Shown here piece after piece: positions 1-64,000 of a stretch of 64,000 nucleotides of DNA (positions within the stretch are counted from its first letter, which is position 1; each line of letters begins with the position of its first letter). The position numbers and the translations under genes are program-made. This DNA comes from an uncultured Litoreibacter sp. (GTDB lineage: Bacteria; Pseudomonadota; Alphaproteobacteria; Rhodobacterales; Rhodobacteraceae), in assembly GCA_947494645.1 (NCBI GenBank), contig CANLVO010000002.1, positions 428,359 to 492,358 on the forward strand, read 5' to 3'. The notes under the pieces were generated by a model. That model was not told where the DNA came from, made no database searches, and saw only the letters and a list, made by a program, of their open reading frames with translations.

Positions 1-244
1 CTGCTGTGATGGCGGCGACCGACATAAGGAGGGAACCATACCCTTTGTCGATGACCCTCCCTGCGACGGGAGCTGCACATGCAGAGCAAATGAGCGCAGT
101 GGCGATTACAAAAGACAGCTGTGGCTTGGTGAAGCCGAGGGTGACTTCCCAGTGCAAAACCAGTGCGGGGAATACGTAGTACAACCCGGCCCAGACCAGT
201 GTTTGGCCGAGGGCAAGAGCAAGGATGGGCGGGTCTTTAAGCAT
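1..244 (-). CDS. MFS transporter, N-terminal fragment cut by the window edge
   Basis: The reverse strand is open from an ATG at 244 to the window start, giving about 81 residues of a hydrophobic protein. The first roughly 20 residues after MLKDPP form one membrane segment. A second segment follows, and then the sequence GRVIDKGYG, which fits the loop-2/3 motif A of the major facilitator superfamily (G-R-x-x-D-x-x-G). The ATG at 244 is preferred over an in-frame ATG at 259 because AGAGGT lies six bases upstream. The gene is divergent from fadH. The substrate cannot be judged from this fragment. Confidence 0.75.
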   Translation of the reverse strand, partial: MLKDPPILALALGQTLVWAGLYYVFPALVLHWEVTLGFTKPQLSFVIATALICSACAAPVAGRVIDKGYGSLLMSVAAITA

Positions 245-301
245 CGCACCTCTTTTCATGACCGAGCAAAGGGCAAGGTGTCAGGTATGGCAACCCGCTG
301 A

Positions 302-2392
<2,091 letters not shown>

Positions 2393-2410
2393 ATTGAGGA
2401 AACCCCAATA

Positions 2411-2440
2411 AAACAAGGAGAAACGTCTGTTTCCTTGTTT
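2411..2440 (+). terminator. Hairpin after fadH, candidate terminator
   Basis: AAACAAGG (2411-2418) and CCTTGTTT (2433-2440) can form an 8-bp stem, extended inside by an imperfect AAAC/GTTT pairing. The 3' arm is T-rich but no long U tract follows. It lies 18 bp after the fadH stop and 118 bp before the LysR start. It could equally be an operator. Confidence 0.4.
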
Positions 2441-2557
2441 CCGTGCCCTAACCAATCCCCACAGAAACCGCTGAATAGTCGCGGCAAGTTCACGGTTCTG
2501 CCCCATTTCGCCGCCAAACCCTCATCAACCGTCAAGTGTTATTTGAGGTGTCTGCTA

Positions 2558-3463
2558 ATGGACCGTCTGACTGAAATGGAAGCCTTTGCCACTGTTGTGG
2601 ACCAAGGTGGATTCACAGACGCGGCCCGTAAAATGGGAATTTCGAAATCTGCCGTTTCGAAACATGTATCGTCTTTGGAAAGCCGCCTTGGTGCGCGCCT
2701 TCTCAACAGAACGACTCGCCGCGTCAGCCCGACTGAGATCGGGCTTGCTTACTACGACCGCGCTCGTCGCGTACTAAACGATGCTGGAGAAGCCGATGCA
2801 CTGGTTTCCTCCATGCAATCAGCGCCTTCGGGGTTGTTGCGCATCTCTGTTGCCACTGATTTTGGCGTCAACCATATGTCCCCTATCTTAGGCGACTTTT
2901 TGGCGGACTTTCCCGATATCACCGTGAACATGGTGCTCAATAACCGCTATGTTGAGTTGATTTCTGAAGGGTTTGATCTGGCCATCCGCATTGGCGAAAT
3001 GGAAGACAGCTCGCTCAGAGCCCGTAAGCTGACAGAAACCAGTAAGCGGCTGATCGCAGCCCCAAGCTATTTTGAGCAATACGGCCGTCCGGAAAAGATC
3101 GACGACCTGAATGAACATAAACTGCTGCATTACTCGAACCAATCTGCCGGCAATGTTTGGAAGCTGACCGCGCCCTCGGGTGAGAAGCGTCAGGTTCGGA
3201 CCCAAGGCTGGCTGACCGTCAATGACGGGCAATCCCTGCTGAACGCCTGCGTGTCCGGTCTGGGCATCGCGTATTTGCCAAGCTTTCTGTATGCCGACGC
3301 ACTGAAAGACGGTTTGGTGGAAGAAGCGATGCCAGGACTGCCAACGGAATCGCAAGGCATCTACGCCGTCTACCCACCGGGCCGCTACACGCAGCCTAAG
3401 GTGCGTACCTTCATTGATTTTCTAGTTGAAGCGTTCAAGCAAAAGGGTCCTGAGACCTGGTAA
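2558..3463 (+). CDS. LysR-family transcriptional regulator
   Basis: The protein has 301 residues, the standard length of the family. The winged helix-turn-helix occupies residues 1-60, with a clear recognition helix (ISKSAVSKHVSSLE) and the family phrase LGARLLNRTTRR. The periplasmic-binding-like effector domain spans about 90-293. The ATG at 2558 is chosen because GAGGTG lies 8-13 bases upstream and it opens the HTH domain; the frame is open further upstream without similarity. The sequence is of the subgroup that often controls redox or detoxification genes (inference). It lies downstream of fadH in the same direction and may or may not control it. Confidence 0.88.
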   Translation: MDRLTEMEAFATVVDQGGFTDAARKMGISKSAVSKHVSSLESRLGARLLNRTTRRVSPTEIGLAYYDRARRVLNDAGEADALVSSMQSAPSGLLRISVATDFGVNHMSPILGDFLADFPDITVNMVLNNRYVELISEGFDLAIRIGEMEDSSLRARKLTETSKRLIAAPSYFEQYGRPEKIDDLNEHKLLHYSNQSAGNVWKLTAPSGEKRQVRTQGWLTVNDGQSLLNACVSGLGIAYLPSFLYADALKDGLVEEAMPGLPTESQGIYAVYPPGRYTQPKVRTFIDFLVEAFKQKGPETW

Positions 3464-3507
3464 ATAGCGATCGCAGATATCTCAGTGTCAGCCGTGGTTG
3501 GTGACAC

Positions 3508-4437
3508 TTATTGGGTCGAGGTGAGTATTGCCTCGACCCTTCTATTTTGGGTGCGGCCCTCTTCAGTCAGATTGCTAGCCATTGGAGCAAGGTAGCCTAC
3601 GCCGTCGGCCTCTAGCTGCGCGGGCGGTACGCCAAGTCTGATCAGCCTCTGCATGGCTGCGCGCGCGCGTTGCCGCGAAAGCGCGATATTTCCTTGAAGA
3701 GATCCTTCGGCATCGGTGTGGCCAACTAGCGCAATCTTGCGGTTGGGTTGATCCTTTAGGTACTCTGCGAGCGTGCCAAGTGTTTGATATTCCTGCGATG
3801 CTAAGTCAGACGATCCAGTCTCGAATTGCAAATCCTGCAAGATCGCTGAGCCGCGGGTTTCCAACCGTTCAATCAGTGGCCGTTTGGGCTGCGGCGCTGC
3901 GGTTTGCGTGGCGGGCTCGGGGGACTGTTGGATTGTCGCGAGGTCTTGGCCACCAACCCGGATCAACTGCACATAGCCCAGCGTGTCACTGCGACTGACG
4001 AACAGGCTTAGATATTCTGGTACTGCCCCACCCAGCCGTTGGGCGGCGAGATATCTGTAATCGCCCAGATCAATATGCATATCGGGCTCGGGCAAGACCT
4101 CCGTTTTAAACCGGAAGTCAAAGCCGCCACAGGCATCGGTCTCACATTCGTAGAGCAGTTCGAAACCCACGGCCTCGATCTGACGGCGCAGATTGTCTGC
4201 AACACCGAGCGTTGTGCCGCTGGCGGATTCTACCTTCCACGCGAGTTGCTCCCGTGGTCCCTCAGCAACCAATGTCGGGGTGACGCCGTCAAGAAACGGC
4301 CCCACGGGCAGTTTGTAACTGGCGAAGTCTTGGGTTTCAGAATGGGTGAGCGTAGCAGGGCCAGAGAAGCTCAACTCAAGGGCGTAGCCCGGCATCCCGG
4401 CGAAAGTCAGCGCCGCATATAAGAGGGCGCGCTTCAC
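3508..4437 (-). CDS. OmpA-family outer-membrane/peptidoglycan-associated protein
   Basis: This 309-residue protein begins with a Sec signal peptide (cleavage near residue 19, after GYA). Residues about 20-175 are a domain I do not recognise. A short proline-rich linker leads to a C-terminal OmpA domain (about 195-305) with the peptidoglycan-binding signature GHTDAEG...N...LSRQRARA and the closing N-R-R-V-E-A motif. It should anchor to peptidoglycan in the periplasm or outer membrane. Its ATG overlaps the stop of the AhpD-like gene by 4 bp, so it is the last gene of the 6459-3508 operon. A 7-bp hairpin (AGTGTCA/TGACACT, 3484-3508) straddles its end. Confidence 0.8.
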   Translation of the reverse strand: MKRALLYAALTFAGMPGYALELSFSGPATLTHSETQDFASYKLPVGPFLDGVTPTLVAEGPREQLAWKVESASGTTLGVADNLRRQIEAVGFELLYECETDACGGFDFRFKTEVLPEPDMHIDLGDYRYLAAQRLGGAVPEYLSLFVSRSDTLGYVQLIRVGGQDLATIQQSPEPATQTAAPQPKRPLIERLETRGSAILQDLQFETGSSDLASQEYQTLGTLAEYLKDQPNRKIALVGHTDAEGSLQGNIALSRQRARAAMQRLIRLGVPPAQLEADGVGYLAPMASNLTEEGRTQNRRVEAILTSTQ

Positions 4438-4997
4438 CGATGAGCTGCGTGGTACGCGTCGTTGGGGCGCATATCGACGGCTGAGGCCATGCGGTTTGTC
4501 ATGTTGTAGAACCCCGCCGTAGCTGCGATGTCCCAGATATCACGATCGGTGAAGCCAACCTTGCGCAGCTCGTCGCGGTGCGGCTCTTCAATCGTCGCGC
4601 TAGCTTCTGTCATGCGGACAGAGAAATCCAACATCGCACGCTGCCGCGCGGAGAGATCCGCAACCCGGTAATTCATCACCAAAGCCTCCCCCAGCATAGG
4701 TTCGCCAGAAAGCTCCCGCACTGCCGCGCCGTGGGCAACCAGGCAGTAAAAACATCTGTTCACGGAGGAGACGACTACGGCAATCATCTCCCGCTCCAGC
4801 TTTGTTAGACCCGAGTCCGAGAGCATAACGTCGTTATAGAGAGCCGAGAACGCGTTTAGTTTGTCTTCGTCAAAGGCGTAGGCCTGAAGCACGTTTGGGA
4901 TGAGACCCAGCTTCTCCTGACAGATAGCGAAATACTTCTCCATCCGTTCAGGCAACGGGTCGAGCATGGGCAGATCAAGTGCGGTTACGTTGCTCAC
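4434..4997 (-). CDS. Peroxidase-related / AhpD-like carboxymuconolactone decarboxylase-family protein
   Basis: The 187-residue protein has the AhpD-type redox motif C82-F-Y-C85-L-V-A-H89 inside an all-helical fold. The N-terminal region is typical of 'peroxidase-related enzyme' members of the family. These proteins reduce peroxides or act as thiol reductants; the partner is unknown here. The two cysteines and the histidine are all present, so it should be active. It overlaps the OmpA-like gene by 4 bp, and its ATG (4997) overlaps the end of the GNAT gene by 4 bp (stop at 4994), a tight operon. Confidence 0.8.
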   Translation of the reverse strand: MSNVTALDLPMLDPLPERMEKYFAICQEKLGLIPNVLQAYAFDEDKLNAFSALYNDVMLSDSGLTKLEREMIAVVVSSVNRCFYCLVAHGAAVRELSGEPMLGEALVMNYRVADLSARQRAMLDFSVRMTEASATIEEPHRDELRKVGFTDRDIWDIAATAGFYNMTNRMASAVDMRPNDAYHAAHR

Positions 4998-5740
4998 GGC
5001 GTCAGGCCTTCTGATTGGTTTTTGATGCGGTAATGATAACCCTGCTGCGGCGCCATGCCCAGCCGGGTGTAAAGCGCATTTGCCGCGGTGTTGGCCTTAG
5101 TGACTAAGAGCGCAATATGCGTCGCCTCACGGGCGGCACCCCATTTGGCTGCGGCAATCATTAGAGAGCGGGCAAGCCCGTGACGGCGCTGGCTTTCAAG
5201 AATTTCAAGCGCATGAACCATGATACAGCCCTCATGCAGGCCGCCGTAGACCACCCCACCCGCGCGGTCGTTGACCCGGCCGAGGATCGTCGTTTTCTCG
5301 CAAGCTGCGCGCTCCATCACCGCGATCCGGTCTGCCCCGATGCCGCCATCAGCCCAGATGTCGCGCGCCAGTTGAAGCGGCGGCCAAATGGGGAAAGCGG
5401 TTACCGGGGGGACATCTCTATCTGCCAATGCCCCAATCGGGCACTGGTAAAGCCACGTCTCATCAACCGCCTCATACCCCAACTGGGCAAGAATAGTGTC
5501 TGTTTCACTGTCAGGAAGCACCGAGAAGAGAGGTTTTTGACCCAGCGCAATCATCCGTTCTTCCGCATCGTTAACGTCGGACTGCGTTACCGAACCGTCC
5601 GCGCTGGCCGCCGTCACCCGTTTACCACCGCCCTTGCTTTGACGCAGAACCCAGGGTGGTTCCAAAAGGCGGGTCTGCGTGGGCCAAGTGGCTTCTGCCA
5701 CCCGTAGTAATTGGGCACGATCCAGAGCACCGCAAGTCAT
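4994..5740 (-). CDS. GNAT-family N-acetyltransferase
   Basis: The 248-residue protein carries a GNAT domain in its C-terminal half (about 120-240). The acetyl-CoA loop is visible as Q-R-R-H-G-L-A followed by a helix, and the family's closing N-x-x-A-x-x-L-Y-x-R-L-G-M motif is present. The first 100 residues are a degenerate half-domain, as in several two-domain GNATs. The acceptor substrate is not predictable. The ATG at 5740 overlaps the TGA of the CinA-domain gene (ATGA), so both are co-translated. Confidence 0.8.
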   Translation of the reverse strand: MTCGALDRAQLLRVAEATWPTQTRLLEPPWVLRQSKGGGKRVTAASADGSVTQSDVNDAEERMIALGQKPLFSVLPDSETDTILAQLGYEAVDETWLYQCPIGALADRDVPPVTAFPIWPPLQLARDIWADGGIGADRIAVMERAACEKTTILGRVNDRAGGVVYGGLHEGCIMVHALEILESQRRHGLARSLMIAAAKWGAAREATHIALLVTKANTAANALYTRLGMAPQQGYHYRIKNQSEGLTP

Positions 5741-6459
5741 AGGCTCAACATGTTTGACAGCTTGGCCAGTGCGGCCTGCAGCGCGGCGCGATCGGTCCCG
5801 CGCACGACGATGTTTGAGCCGTATATGCCGTCTTTCTGGAAAGGGTAGGATCCGAAGCTTAGCTCCGGCATAGCTGCGGCGAGATCACCGAGAGGCCCTG
5901 CCAGATCACCCTCGCCCCGATCCACACGCAGTGTTTCCGATAGGAGCGGCGCGCCACCTGTCAACGTTGGCAGCACGCTTTCGACCATGGCGCTGAATAC
6001 AGAGGGTACGCCGGCCATGACGTGGACATTGGCCAACTTGAACCCCGGTGCGACGGAGACCGGGTTGTCGATCAACGTCGCCCCTTCAGGTATGCGCGCC
6101 ATACGCAGACGGGCTTCATTGAGCACGGACCCCGTTTTCGCGTAATGGGCGGCCAAGAGATCGCGGGCATCATCGCGCACATCGACAGCCGCACCGAAAG
6201 CAGCGCCAATGGCATCTGCCGTGATATCGTCATGCGTGGGGCCGATCCCACCGGAGGTAAAGACATAGTCAAAAGCCTCGCTTAGCGCCTTCACTGCAGC
6301 CACAATGCGCGGCTGATCATCCGAGACAACGCGCACCTCTTCCAACGCGATGCCAGCCTCGGTCAGCTTGCCTGCCAAATGGTACATATTGGCGTCCCGG
6401 GTGCGGCCTGAGAGGATCTCGTCCCCGATGACAAGCATGGCGGCAGTGGGGTTGGACAT
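5737..6459 (-). CDS. CinA/MoeA-type molybdopterin-binding domain protein
   Basis: The 240-residue protein is a stand-alone MoCF-biosynthesis/CinA N-terminal domain. Visible motifs are GDEILSGRTRDAN near the start and TSGGIGPTHDDIT around residue 70. Full CinA proteins (about 400 residues) add a nicotinamide-nucleotide amidase domain, which is absent here. Its enzymatic role is uncertain; full-length relatives hydrolyse ADP-ribose or deamidate NMN. The frame is open to 6612, but the ATG at 6459 has AGGAGA eight bases upstream and starts the conserved fold. It is first in a four-gene operon and divergent from map. Confidence 0.8.
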   Translation of the reverse strand: MSNPTAAMLVIGDEILSGRTRDANMYHLAGKLTEAGIALEEVRVVSDDQPRIVAAVKALSEAFDYVFTSGGIGPTHDDITADAIGAAFGAAVDVRDDARDLLAAHYAKTGSVLNEARLRMARIPEGATLIDNPVSVAPGFKLANVHVMAGVPSVFSAMVESVLPTLTGGAPLLSETLRVDRGEGDLAGPLGDLAAAMPELSFGSYPFQKDGIYGSNIVVRGTDRAALQAALAKLSNMLSL

Positions 6460-6528
6460 GGAGCTCTCCTGCAGACGTGATTTGAGATGTAGCGCGGCGG
6501 GGTGGAAGCTGCCAGCGTTCTCTCTTAT

Positions 6529-7371
6529 ATGACCGCTAAGACAAGCACGGAGCCAGATCCATTGGACGACACACATCGCGGACGTATCACCAAAGAAGGT
6601 ATTCGCATCCATGAGGAGGCGGACTTTGCCGGCATGCGTGCTGCAGGCGCTTTGGCGGCCCGCATTCTTGACGACGTTGCCGCGCTGGTTGTGCCAGGCA
6701 CCACGACTGAGGCGCTGGACGCTTTCATTGAAGATGAGGTGAACAAGGCCGGGGCCAAGTCAGCGACGATTGGCTACAAGGGCTACAAGCACGCATCATG
6801 CATCTCGGTGAATCACGTGGTGTGTCACGGGATACCGGGGCCAAAAACGCTGAAGGACGGAGACATCCTGAACATCGACGTGACGGTGATTGTAGATGGC
6901 TGGTTCGGCGACACGTCGCGAATGTATGTGGCGGGCAAAATGTCACGCAAAGCCGAGCGGCTGGTCCAGATCACCCATGACGCGCTGTTCAAGGGCATTG
7001 AGGCCGTCAAACCGGGGAACACGTTTGGCGATATTGGCCACGCCATTCAGGCGTATGTCGAGGCACATCGCATGTCGGTTGTGCGCGACTTTTGCGGGCA
7101 TGGGCTGGGGAGGGTGTTCCACGCCCCGCCGAATGTCTTGCATTATGGACGGGCAAATAGTGGTGCAGTCTTGGAAGAAGGCATGTTCTTCACGATTGAG
7201 CCGATGGTTAACCTTGGACGACCAGAAACCAAAGTACTGGCCGATGACTGGACCGCCGTGACGCGAGACAAGTCATTGTCAGCGCAGTTCGAGCATTCTG
7301 TCGGTGTTACTGCCGACGGGGTCGAGATCTTCACGCTTTCGCCTGCTGGAAAGTTCCACCCCACATTCTGA
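6529..7371 (+). CDS. map: Type I methionine aminopeptidase
   Basis: This enzyme removes the initiator methionine from nascent proteins. All five metal ligands of the family are visible in order: D117, D128, H191, E224 and E255, with E. coli-like spacing. The 280-residue length includes a 20-residue N-terminal extension. The ATG at 6529 is preferred over a GTG at 6502, although neither has a strong ribosome binding site. It is divergent from the CinA-domain gene with a 69-bp gap that must hold both promoters. radC follows 46 bp downstream. Confidence 0.93.
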   Translation: MTAKTSTEPDPLDDTHRGRITKEGIRIHEEADFAGMRAAGALAARILDDVAALVVPGTTTEALDAFIEDEVNKAGAKSATIGYKGYKHASCISVNHVVCHGIPGPKTLKDGDILNIDVTVIVDGWFGDTSRMYVAGKMSRKAERLVQITHDALFKGIEAVKPGNTFGDIGHAIQAYVEAHRMSVVRDFCGHGLGRVFHAPPNVLHYGRANSGAVLEEGMFFTIEPMVNLGRPETKVLADDWTAVTRDKSLSAQFEHSVGVTADGVEIFTLSPAGKFHPTF

Positions 7372-7417
7372 TCTCCGTTTAACCGGGCTTTAAGTCGAAT
7401 CGCGTGATGTAGTGATC

Positions 7418-8170
7418 ATGTTAGATCAGTGCTCTTCTTTCTCCGAAGCCCCGCTTCCAGGTTTTGAAACCTGTGTTTCTGCAGTCACTTTGCTGGGAAC
7501 TGAAACTACGGACGGCCACCGGGAGAAAGTTAGAGAACATTTCATGAACATCGGTAGCGAGGCTGCTGCGGATGAAGATGTTTTGGAGTTGGTACTATAT
7601 CGCGCTATCCCTCGGCGGGAAGTGAGCACTCTGGCCCAGCGACTGCTGTTCACTTTCGGTGATTTCAACCGGGTGATCTCAGCGCCTCCATCGCGGTTGG
7701 CGGAAGTGCAGGGGGTTGGGAGCGCTGTGATCCGGGAATTGAAGATTGTCGAGGCTGCCGCGCATAAGTTGGCGCGGTGCAAGGTGATGAAGCGAGAGGT
7801 TCTTTCAAACTGGGATGCGCTCTTGGAATATTGTCAAACTCGCATGGCACATCTGGAGATTGAACAGTTTCGCGTCCTGTATCTGGACCGCAAGAACGTC
7901 CTCATCGCAGATGAGGCACAAGGCCGCGGAACAGTAGATCATGTGCCTGTCTACCCGCGGGAGGTCGTAAAACGTGCTCTTGAGCTGAACGCAAGCGCGT
8001 TGATTCTGGTGCACAATCATCCTTCCGGGGATGCGACTCCCTCAGCGGAAGACATCGCCATGACGCGCCACATTCAATCGGCCGGCGAAGCGCTCGGTCT
8101 GGCGCTGCATGACCATCTGGTGATCGGTAAAGCGCAACACGTGTCGCTGCGGGCAGAGGGGCATCTTTAG
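7418..8170 (+). CDS. radC: RadC-family JAMM domain protein
   Basis: The 250-residue protein has the usual two parts of RadC: a helix-hairpin-helix segment (about 93-109, L-A-E-V-Q-G-V-G-S) and a C-terminal MPN/JAMM metalloprotease-like domain. The metal motif is H199-N-H201-P-S-G-D205, followed by the family's D-H-L-V-I-G and S-L-R-A-E-G near the end. RadC was once linked to DNA repair, but its true function is not settled. The start is ATG 7418 or GTG 7412, and I see no strong ribosome binding site. Convergent with the PstS-OmpA gene. Confidence 0.88.
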   Translation: MLDQCSSFSEAPLPGFETCVSAVTLLGTETTDGHREKVREHFMNIGSEAAADEDVLELVLYRAIPRREVSTLAQRLLFTFGDFNRVISAPPSRLAEVQGVGSAVIRELKIVEAAAHKLARCKVMKREVLSNWDALLEYCQTRMAHLEIEQFRVLYLDRKNVLIADEAQGRGTVDHVPVYPREVVKRALELNASALILVHNHPSGDATPSAEDIAMTRHIQSAGEALGLALHDHLVIGKAQHVSLRAEGHL

Positions 8171-8177
8171 ACAGAGA

Positions 8178-8201
8178 TTTGGGCGCGTGTTTTGGCCCAA
8201 A
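8178..8201. terminator. Stem-loop between convergent radC and the PstS-like/OmpA gene
   Basis: TTTGGGC (8178-8184) and GCCCAAA (8195-8201) form a 7-bp stem with a 10-base loop. No T tract follows on either strand, so it may be a weak or Rho-assisted terminator serving both convergent genes. Confidence 0.35.
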
Positions 8202-8214
8202 CGTAACGAGTGAT

Positions 8215-9756
8215 TTAGTTTACCCAGACCTCGACACGGCGATTGATCGCGCGCCCCCAATCTGTGTCGTCACAGGCGATTGGCAAGGCCTCGCCAAACG
8301 CATCGGACGTCATCTCCACCTGTGAAAAATCGGCGATCTTGGCTGCATCTCGGACGAGCTCTTGCACTTTTTCGGCACGACTTCTTGCTAGACGCATGTT
8401 CGGCCCAGCCGGACCTTCGCTGTCACTGAAGCCAACAAAGAGCAGAGACCTGCCATCAAACGTCCCAGTTTCCAGTGCGCGTGCGAGACGCATAATGTTC
8501 TCGCTTGATTGGACGTCCAGCTTGGTCCCAACCTCGAAGCGGAATGTAGTCGACAGTCGGTCCCGGCTGCGAAGTCCATCGACCAAGCGTTGAAGCTCGG
8601 AGAGCGGAACCTCGGGCCCAGCACGGCTGATTGCGTGAGCAAGACGGTCGCCTTGGGCTCCGAAGTCGGAGGTGGTGATGGACTGGTCCACGAAACCTGA
8701 CCGCCGGATCACGAGGTCTGCGGCGGGCGAGGAGGTGAATTCCAAAAATTGCCGCGCATAGAGTGGAAGTCTGCGCGCAGGCGTGAACATCATCAAAGGC
8801 ATCACCAGTGGGTAATCCTCAGAACGAAGAGCGGCGATACTCGGGGTTTGTTCAAACCCGCATGTGCCTGAAATACGCACCGGATCGGCATTCCCAATCT
8901 CGCTAAGCGTGGTGAGGCCAATGGCAAAGCTGTCATCAGCGACGGTGTCGACGAGCTCTTCGAGGTTTGATTGCGTCTGGATATCGGGCGAGATGGTCGT
9001 TCCGCGTGGCGCCAGGACGCGAGACTGGAAGACCTCATAGAGACCGGTGTCAGGCTGTGGAGTTTGCGCGAGGATTGCTGCCTCAGCGCCACCGACCGCT
9101 GACCATTCGGTGATCTGACCGGAAAAGATGCCAGAGATCTGGTCCATAGAGAGCGACTTTATCGGCTGATCCACGGCCACAATGGCGACAATACCATCAA
9201 GCGCGATGACGCGGGCCCGGCGGCCACGTACCAGATCGCCCGAACCTGCTTCCTGGGCCATGGCGACCTCGGCGGATCGAGGTTCCCGCAACGCCAGCGC
9301 GATGTCGGCTTCTTCGGCGATCAGGTCCGCGAACCCTTCGGCCGTGGTTGTCGCACGGAGCGTGAAACGCGCGCGAACGCGATCTGTGTCGCGCAGTACG
9401 AAAGTTGAGTGCGTGTCGTCTTCGACCTCGCGAAGCACTGTGAGGCGATTGCGCTCTGCGAAAGCTTGGATCAAGGCGGGCAATAACACATCGGCCATGC
9501 GGCGGGTGCCGGAAAAGCGGACCTCGGCCACAAACGACGCCAAGTCTGGGCAGCCGGGACCATCGCAGTCAACGCCTTCTCCGTCCAATGTGAGCGGCCC
9601 ATAGATCGTATCGACCCGGTAGAATTCGCCATCATAGCTAAGAAGCGTGCCATCTATGCGGAAGGTGCCGTCCCGCGATGTCAAAGCGACATCCTGTGCC
9701 ATGACAGGCGCGGCGCAGAGCAGCGCCCCGCATACCAGTCTTGCGAATTTTTTCAC
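8215..9756 (-). CDS. Secreted PstS-like ligand-binding protein fused to an OmpA domain
   Basis: The 513-residue protein has a Sec signal peptide (residues 1-20, MKK...PVMA). Residues about 80-350 resemble a phosphate-ABC-transporter (PstS/SphX-type) binding protein, including D-G-I-V-A-I-V-A and the I-S-G-I-F-S-G-Q-I-T-E-W phrase typical of that family. Residues about 390-513 are an OmpA peptidoglycan-binding domain, ending with N-R-R-V-E-V. The combination suggests a ligand sensor tethered to the cell wall rather than a transporter part, since no permease lies nearby (inference). It is 13 bp downstream of the neighbouring secreted protein and probably co-transcribed. Confidence 0.78.
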   Translation of the reverse strand: MKKFARLVCGALLCAAPVMAQDVALTSRDGTFRIDGTLLSYDGEFYRVDTIYGPLTLDGEGVDCDGPGCPDLASFVAEVRFSGTRRMADVLLPALIQAFAERNRLTVLREVEDDTHSTFVLRDTDRVRARFTLRATTTAEGFADLIAEEADIALALREPRSAEVAMAQEAGSGDLVRGRRARVIALDGIVAIVAVDQPIKSLSMDQISGIFSGQITEWSAVGGAEAAILAQTPQPDTGLYEVFQSRVLAPRGTTISPDIQTQSNLEELVDTVADDSFAIGLTTLSEIGNADPVRISGTCGFEQTPSIAALRSEDYPLVMPLMMFTPARRLPLYARQFLEFTSSPAADLVIRRSGFVDQSITTSDFGAQGDRLAHAISRAGPEVPLSELQRLVDGLRSRDRLSTTFRFEVGTKLDVQSSENIMRLARALETGTFDGRSLLFVGFSDSEGPAGPNMRLARSRAEKVQELVRDAAKIADFSQVEMTSDAFGEALPIACDDTDWGRAINRRVEVWVN

Positions 9757-9769
9757 GAGCCCGCCTGCG

Positions 9770-10618
9770 TTAGTTCGCGGCGAGTTTCAGGTCTTGCAGG
9801 ACATTTTTCAACTCAAGATTGCCGCCGATACGGTCGCACGACGTTGGGGCAAGCATCAGATCATAACTGATCGGCGGCATGTTGGGTTGCAGGTGACGCA
9901 CTTTGGCATAGCGTTCTTGCCCGCAATTTTGAGCCGTGATCGGTGCAGCGACACCCAACCTTATGACGGCTCGGTTGATATCCGGGCTTTGGTGGTGCGA
10001 CAGGATTTGCACGGTGCGACCGGTTTCTTCGCCGAGATCATAGAAACTGACCGGAGTGTGGTGTGGAGCATTGGCAGTGAGACGCATATCTAGTGCGTCT
10101 GCCCAAGCCACGGCGACCCTTGCGTATTCCGACAGATCGGGCGCTTCGAGCTGGGTCGAGAGGCTGGTGCCGTCGCTGAAGACAGACACTAATGTTCCTT
10201 TAGAGGCCATCGCAGGCAGATTGAATGTCGTTCGCCCGGTGACACCGGTCGCGGTGTCAAAAGTCAAACCGGCATATTGAATGGCAATATTCTGGTCGGG
10301 TTTGCACGGTGCATTCACGGTGATGGAGAAGACCGCGTCGGGCATGGGCTCCGCCCGTAGATCTACCGCGCAGGGAACTCCGAAGGCACTGATATCGGCT
10401 TGCGCTTTCGTCCGGTCGGCGACCGATGTTGGGGTCCAGTTTGGAATAGTTCGATACCTGCTTTGCTGCATTAGCACCGGCATAGCGGGAAGGTGTGGAA
10501 GATCGGCTTTGATGGTAGGAACAGGAGCGGGAACCGCCAGCGCGACAGTGTCGGCCTTCGTCACCGCCGCAAACATGCAAAGACCCGCGCCCAAGAGGGT
10601 GCAAAGTGACTTGCTCAT
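9770..10618 (-). CDS. Secreted protein of unknown function downstream of secA
   Basis: I do not recognise this 282-residue protein. It has a clear Sec signal peptide (cleavage after about residue 22, TKA), no further membrane segment, and four cysteines in two well-separated pairs (FGVPC/APC in the middle, NCGQ/TSCD near the end) that could form disulfides. It follows secA in the same direction after 132 bp and precedes the PstS-OmpA protein by 13 bp. Genes in this place are sometimes annotated 'translocase' because of secA, but nothing in the sequence supports that. Confidence 0.7.
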   Translation of the reverse strand: MSKSLCTLLGAGLCMFAAVTKADTVALAVPAPVPTIKADLPHLPAMPVLMQQSRYRTIPNWTPTSVADRTKAQADISAFGVPCAVDLRAEPMPDAVFSITVNAPCKPDQNIAIQYAGLTFDTATGVTGRTTFNLPAMASKGTLVSVFSDGTSLSTQLEAPDLSEYARVAVAWADALDMRLTANAPHHTPVSFYDLGEETGRTVQILSHHQSPDINRAVIRLGVAAPITAQNCGQERYAKVRHLQPNMPPISYDLMLAPTSCDRIGGNLELKNVLQDLKLAAN

Positions 10619-10750
10619 AAATCTGCCTCATACGCCCGGTTTATCCGGTTTCTCGTAGAGCAGAATCTGCTTTTGAATTGTGGCGAAAATGTGGCAAAGG
10701 CGGTTAACGCCCTGAAAACGGGCCTTGTTCCGCCGGGTCAGTTGGCCGCT

Positions 10751-13447
10751 TTAACCAACTTCACCATGACAATGCTTGAACTTTTTCCCAGACCCACAGG
10801 GACACGCCGCGTTTCGTCCCGGATTTCCCCAAGTTTCCCGATCATTCTCGTCAAACCCGTCGGCGGGCTCTGTCGGAGTGTCCTCTAGAGGCTTCGGCGC
10901 GGCCATGGCTGCCTGCGCGTTTTGTTGAGCCATGTATTGCTGCAACATCTCCTGCTGCTGTTCTTCGGTCAGCGGCACAACGCGGGAAAGCTTTTGCGTG
11001 ACGTCTTCACGAAGCCCGTCGAGCATGCCTTCGAACAGCTGGAAACTATCGTTCTTATACTCGTTGAGCGGATCGCGTTGCGCATAGCCACGGAAGCCCA
11101 CGACCGAACGAAGGTGTTCGAGCGCCAACAGATGTTCCCGCCATTTGCCATCTATCGTTTGAAGCAGGAGCTGCTTTTCAATGTTGCGCATGTTCTCGGG
11201 GCCAAAATCTACCGCCTTCTTGGCCATGAACTCGTCGGAGGCCGTGTAGAGCCGTTCGGCAATATCCTCGTTTTCGATGCCTTCCTCGTCCGCCCATTCG
11301 ATCACTGGCACGTCGATGCCAAGCTTTTCGATAGTCGCAACGTAGAGACCCTGTGTGTCCCATTGGTCGGCATAGGATTTGGGCGGCATGTACTGGTCGA
11401 CAAGATCGTCGATCACCTGATGGCGCATGTCTTGAGCGATTTCGCCGATCTCTGTGGCTTCCATGATTTCCATGCGCTGGCCGAAGATGGCCTTCCGCTG
11501 GTCGTTCATGACGTCGTCAAACTTCAACAACTGCTTACGGATATCGAAGTTGCGACCTTCGACCTTGGCTTGTGCCTTCTCGAGAGACTTGTTGACCCAC
11601 GGGTGGGCGATGGCCTCACCCTCTTTCATGCCAAGGGTTGAAAGCATCTTGTCCAGCCGTTCAGACCCAAAAATGCGCATCAGATCGTCTTCGAGCGACA
11701 GGAAGAAAGACGAGCGGCCCGGATCACCCTGACGGCCAGACCGTCCGCGGAGCTGGTTGTCGATGCGTCGAGATTCGTGGCGTTCGGTTGCGAGAACGAA
11801 CAGACCGCCAGCAGCTTTGACTTCTTCCTCAGCCTTGTCGTGCTCTGCCTCAATCTTGGAACGGATCGCGTCAGCGTCGCCATCCGGATCAGCGGCCAGT
11901 GCTTCCATAATCTGCATCTCAACATTGCCGCCGAGCTTAATGTCGGTGCCTCGCCCCGCCATGTTGGTCGCGATGGTTACCGCGCCAAGCGTACCAGCGT
12001 TGGCCACGATTTCGGCCTCTTTCTCGTGCTGGCGCGCGTTCAGAACGTTATGGGTCACACCAGCTTTTGTGAGCAGTTCAGACAGGTATTCCGACTTTTC
12101 GATGGATGTGGTCCCGACCAATACCGGCTGTCCGGTTTCATGAGCTTTCTGAATCTCTTCGACAATCGCTGCGTATTTCTCTTCGGCAGTGCGGTAGATG
12201 GCATCATGCTCGTCAATCCGCGCGATAGGGCGGTTCGTGGGCACCTCGACGACACCAAGGCCGTAAATTTCCGAGAACTCCTCTGCCTCGGTGGAGGCCG
12301 TGCCGGTCATGCCTGCAAGCTTGGCGTAGAGCCGGAAATAGTTTTGGAAGGTGACGGAGGCGAGCGTGACGTTTTCAGGTTGGATTTCGCAGCCTTCTTT
12401 TGCCTCGATGGCCTGATGCAGCCCGCCTGACAGACGACGCCCTTGCATCATGCGGCCGGTGAACTCGTCAACAAGCATGACCTGACCGTCGCGCACCATA
12501 TAGTCTTTGTCTTTGTGAAACGCTTTATGCGCTTTCATCGCCTCCGTCACGTGGTGGACGATCGTGGTGCTTTCTGGGTCATACAGGCTCTGTTCTGGAT
12601 CAAGAAGCCCCATCTGATGCAAGCGTTCCTCGACAAACTCGTTACCCTCGTCGGTGAAAGTGACTGCGCGGGTTTTCTCGTCAAGCTTGAAATGGTCGTC
12701 CTGAATTTCTGGGATCAGCTTGTCGACCTGCAGATAGAGGTCGCTGCGATCCTCAGAAGGACCAGAGATAATTAGAGGCGTACGCGCCTCATCGATCAGG
12801 ATGCTGTCTACCTCGTCGACAATCGCATAGGCATGGCCGCGCTGAGACATTTCCTCCAGCGAAGACCGCATGTTGTCACGCAGGTAGTCGAAGCCAAGCT
12901 CGTTGTTGGTCGCGTAGGTCACATCTGCGGCGTAGGCGACTTTCTTTTCGTCATCGGGTTGCTGCGGATAGACGGCGCCTGTGGTTAGGCCAAGCTGACT
13001 ATAGACATTGCCCATCCACTCAGCGTCGCGTTTCACCAGATATTCATTGACGGTGACGATGTGGACACCTTTACCCGCAAGCGCGTTCAGGTAAGCCGGG
13101 AAGCAAGCGACGAGGGTCTTCCCCTCACCGGTTTTCATTTCCGAGATGTTGCCTTGGTGCAGAAAGATGCCGCCCATCAACTGCGTATCAAAGGCACGCA
13201 GCCCCAGCGCACGCTTGGCAGCCTCACGGACGTTGGCAAATGCTTCAGGCAGCATGTCGTCAAGGCTTTCGCCTTTCTGGGCGCGCATCGCCATGTCTTC
13301 GGTGCGTTGCTTGATCTGATCGTCAGAGAGTTTTGCGAACTCTTCTTCGAGCGCGTTGATCTTGGCCACAAGCGGGCGCACGGCCTTGACCTTGCGATCA
13401 TTCGGCGTGCCGAAAACCTTCTTGGAGATCGTTCCCAGACCAAGCAT
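10751..13447 (-). CDS. secA: Preprotein translocase ATPase SecA
   Basis: The 898-residue motor drives unfolded proteins through SecYEG. Walker A is at 107-111 (TGEGKT), the DEAD-like helicase motif is D-E-V-D, and the preprotein-binding region follows [12 protein letters not shown]. The C-terminal zinc tail is complete (C882, C884, C893, H894), which in E. coli binds SecB; secB is encoded at 46367 in this window. Length is normal. Its ATG (13447) is divergent from the parvulin gene; a 6-bp hairpin (GCGGCA/TGCCGC, 13464-13481) sits in its leader. Confidence 0.97.
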
Positions 13448-13639
13448 ATTTCTCTGCCTTACTGCGGCATGTCATTGCCGCTTAACATCATCGTGTGGAG
13501 GTACACCTTGCTCATCGAGCGGTGGCACCATATCTCAACGCCCAAGACGAAGCTGCCCCAGACCTTCGGTGATGTAAGAGGCAGCAAGATTAGTGTCAAC
13601 GGCGCGGGGGTCCGCGTCATCCAACAGGAGCCAAGTTTC

Positions 13640-14479
13640 ATGGGCAAATTCACTACACTTCTGCGTGCAACCGGCCTTGCGGTTACCGTTGCGATGCCTG
13701 CCGCTGCGCAGGACGCCTCTACCGTTCTGGCGACAGTAAACGGCAAAGACATCACTTTGGGCCACGTGATCGCCCTGCAGGACAACTTGCCAGACCAGTA
13801 CCAACAGCTCGAAGACGGGGTGCTGTATAACGGAATTCTGGAGCAGCTTGTACAGCAGACCGCACTGGCTGACGAAATGGCCAAAAACATGACGCCCGCT
13901 CTGGAACTGGGTCTGGAAAACGAACGCGGCGCGTTCTTGTCTAGCGAGTTCATCGCACAAGCGGGTTCTGCGGAGATTTCCGAAGACGCTTTGCAGGCCG
14001 CCTATGACGCGCGATTTGCAAATGTGGAACCAGAACAGGAATTCAACGCCTCGCATATCCTAGTGGAAGAAGAAGATACCGCGAAAGAGATTGTGCAGAT
14101 GCTCGCAGACGGCGCTGACTTTGCGACCTTGGCAAAAGAGAAATCAACCGGACCCTCCGGCCCACGTGGCGGTGAGCTGGGCTGGTTTGGCAAAGGCCAG
14201 ATGGTGCCTGAATTCGAACAGGCAGTGATCGGTTTGGAAGACGGCGCAGTTTCAGATCCAGTTAAGACCCAGTTCGGGTGGCACGTTGTCATGCGCAATG
14301 ACAGCCGCAACAAAGCGGCTCCGACGCTCGACTCGGTACGCGGCGATTTGGAATCCGAGCTGAAATCCAAAGCAGTCGATGACGCTATGGCAAAAGTGAC
14401 TGAGGCAGCAGACATTACCTATGTCGAAGTTGAGATTGATCCTGCCTTCATCCGCAATGTAGAGCTTCTGTCGAAATAA
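13640..14479 (+). CDS. Secreted parvulin-type peptidyl-prolyl cis-trans isomerase
   Basis: The 279-residue protein has a Sec signal peptide (cleaved near residue 23, AAA-Q) and a parvulin/rotamase domain at about 130-230, with the family phrases A-S-H-I-L-V, A-x-x-x-S-x-G-P-S-G and G-G-E-L-G-W-F. It probably assists folding of exported proteins in the periplasm, like SurA/PpiD relatives; placing it opposite secA fits an export role. The frame is open much further upstream, but ATG 13640 has AGGAG ten bases before it and begins the signal peptide. argJ follows after 18 bp. Confidence 0.88.
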   Translation: MGKFTTLLRATGLAVTVAMPAAAQDASTVLATVNGKDITLGHVIALQDNLPDQYQQLEDGVLYNGILEQLVQQTALADEMAKNMTPALELGLENERGAFLSSEFIAQAGSAEISEDALQAAYDARFANVEPEQEFNASHILVEEEDTAKEIVQMLADGADFATLAKEKSTGPSGPRGGELGWFGKGQMVPEFEQAVIGLEDGAVSDPVKTQFGWHVVMRNDSRNKAAPTLDSVRGDLESELKSKAVDDAMAKVTEAADITYVEVEIDPAFIRNVELLSK

Positions 14480-14497
14480 CCGACAGGAGCCACTTGG

Positions 14498-15730
14498 ATG
14501 GCTGATATAGCACTCTCCCCTTTGGCACCTGCCGGAGGGTTCCCCGCACTACCGGTGATTGATGGCGTGCGTTTTGCAGCGGCTGCGGCTGGCGTCAAAT
14601 ACCAAGGCCGCGCTGATGTGATGCTTGCAGAGATTGCGCCTGGCGCTTCTGTCGCTGGGGTATTCACACAATCTGCCACTCGCTCTGCCCCTGTGCTCGA
14701 CTGTCAGGCGAAGCTGGGACAGGTGGAGGACACGGATAAGGGCTTTGCCATTCTGGTGAACTCCGGCAACTCAAATGCATTCACTGGGCGCAACGGAACC
14801 GCAGCGGTGGAGCGCATCACGGCACGGGTGGCTGAGACACTCGATCTACCGCAAACCCATGTCTATACGGGCTCAACCGGCGTTATTGGCGAGCCGCTGC
14901 CGGACGACAAGATTACTGACATGCTGGACCAGCTTCGCGACGAGCTGGCTGAGGATGCAATTGCCCCCGCTGCCGCCGCAATCATGACGACTGATACATT
15001 CGCCAAAGGTGCCAGTGCAGAGATCGAGATCAATGGAACGCCCGTGAAGATCGCAGGGATTGCCAAAGGGTCCGGAATGATCGCGCCGGATATGGCGACG
15101 ATGTTGGTTTATATTTTCACCGACGCGCAGATCGTGCAGGATCAACTGCAGGCGCTGGTTTCAGGACTTAACGAAGGCACGTTCAACGCGATTACCGTCG
15201 ACAGCGACACCTCGACCTCAGATAGCCTGATTGCCGTGGCAACCGGCGCGTCCGGAGTAGAAGTGGGCGGTGACAGCGCGTTTGAAGCCGCATTGCATGG
15301 TGTCATGCGGGAGCTCGCCCATCAGGTTGTGCGCGACGGCGAAGGTGCGACCAAGTTTGTTGAGATCGTCGTCAACGGTGCGGCGGATGACGCAGATGCC
15401 AAACGCGTCGCGCTGTCTTGCGCCAACTCGCCTTTGGTGAAGACAGCGATTGCTGGCGAGGATGCGAACTGGGGTCGGATCGTCATGGCCGTTGGAAAAT
15501 CGGGCGCCAAAGCTGACCGCGACAAGCTCGGCATCGCCTTTGGCGACATTGTCGTGGCCGAGAATGGCTGGCGGGCCGAAGGCTATTCGGAAGAAGCCGC
15601 ATCGGCCTATATGACGAATCAGGAAATCAAGATCACGGTCGAAATGGGTGTCGGGATCGGCTCCGCAACCGTTTGGACCTGCGATTTGACTCATGGCTAC
15701 ATTTCGATCAACGCGGATTATCGGTCATGA
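14498..15730 (+). CDS. argJ: Bifunctional glutamate N-acetyltransferase / ornithine acetyltransferase
   Basis: ArgJ transfers acetyl groups in the cyclic arginine pathway and can also make N-acetylglutamate. The 410-residue precursor cleaves itself before the catalytic threonine; the motif A200/T201-M-L-V is present after K-G-S-G-M-I-A-P. The protein ends with the family's I-S-I-N-A-D-Y-R. AGGAG at 14485 supports the ATG at 14498. The stop codon overlaps the start of mutT (ATGA), indicating translational coupling. Confidence 0.95.
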   Translation: MADIALSPLAPAGGFPALPVIDGVRFAAAAAGVKYQGRADVMLAEIAPGASVAGVFTQSATRSAPVLDCQAKLGQVEDTDKGFAILVNSGNSNAFTGRNGTAAVERITARVAETLDLPQTHVYTGSTGVIGEPLPDDKITDMLDQLRDELAEDAIAPAAAAIMTTDTFAKGASAEIEINGTPVKIAGIAKGSGMIAPDMATMLVYIFTDAQIVQDQLQALVSGLNEGTFNAITVDSDTSTSDSLIAVATGASGVEVGGDSAFEAALHGVMRELAHQVVRDGEGATKFVEIVVNGAADDADAKRVALSCANSPLVKTAIAGEDANWGRIVMAVGKSGAKADRDKLGIAFGDIVVAENGWRAEGYSEEAASAYMTNQEIKITVEMGVGIGSATVWTCDLTHGYISINADYRS

Positions 15731-16125
15731 AGACTGTTTTGGTCTCTGCAGTCGCTCTAATTGACGTCGACGGACGCATTCTTCTGGCACAGCGACCCAA
15801 GGGGAAATCCATGGCGGGTCTGTGGGAATTTCCGGGTGGAAAAGTCGAGACCGGAGAAACACCGGAAGCCGCATTGATCCGTGAGTTAGAAGAAGAACTG
15901 GGGATCAACACATGGCAAAGTTGCCTTGCCCCATTGACGTTTGCGAGCCATGGCTACGATGATTTCCACCTTTTGATGCCGGTCTTTGCTTGCCGCAAAT
16001 GGGAAGGAACGCCACAGCCAAAAGAGGGACAAACTTTGGCATGGGCCCGTGTAGGGGAGTTGCGGAATTATCCGATGCCGCCCGCCGATATCCCGCTCAT
16101 CGCGATGCTGCGAGACCTGTTGTAG
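15727..16125 (+). CDS. mutT: 8-oxo-dGTP diphosphatase (MutT, Nudix)
   Basis: The 132-residue Nudix hydrolase has a complete box between residues 38 and 60 (G-x5-E-x7-R-E-L-E-E-E-L-G). It hydrolyses oxidised dGTP and so prevents mispairing; family members of this size with W-E-F-P-G-G-K are usually true MutT. The start overlaps the argJ stop by four bases; the frame is open upstream inside argJ but that is not used. A 12-bp palindrome (GCGAAATTTCGC, 16125-16136) begins at the last base of its stop codon. Confidence 0.9.
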   Translation: MKTVLVSAVALIDVDGRILLAQRPKGKSMAGLWEFPGGKVETGETPEAALIRELEEELGINTWQSCLAPLTFASHGYDDFHLLMPVFACRKWEGTPQPKEGQTLAWARVGELRNYPMPPADIPLIAMLRDLL

Positions 16126-16222
16126 CGAAATTTCGCCAATTAACGATATTGTAACGAATTATTGCTGGAACTTACAGATACAGGAAGTATTGTGACGATA
16201 CCTTGGGGGAGGGAAAATCAGC

Positions 16223-16354
16223 ATGTTTAAAACTATCACAATCGGCTCGTGTGTCTCAATCCAAGGCATCTTCGTAAAAGCTTTGGAAGACGGCGTGATC
16301 TGCGTCCGTGTCGGCCAGCAGATCTTCAAGGGTCGCCCAGTCTCCGAAAGCTGA
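16223..16354 (+). CDS. Small conserved-looking protein, 43 residues
   Basis: An ATG at 16223, preceded by a strong purine-rich site (GGGAGGG, 16208-16214), opens a 43-codon frame ending in TGA at 16352. The product starts MFKTITIGSCVSIQG and ends F-K-G-R-P-V-S-E-S. It has two cysteines, alternates hydrophobic and polar residues like a small beta-sheet protein, and has no signal peptide. I do not know its function. The excellent ribosome binding site and its place in a 240-bp gap between mutT and hemH argue that it is a real gene. Confidence 0.65.
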   Translation: MFKTITIGSCVSIQGIFVKALEDGVICVRVGQQIFKGRPVSES

Positions 16355-16367
16355 GAAGTCGCTGGAT

Positions 16368-17426
16368 CTAGTCGATCCATCCCTTCAGGTTTTCTGTGAT
16401 TACATGGGACAGCGCAGTTATATGCGCTGGCTGATCGTTTAGGCATGGGATGTAGGTAAACACCTCTCCCCCCGCCTCTTCAAAGCTCTCTTTGATTTCT
16501 TCGTTGATCTCTTCAAGGGTCTCGATGCAATCGGCTGAGAAAGCCGGTGCAATAACTGCAATGCGTTTGTGTCCTGCTTCTGCCAGACGCGCGACTTCTT
16601 CTACCGTATAGGGCTGCAGCCACTCTTCCGGCCCGAATTTCGACTGGAATGTCGTTCTTATGGCACCATCGTCCCACCCTAGACGTTCCCGTAGTAGCCG
16701 CGATGTTTTCTGGCACTGGCAGTGGTAGGGATCGCCCTCCATCAGATACCGTTTTGGGACGCCGTGATAAGATGTCACAAGCACATCAGGGCGGTGATCA
16801 AGTTTGGCGTAGGCTTCTTCCACAGACTTGGCGAGCGCGTCGATATAGCTCGGCTGGTCATAGTAAGCTGGCACCGTGCGTATAGAGGGTTGCCATTTCT
16901 CCTCCATCAAGGCGCGGAAGAGCTGATCATTGGCAGTGGCGGAGGTGGCCCCGGCGTAATGCGGATAAAGCGGGAAAAACAGGATGCGATCGCAGCCGTT
17001 TTCGACCATTTGACGCACTTTGGACTTAGTGGAAGGATTCCCGTACCGCATACAGAAATCGACCTCAACACGATCACCGAATTGCGCGTGCATTTGCGCC
17101 TTTATTGCTTTTGTCTGATCCTTGGTGATGGTCAGTAGAGGGCTTTCCCCAGCCTCATGGTTCCAGATCGATTCATAAGCTTTTCCGCTGGAAAAGGGTC
17201 TTTTCGACAGAATGATACCCTGCAAGAGCGGTTGCCAAAGCCAAGCAGAGTAATCGACCACCCGCTTGTCAGACAAGAACTCGCTAAGATAGCGACGCAT
17301 CGGCCAATAGGTGTAGTCATCCGGCGTACCAAGATTGGCCAGAAGGATGCCGACTTTGCCGAACCGTACCTTTGGATGGTCGGCATCGGCATGCGGCAGA
17401 TTATTGTATGGCCCGTCGGTCATCAT
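16368..17426 (-). CDS. hemH: Ferrochelatase
   Basis: The 352-residue enzyme inserts ferrous iron into protoporphyrin IX, the last step of heme synthesis. The catalytic histidine H221 lies in S-Y-H-G-V-P, and the conserved acid E302 in A-D-C-I-E-T-L-E-E. The phrase L-L-A-N-L-G-T-P-D at residues 28-36 is diagnostic. Its start (ATG 17426, with a second ATG at 17423) overlaps the stop of the upstream methyltransferase gene. Other heme genes in the window are hemJ and hemW. Confidence 0.95.
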   Translation of the reverse strand: MMTDGPYNNLPHADADHPKVRFGKVGILLANLGTPDDYTYWPMRRYLSEFLSDKRVVDYSAWLWQPLLQGIILSKRPFSSGKAYESIWNHEAGESPLLTITKDQTKAIKAQMHAQFGDRVEVDFCMRYGNPSTKSKVRQMVENGCDRILFFPLYPHYAGATSATANDQLFRALMEEKWQPSIRTVPAYYDQPSYIDALAKSVEEAYAKLDHRPDVLVTSYHGVPKRYLMEGDPYHCQCQKTSRLLRERLGWDDGAIRTTFQSKFGPEEWLQPYTVEEVARLAEAGHKRIAVIAPAFSADCIETLEEINEEIKESFEEAGGEVFTYIPCLNDQPAHITALSHVITENLKGWID

Positions 17427-18280
17427 GTGTCACTTTCATCTTTCAGGTCCGCCCCCGAAGTGACGGGAACGGCGTCTTCATCTAACTCGACGGTCTTCAA
17501 CGCGTCGGCCAAGCGCGCTTTGGCACTGCCCGGTCGCAGTGGTTTTTGCTGGCTAGCATCCGGTGCCCAGCCCGTCAGATAGAGCATCTCGAAGGTGGCG
17601 ACCACCCGATCAGAACTCTTTGGGTAAATGGCTTCCAGAGTCTCGAACATTTCACGCATCGGGATGCGTTTGTCGCGGGCCGCAAGGACATTACTTTCGC
17701 CCATTGCCCTAAGGTCATGCATCAAGGCCATTGTCGAGGTGTAGGAGACCTGACGCGGGTCGGCATCGGCGACCGGTAAAGCAAAACCCGCTCTTTGCAG
17801 CAGCGCACCGGCGTCCCGAATATCAACCATTGGAGAAACGCGAGGCGACAGGCCGCCCGTCACCGTGACCTCAGCCTGTGACAGGGCTCCACGCAGCTCG
17901 GACAGGGTCTGGCCGCCAAACATGGCGGCGATAAATACGCCATCTGGTCGCAAAGCGCGTTGGCATTGCACCAGCTGACCGACAGGATCATTGGACTGAT
18001 GAAGGCACATGGCGTGGACAATAAGGTCAAAGCTTTGCGTATCGAGCGCGAGGACCTCATCATCGGGAAGGACTGTCGCGGAAGGAAATTCAGTTTGCCA
18101 CAGTTCGGGAAATCCCGTCACCACAGCAATGTTGGTAAACGCCCTATTAATGTCTTTCAGTCTTTCTGAGACCTCGAGGACCGCCTCTTGCTGCAAGAAC
18201 AGTGCCGGGCCCTGCCGGATCGCGCGCGCGCGTCGTGCAAGAAGCGCAGATCTGTCAAATAGGATGGGCGGGTTGGACAT
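17423..18280 (-). CDS. SAM-dependent methyltransferase, BioC/NDUFAF5-like
   Basis: The 285-residue protein looks like the NDUFAF5 (C20orf7)/BioC-like methyltransferases: an N-terminal helix with L-F-D-R-S-A-L-L-A-R-R, a class I methyltransferase core, the motif F-D-L-I-V-H-A-M-C-L-H, and the C-terminal region with S-P-R-V-S-P-M-V-D-I-R-D. The mitochondrial relative hydroxylates a complex I subunit rather than methylating, so the activity is uncertain. The glycine-rich motif I is replaced by A-V-V-T-G-F-P, which is weak. Start is ATG 18280; GTG 18292 is possible. Confidence 0.72.
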   Translation of the reverse strand: MSNPPILFDRSALLARRARAIRQGPALFLQQEAVLEVSERLKDINRAFTNIAVVTGFPELWQTEFPSATVLPDDEVLALDTQSFDLIVHAMCLHQSNDPVGQLVQCQRALRPDGVFIAAMFGGQTLSELRGALSQAEVTVTGGLSPRVSPMVDIRDAGALLQRAGFALPVADADPRQVSYTSTMALMHDLRAMGESNVLAARDKRIPMREMFETLEAIYPKSSDRVVATFEMLYLTGWAPDASQQKPLRPGSAKARLADALKTVELDEDAVPVTSGADLKDESDT

Positions 18281-18330
18281 TGGCGAGCTCACACAAGGGT
18301 TGCGGGGCTACTTAGAGGTCGGAGGCCGAA

Positions 18331-19044
18331 ATGCAAACCATCTTGCGGCTGATCTATCCGTCACAATGTCTCACATGTTCGGAAATGGTAGAGGAAGACT
18401 TTGCGCTTTGCCCCGCCTGCTGGGGCCGAACCGCATTTATTCAGGGTCTAACTTGCTGCGATTGCGGCGTCCCGCTGATGGGAGACGATGACACCGCTGA
18501 TGCGCATTGTGATGATTGCCTTCGCATTGCCAGACCTTGGTCGCGCGGATTCGCCGCGATGCTGTACCAAGATAATGTACGTAAGCTGGTTCTTGGGTTG
18601 AAGCATGGCGACCGCACTGACCTGGCAAAACCGGCTGCGCGATGGATGGCCAATAGACTGCCTTCACTGCCCTCTGATACCCTTGTCGTCCCTGTACCCC
18701 TGCATTGGTTGAGATTTCTCAAGCGCCGTTACAATCAAGCCGCTTTGCTGGCGCAACACGTGTCGCAGCAAGCGGGGTTGGATTACCTGCCAGACGGTCT
18801 GGTCCGATTGCGGGCAACGAAACCGCTTGATGGGGTGTCACGCGATAGCCGGTTCGCGACTTTGGAAAGCGCCATTGCGCCGCACCCAAAGCGCCGCAAT
18901 CTCTTGCAAGGAAAGCGTGTCCTGCTCGTTGATGATGTGATGACCTCCGGCGCGACTTTGGCCGCAGCGACTGAGGCTTGCCGTCAAGCAGGGGCCGTTC
19001 ACATTGACGTGCTCGTACTAGCGCGGGTGGCCAAAGACTTCTAA
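18331..19044 (+). CDS. comF: ComF-family phosphoribosyltransferase-like protein
   Basis: The 237-residue protein has an N-terminal zinc ribbon made of CxxC pairs (C-L-T-C, C-P-A-C, C-D-C, C-D-D-C within residues 13-65) and a C-terminal phosphoribosyltransferase fold with the PRPP loop V-L-L-V-D-D-V-M-T-S-G-A-T. ComF homologues act in DNA uptake in competent species; in bacteria without known competence the role is unknown. GGAGG at 18320 supports the start. grxC follows after 36 bp. Confidence 0.88.
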   Translation: MQTILRLIYPSQCLTCSEMVEEDFALCPACWGRTAFIQGLTCCDCGVPLMGDDDTADAHCDDCLRIARPWSRGFAAMLYQDNVRKLVLGLKHGDRTDLAKPAARWMANRLPSLPSDTLVVPVPLHWLRFLKRRYNQAALLAQHVSQQAGLDYLPDGLVRLRATKPLDGVSRDSRFATLESAIAPHPKRRNLLQGKRVLLVDDVMTSGATLAAATEACRQAGAVHIDVLVLARVAKDF

Positions 19045-19080
19045 GTCACCTCAACCGAATATACTCTGAAAGGCGCTCTT

Positions 19081-19338
19081 ATGGCCAAGGTTGAAATCTA
19101 TACGTCCCCCTTCTGCGGCTACTGCCGGGCAGCGAAGAGGCTTTTGAAGAGCAAAGGAGTTCAGTTCCACGAGACTGACGTGTCGCGGAACGCAGCTGAG
19201 AAAGCCACTATGATTCAGCGTGCCAATGGCGGACGCACCGTGCCGCAGATCTTCATCGATGGCACCCATGTTGGTGGAAGCGACGAGCTGCATCAGTTGG
19301 AGCGCGCCGGCAAGCTTGATCCCATGTTGGCTGGCTAG
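19081..19338 (+). CDS. grxC: Glutaredoxin 3 (GrxC)
   Basis: The 85-residue protein is a dithiol glutaredoxin with the active site C12-G-Y-C15 and the cis-proline loop T-V-P-Q-I-F-I. It reduces disulfides and glutathionylated proteins in the cytoplasm with glutathione. The length is exactly that of the family. It probably shares the comF transcript. Confidence 0.95.
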   Translation: MAKVEIYTSPFCGYCRAAKRLLKSKGVQFHETDVSRNAAEKATMIQRANGGRTVPQIFIDGTHVGGSDELHQLERAGKLDPMLAG

Positions 19339-19360
19339 CAGCAGCGGCCTTTTGACCCTG

Positions 19361-19384
19361 CCGCGTGTTTTGCATGACACGCGG
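19361..19384. promoter_or_regulatory. GC-rich inverted repeat between grxC and marR
   Basis: CCGCGTGT (19361-19368) and ACACGCGG (19377-19384) are perfect 8-bp arms around 8 central bases. No T tract follows, so a terminator for grxC is only possible. Lying 24 bp before the marR start, it is also in the usual place for an autoregulatory MarR operator. Either reading is inference. Confidence 0.4.
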
Positions 19385-19408
19385 TGATCAAACCCTATAC
19401 TCCGCCGC

Positions 19409-19852
19409 ATGACTGAGGCGAATACCCCATTGGCCACGGCGCTGTTTTCAGAGCTGTTTATGGCGGATCAGCTGGCGCGGAACCGGTTGAGCAAGGCGTT
19501 ACCACGTGGGATGGAGCTATCGCATTTCTCGGTGCTTAACCACCTTGCCAATATAGACGAACCTCGCTCGCCCGCCCGCTTGGCTGAGATTTTCCAGCTA
19601 ACACGTGGGGCAATGACCAACACGCTGCACAAGCTCGAATGGGCGGGGCACATCCATGTAAACCCCGACTGGGATGATGCGCGGCGTAAGCAGGTGGTGA
19701 TCAGCCCATCCGGTCGCGCAGCCAGAGACGCCGCGTTGGCCGCCATCACCCCTTTGATTGCAGAGATCGTGGGGATCATCGGTCCCGACAAGGTTAAGTC
19801 CACGCTTCCTATATTGCGGGAACTTCGGACCCAGTTGGCGCGTGTGGATTAG
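19409..19852 (+). CDS. MarR-family transcriptional regulator
   Basis: The 147-residue protein has the family's winged helix (about 35-100): a helix-turn-helix with [20 protein letters not shown] and a wing containing D-A-R-R-K-Q-V. MarR proteins bind palindromes as dimers and often respond to phenolic or oxidising compounds; the ligand and targets here are unknown. Its TAG stop overlaps the TAA stop of convergent ubiG in the four bases TTAG. Confidence 0.87.
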
Positions 19853-20589
19853 ACGGCTGGTTTCACGCTGGCAGTGACATAATTCACCGACAGATCTCGG
19901 TCCGATAATGACCAGCTCCATGCAATCGGATTGAAGACAAACCCGGTGCGATCGACAGGCTCTAACCCAGCCTGTTTGATCAACTCGAACAGCTCGTCCG
20001 GGGTGATGAATTTCTGCCATTCATGCGTCCCTTTGGGAAGCCAGCGCATTATATGCTCCGCCCCGATGATGGCCATCAGATAGCTCTTGGGGTTTCGGTT
20101 GATCGTTGAGCAGACCATCAGCCCGCCAGGTTTCAAGAGTTGTTGGCAAGCAGTCAGATAAGCCAACGGGTCGGCCACGTGTTCAACCACTTCCATATTC
20201 AACACGGCGTCAAATTGCTCGCCACTGGCCACCAATGCTTCCGCGGTCGTATGGCGATAATCAATGTCCAAACCGGATTGTTCCGCATGCACTTTGGCCA
20301 CTGGAATATTGCGCTCTGCGGCGTCGGCACCGACAACGTCCGCACCTAGTCGTGCCATGGGTTCGGCCAGCAAACCGCCACCGCAGCCGATATCTAGGAT
20401 ACGAAGACCCTTGAAAGGCTCGCGGGTTTTGAGGTCGCGATCAAACTCGGCCGCCATTTGCGTCGTGATGTAGTCCAATCGGCAAGGATTGAGCATATGG
20501 AGGGGCTTGAACTTACCGTTCACATCCCACCATTCAGCAGCCATTGCCTCGAACTTTGCAATTTCACCGGGATCAACGGTCGTGGTCAT
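19849..20589 (-). CDS. ubiG: Ubiquinone O-methyltransferase UbiG
   Basis: The 246-residue enzyme performs both O-methylations in ubiquinone synthesis. The N-terminal signature ([10 protein letters not shown] near residue 13) and the phrase L-N-P-C-R-L-D-Y-I are diagnostic. The SAM-binding motif I is [10 protein letters not shown] at 65-74. It reads convergently into marR and divergently from pip (54 bp between starts). Confidence 0.95.
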
Positions 20590-20643
20590 GTGTCACCTCA
20601 TTTCGACGTGGTTTCGCCGCTCTGACGGGTTATATAGGTCGCT

Positions 20644-21615
20644 ATGGACGTGAGGTCAGGACAAAACCGCGCAGCAGCGCATCTTTATCCCGGGATTGAC
20701 CCGTTTGATCAGCGTGTTCTGTCTGTCGGCGATGGACATCGGATCTATGTAGAGCAATGCGGCAACCCTGATGGGCAACCCGTTGTGGTGCTGCATGGCG
20801 GCCCCGGGGGCGGGTGCAGTCCGACCATGCGGCGCTACTTCGACCCTGCGCATTACCGCATTATCCTTTTTGATCAGCGTGGCTGTGGTCGTTCCCGGCC
20901 CCACGCCAGCGTCGAGAACAACACCACTTGGCATCTGGTGCGCGACATCGAGATGATCCGCGACGGGCTGGGTATCGAGAATTGGATTGTCTTTGGCGGC
21001 AGTTGGGGTGCCACACTAGCTCTGATCTATGCTCAGGCGCATCCGGATCGTGCTTCCTACTTGATCCTCCGTGGTGTCTTCCTGATGACGCAGGCCGAGC
21101 TGGACTGGTTTTACGGCGGCGGCGCAGGTCAATTCTTTCCTGACCTATGGAAAAAGTTCGAAAACCTCATCCCAGAGGACGAGCGCGACGACATGATCGC
21201 AGCTTACGGGCGACGCTTATTCTCGGGCGATATGCAGCAAGAGATCCGCTATGGCCGCGCTTGGGCCGGGTGGGAGAACGCATTGGCCGCGCTTTCCGTC
21301 ACGACCAGTGGCGAAAGCCCGGCTGAATATGCCCGCGCTTTTGCCCGATTGGAAAACCACTACTTTACGCATCGAGGCTGGCTGGAGAGCGATGGCGACA
21401 TATTGGCGAAGCGGCACTTGATCGAACATATTCCAGCAAGCATCGTCCAAGGTCGCTATGACATGATTTGTCCGCCTCACTCCGCATACAAGCTGGCCGA
21501 TGGTTGGGACAAGGCGAAGCTGAGCCTCATCGGCGCGGCGGGCCACGCGTTATCAGAGCCCGGTATCACCGCAGAACTGGTGCGAGTCACAAATCTTTTG
21601 CGGGAAGAATTGTAA
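20644..21615 (+). CDS. pip: Prolyl aminopeptidase
   Basis: The 323-residue alpha/beta hydrolase releases N-terminal proline from peptides. The oxyanion motif H-G-G-P-G-G (51-56), nucleophile S120 in G-G-S-W-G, D273 and H301 form the expected triad. The phrase D-Q-R-G-C-G-R-S is typical of the S33 peptidase family. A proline-peptide hydrolase upstream of a peptide importer operon is sensible, though the two are separated by a likely terminator. Confidence 0.93.
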   Translation: MDVRSGQNRAAAHLYPGIDPFDQRVLSVGDGHRIYVEQCGNPDGQPVVVLHGGPGGGCSPTMRRYFDPAHYRIILFDQRGCGRSRPHASVENNTTWHLVRDIEMIRDGLGIENWIVFGGSWGATLALIYAQAHPDRASYLILRGVFLMTQAELDWFYGGGAGQFFPDLWKKFENLIPEDERDDMIAAYGRRLFSGDMQQEIRYGRAWAGWENALAALSVTTSGESPAEYARAFARLENHYFTHRGWLESDGDILAKRHLIEHIPASIVQGRYDMICPPHSAYKLADGWDKAKLSLIGAAGHALSEPGITAELVRVTNLLREEL

Positions 21616-21644
21616 GGCTCAACAGCTGTTTCGATGCTCGATAC

Positions 21645-21694
21645 GTGAAAAATTTGACTTTTTTTTCACTTGAGGGGCTTTACAGACCCCCTTT
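21645..21694 (+). terminator. Tandem hairpins after pip, candidate terminator
   Basis: An AT-rich hairpin (GTGAAAAA 21645-21652 with TTTTTCAC 21662-21669) is followed by a small GC hairpin (GGGG 21674-21677 with CCCC 21687-21690) leading into CTTTT. The second resembles a short Rho-independent terminator in front of the ABC importer operon. Confidence 0.45.
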
Positions 21695-21744
21695 TGTCGC
21701 TACGCTGACAGCACTTCTTAGAGAGTCCGGGGGCTAACAGAACA

Positions 21745-22746
21745 TTGTCAGGTCTATTCCGTATTGTCGTTCAGCGCCTGCTTTTAGGTCTGGTGACCCT
21801 CTTCGTGGTTTCGGTCATTATTTTTGTCGCCGTGAACGCTCTGCCGGGCGACTTCGCAGAGGCGATCCTTGGCCAAGGCGCTACTCCTGAAGCCGTTACA
21901 GCTATCCGAGAGCAACTTGGGCTGAACCAAAACGCGCTGACCCGCTACTTCCAATGGCTGTCGGGCGCGCTTCGTGGTGATCTGGGTGTGCCGCTAAGCC
22001 AAGCCCTGTTCGCAGGGAACTTTGGCGCCACCGCTGTTGGGACAGATGTCACAACAGTTGTGGATCAGATTATCCCTCGGTTGAAGAACACACTCTTCCT
22101 GGCCGGTGTGTCTGCGGCGATCTCGGTCCCATTGGCCGTAACATTGGGCGTGCTGACAGCACTCTACCGCAACACGGCTTTTGACAAGGCAATGAACGTT
22201 TCAACGCTGTCAGCAATCTCCAGCCCTGAGTTCTTCATTGCTTATGTACTGATCCTGTTTCTCGCAGTTTTGAACCCGATCTTCCCATCACTCAGCAACA
22301 TCTTCCCCGGTATGGAATTCAGCGAACGGCTGACACGAACGATGTTGCCCGCTTTGACCCTAACACTGGCGGTTACGGCACAAATGATGCGCATGACTCG
22401 GGCTGCAATCATCAACTTGCTGGCCTCTCCTTATATCGAGATGGCGCGATTGAAGGGCCTTAGCCCGATGCGCGTCATCGTTAAACACGCACTTCCAAAT
22501 GCGCTGGCCCCAATCATCACCGTGATCGCACTGAACCTCGCGTTCCTTGTCACGGGCGTTGTGGTGGTCGAAGTTGTCTTCGTCTACCCGGGCATTGGCC
22601 AGCTGTTTGTGGACAGCGTGAAAATCCGGGACATCCCGGTGGTGCAAGCCTGCTGCCTGATCTTCGCGGCAGTCTACATCCTGCTCAACCTGACAGCTGA
22701 CATTCTGTCGATCATTTCGAACCCACGTCTGAGGCATCCGAAATGA
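21745..22746 (+). CDS. Peptide-type ABC transporter permease, DppB-like
   Basis: The 333-residue inner-membrane protein has about six membrane segments and the binding-protein-dependent permease motif around E-M-A-R-L-K-G-L-S-P-M-R-V-I-V-K-H-A-L-P-N-A. The N-terminal helix R-L-L-L-G-L-V-T-L-F and the A-L-P-G-D-F phrase are typical of the DppB/OppB half. The only possible start is a TTG at 21745, because an in-frame stop lies at 21706. A weak purine site (GGGGG) is about 13 bases upstream. It overlaps the second permease by 4 bp. Confidence 0.9.
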   Translation: MSGLFRIVVQRLLLGLVTLFVVSVIIFVAVNALPGDFAEAILGQGATPEAVTAIREQLGLNQNALTRYFQWLSGALRGDLGVPLSQALFAGNFGATAVGTDVTTVVDQIIPRLKNTLFLAGVSAAISVPLAVTLGVLTALYRNTAFDKAMNVSTLSAISSPEFFIAYVLILFLAVLNPIFPSLSNIFPGMEFSERLTRTMLPALTLTLAVTAQMMRMTRAAIINLLASPYIEMARLKGLSPMRVIVKHALPNALAPIITVIALNLAFLVTGVVVVEVVFVYPGIGQLFVDSVKIRDIPVVQACCLIFAAVYILLNLTADILSIISNPRLRHPK

Positions 22747-23939
22747 CGTTGATTTATATTCTTCTTGGGCTCATCGCCCTTCTTGGTCTGGCCTACGTGT
22801 TTCGCTTGGGTGGTCAGGCGGCCACTGGGAACAAGCCTTTCTTCCGTGACATGCCGTTTGGCGTAGCATTTGGATACGTTCTGGCTGCTGCGCTGCTTTT
22901 GTTCAGCGTCTGGTACTTCTTCCAACCCACAGAAACTGACGGCGTACCACGCGCAGGGGTGATTTTCTTCCGCTGGGCGGTGCAAGGGTTCCTGATGTTT
23001 GCGGCTGCGGCCTACCTGTTCCGGCTGCTGGGCCGCAGCGTCGGCACCGAAGGGTCGAAAAAGTTGTTCCGCTCTATGCCGCTGACCGCCGCTTTTGGGA
23101 TCATGATCATAATCGTCTACGCGATTGTGTCGATTTTTGCTGGCGTCATTGCGCCCTATGGCCAAGAAGAAGTGCTGGGCGCAGCCAACATCGTACCGGG
23201 TGGCAACCCAGCAATCGGGGGCAATCCTGAATACCCCCTCGGGACAGATCAGATCGGCCGGGATATCCTGTCGCGTCTGATATTTGGGGCACAGAACACG
23301 GTTGGCATTGCGTTTGTGACCACATGCCTCGCCTTCCTGCTCGGCGGCTCGCTTGGGTTCTTGGCGGCGACGTTGGGCGGCTGGCTTGACCAGCTTCTGT
23401 CCCGCGCAGTCGACGCACTGATGGCCATCCCTGCGCTGATCTTCGCGCTATTGCTGATCACAATTGCCACGGCGTGGGCTGGGTCGGCCTCGTGGCAGGT
23501 GACGATTTACATGATCCTGATCATCGCGGTGATCGATTCGACGCGGGTGTTCCGTCTTTCCCGCGCCGTGGGTCAAAACATTGTCGTCATGGATTATATC
23601 GAAGCCGCCAAACTACGCGGTGAAGGTCTGCCGTATCTGATTTTCCGCGAGATGCTTCCGAACGCATACGCACCGCTGTTGGCCGAGTTCGGTTTGCGCT
23701 TCTGCTTTGTGTTCCTGACCATCGCATCGTTGTCCTTCCTGGGTGTCGGCATCCAGCCGCCTCTGGCCGACTGGGGCACGATGGTACGCGATCTGTCGCA
23801 ATTCATTAACTTCGCAGCCTTCGCGCCAAATGTTGCCGTTGCACCGCTGCTGGCCGCCGGAGCCATCGCGCTTCTGACCGTTGCGGTGAACTTCGTGGTC
23901 GACTGGATGCTTCACAAATCCTCGGGTCTAAAAGAATGA
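22743..23939 (+). CDS. Peptide-type ABC transporter permease, DppC-like, with N-terminal extension
   Basis: The 398-residue protein is about 100 residues longer than usual DppC permeases. The first 110 residues hold about three extra membrane segments. The typical DppC core follows: T-D-Q-I-G-R-D-I-L-S-R-L-I-F-G-A, then the EAA loop Y-I-E-A-A-K-L-R-G-E-G-L-P-Y-L-I-F-R. The ATG (22743) overlaps the stop of the first permease, and its own stop overlaps the ATPase start (ATGA), so the three genes are coupled. Confidence 0.9.
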   Translation: MTLIYILLGLIALLGLAYVFRLGGQAATGNKPFFRDMPFGVAFGYVLAAALLLFSVWYFFQPTETDGVPRAGVIFFRWAVQGFLMFAAAAYLFRLLGRSVGTEGSKKLFRSMPLTAAFGIMIIIVYAIVSIFAGVIAPYGQEEVLGAANIVPGGNPAIGGNPEYPLGTDQIGRDILSRLIFGAQNTVGIAFVTTCLAFLLGGSLGFLAATLGGWLDQLLSRAVDALMAIPALIFALLLITIATAWAGSASWQVTIYMILIIAVIDSTRVFRLSRAVGQNIVVMDYIEAAKLRGEGLPYLIFREMLPNAYAPLLAEFGLRFCFVFLTIASLSFLGVGIQPPLADWGTMVRDLSQFINFAAFAPNVAVAPLLAAGAIALLTVAVNFVVDWMLHKSSGLKE

Positions 23940-25582
23940 GCGAACCGCTTCTCAAGATACGCAACCTCTGGATCGAGGGCCGCTCGGACGAGACTTGGAA
24001 CCCGATCATCAACGGCGTCGATCTGGACCTGAACAAAGGCGAAGTGATCGGACTGATTGGCGAGTCAGGGGCTGGCAAATCGACCATCGGATTGGCCTCA
24101 ATGGGGTTCACCCGCGACGGGGTCCGCATTTCGCAAGGGTCGGTGGTGTTCGACGGCGTCGATCTGGTCACAGCATCTGCAGCGGACAAGCGCGCCCTTT
24201 TGGGAAAACGCATCGCCTATGTCGCCCAGTCGGCTGCGGCCAGCTTCAACCCTGCGCACAAGCTCATGGATCAACATACCGAGGGTCCTGTTCAGCATTC
24301 CGTGTCCAGCAAGGGCGAAAGCACCGAGGACGGTATTGAGCTGTATCGTCGTCTGCGTCTCCCAAACCCGGAAGAAATTGGCTTCCGTTACCCGCATCAG
24401 GTATCCGGCGGGCAGCTGCAGCGGGCTATGACGGCAATGGCCATGGCATGTCGTCCCGATCTGATCATTTTTGACGAACCGACGACTGCGCTTGATGTGA
24501 CCACGCAGATTGAGGTGCTTGCCTCAATCCGCGACATTGTCGAGCAATTCGATACGGCCGCGATCTACATCACCCATGATCTTGCTGTCGTCGCGCAGAT
24601 GGCAGACAAGATCAAAGTACTGCTGAAAGGCGATGAGGTCGAAGAGGCCGACACGCGCACCATGCTCAGCCAGCCAAAAGAAGAGTACACCAAGTCACTT
24701 TGGGCTGTACGCAGTTTCGAACGACCTGCAAAGCCGTCGGTGATTACCGGATCGACACCAGTCGTCTCGGTCAAAAACGTCACAGCGGCCTATGGCACAA
24801 CTGACGTTCTGCATGATGTAAGCTTTGACATCCACGAGGGGCGCACAGTCGCGGTTGTGGGTGAATCGGGGTCTGGAAAGTCAACAACTGCGCGGTGCAT
24901 CACCGGGCTCTTGCCGCCGCGCTTGGGTCATATCGAGTTTGACGGGATGCAGCTGCCGCTGGACTACCGCAAGCGCGACAAGATGCAGCTGCGTCAGGCG
25001 CAGATGATCTATCAGATGGCCGACACAGCCCTAAACCCACGCAAGACCATCGGCGAAACGATTGGCCGCCCGGTAGAGTTCTATCTCGGGTTAAAGGGCA
25101 AAGAGAAACGCGCCAAGGTGGACGCCCTGCTTGATGAAATCGAGTTGGAGCCAAGCCAGTATCGTGACCGGTTGCCTTCAGAACTCTCTGGTGGGCAGAA
25201 ACAACGAATCGGGATAGCCCGTGCGCTGGCGGCTGAGCCGAAGTTCATTATCTGTGATGAGGTTACGTCTGCGCTGGACCAGCTGGTCGCGGAAGGTATT
25301 TTGAAGCTGTTGGCTAAGTTGCAGGACCAGCTTGGCTTGAGTTATATGTTCATCACCCACGATCTGGCCACGGTACGCGCCATTTCCGACGAGGTGGTGG
25401 TTATGAAAGACGGCAAGGTCGTGGAACAAGGCGAGAAAGCCGAGATGTTCCAGCCGCCGCACCATCCCTATACAGACCTGCTGCTGAGCTCGGTGCCTGA
25501 AATGGATCCGGACTGGCTCGATGATCTGCTCAAAGAACGCGGAGTTGATAACATCGGCGATGCTGCTGTTGATAAGATGTAA
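23936..25582 (+). CDS. Peptide-type ABC transporter, double ATP-binding protein
   Basis: The 548-residue protein fuses two nucleotide-binding domains, replacing the usual DppD and DppF pair. The first has Walker A G-E-S-G-A-G-K-S-T (42-50), signature V-S-G-G-Q-L-Q-R and Walker B F-D-E-P; the second has G-E-S-G-S-G-K-S-T, L-S-G-G-Q-K-Q-R and C-D-E-V-T-S-A-L-D. In the second domain the usual D-E-P is D-E-V, but the catalytic glutamate is kept. It energises the two permeases upstream. Confidence 0.93.
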   Translation: MSEPLLKIRNLWIEGRSDETWNPIINGVDLDLNKGEVIGLIGESGAGKSTIGLASMGFTRDGVRISQGSVVFDGVDLVTASAADKRALLGKRIAYVAQSAAASFNPAHKLMDQHTEGPVQHSVSSKGESTEDGIELYRRLRLPNPEEIGFRYPHQVSGGQLQRAMTAMAMACRPDLIIFDEPTTALDVTTQIEVLASIRDIVEQFDTAAIYITHDLAVVAQMADKIKVLLKGDEVEEADTRTMLSQPKEEYTKSLWAVRSFERPAKPSVITGSTPVVSVKNVTAAYGTTDVLHDVSFDIHEGRTVAVVGESGSGKSTTARCITGLLPPRLGHIEFDGMQLPLDYRKRDKMQLRQAQMIYQMADTALNPRKTIGETIGRPVEFYLGLKGKEKRAKVDALLDEIELEPSQYRDRLPSELSGGQKQRIGIARALAAEPKFIICDEVTSALDQLVAEGILKLLAKLQDQLGLSYMFITHDLATVRAISDEVVVMKDGKVVEQGEKAEMFQPPHHPYTDLLLSSVPEMDPDWLDDLLKERGVDNIGDAAVDKM

Positions 25583-25651
25583 TTCGAATCACCCTCGAAG
25601 GGTGGCAAGACCGACGGGGGACCGTCAAAACAACCAACTGGGAGACTATAA

Positions 25652-27196
25652 ATGACTCATATTTCAAGACGAGGCTTGCTTAAGTCTGGTATCGCCGCAG
25701 GGGTGCTGAGCGCCACCGGGATGCCACTGCGCGCCGCACCCAAGAAAGGCGGCCGCCTGCGCCTTGGTATTGCCGGCGCCAACACTTCTGACAGCTGGGA
25801 CGGTCGGACCCACTCAGACAGCTTCATGATCATGTGTGCCCACGGCGCCGTGTTCGATTGCCTGACTGAAGTTGGCGCAGACGGTCAACTGAAAGGCGAA
25901 TTGGCCGAAAGCTGGGAAGCCTCCGCTGATGCGAAAACCTGGACCTTCAAGCTGCGCAAGGGCGTGACGTTCCACTCTGGTAAAGCATTCGGCGCAGATG
26001 ACGTGATCGCATCGCTCGAAATGCACACTGCCGAAGGTGCGAAATCAGCGGCCAAGCCGATCGTTTCCGCGATCTCGGAAATGAAGAAAATCTCGGACCA
26101 CGAAATTCAGATGACGCTGGCCGCCGGCAACGCCGACTTCCCGTTCCTGCTGTCGGACTATCACATACTGATGTTCCCAGCGGGCGAGATCGACGAAGCC
26201 ATCGCATCGGGCAACGGCACCGGTCTTTACAAGGTCGAAAGCTTTGACCCAGGCGTACGGTTTGTCGGTAAGCGCGTCGAAAGCCACTACAAGGACGGCG
26301 ATGCCGGCTTCTTCGACGAGCTGGAAGTGATCGCGATCAACGACGCCGCAGCGCGGATGAACGCTCTGATGACCGGTCAGGTTGATGCCGTGAACCGCGT
26401 CGACGTCAAGACCGAAGCGCTGCTGAAAGCCAACCCGAACGTCAACATCTTCGAGGTTACTGGTAACCAGCACTACACGTTCCCAATGCAGACTGGTCTT
26501 GACCCGTTCGCTGACATGAATGTGCGTCGCGCACTTAAGCACGCAGTCAACCGCGAAGAAATGGTAGACAAAATCCTGCTGGGCCACGGTAAGGTCGCCA
26601 ACGACCACCCAATCGGGCCAGCAAACCAGTATTTCGCATCCGATCTGGAGCAGAACTCCTACGATCCAGACAAAGCTAAGTTCTACATGAAAGAAGCAGG
26701 TCTCGACTCTCTGAAGGTTGACCTGTCTGCCGCGAATGCTGCCTTTGCGGGCGCGATCGATGCAGCGCAGCTGTATCAGGCCTCCGCCAAGGCGGCTGGC
26801 ATCGACATCAACGTGGTGCAGGAGCCCGATGATGGCTACTGGTCCAACGTCTGGCTGAAGAAGCCATGGTGTGCCTGCTACTGGTCCGGCCGCGCAACCG
26901 AGGACTGGATGTTCTCGACCGCGTACGAAACCGGGGTACCTTGGAACGACACCGGCTGGGAAAACGCACGCTTCCAAGAGCTGCTTTTGACCGCTCGTGC
27001 CGAGCTGGACAGCGACAAACGTCGCGACATGTACACTGAGATGCAGATGTTGATGTCCGCTGAAGGCGGCACCGTGGTTCCAATGTATGCCAACTATGTG
27101 GATGCGCATTCCACCAAGCTGGCCAACTCCGGGACAATCGGTAACGTATTCCAAATGGATAGCTCCCGCATCATGGAGCGCTGGTGGTTCGCGTAA
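25652..27196 (+). CDS. Peptide-type ABC transporter substrate-binding protein (family 5), Tat-exported
   Basis: The 514-residue periplasmic binding protein begins with a twin-arginine signal (S-R6-R7-G-L-L-K followed by a hydrophobic stretch ending P-L-R-A-A). The mature part has the family 5 pattern: L-A-E-S-W-E-A-S-A-D-A-K-T-W-T-F-K-L-R and F-H-S-G-K. Members bind peptides, opines or other small molecules; the ligand here is unknown. It lies 69 bp after the ATPase with GGGAG before its ATG, and a strong terminator ends the operon. Confidence 0.92.
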   Translation: MTHISRRGLLKSGIAAGVLSATGMPLRAAPKKGGRLRLGIAGANTSDSWDGRTHSDSFMIMCAHGAVFDCLTEVGADGQLKGELAESWEASADAKTWTFKLRKGVTFHSGKAFGADDVIASLEMHTAEGAKSAAKPIVSAISEMKKISDHEIQMTLAAGNADFPFLLSDYHILMFPAGEIDEAIASGNGTGLYKVESFDPGVRFVGKRVESHYKDGDAGFFDELEVIAINDAAARMNALMTGQVDAVNRVDVKTEALLKANPNVNIFEVTGNQHYTFPMQTGLDPFADMNVRRALKHAVNREEMVDKILLGHGKVANDHPIGPANQYFASDLEQNSYDPDKAKFYMKEAGLDSLKVDLSAANAAFAGAIDAAQLYQASAKAAGIDINVVQEPDDGYWSNVWLKKPWCACYWSGRATEDWMFSTAYETGVPWNDTGWENARFQELLLTARAELDSDKRRDMYTEMQMLMSAEGGTVVPMYANYVDAHSTKLANSGTIGNVFQMDSSRIMERWWFA

Positions 27197-27228
27197 GCGT
27201 CACTTAGCTATTGGCCAAATTTAGGAAG

Positions 27229-27260
27229 CGCCCTGTCATTTTGGCAGGGCGTTTTCGTTT
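27229..27260 (+). terminator. Rho-independent terminator of the ABC importer operon
   Basis: CGCCCTG (27229-27235) and CAGGGCG (27245-27251) form a 7-bp GC stem with a 9-base loop, followed by TTTTCGTTT. It lies 32 bp after the binding-protein stop and just before the end of the convergent histidine kinase gene. Confidence 0.88.
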
Positions 27261-27265
27261 CTAGG

Positions 27266-29092
27266 CTACTCGGCCGCAGTACGCATTGCTGGCGACAGAA
27301 CATGTTGCGCAACCACCTCCAACAGAACTTCTTTCTGCAAAGGTTTCGACAGGAAGCCGCTCATCTTGGCGGCATCAAACCGATCTTGATCCAGAACCGT
27401 CTTGTCTGCCGTAAGGGCGATAATTGCGACGTCTTTTCCACTAGGGGATGCACGAATAGTTTCAGCCGCTGAGTAGCCGTCCATGATCGGCATATGCAGG
27501 TCCATCAGGATTAGATCAAATTGCCGGGTCTCCGCCTTGTTTACCGCTTCGGCTCCATCTTCTGCTTCATCGACCTCCGCACCGGACCCGGCGAGGAAGG
27601 ATCGAGCTACAAATCGGTTCGTCGCATTGTCATCTACCAGCAGTATGCGAGACGGTCTTTCGTTGTCTTGCAGCTCTTGTGGTTGCTTAACAGAGTTCGC
27701 TGATGATTTTTCGGGCAACTCCATAGGAAAACAGAGCGTAAAGATTGATCCTCGCCCGGCGCAGGACTCCACAGTAATTGCGCCGCCCATCAGCTCCGCC
27801 AATCCAAGTGAAATAGCCAGCCCTAGCCCTGTCCCAGTTGCCGCACGTTCCAGTTGTTCATCTACTTGGCTGTAGCGCGAAAAGAGCCGCGCTTGGGAGG
27901 ACTTTGGGATCCCGATGCCTGTATCCTTGATCGCTATGCGCACCTGATCGTCTGACGAAACATCCAAGCACAAGTCGACGCCACCGCGGTCAGTAAACTT
28001 GATCGCATTGGTCACAAGGTTAGAGAGGATCTGGCGTATTCGTACCGGATCAAACACCAGCTCAGGCGGAAGGGCGTCGTCAACGTTCAGGCGTAAATAC
28101 AGGCCCTTCTTCTCAGCGTTGGCGGAGAACAGCTTGACGACAGAGCCTGCAACATCATGAAGACTGCCTCGCACCGGTTTCAGCGTCAGCTTCCCCGCCT
28201 CGACCTTTTCGTGGTCCAGAACGTCATCAACCAGTGTTTTCAGGGACACGGCAGAGCTGTAAAGGACGTCAGCGCGTTCCCCGCTTTCTCCACCAGCATG
28301 CTCCGATTTCATCAGCTGGGCGATCCCCAATATGCCGTTCAGCGGCGTGCGAATTTCATGGCTTAGCGTTGCCATGAAGCGGCCCTTCGCCTCGTTGGCT
28401 GCGTCGGCCTCCGTCCGGGCCGCAATCAGAACCCGCCGAGACCGGGAACCCTCGATCATCATGACGGTGATATAGCCGATCATGAGCATCAGGATTGCCA
28501 TACCCACAACTGTGTCTATCAAACGGTCCTGCTCGATCAGCGAAGATACAATGGTCAGGATGATCGTCGCCACAACGGGCGTTCCGGTGACAATTGCCAA
28601 AGGCAGGTGGTAGGATCTGACGGTAGCGCAATGAATAAGCGCGGTGGTCAGGCTGCAGAAAGTGAACAGCTTCGGCGCAAGCCCGTCGAGCTGCCACATC
28701 TCGTAAAGCACGTTGAGGAATACGCAGGAGCCGACAGTCGCAGCAGTCAACAAACTGAGGTAAGGCAGCCACCGCATGCGGACCTGCATTTGTTTTACCG
28801 CTAGAATCCCCCAAATCTCGATAACCAGATAGATCAAGACAGTGGAGACCACGAACCGCAACGGCAGGTAAAACCCGCTTAGCGCTACGACAATCAACAC
28901 TGAAGCGGACCGCGCCGGAAGGTCCCGCAAGGTGATGTTCTCTTGCCGCAGAACGGCGTCTTTCTTTGGTAAGCGGAACACGGGCTGCTGCGTCACTTTC
29001 CTGTCACTTGAAGCGCACCCTAGCCGTGAGAACCTTAAGATCAGGTTGCGTCTTGACGTAATCACACCCCCAGAGCCCTTCGGCCTATACAT
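27266..29092 (-). CDS. Membrane-bound hybrid histidine kinase
   Basis: The protein (608 residues from 29092) has about six membrane segments at residues 65-215 and then a HisKA domain with H245 in S-H-E-I-R-T-P-L-N-G. A complete ATPase domain follows (N-box N-A-I-K-F, D-T-G-I-G-I-P, G-T-G-L-G-L), and a C-terminal receiver domain has phospho-acceptor D531 in L-M-D-L-H-M-P-I-M-D-G. There is no PAS or other obvious sensor domain, so sensing must involve the membrane part. No response regulator or HPt gene is adjacent. The start is uncertain: ATG 29092 lacks a good ribosome site, and GTGs nearby are possible. Confidence 0.85.
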   Translation of the reverse strand: MYRPKGSGGVITSRRNLILRFSRLGCASSDRKVTQQPVFRLPKKDAVLRQENITLRDLPARSASVLIVVALSGFYLPLRFVVSTVLIYLVIEIWGILAVKQMQVRMRWLPYLSLLTAATVGSCVFLNVLYEMWQLDGLAPKLFTFCSLTTALIHCATVRSYHLPLAIVTGTPVVATIILTIVSSLIEQDRLIDTVVGMAILMLMIGYITVMMIEGSRSRRVLIAARTEADAANEAKGRFMATLSHEIRTPLNGILGIAQLMKSEHAGGESGERADVLYSSAVSLKTLVDDVLDHEKVEAGKLTLKPVRGSLHDVAGSVVKLFSANAEKKGLYLRLNVDDALPPELVFDPVRIRQILSNLVTNAIKFTDRGGVDLCLDVSSDDQVRIAIKDTGIGIPKSSQARLFSRYSQVDEQLERAATGTGLGLAISLGLAELMGGAITVESCAGRGSIFTLCFPMELPEKSSANSVKQPQELQDNERPSRILLVDDNATNRFVARSFLAGSGAEVDEAEDGAEAVNKAETRQFDLILMDLHMPIMDGYSAAETIRASPSGKDVAIIALTADKTVLDQDRFDAAKMSGFLSKPLQKEVLLEVVAQHVLSPAMRTAAE

Positions 29093-29144
29093 CCTTCGCG
29101 ATTGAGCGTAGTTGATCCGCTGGCCAGCCCAAGAGAGCATTCCA

Positions 29145-31223
29145 ATGATCCCGACCATCGCCCGCGCGCTTGAAAAGCGCGAATACACGACTCTGACGCA
29201 GGTGCAGGAGGCTGTGACAGACCCTAATCATGCGGAAAAAGACCTTCTGGTCTCGGCACAAACTGGGTCAGGCAAGACTGTTGGCTTCGGTCTGGCAATC
29301 GCTCCGACCCTTTTGGGGGACGACGAACGTTTTGATCGACCCGCCGCGCCGCTTGCTCTGGTGGTTGCTCCGACCCGTGAACTGGCATTGCAAGTGAAAC
29401 GCGAGCTGGACTGGCTTTATGAATTTGCGGGCGCAACAGTTGCCTCCACTGTTGGCGGCATGGACATGCGCACGGAAAAACGCGCATTGGAGCGCGGCGC
29501 GCATATCGTCGTGGCCACGCCCGGGCGACTGGTCGACCATATCAAGCGGGGCTCGTTGGACATGTCGGACATCCGCGCTGTTGTGTTGGATGAAGCTGAT
29601 GAAATGTTGGATCTCGGGTTCCGTGAGGACCTGGAATTTATCCTCTCCCAAGCGCCTGAAGACCGTCGCACGCTGATGTTCTCCGCCACTGTGCCCAAGA
29701 TGATCGCGCGGTTGGCGGAAAGCTATCAGCGCGCTGACGCAGTTCGGCTACAAACGGTCGCCGAGAAGTCGCAGCATTCCGACATCGAATACCGCGCGAT
29801 GCTGGTCGCCGGGAACGACCCAGAGAATGCGATCATCAATGTGCTACGCTATTATGAGGCACAAAATGCCATCGTCTTTTGCAATACGCGTGCAACTGTG
29901 AACCGACTGACAGCGCGGTTCTCGAACCGCGGCTTTCAGGTGGTGGCTCTTTCTGGCGAGCTAAGCCAAAACGAGCGCACTCATGCCCTTCAGGCAATGC
30001 GGGATGGGCGCGCGCGGGTCTGTGTGGCGACCGATGTGGCTGCTCGGGGCATTGACCTGCCAAACTTAGAACTCGTTGTGCATGCCGAATTGCCCAATAA
30101 TGGCGAAACGCTGTTGCACCGGTCTGGCCGGACGGGGCGCGCGGGGCGCAAAGGCGTATCGGCGATCATCGTTCCGCAGAGGTGGTCCAAGAAGGCAGAA
30201 AGGCTGTTAAAATTTGCGAAGGTTCAAGCCGAATGGGGCGCGGCCCCTACGGCGGATGAAGTCTTGCAGCGCGATCAAGAGCGCATGTTCTCTGACCCAG
30301 CCTTTACTGAGGCTCCCGGCAAGGATGAGGCAGAATTCGTCTCTAAACTGGCAGAAACCTTCACTTCTGAACAGATCGCGGCAGCTTACTTGCGTCTCTA
30401 CCGGTCGCGCCAAACGGCCCCTGAGGACCTCGCAGCGCCATCAACCAAGGACGCACCAAAACCACGCGAGGCGTTTGGCCCGTCACAGTGGTTCTCGATC
30501 TCGGTCGGGCGCAATGACCGGGCGGAACCGCGCTGGCTTCTGCCGATGCTATGCCGCATGGGCGACATTTCCAAAGACGATATCGGGGCAATCAGGGTGC
30601 AGGAGTCTGAGACCTTTGTGGAACTGAAAGACAACGCGGTTGCCGGGTTCTTGAAGGCACTTGGGCCTGACATGACCTTGGAAGAAGGTGCGACGCTCAC
30701 CAAGCTGGATCATGTCCCCGACACCTCCCGCCCACCGCGCTTTGACAAAGGCAACAAGGCACGTTTCGACAAGCCAAAGGGCGGCAAACCGTCGATGGCG
30801 TCTAATCGGCGCAAGCCCTTGGACGATCTGGGTGGCGACCCCCGCAAAGCGCCCAAAGAGAAGAAGGAATGGAAGGAAAAGAAGCCGAAGCACGACCCAG
30901 AGGTTGTCTCTGACTTCAAAGGCAAGCCCAAACCTGCAAGCAAGGCCAAGCCACGCTACGATGATAAGCCAGCCGGAAAACCTACAGGCAAGCCCAAGTA
31001 TGACAGCAAGCCCGTTGGAAAGCCGCTTGGAAAACAAGGCGGGAAGCCTGACTACAAATCGGAAAAGCCAAAAGGCGCAAAATCGGCTGCAAAGCCAAAG
31101 GGGAAGCCCAAAGCTGCAAACATGTCAGACCCGTCCCAATCGCTGCGCCCACGTGGAAAAGGCAAGCCCGTGAAAGGCAAGGGTGGTGGTGCGGTTCCCA
31201 AACGGCGGGGGCCGAAGAAATAG
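29145..31223 (+). CDS. DEAD-box RNA helicase, CsdA/DbpA-like, with basic C-terminal tail
   Basis: The 692-residue protein unwinds RNA, probably in ribosome assembly or RNA decay. Visible helicase motifs are A-Q-T-G-S-G-K-T (I), D-E-A-D (II), F-S-A-T (III) and H-R-S-G-R-T-G-R-A-G-R (VI). Residues about 455-525 match a DbpA-type RNA-binding domain. The last 150 residues are a low-complexity tail rich in Lys and Pro with repeated G-K-P-K units. ATG 29145 is supported by AGAGAG upstream; the frame is open 11 codons further. Divergent from the histidine kinase. Confidence 0.92.
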   Translation: MIPTIARALEKREYTTLTQVQEAVTDPNHAEKDLLVSAQTGSGKTVGFGLAIAPTLLGDDERFDRPAAPLALVVAPTRELALQVKRELDWLYEFAGATVASTVGGMDMRTEKRALERGAHIVVATPGRLVDHIKRGSLDMSDIRAVVLDEADEMLDLGFREDLEFILSQAPEDRRTLMFSATVPKMIARLAESYQRADAVRLQTVAEKSQHSDIEYRAMLVAGNDPENAIINVLRYYEAQNAIVFCNTRATVNRLTARFSNRGFQVVALSGELSQNERTHALQAMRDGRARVCVATDVAARGIDLPNLELVVHAELPNNGETLLHRSGRTGRAGRKGVSAIIVPQRWSKKAERLLKFAKVQAEWGAAPTADEVLQRDQERMFSDPAFTEAPGKDEAEFVSKLAETFTSEQIAAAYLRLYRSRQTAPEDLAAPSTKDAPKPREAFGPSQWFSISVGRNDRAEPRWLLPMLCRMGDISKDDIGAIRVQESETFVELKDNAVAGFLKALGPDMTLEEGATLTKLDHVPDTSRPPRFDKGNKARFDKPKGGKPSMASNRRKPLDDLGGDPRKAPKEKKEWKEKKPKHDPEVVSDFKGKPKPASKAKPRYDDKPAGKPTGKPKYDSKPVGKPLGKQGGKPDYKSEKPKGAKSAAKPKGKPKAANMSDPSQSLRPRGKGKPVKGKGGGAVPKRRGPKK

Positions 31224-31264
31224 GCCAGCATCCTTCCCTTTTCCGCCGATCTCAGATGCCCCCC

Positions 31265-31293
31265 TTGCAGACTCGGGTCAGCTTGCGTATATC
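31265..31293 (+). promoter_or_regulatory. Sigma-70-type promoter of the rimP-nusA-infB operon
   Basis: TTGCAG (31265-31270) and TATATC (31288-31293) are separated by exactly 17 bp. Transcription would start near 31300, giving a leader of about 83 nt that contains two hairpins before rimP. Confidence 0.6.
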
Positions 31294-31347
31294 CCTCTCA
31301 ACAGCGGCGCGCTGGTCTCCACCCCCAGCGCCCACCGGGAAACATCA

Positions 31348-31370
31348 ACGGGCCGCGCGCCCGTTTTTTT
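31348..31370 (+). terminator. Terminator hairpin in the rimP leader (candidate attenuator)
   Basis: ACGGGC (31348-31353) and GCCCGT (31359-31364) form a stem with loop CGCGC, followed directly by an unbroken T tract to 31370. It lies only 12 bp before the rimP start and downstream of the likely operon promoter, so it may act as an attenuator rather than ending the helicase transcript. An upstream hairpin (31309-31315 with 31325-31331) has an arm, GGCGCGC at 31306-31312, that could instead pair with GCGCGCC at 31355-31361 and break the terminator. Confidence 0.7.
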
Positions 31371-31382
31371 GTGTCGAGAGAT

Positions 31383-31955
31383 ATGTCTGACCTGATCGCC
31401 AAAGCCGCTATCGACCGCCGTCTGGCCGAGATCGCCAAACCCGTCATTGAGGGTTTGGGGTATGAGCTGGTGCGGCTGCGCCTGATGGGCGGCAAAACAG
31501 ATATCCTGCAGGTTATGGCTGACAAACCTGAAGGCGGGATTGAGGTCGAGGACTTGGCCGAGATATCCACCGCTTTGTCTGCCGTGATGGATGTGGAAGA
31601 CCCTATTTCAGGGGAATACAACCTTGAGGTGTCCTCCCCCGGTATTGACCGGCCTTTGACGCGGCTCAAGGATTTTGACATGTGGCAGGGATATGAGGCC
31701 AAGCTGGAGACGGATCAGCTGATCGACGGTCGCCGCCGCTTCAAGGGCGAGATTGCCGGGACCGATGGAGACGAAGTGCTGATCAATCTCGACGAAGGCA
31801 CGGTCGGGCTGCAGTTTGACTGGCTGACCGACGCGAAACTTGTTCTGACGGATGACCTGATCCGCGACATGTTGAAGAACCGCAAAGACGCGGGCGAAAT
31901 TGACGAAACCCAATTCGACGAGGTCCAACAGATCGTCGACGGTGAAGAGGACTAA
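31383..31955 (+). CDS. rimP: Ribosome maturation factor RimP
   Basis: The 190-residue protein is needed for 30S subunit assembly. The conserved N-terminal region (G-Y-E-L-V-R-L-R) and the phrase [12 protein letters not shown] are diagnostic. ATG 31383 follows a GAGAG site; a GTG at 31371 is in frame but lies in the terminator edge. The gene is 3 bp from nusA, the usual rimP-nusA-infB order. Confidence 0.95.
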
Positions 31956-31958
31956 ATA

Positions 31959-33578
31959 ATGGCTATTACCTCAGCAAACCAGCTGGAGCTGCTGCAAACC
32001 GCAGAAGCTGTCGCCCGTGAAAAGATGATCGACCCGGAACTGGTCGTGGAAGCGATGGAAGAATCCCTCGCCCGCGCCGCCAAGTCGCGTTATGGCGCTG
32101 AGCTGGACATTCGCGTTTCCATCGACCGCAAGACCGGCAAGGCGACCTTCACCCGCGTGCGCACGGTTGTGGCCGATGACGAGATCGAAAATGACCGCGC
32201 CGAAATGAATGTCGAGGACGCCAAGGAATTTCTGGACGCGCCAGAGATCGGTGACACCATAGTTGACGAAGTGCCCCCGGTTGAGATGGGCCGCATCGCC
32301 GCGCAATCCGCGAAACAGGTGATCTTGCAGAAAGTTCGCGAAGCTGAGCGCGACCGTCAGTACGAAGAATTCAAAGACAAGGCCGGGACCATCATCAACG
32401 GTCAGGTCAAACGCGAGGAATATGGTAACGTCATCGTCGACATTGGCCGTGGCGAAGCCATCTTGCGCCGCAACGAGAAGATCGGTCGTGAGGCGTATCG
32501 CCCCAATGACCGCATCCGCGTCTACATCAAGGACGTGCGCCGTGAGGTTCGTGGTCCACAGATCTTCCTGTCCCGCACGGACCCGCAATTCATGGCGGAG
32601 CTGTTCAAGATGGAAGTGCCGGAGATCTACGACGGCATTATCGACATCAAAGCCGTGGCCCGCGACCCTGGTTCGCGCGCGAAGATCGCGGTAATCAGCT
32701 ATGACAACTCCATTGACCCTGTGGGTGCCTGCGTCGGTATGCGCGGCTCCCGCGTGCAGGCTGTAGTGAACGAGCTGCAAGGCGAGAAGATCGACATCAT
32801 CCCGTGGAACGAAGACGTACCCACCTTCCTGGTGAACGCGCTTCAGCCTGCCGAAGTCTCCAAAGTTGTTCTGGATGAAGAAGCGGAACGCATCGAAGTT
32901 GTGGTTCCCGAGGAGCAGCTGAGCCTCGCGATTGGCCGTCGCGGTCAGAACGTACGGCTGGCATCGCAGCTGACGGGCCTCGACATCGACATCATGACTG
33001 AGGAAGAAGAATCCGCACGTCGTCAGGCCGAGTTCGAAGAGCGCACCAAGCTGTTCATGGAAACCCTCGATCTGGACGAGTTCTTCGCCCAACTTCTGGT
33101 CTCCGAAGGCTTCACCTCGCTGGAAGAGGTGGCCTATGTGGAGGTTGACGAGCTGCTCGTCATCGACGGCGTTGATGGCGATACCGCGTCCGAGCTGCAG
33201 GCCCGTGCCCGCGATTACCTCGAAGCGCAAAACAAGAAGGCTCTGGACCACGCCCGCGAGCTTGGTGCCGAGGACAGCCTTATTGGATTTGATGGCCTGA
33301 CACCCCAGATGGTAGAAGCGCTAGCAGAAGACGACGTCAAAACGCTGGAAGACTTCGCAACCTGCGCCGACTGGGAGCTGGCCGGTGGCTGGACAACTGT
33401 CGGTGAAGAACGCGTCAAAGATGACGGTGTATTGGAGAAATTCGACATGTCCTTGGAAGAGGCGCAAGAATTGATCATGACCGCACGGATCCAGCTTGGC
33501 TGGGTCGACCCTGCTGACCTCGTAACTGAGGAAGAAGAAGCCGACGGCGAAGCTACAACCGAAGGAGCTGAGGCCTGA
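31959..33578 (+). CDS. nusA: Transcription termination/antitermination factor NusA
   Basis: The 539-residue protein binds RNA polymerase and nascent RNA. In order: N-terminal polymerase-binding domain (about 1-125), S1 domain (about 135-200), two KH domains (about 230-345, with V-G-A-C-V-G-M-R-G-S-R-V and A-I-G-R-R-G-Q-N-V-R), and two C-terminal helix-hairpin-helix repeats (about 365-510). It ends in an acidic tail. Length and order are normal for alphaproteobacteria. Confidence 0.96.
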   Translation: MAITSANQLELLQTAEAVAREKMIDPELVVEAMEESLARAAKSRYGAELDIRVSIDRKTGKATFTRVRTVVADDEIENDRAEMNVEDAKEFLDAPEIGDTIVDEVPPVEMGRIAAQSAKQVILQKVREAERDRQYEEFKDKAGTIINGQVKREEYGNVIVDIGRGEAILRRNEKIGREAYRPNDRIRVYIKDVRREVRGPQIFLSRTDPQFMAELFKMEVPEIYDGIIDIKAVARDPGSRAKIAVISYDNSIDPVGACVGMRGSRVQAVVNELQGEKIDIIPWNEDVPTFLVNALQPAEVSKVVLDEEAERIEVVVPEEQLSLAIGRRGQNVRLASQLTGLDIDIMTEEEESARRQAEFEERTKLFMETLDLDEFFAQLLVSEGFTSLEEVAYVEVDELLVIDGVDGDTASELQARARDYLEAQNKKALDHARELGAEDSLIGFDGLTPQMVEALAEDDVKTLEDFATCADWELAGGWTTVGEERVKDDGVLEKFDMSLEEAQELIMTARIQLGWVDPADLVTEEEEADGEATTEGAEA

Positions 33579-33600
33579 TTTCAGGTCTCAGAGTTCCGGC

Positions 33601-34242
33601 ATGAGCCGCGGCGGTCGAGATAAAAAGACAGACGATCTGGAGCGGCGCTGCATCGCTACAGGAGAGGTGGGCGACCCCGCCCACATGATCCGTTTTGTCG
33701 TTGGGCCAGAGGGTCAGGCCGTGCCGGATGTCATGGGAAAGTTACCCGGACGTGGCATCTGGGTCAGCGCGACCAAGGAAGCGTTGGAGACGGCGATTAA
33801 GAAGAAAGCGTTCTCGCGCTCTGCCAAGGAGCAGGTCACCATACCGGATGATCTGTTTGCCCAGACGGAACGCCTTTTGGCCGGGCGTTTGGTCAACCTG
33901 ATCTCACTGGCGCGCAAGGCCGGCCAGGCGGTGACCGGGTACGAAAAAGTAAAAGGCCTGTTGGAGACGGATCGCGCCCGTCTTTTGGTACAGGCCAGCG
34001 ACGGGTCAGAGCGGGGCAAATCGAAGCTCCATTCTCCGCCCGGCAAGGATGTGTTTATTGGCTGTTTGACCGCTCAGGAATTGGGTTTGGCATTCGGCCG
34101 GGAAAGTGTGATACATGGCGCCTTAACGGCGGGTGGACTCAGCAAGCAAGTTAAAGCTGAAGGCATCCGGCTGAAGGGCGTCCGCGGAATGAGCGGCTCG
34201 AAGAAGCCCTCGAACAAGGAAAATACGACGCATGAGCGATAG
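33601..34242 (+). CDS. YlxR (DUF448) fused to an L7Ae-like RNA-binding domain
   Basis: The 213-residue protein joins a YlxR domain (about 5-90, with R-R-C-I-A-T-G and G-R-G-I-W-V) to an L7Ae/YlxQ-like domain (about 90-180, with [14 protein letters not shown]). In Firmicutes these are two genes between nusA and infB; the fusion is usual in alphaproteobacteria. It probably binds structured RNA. The last 11 bases overlap infB. Confidence 0.9.
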
Positions 34243-36715
34243 TGACGGCAAAAAACCTTTGGGCCTTAAGGGCGCAAGACCCGGACAAGTGAAGCAAAGC
34301 TTCAGCCACGGGCGCACCAAGAATGTGGTGGTGGAAACCAAACGCAAGCGCGTTGTGGTGCCCAAGCCGGGTGCCGCCAACGCACCTGCGCCAAACGCGT
34401 CCCCTCGGGCCTCGGACCCCTCGAAGCGTCCAGCCGGTATCTCAGATGCCGAAATGGATCGCCGGATGAAGGCGCTTCAGGCTGCTAAAGAGCAAGAAGC
34501 AGCGGATTCCGAGCGCCGCGCCGCCGAGGAAAAAGAGCAAGCGGAGCGCCGGGAGCGCCGCCGGGCCGAAGCAGAAGCCAAAGAACGCCAAGAGAAAGAG
34601 CGCGAAGACGCACTTAAAGCGAAAGCAGCTGAAGACGCCCGCAAGTTGCGTGAAGCTGAAGAGGCAAAAGCTCCGAAGCCATCCGCAGCAGCAGCCGTTC
34701 CTGGAGAGCCAGCCGTAGCGCCATCTGGCCCACGTGGCGGTGGCAAAGCAGCCCCAACCCCTGAGCGCCGCGATCGTGACCGCGACAACAAAGGCGGAAA
34801 AGGCCGTGTGGATGACGGTCGTCGTTCTGGCAAACTGACTTTGAACCAAGCACTGCGCGGCGGCGACGGACGTCACAAGTCCATGGCCGCGATGAAGCGC
34901 AAGCAAGAGCGTGCTCGCCAAAAGGCTATGGGCGGCACTGTTGAGCGTGAAAAGGTTGTACGTGACGTACAGCTGCCCGAGGCTATCGTGGTCTCCGAGC
35001 TGGCGAACCGTATGTCTGAACGTGTTGCGGATGTCGTGAAGGCGCTGATGACCAACGGCATGATGGTGACCCAGACGCAAACCATCGACGCCGACACGGC
35101 TGAGCTGATCATTGAAGAGTTCGGCCACAAGGTTGTGCGCGTGTCTGACGCTGACGTTGAGGACGTGATTGTCGCAACAGATGACAAAGAAGAAGACCTC
35201 AAGCCACGCCCACCGGTAATTACCGTTATGGGTCACGTTGACCACGGTAAGACCTCTGTCCTTGATGCGATCCGGAATGCTCGTGTCGTGGCTGGCGAAG
35301 CTGGCGGGATCACGCAGCATATCGGTGCGTATCAGGTGGAACAGGGCGGCCAAAAACTGACCTTCCTCGACACACCCGGCCACGCAGCATTTACGTCGAT
35401 GCGGGCGCGGGGTGCGCAAGTCACCGACATTGTGGTGCTGGTTGTCGCCGCGGATGACGCCGTGATGCCGCAAACCATCGAAGCGATCCGTCATGCGCAA
35501 GCTGCGGAAGTGCCGATGATCGTAGCGATCAACAAGATCGACCTGCCAGCGGCCAACCCGGACAAAGTCCGGACTGACTTGCTGCAGCATGAGGTGATCG
35601 TTGAGAAAATGTCAGGCGAAGTGCAAGACGTTGAGGTCTCTGCAATTTCGGGCGAAGGGCTTGACCAATTGCTCGAAGCCATCGCGCTTCAGGCAGAAAT
35701 TCTTGAACTGAAAGCCAACCCAGAACGCGCCGCCACTGGTGCTGTGATCGAGGCACAGCTTGATGTGGGCCGTGGTCCTGTTGCCACCGTTCTGGTGCAA
35801 ACCGGGACGCTAAAACAAGGTGACATCTTCGTCGTGGGCGAGCAGTGGGGCCGTGTCCGCGCCATGGAAAACGACCAGGGCAAGCGCGTCAAAGAAGCAG
35901 GTCCATCGGTGCCCGTCGAGGTGCTGGGTCTGAACGGTACGCCAGAAGCGGGCGATGTTTTGAACGTGGTCGAGACAGAGGCGCAGGCGCGTGAAATCGC
36001 CGAATACCGCGCCAATGCCGCCAAGGACAAACGCGCTGCCGCCGGTGCCGCAACCACGCTGGAACAGCTGATGGCGAATGCCAAGGCTGACGAGAATGTC
36101 TCGGAGATGCCAATTGTCGTGAAAGCCGACGTGCAGGGCTCTGCAGAGGCGATCGTCCAAGCAATGGAGAAGATCGGCAACGAAGAGGTGCGTGTCCGCG
36201 TGCTTCACTCTGGTGTCGGTGCGATCACGGAAAGCGATATTGGTCTTGCCGAAGCCTCAGGCGCACCTGTCTTTGGCTTCAATGTGCGGGCCAATACGCC
36301 AGCGCGGAACTCCGCTAACCAAAAAGGCATCGAGATCCGCTACTACTCCGTGATCTACGATCTGGTGGATGACGTGAAGCAAGCCGCCTCTGGCCTGCTC
36401 AGCGCCGAGATCAAGGAAACCTTCATCGGGTACGCCGCGATCAAAGAGGTCTTCAAGGTCACAGGCGTCGGCAAAGTTGCCGGTTGTCTGGTCACCGAAG
36501 GCGTCGCCCGCCGCTCTGCGGGGGTTCGCCTGCTGCGCGACAACGTGGTGATCCACGAAGGCACGCTGAAAACCCTCAAGCGCTTCAAAGACGAAGTGCC
36601 CGAAGTGCAGTCCGGCCAAGAATGCGGCATGGCGTTCGAGAATTACGAGGACATCCGCCCAGACGATGTGATCGAGATCTTCACCCGTGAAGAGGTCGAA
36701 CGCTCGCTGACCTAG
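34232..36715 (+). CDS. infB: Translation initiation factor IF-2
   Basis: The 827-residue GTPase brings initiator tRNA to the 30S subunit. The N-terminal half (about 1-250) is a charged Lys/Glu/Ala-rich coiled region. The G domain begins with G-H-V-D-H-G-K-T (334-341), followed by D-T-P-G-H and N-K-I-D, then domains II-IV. The ATG lies inside the end of the YlxR gene. A GC hairpin follows the stop. Confidence 0.97.
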
Positions 36716-36740
36716 GCACTGATCAAAACAGAAACTGAGA

Positions 36741-36774
36741 GGCCCCGTTGAGAAGTCAGCGGGGCCAATTTCTT
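36741..36774. terminator. Bidirectional terminator between infB and the DUF2235 gene
   Basis: GGCCCCG (36741-36747) and CGGGGCC (36760-36766) form a 7-bp stem followed on the plus strand by AATTTCTT. On the minus strand the run after the stem is also T-rich (TCTCAGTTTCTGTTTT), so both convergent genes can use it. Confidence 0.7.
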
Positions 36775-37936
36775 AGCCCTCGATTGTGTAGTTATCTGGA
36801 AGGTTTGGCGGCGCGTAATCTCCGCCCTTGATCCGATCTACAACGCTGCGATGAACCGAAGCGCCTTCGGGGATATGGCGAGGCTCAAACAGTCCCAAAG
36901 ATATCCCGAACAATGACGGCCGGGTGCTATTCGCAGGTTTGCGACGAGGCACAAACTCAACAAGTGCCCAAAGCGGTTTCATCGAACTATGCTTGCGCCC
37001 CAGCGGATCGGGTCGGGTGTAATCACGATCCTCTCGGGTTCCTAGTACCAATTCGTTGACGGTCCGGGTCTTAAAGCTCAGCCCTTCGGCTTTGGTCTCT
37101 TCGATCATCCAATGCAGCGGCAATTTGGCCAAGGCCGATTCAGCCTCCGGATAGCCGCCGCCGACATCACCATGCACACCTGCGAACCAGACCTCCTTGG
37201 CGTCTTGAGGAGTCGCGTCGTCAGGATTGAACCGATTCCGCAAGAAACTCACATCCAAGGGCCAAAGCTGCGGACGAAACATAGTGCGACGTTCGTCGAT
37301 GGCCACGGCATGGCGAATGCTTTGCACCGAGGTGTTCGTCTCAGTAAAGACATGGGTCTTCAGACGCGGCCCAAAACGCCCCCACTCAATCAGCGATGAC
37401 ACCGTGTCGAACAGTCCAAGGCATTGAATAGGTGGCCGGTCCGTTTGCAACGCACGTTCATAGAGCCGGATTTCATCAAAGCTGGCCTCGGTCTTGCGGT
37501 TGATCCGCTTGTAGGCCCGGTAAGCGTAACCCAGTAGATTAAGGTTCCGCGGCTCTATCAGTCCTAGCGCGTGGATGAAGCCAGCGAGAACGCGGGCGGT
37601 ATACGCCCCGCGAGAAAAGCCGAAAATGAAGATCCGGTCTCTATCGACATGTTTGCCCTTTTCCCGTTTGCCGTTGTCATAGTGCGTGACCAAAAACCGG
37701 TAAGCCTCAAGGACGTTGCTGTCGAGGCCGAAGCCCGTGATCATCTGCCAGACCTCAACAACCTTGTGCCAGTGCTGCAACCACGCTCCGCCCCCCATCG
37801 TACCTACGCCCGGGTCATAATAGACCAGCTGATCTTTGGATTTCTCAAGCGTCCCGTAGAGCCTCAAGACATTCGAGCGGTTGGTTTTGATCTCATTGGA
37901 TGTGCCGTCTAGCAGCAGGACAATATTCTTCGGCAT
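36773..37936 (-). CDS. DUF2235 alpha/beta hydrolase (Tle1-like fold)
   Basis: The 387-residue protein starts with the family hallmark L-L-L-D-G-T-S-N and has the lipase elbow G-F-S108-R-G-A-Y-T-A-R. D177 (L-F-D-T-V) and H255 (G-V-H-G-D-V-G-G-G-Y) are candidates for the rest of the active site. DUF2235 includes type VI secretion phospholipase effectors, but there is no secretion gene or immunity protein here, no signal peptide, and the genes around are housekeeping. So a cytoplasmic hydrolase of unknown substrate is more likely. GGAGG nine bases upstream fixes the ATG at 37936. Confidence 0.82.
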   Translation of the reverse strand: MPKNIVLLLDGTSNEIKTNRSNVLRLYGTLEKSKDQLVYYDPGVGTMGGGAWLQHWHKVVEVWQMITGFGLDSNVLEAYRFLVTHYDNGKREKGKHVDRDRIFIFGFSRGAYTARVLAGFIHALGLIEPRNLNLLGYAYRAYKRINRKTEASFDEIRLYERALQTDRPPIQCLGLFDTVSSLIEWGRFGPRLKTHVFTETNTSVQSIRHAVAIDERRTMFRPQLWPLDVSFLRNRFNPDDATPQDAKEVWFAGVHGDVGGGYPEAESALAKLPLHWMIEETKAEGLSFKTRTVNELVLGTREDRDYTRPDPLGRKHSSMKPLWALVEFVPRRKPANSTRPSLFGISLGLFEPRHIPEGASVHRSVVDRIKGGDYAPPNLPDNYTIEG

Positions 37937-38002
37937 GAAAATACACCTCCAAATGGCTGCAGAATACATGAACCCGGCTCATCCTCCAAATTGCCCTGTG
38001 AA

Positions 38003-38031
38003 TTGCGTCTGATCCTCGTGGCACCTATATG
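38003..38031 (+). promoter_or_regulatory. Candidate promoter of hslV, RpoH-like
   Basis: TTGCGT (38003-38008) and TATATG (38026-38031) are 17 bp apart. The -10 lies in the context CCTATAT, which resembles heat-shock sigma-32 promoters described in alphaproteobacteria, while the -35 is partial. It is placed 27 bp before the hslV ATG, in the gap divergent to the DUF2235 gene. Confidence 0.5.
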
Positions 38032-38057
38032 GGATCCAATCACAGAGGAGACCCCTA

Positions 38058-38615
38058 ATGGCCAAAGAAGAATTCCCCGGCTGGCATGGCACTACAATTA
38101 TCGGCGTCCGCAAGGGCGGCAAGGTGGTTGTCGCCGGTGACGGCCAGGTCAGTCTTGGCCAAACGGTGATCAAAGGCACAGCCCGAAAGGTGCGTAGATT
38201 GAGCCCTGGTGGGACGGACGTGGTCGCAGGGTTTGCCGGGTCGACTGCCGATGCGTTTACATTGTTGGAGCGGTTGGAGGCCAAGCTTGAAGCCACACCC
38301 GGGCAGTTGGCCCGCGCTGCGGTCGAGCTGGCTAAGGACTGGCGGACAGACAAATACCTCAAGAACCTTGAGGCAATGCTGATCGTCACTGATGGGAAGG
38401 ACCTTTTCGTGATCACCGGCGCAGGCGACGTGCTAGAGCCTGAGCATGATGTCGCGGCCATCGGGTCAGGCGGGAATTACGCGCTCGCCGCCGCGCGCGG
38501 GTTGATGGACAGCAAGAAGGATGCCGAAACCGTCGCACGCGAGGCCATGGCAATCGCGGCAGAGATTTGCGTTTACACAAATGGAAACCTGACGGTCGAA
38601 GCCATCAATGGCTGA
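38058..38615 (+). CDS. hslV: ATP-dependent protease peptidase subunit HslV (ClpQ)
   Basis: The 185-residue protein is the threonine peptidase of the HslUV protease. The nucleophile is T12 in H-G-T12-T-I-I-G-V-R; the first 11 residues would be removed as a propeptide, as in other alphaproteobacteria. GAGGAG lies before the ATG. The stop is inside the start of the next membrane protein gene (8-bp overlap). The ATPase partner hslU is 1.6 kb downstream rather than adjacent. Confidence 0.95.
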
Positions 38616-39702
38616 AGGCGTCACTCGGGACGACCTCCGCGCTGCCGTCGCGTCTGGCGTGATTGACGAGGGACAGGCGGTTTCTCTGCAAACGCTGTCC
38701 GACCAACGCATGGGCTATCGGGCCAACATGGTCGGGGATGATGAGCCGTTCGAGCTGTTCAAAGGGTTCGCAGAGATCTTCGTGACAGTGGGCCTTGGCC
38801 TGTTGATATCCGGCCTTCTGGGGCTGACAGCGATCTTTGGCGGCTTCGCATTGATCCCCATCGCGATGATGGCGCTTTCCATTATTTTGGCTCTGTACTT
38901 CACGAAACGGCGCCGAATGTCGCTACCCTCTATCGCCCTCTGCGTTGGGTTCGCGCTTGGTCTGCTGGCTTTGATGGACGGTTTAATGTCTGACGCCGTC
39001 AATGCATCGCTCCTTACCGGATTGGCCGGAATGGTTGGGATCGCAATTTACTACCGCCTTTTCAAACTGCCCTTTGCCATGTTCGTCTTCAGCCTGTTCG
39101 CACTTATGGCCGTTACCGGAATTGTGGAAAGCATAGAGCCGCCCCCGCGGGAGGGCGTCAGCTCTGGGCGTTCACTTATCGATATGTTCGGTGTCACGCG
39201 TTATTTTGATCTTCGCAACAGCCCGTACATGGCGATCGGCACTTTGGTTTTCGGGGTGCTCGCGTTCTTGGGTGCGATATACTTTGACACCAAGGACCCA
39301 CACCGTGTCAGCAGATACGCGTCCACCGCGTTCTGGCTGCATATTCTAGCCGCGCCTGCTTTGGTGAATACACTGGTAATGTCGAACTATACGATGGGCG
39401 GCCTTGGTACAGTGATCGCCATCGCCGTTCTGACCGTGTTTACGCTGCTCGCAGTGATCATAGACCGGCGCAGTTTCCTGACGGCGGGGCTGGTCTATAT
39501 GGGATTGTTGATCTCGCAAGCGGTCAGTGAGACAGGAACCGACTGGGCGCCGGTTATTACAATGCTGGTGCTAGGGGTGTTTGTCACAACGCTTGGCGCG
39601 TTCTGGACGCAGGCGCGCGCCACAATCATGGGCGCGCTGCCGGACTTTCCGGGCAAAGAGCGCCTGCCGCCATATGCGGCAGGGCTGTTCGTTTCAGATT
39701 AG
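38608..39702 (+). CDS. Polytopic membrane protein of unknown function between hslV and hslU
   Basis: The 364-residue protein has a soluble N-terminus of about 55 residues and then about ten membrane segments, several with short basic loops (F-T-K-R-R-R). I recognise no catalytic or transport motif. The N-terminal helix pair faintly resembles DUF2157-type membrane proteins. Its ATG overlaps the hslV end by 8 bp, so the two are co-translated. The stop TAG overlaps the TAA of the antisense DM13 gene in TTAG. Confidence 0.7.
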
Positions 39703-40076
39703 CCGAGTTTCGCGATGCCCAGCGGCACGTTGAACTTCTCGCACCAGATCCAGACCTCGTTGTAGTCGTCTGGGTTGATACCGGCAGGGATCTCGTAGCT
39801 GGACGTGCCATTGTTGGACTTCAGCAAGCCCATCAGCGTTTTCGAGTCGTAGCCATCTTTACCAAAGGCAACTTTCGGGTCCGGCGCACCGTCAAAGGTG
39901 AAGTCATCCAGCAGCACAACCTTGTCTTTCAGCACCTCAACAGTACCGGTTGTGACATGGCCTTTCAGACCCTTGAATGTACCGAGGCGGCCATGGCCCC
40001 CAGCAAAAGCAGCCGGTGCAAGCGCAAAGGTGGACAAGGCGACAGCGCCTTTGATGAAGTTGCGGCGAGTGGTCAT
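39699..40076 (-). CDS. Small Tat-exported DM13-domain protein
   Basis: The 125-residue protein has a twin-arginine signal (T-T-R-R-N-F-I-K-G and a hydrophobic stretch ending A-F-A). The rest fits a DM13 domain: [26 protein letters not shown] and the single conserved cysteine C112 in V-W-I-W-C. DM13 domains are thought to take part in electron transfer or redox chemistry. GAAGGA precedes the ATG. It lies antisense between the membrane protein gene and hslU. Confidence 0.78.
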
Positions 40077-40182
40077 GGTGAAAATCCTTCGTGGTTTCGA
40101 TGTAGTTGGGCGTAGTATTGGCCGAATTCAAGCGTTCCGCCTAGCCCAGCGCACGGAAACGTCATGTCTCGTGACAGCCGGG

Positions 40183-40208
40183 CTTGTGTTTCCGCTGGCG
40201 ACCCATAA
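40183..40208 (+). promoter_or_regulatory. Candidate heat-shock (RpoH) promoter of hslU
   Basis: CTTGTGT (40183-40189), a 12-bp spacer and CCCATAA (40202-40208) match the sigma-32 pattern CTTGAAA-N11-15-CCCCATNT at most positions. A sigma-70 reading of the same bases gives a spacer that is too short. The site is 34 bp before the hslU GTG. It would let hslU be heat-induced even though hslV is separated from it. Confidence 0.45.
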
Positions 40209-40242
40209 GTTCTTACCAAATCGCTTAGAAAAGGCCGTGAAC

Positions 40243-41550
40243 GTGACTGATCTGACCCCCCGTGAAATTGTATCCGAGTTGGACCGGTTTATCATCGGCC
40301 AGAACGATGCCAAACGGGCTGTGGCCGTGGCGTTGCGGAATCGGTGGCGTCGGAAGCAATTGGGCGAAGATCTGCGCGAGGAGGTCTACCCCAAGAACAT
40401 CCTGATGATCGGGCCAACCGGCGTTGGCAAGACAGAGATTTCGCGCCGCTTGGCGAAACTTGCCCGCGCTCCGTTTCTAAAGGTGGAGGCCACCAAGTTC
40501 ACCGAAGTGGGTTATGTTGGCCGTGACGTGGAGCAGATCGTCCGGGATCTGGTTGACGCCTCTATCGTGATGACCCGCGAACATATGCGCGAGGATGTTA
40601 AAGCCTCCGCTCATGAGGCCGCCGAAAAGCGGGTGATCGAGGCGCTCGCAGGTGAAGGTGCACGCGAGCAAACCCGCGAGATGTTTCGCAAGAAACTGCG
40701 CGACGGGCTTCTGGATGACAAAGAAATCTCGCTGGAGATTGCCGACACCTCAAATCCGTTCGGCGCCATGGAAATCCCGGGCCAGCCCAATATGGGCGGC
40801 GGCGGCATGATGAATTTGGGCGAACTGTTCGGCAAGATGGGTGGGCGCACCAAGACGGTGACGACCACGGTGAAGGAAAGCTATGAGCTGCTGATCGCTG
40901 ATGAGGCGGACAAACTTTTGGACGACGAGAAGGTGAAGCTGGCTGCGATTGAGGCGGTGGAGCAGAACGGGATCGTCTTCCTCGATGAGATCGACAAGGT
41001 CTGTGCCCGGTCTGATGCCCGTGGTGGGGACGTATCCCGCGAGGGTGTTCAGCGCGATTTGTTGCCCTTGATCGAGGGGACGACGGTATCGACCAAGCAT
41101 GGGCCGGTGAAGACGGATCATGTGTTGTTTATCGCGTCGGGTGCGTTTCATATTGCCAAGCCCTCTGACCTGCTGCCTGAGCTGCAGGGGCGGCTGCCTA
41201 TTCGGGTGGAGCTGCGGGCGCTGACGGAAGAAGATTTCGTGCGGATCCTGACAGAGACGGACAATGCTTTGACCTTGCAATACACCGCGCTGATGAAGAC
41301 GGAAGAGGTTGTGGTCTCCTTCACGGAGGACGGGATCAAGGCGCTGGCTAAGATCGCGGCGGATGTGAACCAGTCGGTAGAAAATATCGGGGCGCGCAGG
41401 CTTTATACGGTGATCGAGCGGGTCTTTGAGGAGCTGAGTTTCAACGCCCCTGACCGAGGTGGCGAGGAGGTCGTTGTAGACGCAGGTTTTGTCGAGAAGA
41501 ACCTTGGCGAGCTGAGCCGTTCCTCTGATTTAAGCCGCTACGTCCTGTAA
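40243..41550 (+). CDS. hslU: ATP-dependent protease ATPase subunit HslU (ClpY)
   Basis: The 435-residue AAA+ unfoldase feeds HslV. It starts with the typical [13 protein letters not shown] and has Walker [10 protein letters not shown], the pore loop G-Y-V-G-R and Walker B F-L-D-E-I-D-K. The C-terminal L-S-R-Y-V-L that docks into HslV is complete. The start is a GTG at 40243 with AAAAGG upstream; the longer frame to 39898 runs through the antisense DM13 gene and is rejected. Confidence 0.95.
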
Positions 41551-41551
41551 G

Positions 41552-41565
41552 CGGCGCATGCGCCG
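41552..41565. repeat. 14-bp palindrome directly after hslU
   Basis: CGGCGCATGCGCCG is a perfect palindrome one base after the hslU stop. It can form a hairpin, but no T tract follows, so its role as terminator is uncertain. Confidence 0.35.
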
Positions 41566-41665
41566 GATTGGGGTAAGCCTCTGAAACCAAATGGCTTCCT
41601 CATTTTTCTTTACCCGCTGTTAACCCCTGCTTTGCGGCCCCTGCGGCCTGCGCTATAGCAGAGCT

Positions 41666-42892
41666 ATGGGCACGCTCCAATTCATCCGCGACAATCTGAA
41701 ATTCCTGTCAGCGGGGTTCCTTTTGACCTTCGCGTCCTGCTTTGGGCAGACGTTCTTCATCTCAATCTTCGCGGGTGAAATCATGGCGGAGTTCGGCCTG
41801 AGCCACGGGGCTTGGGGCGGCATCTACATGGTCGGGACGCTGGCCTCTGCTGTCGTAATGATCTGGGCGGGCGCGTTGACCGATATCTTCCGGGTCCGAC
41901 GCTTGGGCGGCATCGTTCTGGGTGGCATGGTGGCCGCGTGTTTGTTCATGGCGCTGAACAATTCGGTCTGGCTGCTGCCGCTGGCGATCTTTGCTTTGCG
42001 GCTGACTGGGCAAGGGATGGCGTCGCATTTGGCCTCTGTCTCGATGGCGCGGTGGTATGTGGCGGCGCGAGGCCGGGCCCTGGCCTTGGCGTCATTCGGG
42101 TTTCTGATCGGAGAGGCCTTGTTGCCTATCATCTTCGTCCTTGCTTTGGGCTTCATCGGTTGGCGTTGGTCTTGGGGCATTTCTGCTGTCGTGGTCTTGG
42201 CCCTGCTGCCCATCATGCTGGTGCTGCTGAAAGCTGAGCGGACGCCTCAGGCCGTCGCAGAAGAAAACCAAGCCGTAGGTCTGGGTGGCAAACACTGGAC
42301 CCGCCCCGAGGTGCTCAAACATTGGCTTTTCTGGATGCTGGTTCCGTTGCTTGTAGGGCCTTCGGCTTTCGGGACAGCGTTCTTCTTTCATCAGGTGCAT
42401 CTGGCCGAGGTCAAAGGCTGGACGCATCTGCAAATGGTTGCCCTGTTTCCCATTTACACAGTGACCGCGACCATTGTGTCGGTCGTCGCGGGGTTCGCCA
42501 TCGACAGGCTGGGTGCGGGGCGGTTGTTGCCCGTGCTGCTCATCCCGGTGGCGCTTGGGTTCTTCGTCTTCTCCGTCACCGGCTCGCTTGCCGGGGCCGC
42601 GATCGGGATCATGCTCTTTGGGGTCACCAGCGGGATCAACGCCACCGCGCCGTCCGCTTTCTGGGCGGAGTATTTTGGCACCCGCCACCTTGGCGCAATC
42701 AAAGCGATGGCCACCGCGCTTATGGTTTTGGGGTCTGCCATTGGGCCCGGGTTGACGGGCTGGATCATCGACCAGGGGCTCAATTTTTCCGACCAAATGG
42801 CATGGGTCGCTGCGTATTATGTATTCGCTGCGGGAATGGCTTTTGTAGGGATCAAACGGGCTGAGCAAAGCATGTCGCAGCCATTGGTTTAA
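41666..42892 (+). CDS. MFS transporter
   Basis: The 408-residue protein has about 12 membrane segments with the MFS motif A region (G-A-L-T-D-I-F-R-V-R-R) after the second. The order and loop signature place it among monocarboxylate- or cyanate-type MFS members, but the substrate is unknown. The ATG at 41666 has no strong ribosome site. It stands alone, 115 bp after hslU, with its own presumed promoter. Confidence 0.88.
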   Translation: MGTLQFIRDNLKFLSAGFLLTFASCFGQTFFISIFAGEIMAEFGLSHGAWGGIYMVGTLASAVVMIWAGALTDIFRVRRLGGIVLGGMVAACLFMALNNSVWLLPLAIFALRLTGQGMASHLASVSMARWYVAARGRALALASFGFLIGEALLPIIFVLALGFIGWRWSWGISAVVVLALLPIMLVLLKAERTPQAVAEENQAVGLGGKHWTRPEVLKHWLFWMLVPLLVGPSAFGTAFFFHQVHLAEVKGWTHLQMVALFPIYTVTATIVSVVAGFAIDRLGAGRLLPVLLIPVALGFFVFSVTGSLAGAAIGIMLFGVTSGINATAPSAFWAEYFGTRHLGAIKAMATALMVLGSAIGPGLTGWIIDQGLNFSDQMAWVAAYYVFAAGMAFVGIKRAEQSMSQPLV

Positions 42893-42983
42893 CCGAAACC
42901 ACTTAAAATCGGTCATTCGCGCATTATATTGAGGTCCAGACAAACGGCTGCTTTTTGGTCGTTTCCGTTTTCTGAGGGTCAAT

Positions 42984-43409
42984 ATGCCATGCTTTAATCG
43001 TCGGGGATTTCTTCAACTCATCAGTGCCGCAGCGGTCACACCGTTCCTCCCGGCGATGCCGACGCGCGCCGTTGCGGCAGCGGCCTCAGCGTCGACTTCT
43101 AAGGCTCTCTGGGCTGGCATCTATGCCAAGTCCGGCTCCGCTTCCAAATTCGTGGGGGTCGCGCGAAACATGGGGCTTTCAAACGCCGCCATTCAAGGTG
43201 TCAGCGCCCGGTCTGTCGGAGTTCGGATCGCGCTGGCTGCCGCAGCTCCATCTGCTCCGGCACAGGGCACGGGCAATCTGTCTCGTGACATTATTCGTAA
43301 GATCGAGGACCACCTGACAACCGAACCCGATATGGATGAAGGCCTCGTCGAAGACGATGCGGAAACGGCTTCAGATTTGCCCGAAACATCAAACCTTGAT
43401 CCGACCTAA
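42984..43409 (+). CDS. Small Tat-signal protein of unknown function
   Basis: The 141-residue protein begins with a twin-arginine signal (N-R-R-G-F-L-Q-L plus hydrophobic stretch ending A-V-A-A-A). The mature part contains a short Ala/Ser-rich middle segment and an acidic C-terminal third (D-E-G-L-V-E-D-D-A-E). No domain is recognisable. GAGGG precedes the ATG. Its TAA stop overlaps the TAG of convergent smr in CTAA. Confidence 0.62.
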   Translation: MPCFNRRGFLQLISAAAVTPFLPAMPTRAVAAAASASTSKALWAGIYAKSGSASKFVGVARNMGLSNAAIQGVSARSVGVRIALAAAAPSAPAQGTGNLSRDIIRKIEDHLTTEPDMDEGLVEDDAETASDLPETSNLDPT

Positions 43410-43975
43410 CGCCGCCGCCTCAAATATACGTAAAGGGCACCAGCGCCGCCATGGCTTTGGTTGGCTTGGTTGGTTTGCAGCACGATCTGTTTTAGCGGAG
43501 CTTGTTTGAGCCACTGAGGGACGGCGTGTTTTAGAATGCCCGTGCGCACAGGGATGGGTCCGCCGTCGTCTTTCATTTTGCCTTTGCCGGTGACAACCAG
43601 AACCAGCCGTTTGCCTGCGGCGTGGGCGTTGAGCAGGGTGTTGATCAGGGCCGGGTGCGCCTCTTCTTGGGTCATGCCATGCAGGTCAATCTTCGCGTCG
43701 GGGCTCATCTTGCCGCGTTTCATTTTGGTGAAAGCGCGTTTGTCCATCTCTACTGGGCTGGGAGGTGCGGGCATGGCCGTTTGAGCGGGTCGCGCCTTTT
43801 GGCCGATTTTGAAGGGCGCAATGGGCGTAGGGCGTGGTGTCTTCTTCGTAGGCGTCAAGATCGGCGCGTCGGTGAAAAGCGTTTGCGGGGTTTTGTGGGG
43901 GTCGGCGGTCTCTACCACTTTGGACCAGAGGGTTTTCTCCTCCGGGCTGAGACCTCTGGGCTTGCGGCGGGACAT
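43406..43975 (-). CDS. Smr-domain protein
   Basis: The 189-residue protein has a C-terminal Smr domain (about 95-187) with the two hallmarks D-L-H-G-M-T and V-T-G-K-G, which act as a DNA/RNA nuclease in relatives. The first 90 residues are proline-rich and probably disordered. It is the last gene of the tim44-mltA-smr group, 5 bp after mltA. Confidence 0.88.
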   Translation of the reverse strand: MSRRKPRGLSPEEKTLWSKVVETADPHKTPQTLFTDAPILTPTKKTPRPTPIAPFKIGQKARPAQTAMPAPPSPVEMDKRAFTKMKRGKMSPDAKIDLHGMTQEEAHPALINTLLNAHAAGKRLVLVVTGKGKMKDDGGPIPVRTGILKHAVPQWLKQAPLKQIVLQTNQANQSHGGAGALYVYLRRRR

Positions 43976-43980
43976 AAGGC

Positions 43981-45018
43981 TTAGCCGTCCGGGGCCAAAT
44001 CATAGGCGGTCTGGATCGGCATCAGCACGACCAAACGGCCCGGATCCTTGATCGTGCCCGCCTTGCGCCCGGCCTGCGACCCGGTGCCGAAATAGACATC
44101 CGCCCGCTGTGCCCCCTTGATGGCAGATCCTGTGTCCTGCGCGATCATCAAGCGGTTCAGAGGCTCTTTGCCACCCTTCTCGATCCAGACGGGGGCGCCA
44201 AGCTTGGTGAAAGCCGGGTCCACTGCGATGGAGCGCATTGGAGTGATTGAGCGGTTCATCGCGCCAAGCGGGCCTTTATGCTGCGGCACTTCCGAGACTT
44301 CGCGGAAGAATACGTAGGACGGGTTGTGATGCAGCAGCTCGCGGCCATCGACGGGGTTTGAGCGGACCCAGTTCTTGATCACCTGGGCAGAGACCTGATG
44401 TGGTTGGTAAACACCGCGGCGGACAAGTTCTTTACCTATGGAGCGGTAGTCGCGCCCGTTCTTGCCTGCGTAGCCGACGCGAATGGCACCACCCTCTTCC
44501 AAAGCGACACGGCCTGAGCCCTGGACCTGCAGGAAGAAAACGTCGACGGGGTCGTTGACATACGCAATTTCGAGGCCGCGTCCGGAAAGAAGGCCTTGGG
44601 TTTCGATCTCTGCGCGGGAATGCCATTGCGTGCCGGGCACGATTTCAGGCGGCAGGCGGTAGAGCGGGTGCTGGTATTGGCCGCCGCGATAGCGGGACCC
44701 CTTGAGTTCAGGTTCGTAATAGCCAGTGAACAGCGCGGGGCTGTCCCCGTTGATCACAACCGGGCGGAAGAACAGCTCGAAATAAGTGCGGGCGTTGGGC
44801 TGGCTGGTGGCCAGCGCGCAGAGCGACGCCCAATGGGGGTCGTCAATGTCAGGGCAGGTTTCGAGAAACACGTCGAGCGCGGATTGGTGGTCGTCGTCGG
44901 CCCAGCCTTTCAGGTCGTCAAAGCTGATGATCTCGTAATGGGGCGAGGCGGTGCCGGGCTCAGCGGTCATGAACGCCCCCAAGGTCAGTGCCGCGACCCA
45001 TTTGAGATGCCCGCGCAT
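43981..45018 (-). CDS. mltA: Membrane-bound lytic murein transglycosylase A
   Basis: The 345-residue enzyme cleaves peptidoglycan to anhydro-muropeptides. It has a signal peptide (about 1-24), the MltA domain with G-R-G-L-E-I-A-Y and F-F-L-Q-V-Q-G-S-G, and the 3D domain with A-Q-D-T-G-S-A-I-K-G-A-Q-R-A-D, where the catalytic aspartates lie. No lipobox cysteine is seen at the cleavage site, so it may be periplasmic rather than lipid-anchored. It is 8 bp after the Tim44 gene. Confidence 0.92.
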   Translation of the reverse strand: MRGHLKWVAALTLGAFMTAEPGTASPHYEIISFDDLKGWADDDHQSALDVFLETCPDIDDPHWASLCALATSQPNARTYFELFFRPVVINGDSPALFTGYYEPELKGSRYRGGQYQHPLYRLPPEIVPGTQWHSRAEIETQGLLSGRGLEIAYVNDPVDVFFLQVQGSGRVALEEGGAIRVGYAGKNGRDYRSIGKELVRRGVYQPHQVSAQVIKNWVRSNPVDGRELLHHNPSYVFFREVSEVPQHKGPLGAMNRSITPMRSIAVDPAFTKLGAPVWIEKGGKEPLNRLMIAQDTGSAIKGAQRADVYFGTGSQAGRKAGTIKDPGRLVVLMPIQTAYDLAPDG

Positions 45019-45026
45019 CCCGGCCC

Positions 45027-45695
45027 CTATTCGCCCGTGGCGACAAGTTGCCAGTTCGGGTTGTCGGCGCCCATCACCCGCTCGAAGGTCCAGATGTCTT
45101 TCTGGCGTTTTACCTCGTTGGGGTTGCCGTCGACGATGTTGCCCGCCTCATCGCGCACGGCAGAGGTCAGCTCGCCAACGAAGCGCAGCGTCATCTCAGC
45201 GGTTTTGGTTTTGTCGTCAAACTCGGCGTCGACCAGTGTGGTTTCCCGCACGCCCACGAAGTTGGCGTCGACGGTCAGGCCCTCTTTCTTGCGCAGGTCG
45301 ATGACCTCTTGGAAGGTCTCGTACACGTCAGGCGACAGGAAGGGCACGACGTCGTCGAGCACGCCGTTTTCAAACGCCATCAGGATCATCTCGTAGGCCT
45401 GCTTTGCGCCGCCCATGAAGTCGCTGACGCCGAAGGAGGGCTCGACCTCTTTCATTTTCGCCAGCGCAGTGGCGGCGGTGCTGTCTTCAGCGACGTTGTC
45501 AGTGATGTCGCGGTCGGGCCCGCCCTCAATAACTTCGAAGTCGCGACGGGTCTGGTTTGCATCGTCGCTTTGGCCCGGCATTGGCAAAGGTGGCTTCTCA
45601 AAGCCGTCGCGTGTGCCAAGGACGTTTTTGAGGCGCAGGATCAAAAAGACCGCGATGCCGGCCAAGACCAAAAGTTGGATCATATCGTTGCTCAT
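45027..45695 (-). CDS. Tim44-domain inner-membrane protein
   Basis: The 222-residue protein has one N-terminal membrane helix (about 5-20) and a Tim44-like domain at about 80-220 (F-L-x-G-A-K-Q-A-Y-E-M-I, then E-V-I-D-L-R-K-K-E-G). In alphaproteobacteria related proteins (TimA) are linked to membrane-protein assembly. The location beside fxsA and secB on the other strand is standard for this group. Divergent from fxsA with 105 bp between. Confidence 0.88.
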   Translation of the reverse strand: MSNDMIQLLVLAGIAVFLILRLKNVLGTRDGFEKPPLPMPGQSDDANQTRRDFEVIEGGPDRDITDNVAEDSTAATALAKMKEVEPSFGVSDFMGGAKQAYEMILMAFENGVLDDVVPFLSPDVYETFQEVIDLRKKEGLTVDANFVGVRETTLVDAEFDDKTKTAEMTLRFVGELTSAVRDEAGNIVDGNPNEVKRQKDIWTFERVMGADNPNWQLVATGE

Positions 45696-45800
45696 GTCGT
45701 CCTCTGAAGGGGGCGGAATGGAAAAGTACGTGTCAGGCCCTTATGTAGGTGCAAGGGGGGCACAAGTCCACCTGAGCGCAACAAAACCGGAGTCTGCCCA

Positions 45801-46304
45801 ATGTGGCTGTTTTTGCTGTTCGTGACGATCCCAATCGTCGAGATCGCTTTGTTTATTCAAGTCGGTGGCTGGTTGGGCCTTTGGCCAACTCTCGGCATCG
45901 TGATTCTGACAGCGATCCTCGGCACTGTTTTGGTGCGTGCCCAAGGATTAGCGGCGATGGGGCAGATCAAGTCAAACCTCAATGAGCTACGCGACCCGAC
46001 TGAGGCGCTTGCCCATGGCGCGATGATCCTTGCCTCTGGGCTTTTGCTATTGACGCCGGGGTTCTTCACAGATGCGGTTGGATTTGCGCTGTTGGTGCCA
46101 CCCGTTCGGCTGGCCCTGTTCAAATGGATACGGTCCAAGATCAAAGTGCAGAGCTTTGTCGATATTGACGGCCACCCAGCGGCACGTCACCCGCCGCATC
46201 CGCAAGCAACTGGGCGAGGCGATATTATCGACGGTGAATTTGAAGATTTGGATGAGAGCACTCATAAACCCAGCGGCCCACCGTCAGGTTGGACGCGGCA
46301 TTGA
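45801..46304 (+). CDS. fxsA: FxsA-family membrane protein
   Basis: The 167-residue protein has three membrane segments (about 1-20, 25-45 and 78-105) and the FxsA signatures P-I-V-E-I-A-L-F-I-Q-V-G-G and L-L-L-L-T-P-G-F-F-T-D. In E. coli FxsA lessens phage F exclusion; the general role is unknown. secB follows after 62 bp. Confidence 0.9.
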   Translation: MWLFLLFVTIPIVEIALFIQVGGWLGLWPTLGIVILTAILGTVLVRAQGLAAMGQIKSNLNELRDPTEALAHGAMILASGLLLLTPGFFTDAVGFALLVPPVRLALFKWIRSKIKVQSFVDIDGHPAARHPPHPQATGRGDIIDGEFEDLDESTHKPSGPPSGWTRH

Positions 46305-46366
46305 GGCCTGCCACATGACCTGATAGAGGGGTCGCAACGCATTTTTACGCTTTAGGAGAAACAACG

Positions 46367-46864
46367 ATGGCCGAAGAAAACGGCGCTGCCGCACAGCCGG
46401 TACAACCCAAGATGCAGATTTTGGCGCAATTCATCAAAGACATGAGCTTTGAGAATATTGCAGCCCAAAAAGGTATCGGCGAAGGCGACCCAACGCCGGA
46501 CATTCAGGTGCAGGTCAATCTTGATGCAAAGAAACGTACGCAGGAAAACCAGTTTGACGTCACCGTTAAGCTGAATGTGTCTGCCAAGACCAAAGATGGC
46601 GAAAAGGCGATCTTCCTGATGGAGCTGGAATATACCGGTGTCTTCGCGATTGATAATATCCCCGAAGAGCAGCTGCACCCATTCCTGTTGATCGAATGCC
46701 CACGCATGCTGTTTCCGTTCATCCGCCGCATCGTCTCCGACGTCACGCGCGACGGCGGCTACCCGCCGCTCAATCTGGAAAACATCGACTTCTTGGCGCT
46801 TTACCGCAACGAGCTGGCACGGCGTGCACAAGCCGAGGCCGGGACGCCGGTTGGGACGGCCTAG
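46367..46864 (+). CDS. secB: Protein-export chaperone SecB
   Basis: The 165-residue tetrameric chaperone keeps exported proteins unfolded and passes them to SecA, whose zinc tail is intact in this window. The motifs Y-x-K-D-x-S-F-E (here F-I-K-D-M-S-F-E-N) and L-L-I-E-C-P-R-M-L-F-P-F are diagnostic. AGGAG precedes the ATG, and a strong terminator follows. Confidence 0.96.
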   Translation: MAEENGAAAQPVQPKMQILAQFIKDMSFENIAAQKGIGEGDPTPDIQVQVNLDAKKRTQENQFDVTVKLNVSAKTKDGEKAIFLMELEYTGVFAIDNIPEEQLHPFLLIECPRMLFPFIRRIVSDVTRDGGYPPLNLENIDFLALYRNELARRAQAEAGTPVGTA

Positions 46865-46894
46865 TTCAGACTAATTGACCGTGGTTTGGTTAAG

Positions 46895-46925
46895 AGGGCC
46901 GTGCATGTATTGCGCGGCCCTTTTT
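46895..46925 (+). terminator. Rho-independent terminator after secB
   Basis: AGGGCCG (46895-46901) and CGGCCCT (46915-46921) form a 7-bp stem with a 13-base loop, running into TTTTT. It lies 31 bp after the secB stop. Confidence 0.88.
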
Positions 46926-47000
46926 CGTTGTGTGTGATGTCGTCACAATTCGGCCATTTGCCTGAGATATTTTGCGAGGAGTATCTAGAGGACGGGGTGT

Positions 47001-47453
47001 ATGACTGATTATTCAATCGAGCAACGACAAGCGAATTTCGGACTCATTGGGTTCATTCTGGGCATTGTGAGCCTGCTGGTTATTTTCGCTCAGCTTTCGG
47101 CATTCTTTGAGCCTGCAGAACAAAGCACGGGCACAATGATCGGCGAAATGGCTGCTGAAATTAAGCAATCTGCGGCGCGCGTTCTGGCAGGTGAGCCTGC
47201 CCCCACGCCTGAGCCGCCTGCGCAAGATTACAGCCAGATCATCACGATTGCCGCGCTTTGCGCGGCGGCGGCTGCCATTGTTGTGGGCGGTATCGCCCTG
47301 TACCGGAATGAGCCGCACCGCCTTCCTTATATGGCCATCGGCTTCGGCGTCTCTTCGTACATGTTTCTGTTTGTGTTTTGGCTGGCGGTGCTGATTTGTG
47401 GCGCAGCGATACTGATCAGCATGATGGAAAACCTCGACAACATCCTCGAGTAA
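47001..47453 (+). CDS. Small membrane protein of unknown function
   Basis: The 150-residue protein has a membrane helix at 13-33, a 45-residue loop with a proline-rich piece (A-P-T-P-E-P-P), and two or three helices at 79-140. It has no recognisable motif. Because the gene has a terminator before it and convergent dnaQ after it, it must have its own promoter; TTGCCT and TATCTA at 18-bp spacing about 40 bp upstream are a weak candidate. Confidence 0.62.
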   Translation: MTDYSIEQRQANFGLIGFILGIVSLLVIFAQLSAFFEPAEQSTGTMIGEMAAEIKQSAARVLAGEPAPTPEPPAQDYSQIITIAALCAAAAAIVVGGIALYRNEPHRLPYMAIGFGVSSYMFLFVFWLAVLICGAAILISMMENLDNILE

Positions 47454-47470
47454 TCAAAGCCTGACTGGCT

Positions 47471-48196
47471 TTATCCAAATTGCTTCCAAAGCGGGGAATC
47501 GCCGAGTTTTTCCATAAATTCGGCGTGGGCTGCACGTTCTTCGTCAGTAATCTTTGAGCCAAGCGGCTCGGGTCTGGGTTGCGGACGCCATGTGTCACCC
47601 GTTTCACCATCACCTCCACCAGATGACGCCAGCGCAAAGTCGGGCTGCCGGCCACCGATAAGCTCCAGATAGACCTCTGCCAGAATTTCGCTGTCCAAGA
47701 GCGCGCCGTGTTTTTCGCGGGCGGAGTTGTCGATCGCAAAGCGTCGGCAAAGCGCGTCCAGTGATGCAGGCGAGCCTGGGAAGTTCTTGCGGGCGATGGC
47801 CAGCGTGTCGATGGCCTGATCATTGGGCAAAAGCGGTTTGCCACACCAGCCGAGCTCTGCGTTGAGGAATTTCATATCAAACGCGGCATTGTGAATGACC
47901 AGCTTGGCGTCGCCTACGAAATCCAGAAAAGCTTGCGCGATGTCCTCGAAGACCGGCTTGTCACGCAGAATGACCTGACCGGGGCCGGCGGGTTGCGGCG
48001 GGGTCAGCAGGTCGGGGCCAATGCCGTGAATTTCAAATGCGCCCGCAGGCATGTCGCGCTTGGGATTGATATATTGGTGATAAACGCGGCCCGTGGGCAT
48101 GTGGCCTTGCAGCTCTACCGCGCCGATCTCGACAATGCGGTCCCCTTCGGAGGGTTCAAAGCCGGTGGTCTCCGTATCCAGAACGATTTCACGCAT
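47471..48196 (-). CDS. dnaQ: DNA polymerase III epsilon subunit (proofreading exonuclease)
   Basis: The 241-residue 3'-5' exonuclease has the DEDDh set: D7 and E9 in D-T-E-T-T-G, the Exo II N-A-A-F-D, and Exo III with H-G-A-L-L-D. A C-terminal region (about 180-241) should bind the polymerase subunit. It overlaps coaE by 8 bp and ends the maf-aroE-coaE-dnaQ operon. Confidence 0.95.
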   Translation of the reverse strand: MREIVLDTETTGFEPSEGDRIVEIGAVELQGHMPTGRVYHQYINPKRDMPAGAFEIHGIGPDLLTPPQPAGPGQVILRDKPVFEDIAQAFLDFVGDAKLVIHNAAFDMKFLNAELGWCGKPLLPNDQAIDTLAIARKNFPGSPASLDALCRRFAIDNSAREKHGALLDSEILAEVYLELIGGRQPDFALASSGGGDGETGDTWRPQPRPEPLGSKITDEERAAHAEFMEKLGDSPLWKQFG

Positions 48197-48788
48197 GTTC
48201 GGCCCTCAGCTTTGCAACCAGTGCTTCGACTTGTGTTCGCGCGTTCTCGAGTGTGTCGGTGGTGATCACCGTGTCAGCGCCAGCGCGTTTTTCAGCGTCC
48301 GGTGTCTGCTTGCGCATGATCATGTTGAAGGTCGGCTCGTCCATCGTGCCGCGTGCCAAAACGCGTGCGCGCTGGTTTTCAGAAGTTGTGGAGACGACAA
48401 CGACGTGATCGACCTTCTTGTGTGCCCCTGTTTCAAACAGCAGTGGGACGTCGAACACGATGAACTCCGCGTCCTGATGGGCGGCGGCGAAGTCGCGGCG
48501 GTCCTGTTTGACCAGCGGGTGCACGATGCTTTCGATTTCAAGAAGCAGGCTTGGCGAGGTGGCAATCGCCTCTTTCAACGCGGCCTTGCTAACCGTGCCA
48601 TCTTCGATAGCGGACGGGATCAGTTCGCCCAAAGGTTTCACAGCCTGCCCGCCCTTGGCGTAAAGCCTGCCGACCGCTGCGTCAGCGTCCCAGACCGGAA
48701 AACCCATGTCGCGAAACATATTGGCAGTCGTCGATTTGCCCATGCCGATAGAGCCGGTCAGGCCGATGAGAATTGGCGCCTTGCTCAT
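48189..48788 (-). CDS. coaE: Dephospho-CoA kinase
   Basis: The 199-residue kinase completes coenzyme A synthesis. The P-loop is G-S-I-G-M-G-K-S-T (12-20), followed by D-A-D at 35-37. Its ends overlap both neighbours (aroE by 4 bp, dnaQ by 8 bp). Confidence 0.95.
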   Translation of the reverse strand: MSKAPILIGLTGSIGMGKSTTANMFRDMGFPVWDADAAVGRLYAKGGQAVKPLGELIPSAIEDGTVSKAALKEAIATSPSLLLEIESIVHPLVKQDRRDFAAAHQDAEFIVFDVPLLFETGAHKKVDHVVVVSTTSENQRARVLARGTMDEPTFNMIMRKQTPDAEKRAGADTVITTDTLENARTQVEALVAKLRAEHA

Positions 48789-49618
48789 CTGAGCATGACT
48801 TTACGCAGCGCCTCATCCACCTCTGGGGTGTAGCCAAACCACCGCTCGAAACCTGGTACAGCTTGGTGCAGCAACATGCCAAGGCCGTCGACCGTGGCGC
48901 AGCCTTTCTCGGAAGCGGCAGCCAGAAGCGGGGTCGTCAGCGGGGTGTAGACAAGATCGGTGACAAGCGTCTCGGTCCGCAGGTTGTCCAGCGGCAGTTT
49001 CAGTTCTTCTTTGCCCGTCATGCCAAGCGACGTGGTGTTGATCAGCGTGGCCGCCTCGGGAAGCCTGCTGGACACGTTGTTCCAATCGACGACCTCCACC
49101 TTGCCCCCGAAATGCGCCTTCAGCGCGTCGGCGCGGGCGCGGGTGCGGTTGGCCAAGAGGATCTGAGGCACACGTTCATGCAACAGCGAGGCCACAATCG
49201 CCCGCGCGGCGCCGCCTGCCCCGAGCACCAAGGCCGGTCCAGCGGTTGCGTCCCACGCTGGCGCGTTTTGGCGCAGGTTGGCAATGAAGCCCACGCCATC
49301 TGTGTTGTCGGCATGCAATTTGCCGTCGCTTTGGAAGGTCAGTGTGTTTGCGGCACCGATTAGGGAAGCCCGGTCGGAAATCACGTCAGCGATATCAAGC
49401 ACGGCTTCCTTGTGCGGGATCGTTACGTTGACACCGCGAAAACCTGCTTTGGGCAGAACGTTCAAGACGTGGGCAAGGTCGTTCGTGGCCACGTCCATCG
49501 GAATATAGTGTCCCGGCACGCCGTAGCGTTGCAGCCAATGGCTGTGCAAGCGCGGCGACTTGGAATGGCCAATCGGGCGACCAATGACACCAGCGAGGGG
49601 GATATGTGGGACGTTCAT
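48785..49618 (-). CDS. aroE: Shikimate dehydrogenase
   Basis: The 277-residue enzyme reduces 3-dehydroshikimate with NADPH. Catalytic K70 (N-V-T-I-P-H-K) and D107 (N-T-D-G) are present with the E. coli spacing, and the NADPH loop G-A-G-G-A-A-R-A follows. It overlaps maf (stop at 49615) by 4 bp. Confidence 0.95.
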
Positions 49619-50214
49619 CCTGGGATCGCACTCTTCAACGAAAGGTAGTTCAACACATCCAATAGCGGAATTCCTAGGACAGTGAAATAATCTCCTGTCA
49701 CCTGCGCAAAGAGGCGCGCGCCTTCGGCCTCCAACTGGAAGCCACCGACGCAGTATTTGATCTCGTCCCAGTTCCGCGTGACATAGTCATCCAAGTAGGC
49801 GTCGGAGAAATTGCGCATCATCAGCTTGGCCTCTTTGACCGCCCGCCAAACCGGTTCGCCATCCTCAAAGATCACCGCGGCCGAATGCAGGCTGTGCTGG
49901 GAACCGCGCAAGGCACGCAGCTGGGCACGGGCCTCTTCCGGGCTGCCGGGTTTTGAAAGGAGCTGGCCCTGATGCTCCAACACCTGATCGCTGCCGATCA
50001 CGAAACCACTCGAATGGCGCGCGGCAACTTTTCGGGCTTTGAATTCCGCCAGAGTGTCGGCAATATCGCGGGGCTTGGCGGCCTCAGACATCAAGCTGGC
50101 CTTGATCATATCTTCGTCAATCCTTGGCACCTCGACGGTGAAGGAAACACCGGCATTTGCCAGTAGCTGGCGCCGAATGTCAGAGCCGGAGGCGAGGATA
50201 ATGGGCTTGGTCAT
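49615..50214 (-). CDS. maf: Maf-family nucleotide pyrophosphatase
   Basis: The 199-residue protein hydrolyses non-canonical or modified nucleoside triphosphates; overproduction in some bacteria blocks septation. It starts with the family phrase [12 protein letters not shown] and has the catalytic D in I-G-S-D-Q. The frame is open 64 codons upstream, but that part lies in the candidate origin and has no similarity to the family, so ATG 50214 is chosen. The start codon overlaps a DnaA-box-like sequence. Confidence 0.92.
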
Positions 50215-50598
50215 GTGGGTAACTCTGAGGGTAACTGGAGGGATAGGTGTTGCACGAACCCGGAGATATCCACTGTGATTTATCCTTGACGCAGAGTCAC
50301 CCACATTGCGCAGACTCTGTTCGATGAGTCGCTCTATGTGGACGGGCGAAAAACAGGGCTGTGTGGGAATCGTCGGTATGCAACGAATATCCACTGGCAT
50401 ATCCACATGGCGAGAAAGGTCTAAGTATCTGTAAAATATCGGTAATTATTTACTTTCCGGATTTGGGGACTGAAAGAAAGCACCGAGACCTAGACTGTGG
50501 GCTAAAATTTGATCCCCGCTATCCACAGCCCCTACATATTACATCATCTTTTCTTTCTTCTTTTTATATTTAAGAGGGATAACAGAAAGGGAGTGCGC
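50214..50598. other. Candidate chromosomal replication origin (oriC) between maf and hemJ
   Basis: The only gene-free stretch over 300 bp. It holds at least nine nonamers related to the DnaA box TTATCCACA. The best are TGTGGGTAA (50214-50222), ATATCCACA (50399-50407) and CTATCCACA (50519-50527), each one mismatch from the consensus or its complement. ATATCCACT occurs twice (50266, 50387), and weaker copies lie at 50297, 50337, 50362 and 50496. Four GANTC sites fall within 78 bp (50294, 50313, 50326, 50367). AT-rich segments at 50428-50455 and 50528-50580 could unwind. The flanking genes diverge, and par genes with parS sites lie 3.5-8 kb to the right, as for alphaproteobacterial origins. A formal test would be a GC-skew switch here. 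Confidence 0.75.
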
Positions 50599-51048
50599 AT
50601 GACCGATCTGCTCTACTCTGCCTACCCTTGGGTGAAGGCATTGCACGTGATGGCCGTGATCTCCTGGATGGCGGGATTGTTCTATCTCCCTCGGCTGTTT
50701 GTCCATCACACAGAGAAAGTTGAAACAGGTTCTGAGACCGACGCCCTGTTTGCAATGATGGAGCAGAAGCTGCTGCGGGTGATCATGAACCCCGCCATGA
50801 TTGTGGCTTGGGCAGCTGGTCTCTACATGATTGCGCTGGGTGGGTTTGATTGGTCAGCGGAGTGGTCTTGGATCAAGCTGGTGTGCATTCTTGGAATGAC
50901 TTGGTTTCACCATTGGTGCGGTTTGCGCCGCAAAGAGCTCGCCTCAGGCACGAATACCCGCACAGGGCGGCAGTACCGCTTGATGAACGAGGTACCCACC
51001 GTGCTGATGATCCTGATTGTTGTGAGCGTTATTGTGCGCCCGTTCTAG
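50599..51048 (+). CDS. hemJ: Protoporphyrinogen oxidase HemJ
   Basis: The 149-residue membrane protein oxidises protoporphyrinogen IX in heme synthesis. It has four membrane helices; the conserved heme-binding H16 lies in K-A-L-H-V-M-A-V-I-S-W-M-A-G-L. The frame is open 30 codons upstream through the candidate origin, but ATG 50599 is preceded by AAAGGGAG and starts the family's homology. It is the first gene rightward of the origin. Confidence 0.92.
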   Translation: MTDLLYSAYPWVKALHVMAVISWMAGLFYLPRLFVHHTEKVETGSETDALFAMMEQKLLRVIMNPAMIVAWAAGLYMIALGGFDWSAEWSWIKLVCILGMTWFHHWCGLRRKELASGTNTRTGRQYRLMNEVPTVLMILIVVSVIVRPF

Positions 51049-51199
51049 GGCACGCAACGTTTGACAGAAGAGGCTTGGCCTCCTATGTCGGGTTCAAACG
51101 CAAACAGTGCGCCGTCCGGCGTGGCTGGTTTCCGAGAGAAAATTTGATAACACGCGCCAAGTCAGGGTTCCTGCTTGGCCAGATGACAGGTGTAGCCCC

Positions 51200-51229
51200 A
51201 TGTCCGATGAGAATATGTCCGATGAAAAC
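51200..51229 (+). repeat. Tandem 15-bp duplication at the rho start
   Basis: ATGTCCGATGAGAAT is followed at once by ATGTCCGATGAAAAC, encoding M-S-D-E-N twice. Both copies have an in-frame ATG, so two start sites are possible. Confidence 0.7.
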
Positions 51230-52546
51230 GTGACCGAAGAAAAAGAAACGAATGACGGCCCGATGCTTCTTGGCGAAGATACCGAGAGCCTGAACCTGTC
51301 AGATCTGAAAAAGCAGAAGCCTGCTGATCTGGTCTCGATGGCCGAAGAGCTGGAGATCGAGAACGCCTCCACCATGCGCAAGGGGGACATCATGTTCTCC
51401 ATCCTCAAAGAGCGCGCGGATGAGGGTTGGGAAATCTCTGGTGACGGTGTGCTTGAAGTGATGCAGGACGGCTTTGGCTTCCTGCGCTCACCAGAAGCAA
51501 ACTACCTTCCCGGCCCGGATGATATCTACGTCTCGCCCGACATGATCCGTCAGCACTCATTGCGGACTGGTGATACTGTGGATGGTGTGATGGACGCGCC
51601 GAAAGAGGGCCAGAATTACTTCGCGATCAACAAGGTCACGACGATCAATTTCGAAGAGCCCGAGAAAGCCCGCCACAAGGTGAGCTTCGATAACCTGACG
51701 CCGCTTTACCCGGACGAACGCATGACGATGGAGATCGCTGATCCCACGATCAAAGATCGCTCCGCCCGGATCATTGATTTGGTTGCACCGATTGGGAAAG
51801 GGCAACGGTCGTTGATCGTGGCACCGCCGCGTACTGGTAAGACCGTACTGCTGCAAAACATTGCGGCCTCGATCGAGAAGAACCACCCTGAATGCTACCT
51901 GATCGTTTTGCTGATCGACGAGCGCCCAGAAGAGGTGACCGACATGCAGCGTTCTGTGAAGGGTGAGGTCGTGTCCTCGACCTTTGACGAGCCTGCCACG
52001 CGCCACGTTGGTGTGTCGGAGATGGTGATCGAGAAGGCCAAACGCTTGGTCGAACACAAACGCGACGTTGTGATCCTGCTTGATTCCATTACGCGGCTGG
52101 GTCGTGCCTTCAACACGGTTGTGCCCTCCTCTGGCAAAGTTCTGACCGGTGGTGTGGACGCCAACGCGCTGCAACGCCCCAAGCGGTTCTTTGGTGCTGC
52201 CCGGAATATCGAGGAAGGCGGTTCGCTGACGATTATCGCGACTGCGCTGATCGACACTGGCTCGCGCATGGACGAGGTGATCTTCGAGGAATTCAAAGGC
52301 ACCGGTAACTCCGAGATTGTGCTGGACCGCAAGGTCGCAGACAAGCGCGTCTTCCCTGCGATGGACATCCTCAAGTCGGGTACCCGGAAAGAGGACCTGC
52401 TGGTCGATGCGAAAGACCTGCAGAAAACCTTTGTGCTGCGCCGTATCCTGAATCCGATGGGCACCACCGACGCCATCGAGTTCCTGATTGGGAAGTTGAA
52501 GCAGACCAAGTCCAACGACGACTTCTTCGACTCGATGAACGCGTAG
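51200..52546 (+). CDS. rho: Transcription termination factor Rho
   Basis: The 448-residue hexameric helicase ends transcription. Residues about 30-150 hold the N-terminal Rho and RNA-binding (cold-shock) domains; Walker A is A-P-P-R-T-G-K-T and the Q/R-loop region ends in D-S-I-T-R-L-G-R. The frame is open to 51107, but the ATG at 51200 has AGG upstream; a second ATG at 51215 starts an identical M-S-D-E-N, because the first 30 bases are a tandem repeat. Confidence 0.94.
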
Positions 52547-52599
52547 GAAATTGCGCGCTTGTCCCTGATTTTTTGTTTTAATACAAAAGGTTAAGCGGG

Positions 52600-53883
52600 A
52601 TGGACACGATTTACTCACTGGCAACTGGCCGTGGCAAGGCTGGGGTCGCGGTGATCCGCGTCTCTGGACCTTTGGCAGTGGACTGTGCGTCCGTATTGGC
52701 GGGGTTCCGGCCCTCCGGCCGCGTGCCTTCCCTGCGCCGATTGGTGGATGCAGAGGGAGCGCTGGTTGACGAGGCGTTGGTTTTGTTCTTTGCGTCTGGG
52801 CAGAGCTTCACAGGGGAAGACGTTGTCGAGTTTCAGACCCACGGAAGCCCGGCCATCGTGGCTTCCGTTCTGGACCGTCTGGGTACGTTGGATGGTGTTC
52901 GCCTGGCGGAGCCCGGGGAGTTCACGCGCCGTGCCCTTGAGAACGGCTGTCTGGACTTGGCGCAGGTCGAAGGGCTCGCCGATCTGATTGATGCGGAGAC
53001 CGAGGCGCAGCGCAAGCAAGCTGTTCGGGTGTTCGACGGCGCGTTGGGGGAGCGGACCGAAGGCTGGCGTAGTGACCTTGTCCGCGCCGCTGCGCTGCTG
53101 GAAGCGACGATTGACTTCGCCGATGAAGATGTCCCGATTGATGTCACACCAGAGGTGAGGGCGCTGACAGAGAGCGTGCTTGCCGAGATCAATCAGCAGG
53201 TGGTTGGGTCCTCAGCGGCTGAACGGATACGCGACGGCTTTGAGGTGGCGATCCTTGGTGAGCCGAATATCGGCAAATCCACCTTGCTGAATGCTCTCGC
53301 CGGGCGTGATGCGGCCATAACTTCAGCGATCGCTGGTACAACGCGCGACGTGATCGAGGTGCGGATGGACCTTAGGGGCCTGCCCGTGACGTTTCTGGAT
53401 ACCGCCGGGTTGCGAGAAACCTCAGATGAGGTGGAAGGGTTGGGCATTCAGCGCGCACTCAGTCGGGCTGAGACGGCCGATCTTCGCGTCATTCTGACCG
53501 ACAACGGTGCCGTGCCCCCTGCCCTTCAGATTGAGCCAACTGACATTGTGCGCAAGGGCAAGGCTGATCTGACCGATGGCGATGGCGTCTCCGGCCAAAC
53601 TGGTGCAGGTGTTGATGCGTTGATCGATGACGTGGTGAAAGTGCTTGAAACCAAGGCCAGCGGGGCCTCTTTGGCCATTCGCGCGCGACATCGGGAGGCG
53701 CTCGAGAAGGGCGCTACCTCTTTGCAAATGGCCCTGGATGAGCTAGAGCGCGGCATGGATCGGTCAGAGCTTGCAGCGGAAGAGCTTCGAATCGCCATTC
53801 GCGCCCTTGAAACCTTGGTGGGGCGTATCGACGTAGAGACCTTGCTCGACGAGATTTTCACGAGCTTTTGTCTGGGTAAGTAG
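52600..53883 (+). CDS. mnmE: tRNA modification GTPase MnmE (TrmE)
   Basis: The 427-residue protein works with MnmG to make 5-carboxymethylaminomethyl-uridine at wobble position 34 of certain tRNAs. It has the N-terminal formyl-THF domain ([13 protein letters not shown]), the G domain with G-E-P-N-I-G-K-S-T and the C-terminal F-C-L-G-K with C424. mnmG follows at once, as is common. Confidence 0.96.
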
Positions 53884-53902
53884 CATCGTTTGTGAAGGGG
53901 AG

Positions 53903-53918
53903 TGTTTCACGTGAAACA
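53903..53918. promoter_or_regulatory. parS centromere site 1, across the mnmG start
   Basis: TGTTTCACGTGAAACA is a perfect 16-bp palindrome, identical to the universal parS site of ParB. It begins one base after the mnmG ribosome binding site and contains the GTG start codon (53911), so ParB binding here could affect mnmG expression. parAB is 2.5 kb away. Confidence 0.95.
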
Positions 53919-55776
53919 TTCGGATTTCGACGTCATCGTTATTGGAGGGGGCCACGCAGGCACGGAAGCCGCTGCTGCCGCCGCCCGCACAGGTGCGCGC
54001 ACTGCCTTGGTGACCCATAAGGCTGAAACGATTGGCGTCATGTCGTGCAACCCAGCCATTGGCGGCCTTGGGAAGGGCCATCTGGTGCGCGAGATTGATG
54101 CGCTTGATGGGCTGATGGGGCGTGCCGCAGATGCCGCGGGTATCCAGTTTCGCCTGCTGAACCGAAGCAAAGGCCCTGCCGTACAAGGCCCAAGGGCGCA
54201 AGCCGATCGGGCACTTTATCGCGCTGCAATCCAGAAAATGGTGCGTGCGCAGCAGAATTTGACCGTAGTCGAAGGCGAAGCCGCTGATTTCCTTATGACC
54301 GCGCGCCGCGTCACTGGGGTTAAACTTGGTGATGGTTCCGAGATCAATGCCCCCGCTGTCGTGCTGACCACAGGCACCTTCCTGCGTGGTGTAATCCATA
54401 TTGGCGATGTTGCTCGTCCAGGCGGTCGGATTGGCGACAAGCCGTCTGTCGCGCTGGCGGAGCGGATCGACAGTTTTAGCTTACCGCTTGGACGCCTTAA
54501 AACAGGAACGCCTCCTCGGTTGGACGGCCGGACTATTGCTTGGGACGGCTTGGAAATGCAGCCCGGCGATGACGAACCCACGCTATTTTCCTTCCTGTCC
54601 AATGAGCCAGCCGCGCGCCAGATCTCTTGCGGTGTGACCCACACAAACCCGCAGACTCATGAGATAATCCACGAAAACCTGAGTAAATCAGCGATGTACG
54701 GTGGCCATATCGACGGTGTTGGTCCACGGTACTGCCCGTCAATTGAAGATAAAGTCGTCCGGTTCGCTGATAAAGATTCTCACCAGGTTTTTCTTGAACC
54801 CGAAGGTCTTGATAATCCGACGATCTATCCGAACGGTATTTCAACCTCCCTTCCCGTAGAGGTGCAGGAGGCGTATGTCCGGTCCATCGTAGGCTTGGAG
54901 AACGTTAAGATTCTTCAGCCGGGCTATGCGATCGAGTATGATTACGTTGATCCACGCGCCCTGAAGCACAGTCTTGAGTTGAAAGATGTGGAAGGCCTAT
55001 ACCTCGCCGGCCAAATCAACGGTACGACGGGATATGAAGAGGCCGGCGCGCAAGGTCTGCTCGCAGGTCTTAATGCGGCGAGATCGGCAAAAGGCCTTGA
55101 TTCGCATAGCTTTAGTCGGTCCGAGGCCTATATCGGCGTCATGATTGATGACCTTGTGACGCGGGGTGTGGCTGAACCTTACCGCATGTTTACCTCACGC
55201 GCAGAGTTTCGGTTGTCCCTACGGGCCGACAACGCGGATCAGCGACTGACGGGCCTTGGAGGCGCTCTCGGCCTGGTGGGCGATGAACGCTCAGAAGCGT
55301 TTTCGCGCAAGTCAGATGCATTGAACGCCGCTTCAGTTGCCTTTGACGCGCGCTCGTTGACACCTCAAGAGGCCAAGAAACATGGAATTAAGGTAAAAGA
55401 GGATGGCAAACGACGCGGAGCGGCCGAGCTTTTGTCTTTGCCCGACGTATCTTTCGACGACCTTTGTGTGATTTGGCCTGATTTGGCGGACCATAATCCG
55501 CTGATCATCGAGCAGTTGCAGCGCGACGCGCTCTACGCGAATTATCTTGATCGCCAACAGCGCGATATCGATCTGCTACGCAAGGACGAGAAACTCGAAA
55601 TCCCGGATGGCTTCGACTTTGACGGTATTCCCGGCTTGTCGAACGAGTTGAAGACAAAGCTGCGCACCGCGCGGCCGAACTCAATGGCGCAGGCAGCACG
55701 AATTGATGGGATTACACCGGCTGCGCTGACACTCATCGTCGCGAATATCCGCAAACTATCGAAGAAGACCGCGTGA
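53911..55776 (+). CDS. mnmG: tRNA uridine-5-carboxymethylaminomethyl(34) synthesis enzyme MnmG (GidA)
   Basis: The 621-residue FAD protein has the dinucleotide motif I-G-G-G-H-A-G-T-E at 11-19 and the GidA signatures G-P-R-Y-C-P-S-I-E and [12 protein letters not shown]. The start is GTG 53911, eight bases after AAGGGGAG; an upstream GTG (53902) overlaps that site and is rejected. It is followed by rsmG with a 4-bp overlap. Confidence 0.96.
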
Positions 55777-56408
55777 CGCCCTCTGATCGTGACTTCGAAG
55801 CCTTGCAGCAGGTCGTCGGTGTTTCACGTGAAACAATGGATGATCTAACGCAATTTGTGATGCTTCTTCAGAAGTGGAATCGCGCCATAAATTTAGTGTC
55901 TCCGAACAGTCTGCCTGCAGTTTGGGAGCGTCATATCATTGATTCCGCTCAACTATTTCCCTTCATACCGCCTTCAACGCGGAGCATTGCGGATGTAGGG
56001 ACAGGTGGCGGATTCCCCGGCCTTGTGTTGGCAATCCTGTCCAGGCGTGACGCGCCAGAACGGCGTGTGACCCTCATCGAATCGGATAAGCGCAAATGCG
56101 CGTTTCTGTTAACCGCGTCCTCTCAACTTGAATTGAATGTTAAGGTTGTCGCGGAGCGGATTGAGCACGCGGATCCTTGCGCTGCAGATATGTTGACGTC
56201 GCGGGCACTGGCGCCGCTTTCGCAGTTGCTTGGCTATGCGGAGCGTCACTTGAAGTCCGACGGAACTGCCTTGCTTTTGAAAGGACGCACGGCGGAGGCA
56301 GAAGTCGAGGAAGCGCTTGCGTCATGGTCGCTGGACCTTAAAAGAAGAGAGAGCAAGACGACGGATGATGCCGTCATTCTTGAGATCACAAACCTGAGGT
56401 CACGCTGA
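55773..56408 (+). CDS. rsmG: 16S rRNA (guanine-527-N7)-methyltransferase RsmG (GidB)
   Basis: The 211-residue enzyme methylates G527 in 16S rRNA. The SAM motif [10 protein letters not shown] is clear at about 72-81. It starts with a GTG that overlaps the mnmG stop (GTGA). A parS site lies inside its coding region. Confidence 0.94.
55820..55835. promoter_or_regulatory. parS centromere site 2, inside rsmG
   Basis: A second perfect TGTTTCACGTGAAACA lies in the first codons of rsmG, where it encodes V-S-R-E-T. parS in this place is a known feature of the family; the phrase S-R-E-T is conserved in RsmG because of it. It is 1.9 kb from the first site. Confidence 0.95.
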
Positions 56409-56412
56409 GACT

Positions 56413-57222
56413 ATGCCGAAAACCCCTCGTATTATCTCAGTGGCGAACCAGAAGGGTGGCGTGGGCAAAACCACGACCACCATTAACCTTGGTGCGGCTC
56501 TGGCGGCTTCTGGCCTGAAGGTATTGATCATCGATCTTGACCCGCAAGGGAATGCGTCGACGGGGCTTGGAATTGATCAGGCGGACCGGAAGCGGTCGAC
56601 CTATGACCTTATTCTGAATGACGCGAAACTTGGCGATGTTGCGATTTCGGCGAACGCGCCGAACCTTTGGATTACTCCCGCGACGACCGATCTTAGCTCT
56701 GCTGACCTTGAGCTGGTCGCGACGGCGAGGCGCGTGTTTCTGTTGAAGGATGCTCTGCGGAATACGGAAACCTACGCACTGGGTTTTGACTTTATCCTGA
56801 TCGATTGCCCACCGTCGCTGAACCTGCTGACGCTGAACGCAATGGTGGCCTCAGATACCGTATTGGTCCCATTGCAGGCGGAGTTTTTTGCGCTTGAAGG
56901 GCTGTCTCAGCTCATGCTGTCCGTGCGCGAGATCAGAGAAACCGCGAACCCGCAGCTGAGGTTGGAGGGTGTTGTTCTGACCATGTATGATCGGCGCAAC
57001 AATCTGTGTCATCAGGTGGAAATGGATGCCCGCGAAAACCTACAAGCCCTTGTTTTTAAAACAATGATTCCCAGAAATGTACGTCTGAGCGAGGCACCGT
57101 CTTACGGCATGCCCGTCATCAATTACGACCCGACCTCGCGGGGGGCGGTGGCCTATAAGGCGCTCGCGCGAGAGATTCTGGAACGGCAAATCAATACGGG
57201 AAAGGCATCTCATGGCAGATAA
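56413..57222 (+). CDS. parA: Chromosome partitioning ATPase ParA (Soj)
   Basis: The 269-residue protein has the deviant Walker A K-G-G-V-G-K-T (14-20) near the N-terminus, the family phrase D-L-D-P-Q-G-N-A-S and D-C-P-P-S-L. With ParB and the parS sites it moves the replicated origin. It overlaps parB by 11 bp and lies 4 bp after rsmG. Confidence 0.97.
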   Translation: MPKTPRIISVANQKGGVGKTTTTINLGAALAASGLKVLIIDLDPQGNASTGLGIDQADRKRSTYDLILNDAKLGDVAISANAPNLWITPATTDLSSADLELVATARRVFLLKDALRNTETYALGFDFILIDCPPSLNLLTLNAMVASDTVLVPLQAEFFALEGLSQLMLSVREIRETANPQLRLEGVVLTMYDRRNNLCHQVEMDARENLQALVFKTMIPRNVRLSEAPSYGMPVINYDPTSRGAVAYKALAREILERQINTGKASHGR

Positions 57223-58120
57223 GAAAGAAAAGCGCGGCCTTGGGCGTGGATTGTCTGCCTTAATGGCGGATGTCGATCTGACACAGCGCGACGATCCATC
57301 GGTTGCGCAGCCCGCAACATCACCTGAGCGGTCATTGCCGATCGAACGTGTGGTTCCAAATCCGGATCAGCCGCGGAGAGACTTTGATGAGGCAGCGCTG
57401 CAGGAATTGTCTGACTCAATCTCCGAGAAAGGGATCATTCAGCCACTGATCGTTCGTGCGTCGCCTGATGGTGGGGACACGTATCAGATCGTCGCGGGGG
57501 AGCGGCGCTGGCGTGCGGCGCAACGTGCGCAGCTTCACGAGGTTCCGGTTGTCATCCGCGATTTCACCGACACTGAAGTGCTTGAGATCGCAATTATCGA
57601 AAATGTTCAACGCGCGGATCTTAACCCAGTTGAAGAGGCGTTAGGATATCGTCAACTACAAGAGAAGTTCGGTCACACGCAGGAACAGCTGTCGCGCGCT
57701 TTGGGCAAAAGCCGCAGTCACATTGCGAACCTTATGCGACTGCTTAATCTGCCGAATGCAGTTTTGACCTGGCTGCGGGAGGACAAGCTGTCTGCTGGAC
57801 ACGCACGAGCGTTGATCACCTCCGACGACCCCACCGCTTTGGCGCGGGTGGTCATGGCGAAAGGGTTGTCGGTCCGCGAAACAGAGAAATTGGCGAAAGC
57901 CGGGGCTGTAAAGGATACTGCCAAGCCCCGGTCGCCCGGTGCACCAGAGAAAGACGCAGATACGCGGGCTTTGGAGCAGGATTTGCAAGCCGCGCTGGGG
58001 ATGAAGGTTAACATCGACCATGCTTCTGGGGGTGAGACAGGCAAGCTGTCGATCTCTTATAAGAATTTTGAGCAGCTTGATGCGCTTTGTCGGAAGCTTT
58101 CGCAGACTGAGACCGGTTAG
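57212..58120 (+). CDS. parB: Chromosome partitioning protein ParB (Spo0J)
   Basis: The 302-residue CTPase binds parS. It begins with the ParA-contact phrase R-G-L-G-R-G-L-S-A-L-M, then the CTP motif G-E-R-R-W-R-A, and a helix-turn-helix (about 145-180, with A-L-G-K-S-R-S-H-I-A-N). Its TAG stop and the TAA of hemW share the four bases TTAG. Confidence 0.97.
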   Translation: MADKKEKRGLGRGLSALMADVDLTQRDDPSVAQPATSPERSLPIERVVPNPDQPRRDFDEAALQELSDSISEKGIIQPLIVRASPDGGDTYQIVAGERRWRAAQRAQLHEVPVVIRDFTDTEVLEIAIIENVQRADLNPVEEALGYRQLQEKFGHTQEQLSRALGKSRSHIANLMRLLNLPNAVLTWLREDKLSAGHARALITSDDPTALARVVMAKGLSVRETEKLAKAGAVKDTAKPRSPGAPEKDADTRALEQDLQAALGMKVNIDHASGGETGKLSISYKNFEQLDALCRKLSQTETG

Positions 58121-59274
58121 GTTAGCAGCTCTGCCAAAATCGCATTCAGCAAGATGCGTTTTTCCGCTGGTACAGTTAGGCGACCATCCTTTTGAGCGAT
58201 CAGCCCATTTTCAGATAACCTATTGATATTGTTAGTAATATCTGAGGGCGCCACGCCCCGTAGGCGCCCGAGGTCTGATCCTTCGGCAGTTCGAAGGGAC
58301 ATCATCAAATACTCTGTGTCTTGGTCAGACCCTGACAATGCGGTCCGAGCGCTCTCCCCACTTCCGTTAACCTTAACGGTCTTCAGCCATGCAGCGGGGG
58401 CCAACGGCGTTTCTGTGGCGTAGCGTAGCCCGTCGAGGGTCAAACGCCCATGCGCACCGGGGCCAATTCCAAGGTAGTCACCGCCACGCCAGTAAACCTG
58501 ATTATGTCGCGCTTCCTGCCCGCTTTTGGCATGATTAGACACCTCATAGGCAGGCATGTCAGCGCTCGCCATCATCTGCTGCGTCAGGTCAAACATGTCG
58601 GCGGAAGTATCTTCGGACGGTAGCCCTTTCAGCAACCCACGGGAATGTCGGGCACCAAATACGGTGCCGTCTTCAATGGTTAATTGGTAAAGCGACATGT
58701 GAGAAAACCCGAAGCTCAGCGCCATGCTTAATTCTGCCTCCCAATCCGCCAAGCTTTGGTTTTGCCGCGCATAGATCAGGTCGAAACTGGCCCGATCAAA
58801 GCAGGAAGCGGCAATCTCCAGAGCAGCCCGCGCCTCATCTGCGCTGTGCAGCCGTCCGAGCGCGCGCAAATCACCATCGTTCAGCGCCTGCACGCCCAAA
58901 GAGACCCGGTCGACGCCCGCCGCACGATAAGACCGAAAATGCCCGGCCTCGACCGAGCTTGGGTTTGCCTCCATCGTGACTTCGAAGTCATTCGCCACGG
59001 ACCAGTTCCGTCTGATCCGGTCCATGATCTCGTCGATCAGGTGGGGGTCCATCAGGCTTGGCGTGCCGCCGCCAAAGAACACAGTGCCCAGAACGCGGTC
59101 AGACGTTTCCGCTGCGACGCGGTCCAATTCCGAAAGATAAGCGTTGGCCCATTCGTCTTGGTCAATGGACCCCGAAACATGGCTGTTGAAGTCGCAATAG
59201 GGGCACTTGGCCTGACAGAATGGCCAATGGATGTAGAGCCCGAACCCGGCCTCTTGCCACAGCTCAGCGGCCAA
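58117..59274 (-). CDS. hemW: Radical SAM heme chaperone HemW
   Basis: The 385-residue protein has the radical SAM cluster C20-x3-C24-x2-C27 and the HemW phrase C-P-Y-C-D-F-N-S. Such proteins were long annotated as oxygen-independent coproporphyrinogen oxidase (HemN), but the HemN-specific N-terminal sequence is lacking, and HemW-type proteins deliver heme. It ends an rph-rdgB-hemW operon. Confidence 0.92.
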
Positions 59275-59872
59275 GGGCGCTCACCAGCTTGGCAAACGCG
59301 TCGGCACGGTGAGAAATGCGGTTCTTTTCGTCCCAAGCCATTTCACCAAAGGTGATATCGTATCCCTCAGGCTGGAACATCGGATCATACCCATGCCCAT
59401 CCATCCCGCGCATCGGCCACTGTAATGTGCCCTCAACCTTGCCTTCAAACACCTCGTCATGACCATCAGGCCAAGCCAGAACCAATGTCGCACGAAATCG
59501 GGCGGTCCAGGGTTTTTCGGCTCTAACCTTGCGTAATTCATCATATGTACGCGTCATCGCCATCACAAAATCGCGCCCATCGGGGGTTTCAGCCCAATCG
59601 GCGGTATATACACCTGGCGCACCGCCGAGGGCGTCGACCTCGATACCGCTATCGTCCGACAAGGCAGGCAGCCCGGTTGCTTTGGCGGCGGCATGCGCCT
59701 TGATCCGGGCGTTGCCCACAAATGTGGTTTCGGTCTCTTCCGGCTCAGGCAAATTATGCTCTGCCGCGCCGGTGACCTTAATGCCGAGCGGCTGAAACAG
59801 ATGCACCATCTCTTCCAGCTTGCCCGCGTTGTGGGTGGCGACCAGCAGCGTATCCCCGGAGAGTTTGCGCAT
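59264..59872 (-). CDS. rdgB: Non-canonical purine NTP pyrophosphatase RdgB
   Basis: The 202-residue enzyme hydrolyses ITP, XTP and dITP. The phrases [10 protein letters not shown] and [16 protein letters not shown] are diagnostic. It overlaps hemW by 11 bp and the rph stop by a single base. Confidence 0.95.
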
Positions 59873-60582
59873 CAGGTGGTGGCGGCCTTCTGGGCGGCAA
59901 CCAGTTCGGAAACGCCCTTCTCTGCCAGGTCCATCAGCGTGTTGAACTCGTCACGCGAGAAGGTCGCTCCCTCGGCAGAACCCTGAATTTCAACCAAGCC
60001 ACCTGCGCCGGTCATGACAAAGTTTGCGTCCGTGCCGGCGTCGCTGTCTTCAAGGTAATCGAGGTCCAGCACAGGCTGGCCCGCATAAATCCCGCAGCTG
60101 ACAGCGGCCACGTGGTCAGTCAGAGGATCGGTCGTGATATCACCGGCCTTCATCAATGCATTGACCGCGAGCCGCAACGCGACCCAACCGCCTGTGATCG
60201 AAGCGCAGCGCGTCCCGCCATCGGCCTGGATCACATCGCAGTCGATGCTGATCTGCCGCTCGCCCATGGCGACACGGTCAACACCAGCGCGCAACGACCG
60301 CCCAATCAGGCGTTGAATTTCCTGCGTTCGACCCGATTGGCCATTCTTGGCCTCCCGCCGCATCCGCGTGTGTGTCGCGCGGGGCAGCATGCCGTATTCC
60401 GCAGTGACCCAACCCAGTCCGGAATTGCGCATAAAGGGCGGCACCCGATCTTCCACAGTGGCGGTGCACAGCACATGGGTTTCGCCGCATTTGATCATGC
60501 AGGACCCTTCTGCGTATTTCGTCACCCCCGTCTCGATGGTGATGGTGCGCATAGTGTCGAGGTCACGTCCGGATGGTCGCAT
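59872..60582 (-). CDS. rph: Ribonuclease PH
   Basis: The 236-residue phosphorolytic exoribonuclease trims tRNA 3' ends. It starts M-R-P-S-G-R-x-x-D, with [15 protein letters not shown] and Q-A-D-G-G-T-R-x-A-S-I-T-G. AAGGAG supports the ATG at 60582; the frame runs on to 60894 inside hrcA's strand and is rejected there. Divergent from hrcA. Confidence 0.95.
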
Positions 60583-60693
60583 GGGGCGGCTCCTTGTTGG
60601 CTGGTTTCTAGCTGCATACGCCTGCCTCAGTTTGGGTTGCAAGCAGGTATGGGGGCATCTAGGTTGGGTCGTCTTCCCGGCCCCACGGAAATC

Positions 60694-61764
60694 ATGGACA
60701 ACGCGAACCTTTTGAACGAGATGACCGACCGCTCCCGCGAGGTGTTTCAGCGCATCGTGGAGGGGTATCTTGCGACCGGCGATCCGGTGGGATCTCGCAC
60801 GCTGACCCGGTCCTTGTCCGAAAAGGTTAGCGCCGCAACCATTCGAAATGTGATGCAGGACCTCGAGCTGATGGGGCTGCTTGGTAGCCCCCATGTGTCA
60901 GCCGGGCGAATCCCCACGCAGACCGGGCTGCGGATGTTCGTTGACGGGATGCTTGAGGTCACTGATCTAAACGACGCTGATCGCAGTCGGATCGAGTCGA
61001 CTATGACGACGAACCTGCCAGACGTGACCTCCATGCTGGACAACATCGGCAACGCATTATCGGGTCTAACACAGGGCGCAAGCCTTGTTTTGGCGCCGAA
61101 ACATGAAGCACCGATCAAGCATATCGAGTTTGTCAGCATGTCGCCCGATCGCGCCATGGTGGTGCTGGTTTTCGCAGATGGTCATGTCGAGAACCGCGTC
61201 TTCACGCCGCCTGCCGGGCAGACACAATCCTCTATGCGGGAAGCCGCGAATTTCTTGAATGCTATGGCTGAGGGCCGGACAATTTCTGAGCTGCAGGCCC
61301 GCATCAGCGCCGAGATTACCCTCCGCCATCAGGAACTAGACACGCTTGCCCGCAAAATGGTCGAGGCTGGGCTGGCGGTTTGGGAAAATGAGGGCGACCG
61401 AAATGAGCGGCTGATTGTGCGGGGTCGTTCGAACCTGCTGGCGCAGGAAGACAGCGCTGATCTGGATCGCATTCGGGTGCTTTTCGACGACCTTGAACGC
61501 AAGCGGGACATCGCCGAATACCTTGAGTTGGCCGAAGACGGCGAGGGTGTGCGCATTTTTATTGGCTCAGAGAACAAACTCTTTTCACTTTCGGGTTCCT
61601 CTCTGGTCGTAAGTCCCTATATGAACGCTGACCGCAAAGTGATTGGCGCTGTTGGGGTTATTGGCCCCACAAGACTGAATTACGGTCGCATCGTGCCGAT
61701 TGTCGACTACACCGCCAAACTGATTGGCAAAATGATTTCTGATGATGGTGAGAGCCTGAAATGA
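60694..61764 (+). CDS. hrcA: Heat-inducible transcription repressor HrcA
   Basis: The 356-residue repressor has an N-terminal winged helix (about 1-90, with G-S-R-T-L and [13 protein letters not shown]) and the HrcA core. Its operator CIRCE (TTAGCACTC-N9-GAGTGCTAA) is not visible in the 111 bp before it. The frame is open to 60112 through rph and is rejected; ATG 60694 is chosen by homology, though its ribosome site is weak. grpE follows with a 4-bp overlap. Confidence 0.93.
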
Positions 61765-62315
61765 GTGACATGAGAGACGAAGAAGAATTCCTGGAAGACC
61801 CGCTTGAGGCCTATGCCGAGGAAGAGGTCGATATCGTTGAGGCATCAGCCGACGAGTTGGAAGACCTGCAGGAAGAGAATAAGCAGCTGAAAGATCGCCT
61901 GCTGCGCGCGATGGCCGATGCCGAGAATATCCGCAAACGCGGTGAACGTGACCGCCGTGAGGCAGAGCAATATGGCGGCTCGAAACTCGCCCGTGATCTG
62001 ATGCCAGTTTATGACAATCTCAAGCGCGCTCTGGACAGCGCAGATGAAGCGCAGCGCGAAGCCGCGAAGGGCGTTTTCGAAGGGGTTGAGCTGACGTTGC
62101 GGGAGCTGATCTCTGTCTTCGGGAAGCACAGAATCGAGCCTATTGTGCCTGAAGTGGGCGATAAGTTTGACCCGCAGCTACATCAAGCGATGTTCGAAGC
62201 GCCCCTGCCGGATACCAAGGCGGGAGACATCATTCAGGTGATGACCGAAGGCTTCCTGATCCACGACCGGCTTCTTCGTGCCGCGCAAGTTGGGGTGTCA
62301 TCCACCCCGGGCTAG
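61761..62315 (+). CDS. grpE: Nucleotide exchange factor GrpE
   Basis: The 184-residue protein is the exchange factor of DnaK. The acidic N-terminus (E-E-E-F-L-E-D-P) leads into a long coiled coil at about 30-70, and the beta-sheet head has A-M-F-E and V-x-x-G-F. Its ATG lies in the hrcA stop (ATGA). It overlaps the convergent mutS end by 18 bp. dnaK is not in the window. Confidence 0.94.
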   Translation: MSDMRDEEEFLEDPLEAYAEEEVDIVEASADELEDLQEENKQLKDRLLRAMADAENIRKRGERDRREAEQYGGSKLARDLMPVYDNLKRALDSADEAQREAAKGVFEGVELTLRELISVFGKHRIEPIVPEVGDKFDPQLHQAMFEAPLPDTKAGDIIQVMTEGFLIHDRLLRAAQVGVSSTPG

Positions 62316-64000
62316 GTCTTTCAGCTCGTACAACAATTGCAGCGCCTCGCGCGGCGTCAGCTCATCGGGAAGAACCTCTTCCAAGCGGCTGTCGACCAGC
62401 GAGGTGCTTTGCGTTTGCGGCGCCGGTGTTGGCGTGGCTGAGAAAAGCGGCAGGTCGTCGATCAACGCTTTCGGGTTTGCGGCCCCTTCCCGCTCCCCTT
62501 TTTCCAAGGCGTCCAACACCACGCGCGCACGTTCCACCACGGCGTCCGGCAATCCGGCCAGCTTCGCAACCTGAACGCCGTAGGATCTGTCCGCTGCGCC
62601 CTTGCGCACCTCATGCAGGAAGATCACGTCGCCCTCCCACTCCTTCACGGCAACCGTGGCACAATCCACGCCGTCGAGTTTTGAGGCCAAAGCGGTCAGC
62701 TCGTGGTAGTGCGTGGCAAACAGCGCGCGGCACGAATTTACGTCGTGCAGATGCTCCATCGTGGCCCAGGCGATGGACAGGCCATCATAGGTCGCCGTGC
62801 CGCGCCCGATCTCGTCGAGAATCACCAATGCCCGCGGGTCCGCTTGGTTCAGGATCGCGGCGGTTTCGACCATTTCGACCATGAACGTTGATCGCCCACG
62901 TGCCAGATCATCCGACGCTCCAACCCGGCTGAACAGTTGCGAAACCAACCCGATATGGGCGAAGAAGGCAGGCACATAAGACCCTATTTGGGCCAAAAGT
63001 GCGATAATTGCGTTCTGACGGAGGAAGGTCGACTTACCCGCCATGTTTGGCCCGGTCAGCAGCCAGATATTGGCATCGCCATCCTCCGCGCTCAGGTCGC
63101 ACGAGTTCGCGACGAAGGGCGCCCCGCTTTGCGCCTGCAAGGCCCGCTCAACCACCGGGTGCCGCGCATCGCGCACATCAAAGGCCCGGCTTTCATCAAT
63201 CTTGGGCCGGGTCCAGTTTTCGGCAGCGGCTAGATCCGCAAGACTCGCCGCAAGATCAATTTCGGACAACGCGTCAGAGGCCAGCGTCAGATTCGGCGCG
63301 TTTTCGTTCACAGCCTGGCAAAGCTCTTCGAATATCCGTTTCTCAATTTCAATTGCCCGCCCGCCGGCGTTCAGGATCTTGGTCTCAAGCTCTGACAGCT
63401 CAACGGTGGTGAACCGGACCTGATTGGCGGTCGTCTGGCGGTGGATGAATCGCTCTGACAGGGGCTCTGACAGCATCTTTTCCGCATGAGTGCTCGTGGT
63501 CTCGATAAAATAGCCAAGCACGTTGTTATGTTTGATCTTCAGGGCAGAGACGCCTGTCAGCTCGGAATACTCCGCCTGCATTTGCGCGATCACCTTGCGC
63601 CCCTCATCGCGCAGCGTTCGGACCTCTTCGAGCTCGGTATCATACGCCGCCGCGACAAACCCACCGTCCCGGGCCAAGAGCGGCGGTTCTGCGACCAACG
63701 CATCGGATAAAAGCGCGATCAAGGCGTCATGCCCTTTCAATGCGCCAACTGCGCGGTCGAGCATGCCGGGCAGAGACTGATCTGCGAGCTTTCCGTGCAA
63801 AAACAGACACTGTTCCAGCCCATTTCTGATCGATGCAAGATCACGAGGCCCTGCGCGTTCCAGTGATATCCGCGACAGGGCACGGTCGATATCCGGCACT
63901 TTACGCAGTGCATCTCTGGTCTCGTTCCGCACGGCAGCATCACCGACAAAAAACGCAACACCGTTTTGCCGCCCTTCCAAAGTTTCCAGGTGGGTCGAAG
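62298..64000 (-). CDS. mutS: DNA mismatch repair protein MutS, C-terminal two thirds (cut by window edge)
   Basis: The visible 567 residues cover the core/lever, clamp and ATPase domains of MutS; the mismatch-binding N-terminal part lies beyond the window. Walker A is G-P-N-M-A-G-K-S-T, Walker B L-V-I-L-D-E-I-G-R-G-T, followed by the S/H motif A-T-H-Y-H-E-L. The frame is open to base 64000, so the ATG is not in the window. The last 18 bases overlap the end of grpE. Confidence 0.95.
   Translation of the reverse strand, partial: STHLETLEGRQNGVAFFVGDAAVRNETRDALRKVPDIDRALSRISLERAGPRDLASIRNGLEQCLFLHGKLADQSLPGMLDRAVGALKGHDALIALLSDALVAEPPLLARDGGFVAAAYDTELEEVRTLRDEGRKVIAQMQAEYSELTGVSALKIKHNNVLGYFIETTSTHAEKMLSEPLSERFIHRQTTANQVRFTTVELSELETKILNAGGRAIEIEKRIFEELCQAVNENAPNLTLASDALSEIDLAASLADLAAAENWTRPKIDESRAFDVRDARHPVVERALQAQSGAPFVANSCDLSAEDGDANIWLLTGPNMAGKSTFLRQNAIIALLAQIGSYVPAFFAHIGLVSQLFSRVGASDDLARGRSTFMVEMVETAAILNQADPRALVILDEIGRGTATYDGLSIAWATMEHLHDVNSCRALFATHYHELTALASKLDGVDCATVAVKEWEGDVIFLHEVRKGAADRSYGVQVAKLAGLPDAVVERARVVLDALEKGEREGAANPKALIDDLPLFSATPTPAPQTQSTSLVDSRLEEVLPDELTPREALQLLYELKDLARGG

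What the first reader, a model, noticed from the sequence alone, without database searches (positions are those of the whole stretch)
50214..50598. Chromosomal replication origin in the maf-hemJ gap
At least nine DnaA-box-like nonamers (three of them one mismatch from TTATCCACA or its complement), AT-rich parts and divergent flanking genes meet in the only long non-coding stretch. The known origin of Caulobacter and relatives lies between hemE and a DUF299 gene; here both are missing and maf and hemJ border the origin directly, which is a different border arrangement.
Basis: partly seen in the sequence, partly recalled or inferred. Interest (0 to 1): 0.7.

Follow-up and report, generated by a model that had tools for sequence, protein, structure and literature searches.

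The report
Chromosome replication origin of a roseobacter
The 384-base gap between two housekeeping genes is very probably where this roseobacter-like bacterium starts copying its chromosome; its gene neighbours, though unlike those of the textbook relative Caulobacter, are the usual ones for its family, and it carries a short conserved segment that probably opens the DNA.

Summary
The maf-hemJ gap (50215-50598) with the box overlapping the maf start has 3 DnaA boxes at one mismatch and 7 at two or fewer (not nine). It is the densest DnaA-box stretch in 800 kb of its contig and holds the least stable 50-mer there (start 50533). The only two parS in those 800 kb lie 3.3 and 5.2 kb away. The best-conserved part is a 70-bp core at the hemJ end (tandem boxes, spacer, CTAC, CATCATC, T-rich tract). 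A model of it hits 110 of 149 family genomes, 107 once only. It stays in place in 19 genomes where hemJ is gone (maf|core|rho), and in 5 of 9 loci examined outside the family it marks the DUF299-hemE gap, the Caulobacter-type origin: an origin part, not just a hemJ promoter. The maf/hemJ border is the family's usual state (63 of 80 named loci, some from other families; DUF299 in 7 of 149 family genomes). Against it: GC skew does not switch at the gap in this genome (nearest change on the left about 80 kb away), and the offset recurs in the genus. New member of a known kind.

The parts
49618..50214 (-). maf, left border gene (stop codon at 49615-49617)
   Evidence: Pfam PF02545, 145 bits
50599..51048 (+). 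hemJ (UPF0093), right border gene; rho follows at 51200
   Evidence: Pfam PF03653, 196 bits
50215..50598 (.). putative oriC: DnaA-box array plus unwinding core
50214..50222 (-). DnaA box TTACCCACA (1 mismatch), overlapping the maf start codon; 8 of 21 aligned gaps read GTGGATAAC here
50226..50234 (-). DnaA box TTACCCTCA (2 mismatches)
50266..50274 (+). DnaA box ATATCCACT (2 mismatches); columns conserved at 75% or more in the 21-gap alignment
50297..50305 (+). DnaA box TCACCCACA (2 mismatches); CCACA columns conserved at 75% or more in the 21-gap alignment
50387..50395 (+). DnaA box ATATCCACT (2 mismatches)
50399..50407 (+). DnaA box ATATCCACA (1 mismatch)
50422..50434 (-). place of an IHF-like site found about 160-200 nt before hemJ in relatives; degenerate in this genome
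   Evidence: 84 gaps: 63 with a site at 1 mismatch or fewer, 36.9 expected
50510..50518 (+). first box of the core, TGATCCCCG (3 mismatches here; TGATCCACA or TAATCCACA in many relatives)
50519..50527 (+). second box of the core, CTATCCACA (1 mismatch)
50528..50541 (+). C-rich spacer with CCCTAC
50542..50557 (+). CATCATCTTTTCTTTC, containing the most invariant element; lower strand 3'-TAG TAG AAA-5' meets the published (.A.)3 DnaA-trio rule with a spacer of 15
50533..50582 (.). predicted DNA unwinding element, least stable 50-mer in 800 kb
53903..53918 (.). perfect parS at the start of mnmG
55820..55835 (.). perfect parS near the start of rsmG
56413..58120 (+). parA and parB

Best explanation
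The maf-hemJ gap is the oriC of this chromosome. DnaA binds a loose array of weak-to-moderate boxes on the maf side (50214-50407). Bending in the middle brings them to a tandem box pair at 50510-50527. DnaA-ATP then runs from the pair over the CCCTAC spacer onto one strand of the adjoining CATCATC/T-rich tract, the least stable DNA around, which melts at about 50533-50582 so that helicase can be loaded. ParB at two parS sites 3-5 kb away segregates the new origins. Shown: box density, instability, conservation and its independence of the border genes, parS, sequence kinship with the DUF299-hemE gap of other families. Inferred: DnaA binding, melting, strand choice, bending by IHF, segregation role, actual initiation.
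For: Top DnaA-box density and lowest duplex stability of 800 kb. Core conserved in the 21-gap alignment and across the family; core model R1 gives one hit in own genome (E=1e-16) and hits in 110 of 149 family genomes, 107 of these with a single hit. Best hit 25-114 nt upstream of the hemJ match in 87 of 110. Loci were fetched for all of the other 23: 19 lie in a maf|core|rho gap without hemJ, 1 in maf|core|hemE, 1 beside maf at a contig end, 2 (weak hits of G111 and G172) had no match to the query genes. R1 outside the family: 5 of 9 loci examined lie in the DUF299-hemE gap, in five different families. The only two parS at one mismatch or fewer in 800 kb lie 3.3 and 5.2 kb away. KOPS-like polarity: left 17 forward/38 reverse, right 42/18, Fisher p=3.6e-5, cumulative minimum 27-33 kb from the gap. 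The larger arm-swapped segments against congener G006 have midpoints within about 61 kb of the gap. GC skew changes sign at the gap in G023.
Against: GC skew does not switch at the gap here: zero or positive from about -80 to +100 kb, scrambled over 800 kb, mean left +0.014 and right +0.033. In G016, G006 and G017 of the same genus the change lies between 39 and 129 kb to the maf side; in G085 the left arm has no net sign and changes at 215-275 kb. 39 of 149 family genomes gave no R1 hit at E<=0.05. Four of nine R1 loci outside the family showed no maf, hemE, DUF299 or hemJ. One small arm-swapped segment against G006 has its midpoint near +138 kb, and midpoints against G023 scatter from about -122 to +175 kb. 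No perfect box in the gap, though one lies alone at C2:423758. Nothing was measured in cells.
Confidence: 0.92

Rival explanations
1. The conserved 70-bp block is the promoter or 5' leader of hemJ, and the DnaA boxes are incidental or regulate hemJ or maf.
For: It sits a median of 46 nt before the hemJ match in 87 of 110 family genomes and ends shortly before the hemJ start.
Against: It keeps its place in 19 genomes where hemJ is gone and rho follows, lies upstream of hemE and not directly before hemJ in G024 (weak hit, E=0.05), and is found in the DUF299-hemE gap in 5 of 9 loci examined from other families.
Confidence: 0.03
2. The gap is a DnaA-titration or regulatory cluster and the working origin lies some 40-130 kb away on the maf side, where GC skew changes in this genus.
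For: Offset of the skew change in own genome, G016, G006 and G017. In that span of own contig lie one perfect DnaA box (C2:423758), five-box stretches at two mismatches (C2:354741, 428350) and a rather unstable 50-mer (C2:362121, 56.2 kcal against 52.9).
Against: None of these coincide in one place; no parS and no second core copy was found; the gap leads in box density and instability; skew changes sign at the gap in G023; the KOPS-like minimum lies on the other side.
Confidence: 0.04
3. The contig is a secondary replicon and this is its origin.
For: The window lies on a 994-kb contig of an 8-contig draft.
Against: The contig carries dnaA and hemE and around the gap the coaE-aroE-maf and hemJ-rho-mnmE-parA order seen in most of the named family loci; in G023 the same locus is on the only contig, 3.56 Mb.
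Confidence: 0.01

Closest known systems
Caulobacter crescentus Cori and the alphaproteobacterial hemE/COG1806 (DUF299) origins
   Same: In loci that keep DUF299 and hemE, the same coaE-aroE-maf genes follow on one side and hemJ, rho on the other (L171, L172, L181); R1, built from loci without hemE, recognises the DUF299-hemE gap in five other families; in congeners the first core box is TGATCCACA, which looks like the T-to-G box described for Cori (PMC4468827, passages)
   Different: hemE and DUF299 no longer border it; no full CtrA site (recalled TTAA-N7-TTAA) in the gap
Predicted Rhodobacteraceae oriCs (PMC6699656; 101 strains by Ori-Finder)
   Same: Same family; DnaA boxes, GC minimum and closeness to parAB used as criteria (passages)
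   Different: The passages seen give no border genes and no conserved core
Basal unwinding system of Bacillus subtilis type: DnaA boxes, spacer, DnaA-trios (PMC8287927)
   Same: Tandem boxes, short spacer, then at least three (.A.) trios; the window meets the published rule
   Different: 3'-[GA]A[TA]-5' trios are rare here (7 of 84 gaps); the common form is CATCATC, that is 3'-TAG-TAG-5' (55 of 83 gaps)
E. coli oriC 13-mers (recalled GATCTNTTNTTTT)
   Same: CATCTTTTCTTTC at 50545-50557 fits 9 of the 11 specified positions
   Different: Single copy; the resemblance is recalled and was not tested against chance

Membership tests
bacterial chromosomal oriC | cluster of DnaA boxes above chance | tested here: met
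bacterial chromosomal oriC | AT-rich easily melted element beside the boxes | tested here: met
   (computed stability)
bacterial chromosomal oriC | GC-skew switch at the site | tested here: not met
   own genome: no switch; G023: switch at the gap. Not strictly defining: PMC1914354 says GC skew was insufficient in several alphaproteobacteria (passages)
bacterial chromosomal oriC | origin-proximal parS and parAB | tested here: met
bacterial chromosomal oriC | autonomous replication or initiation mapped in vivo | not testable with these tools
   needs cells
alphaproteobacterial hemE/DUF299 origin | bordered by hemE and DUF299 | tested here: not met
   hemE about 117 kb away, DUF299 not found; not filed as that border type, only as kin of its core
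alphaproteobacterial hemE/DUF299 origin | sequence kinship of the core | tested here: met
   R1 hits in the DUF299-hemE gap, 5 of 9 non-family loci examined, five families
BUS / DnaA-trio | box at 2 mismatches or fewer, spacer 0-16, three or more (.A.) trios | tested here: met
   window: CTATCCACA, spacer 15, ATCATCTTT; 65 of 84 gaps, shuffled 26.0. Permissive, and it counts a match anywhere in the gap on either strand
BUS / DnaA-trio | trios of the form 3'-[GA]A[TA]-5' | tested here: not met
   none in window; 7 of 84 gaps, shuffled 1.8
BUS / DnaA-trio | DnaA-dependent unwinding | not testable with these tools
   needs protein
Caulobacter Cori | CtrA sites in the origin | tested here: not met
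   no TTAA-N7-TTAA and no TTAAC in the gap (motif recalled)

The most novel reading that the evidence does not exclude
Origins of the Rhodobacteraceae type use a mirrored DnaA-trio: CATCATC (3'-TAG-TAG-5') stands where other bacteria have a 3'-GAT-GAT-5' repeat, placed after a tandem box pair and held across the family while the border genes (DUF299, hemE, hemJ, and maf in two Paracoccus loci) came and went. It would be an example of the 'deviant trio' that the authors of PMC8287927 suspected among the 15% of genomes without a recognised trio.
Probability: 0.3. Interest if true: 0.6.

Novelty: new member of a known kind. Interest (0 to 1): 0.36.

Why it matters
It ties the origin of a large bacterial family to a 70-bp searchable signature that works even where GC skew is scrambled and border genes differ. 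It links these origins by sequence to the DUF299-hemE gap of other families. It gives a direct test of whether DnaA tolerates a non-canonical trio.

Tried and rejected
Rejected as sole role: hemJ promoter (19 hemJ-less genomes keep the core). Rejected: an unusual border for this genome (usual in the family). CtrA control: no site in the gap. GANTC cluster: 4 in the gap, and only 0.23% of 385-nt stretches in 800 kb reach 4; over 84 gaps the mean is 1.68 against 0.81 expected, range 0 to 11, so not a fixed feature. Rfam at gathering thresholds: no match in the window. Plasmid records: no match to 50480-50600. The five-box group at C2:428350 (window 1-385) is four boxes at two mismatches, two of them overlapping in one palindrome, and one at one mismatch, in and around a short space between divergent ORFs; not pursued. 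In one search my rho query was in a wrong frame (its rho percentages are void); one search used the right frame. In one search gaps were cut at the maf start codon, so the box overlapping that codon is not counted there. L109 equals L045 (same genome, inferred from coordinates); it is counted twice among the 84 gaps and was dropped (83 left).

Full report
What is there. The window lies on G000:C2:428359-492358 of a 3.44-Mb, 8-contig draft. Among the 80 named loci kept, the closest by HemJ are an uncultured Litoreibacter (80%) and Roseobacter sp. CCS2 (71%). Around the gap the order is dnaQ-like, coaE, aroE, maf (minus), gap, hemJ, rho, mnmE, mnmG, rsmG, parA, parB (plus) (rsmG by place and translation only). 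The gap, with the box overlapping the maf start, holds 3 DnaA boxes at one mismatch and 7 at two or fewer; 0 of 1000 shuffles reach either number. Over 800 kb of the contig it is the densest place at both thresholds, and the least stable of 799,951 50-mers starts at 50533, six bases behind the last box. Five perfect boxes lie in the 800 kb, none in the gap. Two perfect parS lie at 53903 and 55820, the only ones at one mismatch or fewer in 800 kb.

The conserved core. An alignment of 21 gaps (20 of the genus, own included, plus G023) shows change on the maf side but a nearly invariant block at the hemJ end. In 48 aligned relatives the columns at 90% or more include ATCC of the first box and CATCATC plus a T run; these 48 were picked from 78 that already matched the block at E<=0.01, so this is not an unbiased sample. 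Over 83 gaps taken without that choice, CATCATC occurs in the last 130 nt of 55 (shuffled mean 2.0), CCTAC in 50 (7.6) and T[AG]ATCC in 61 (6.0).

Does it belong to hemJ or to the origin? A sequence-only model R1 hits 110 of 149 family genomes at E<=0.05, 107 of them once only; 39 gave nothing, under filters that lose weak matches. The best hit is 25-114 nt before the hemJ match in 87 of 110. I fetched loci for all of the other 23: 19 read maf|core|rho with hemJ gone, 1 maf|core|hemE, 1 maf|core|contig end, and 2 (G111, G172; weak hits) match none of the query genes. In G111 a second hit does lie by hemJ. In the class, 40 of 190 genomes hit at E<=0.01, three of them own and family. Of the nine loci fetched from outside the family, five, in five families, lie between DUF299 and hemE, the classical origin place; four show no maf, hemE, DUF299 or hemJ (one has a weak mnmE-like match). 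The other non-family hits were not examined. So the core is best read as an origin part older than the loss of the border genes.

Borders. Among 80 named loci, 63 have maf directly before the hemJ gap without hemE or DUF299. The 17 others include DUF299|gap|hemJ (Rubricella, Bradyrhizobium), maf|gap|hemE-hemJ (L167), DUF299|gap|hemE (Hoeflea and others), aroE|gap|hemJ (two Paracoccus), cut contigs and distant taxa. In the genus, 20 of 21 genomes have maf beside the gap; the last is cut by a contig end. DUF299 occurs in 7 of 149 family genomes. Border changes of alphaproteobacterial origins are known in print (PMC1914354, passages).

Strand asymmetry. On the left the sign changes about 80 kb away. 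In G016, G006 and G017 it changes between 39 and 129 kb on that side, in G023 at the gap, and in G085 between 215 and 275 kb with no net left-arm sign (these five were sampled in 20-kb stretches, G016 in six only). Two facts soften this. KOPS-like GGGNAGGG (recalled motif) flips polarity, 17/38 left against 42/18 right, with the minimum 27-33 kb on the hemJ side. Gene order against G006 shows arm-swapped inverted segments, own +147 to +257 kb matching -193 to -379 and own -273 to -234 matching +299 to +221, with midpoints between about -61 and +13 kb of the gap; a small one (-261 to +537) has its midpoint near +138, and midpoints against G023 scatter from about -122 to +175 (midpoints by hand, stretches sampled). 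Such inversions scramble skew. The recurring offset inside the genus remains unexplained.

Mechanism. By the published rule (box, spacer 0-16, three or more (.A.) trios; PMC8287927, passages) the window passes with CTATCCACA, spacer 15, ATCATCTTT; 65 of 84 gaps pass against 26.0 shuffled, but trios of the form 3'-[GA]A[TA]-5' are met in only 7 of 84. I read CATCATC as a 3'-TAG-5' trio: an inference. The paper itself suspects deviant trios. An IHF-like site clusters about 160-200 nt before hemJ (63 of 84 gaps at one mismatch or fewer, 36.9 expected; 11 perfect, 2.5 expected), but in the window it is degenerate. Boxes of Cori with a T-to-G change are described in PMC4468827 (passages); TGATCCACA in congeners looks like one.

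Print. The ten searches listed no paper whose title or abstract start describes this core; oriCs of 101 Rhodobacteraceae were predicted before (PMC6699656, passages). In Rhodobacter sphaeroides the origin regions were identified by GC skew with replication and partition loci (PMC6315104, passages), and Ori-Finder origins were used for 179 closed alphaproteobacterial genomes (PMC8116508, passages). Most subscription papers and the DoriC entries were not seen, so absence from print is not shown.

Verdict. Real, correctly named, ordinary in kind; the conserved core is the part worth keeping.

Noticed in passing
50294, 50313, 50326, 50367: Four GANTC (CcrM-type) sites in the gap, the only ones in 49500-51500; rare in 800 kb but variable in relatives.
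   Followed up: partly
L216-L232, L234, L235 (unnamed family genomes): In 17 family genomes the canonical hemJ is gone from the origin and only divergent PF03653 matches are found elsewhere; in two more (G134, G175) no PF03653 match was found.
   Followed up: partly
window 50214-50222: A DnaA box overlaps the maf start codon, so DnaA binding could affect maf expression.
   Followed up: no
own C2 about 398-478 kb; G016, G006, G017: Recurring offset of the GC-skew change to the maf side of the origin within one genus.
   Followed up: partly
L158, L179 (Paracoccus): maf also missing beside the origin: aroE borders the gap directly.
   Followed up: no
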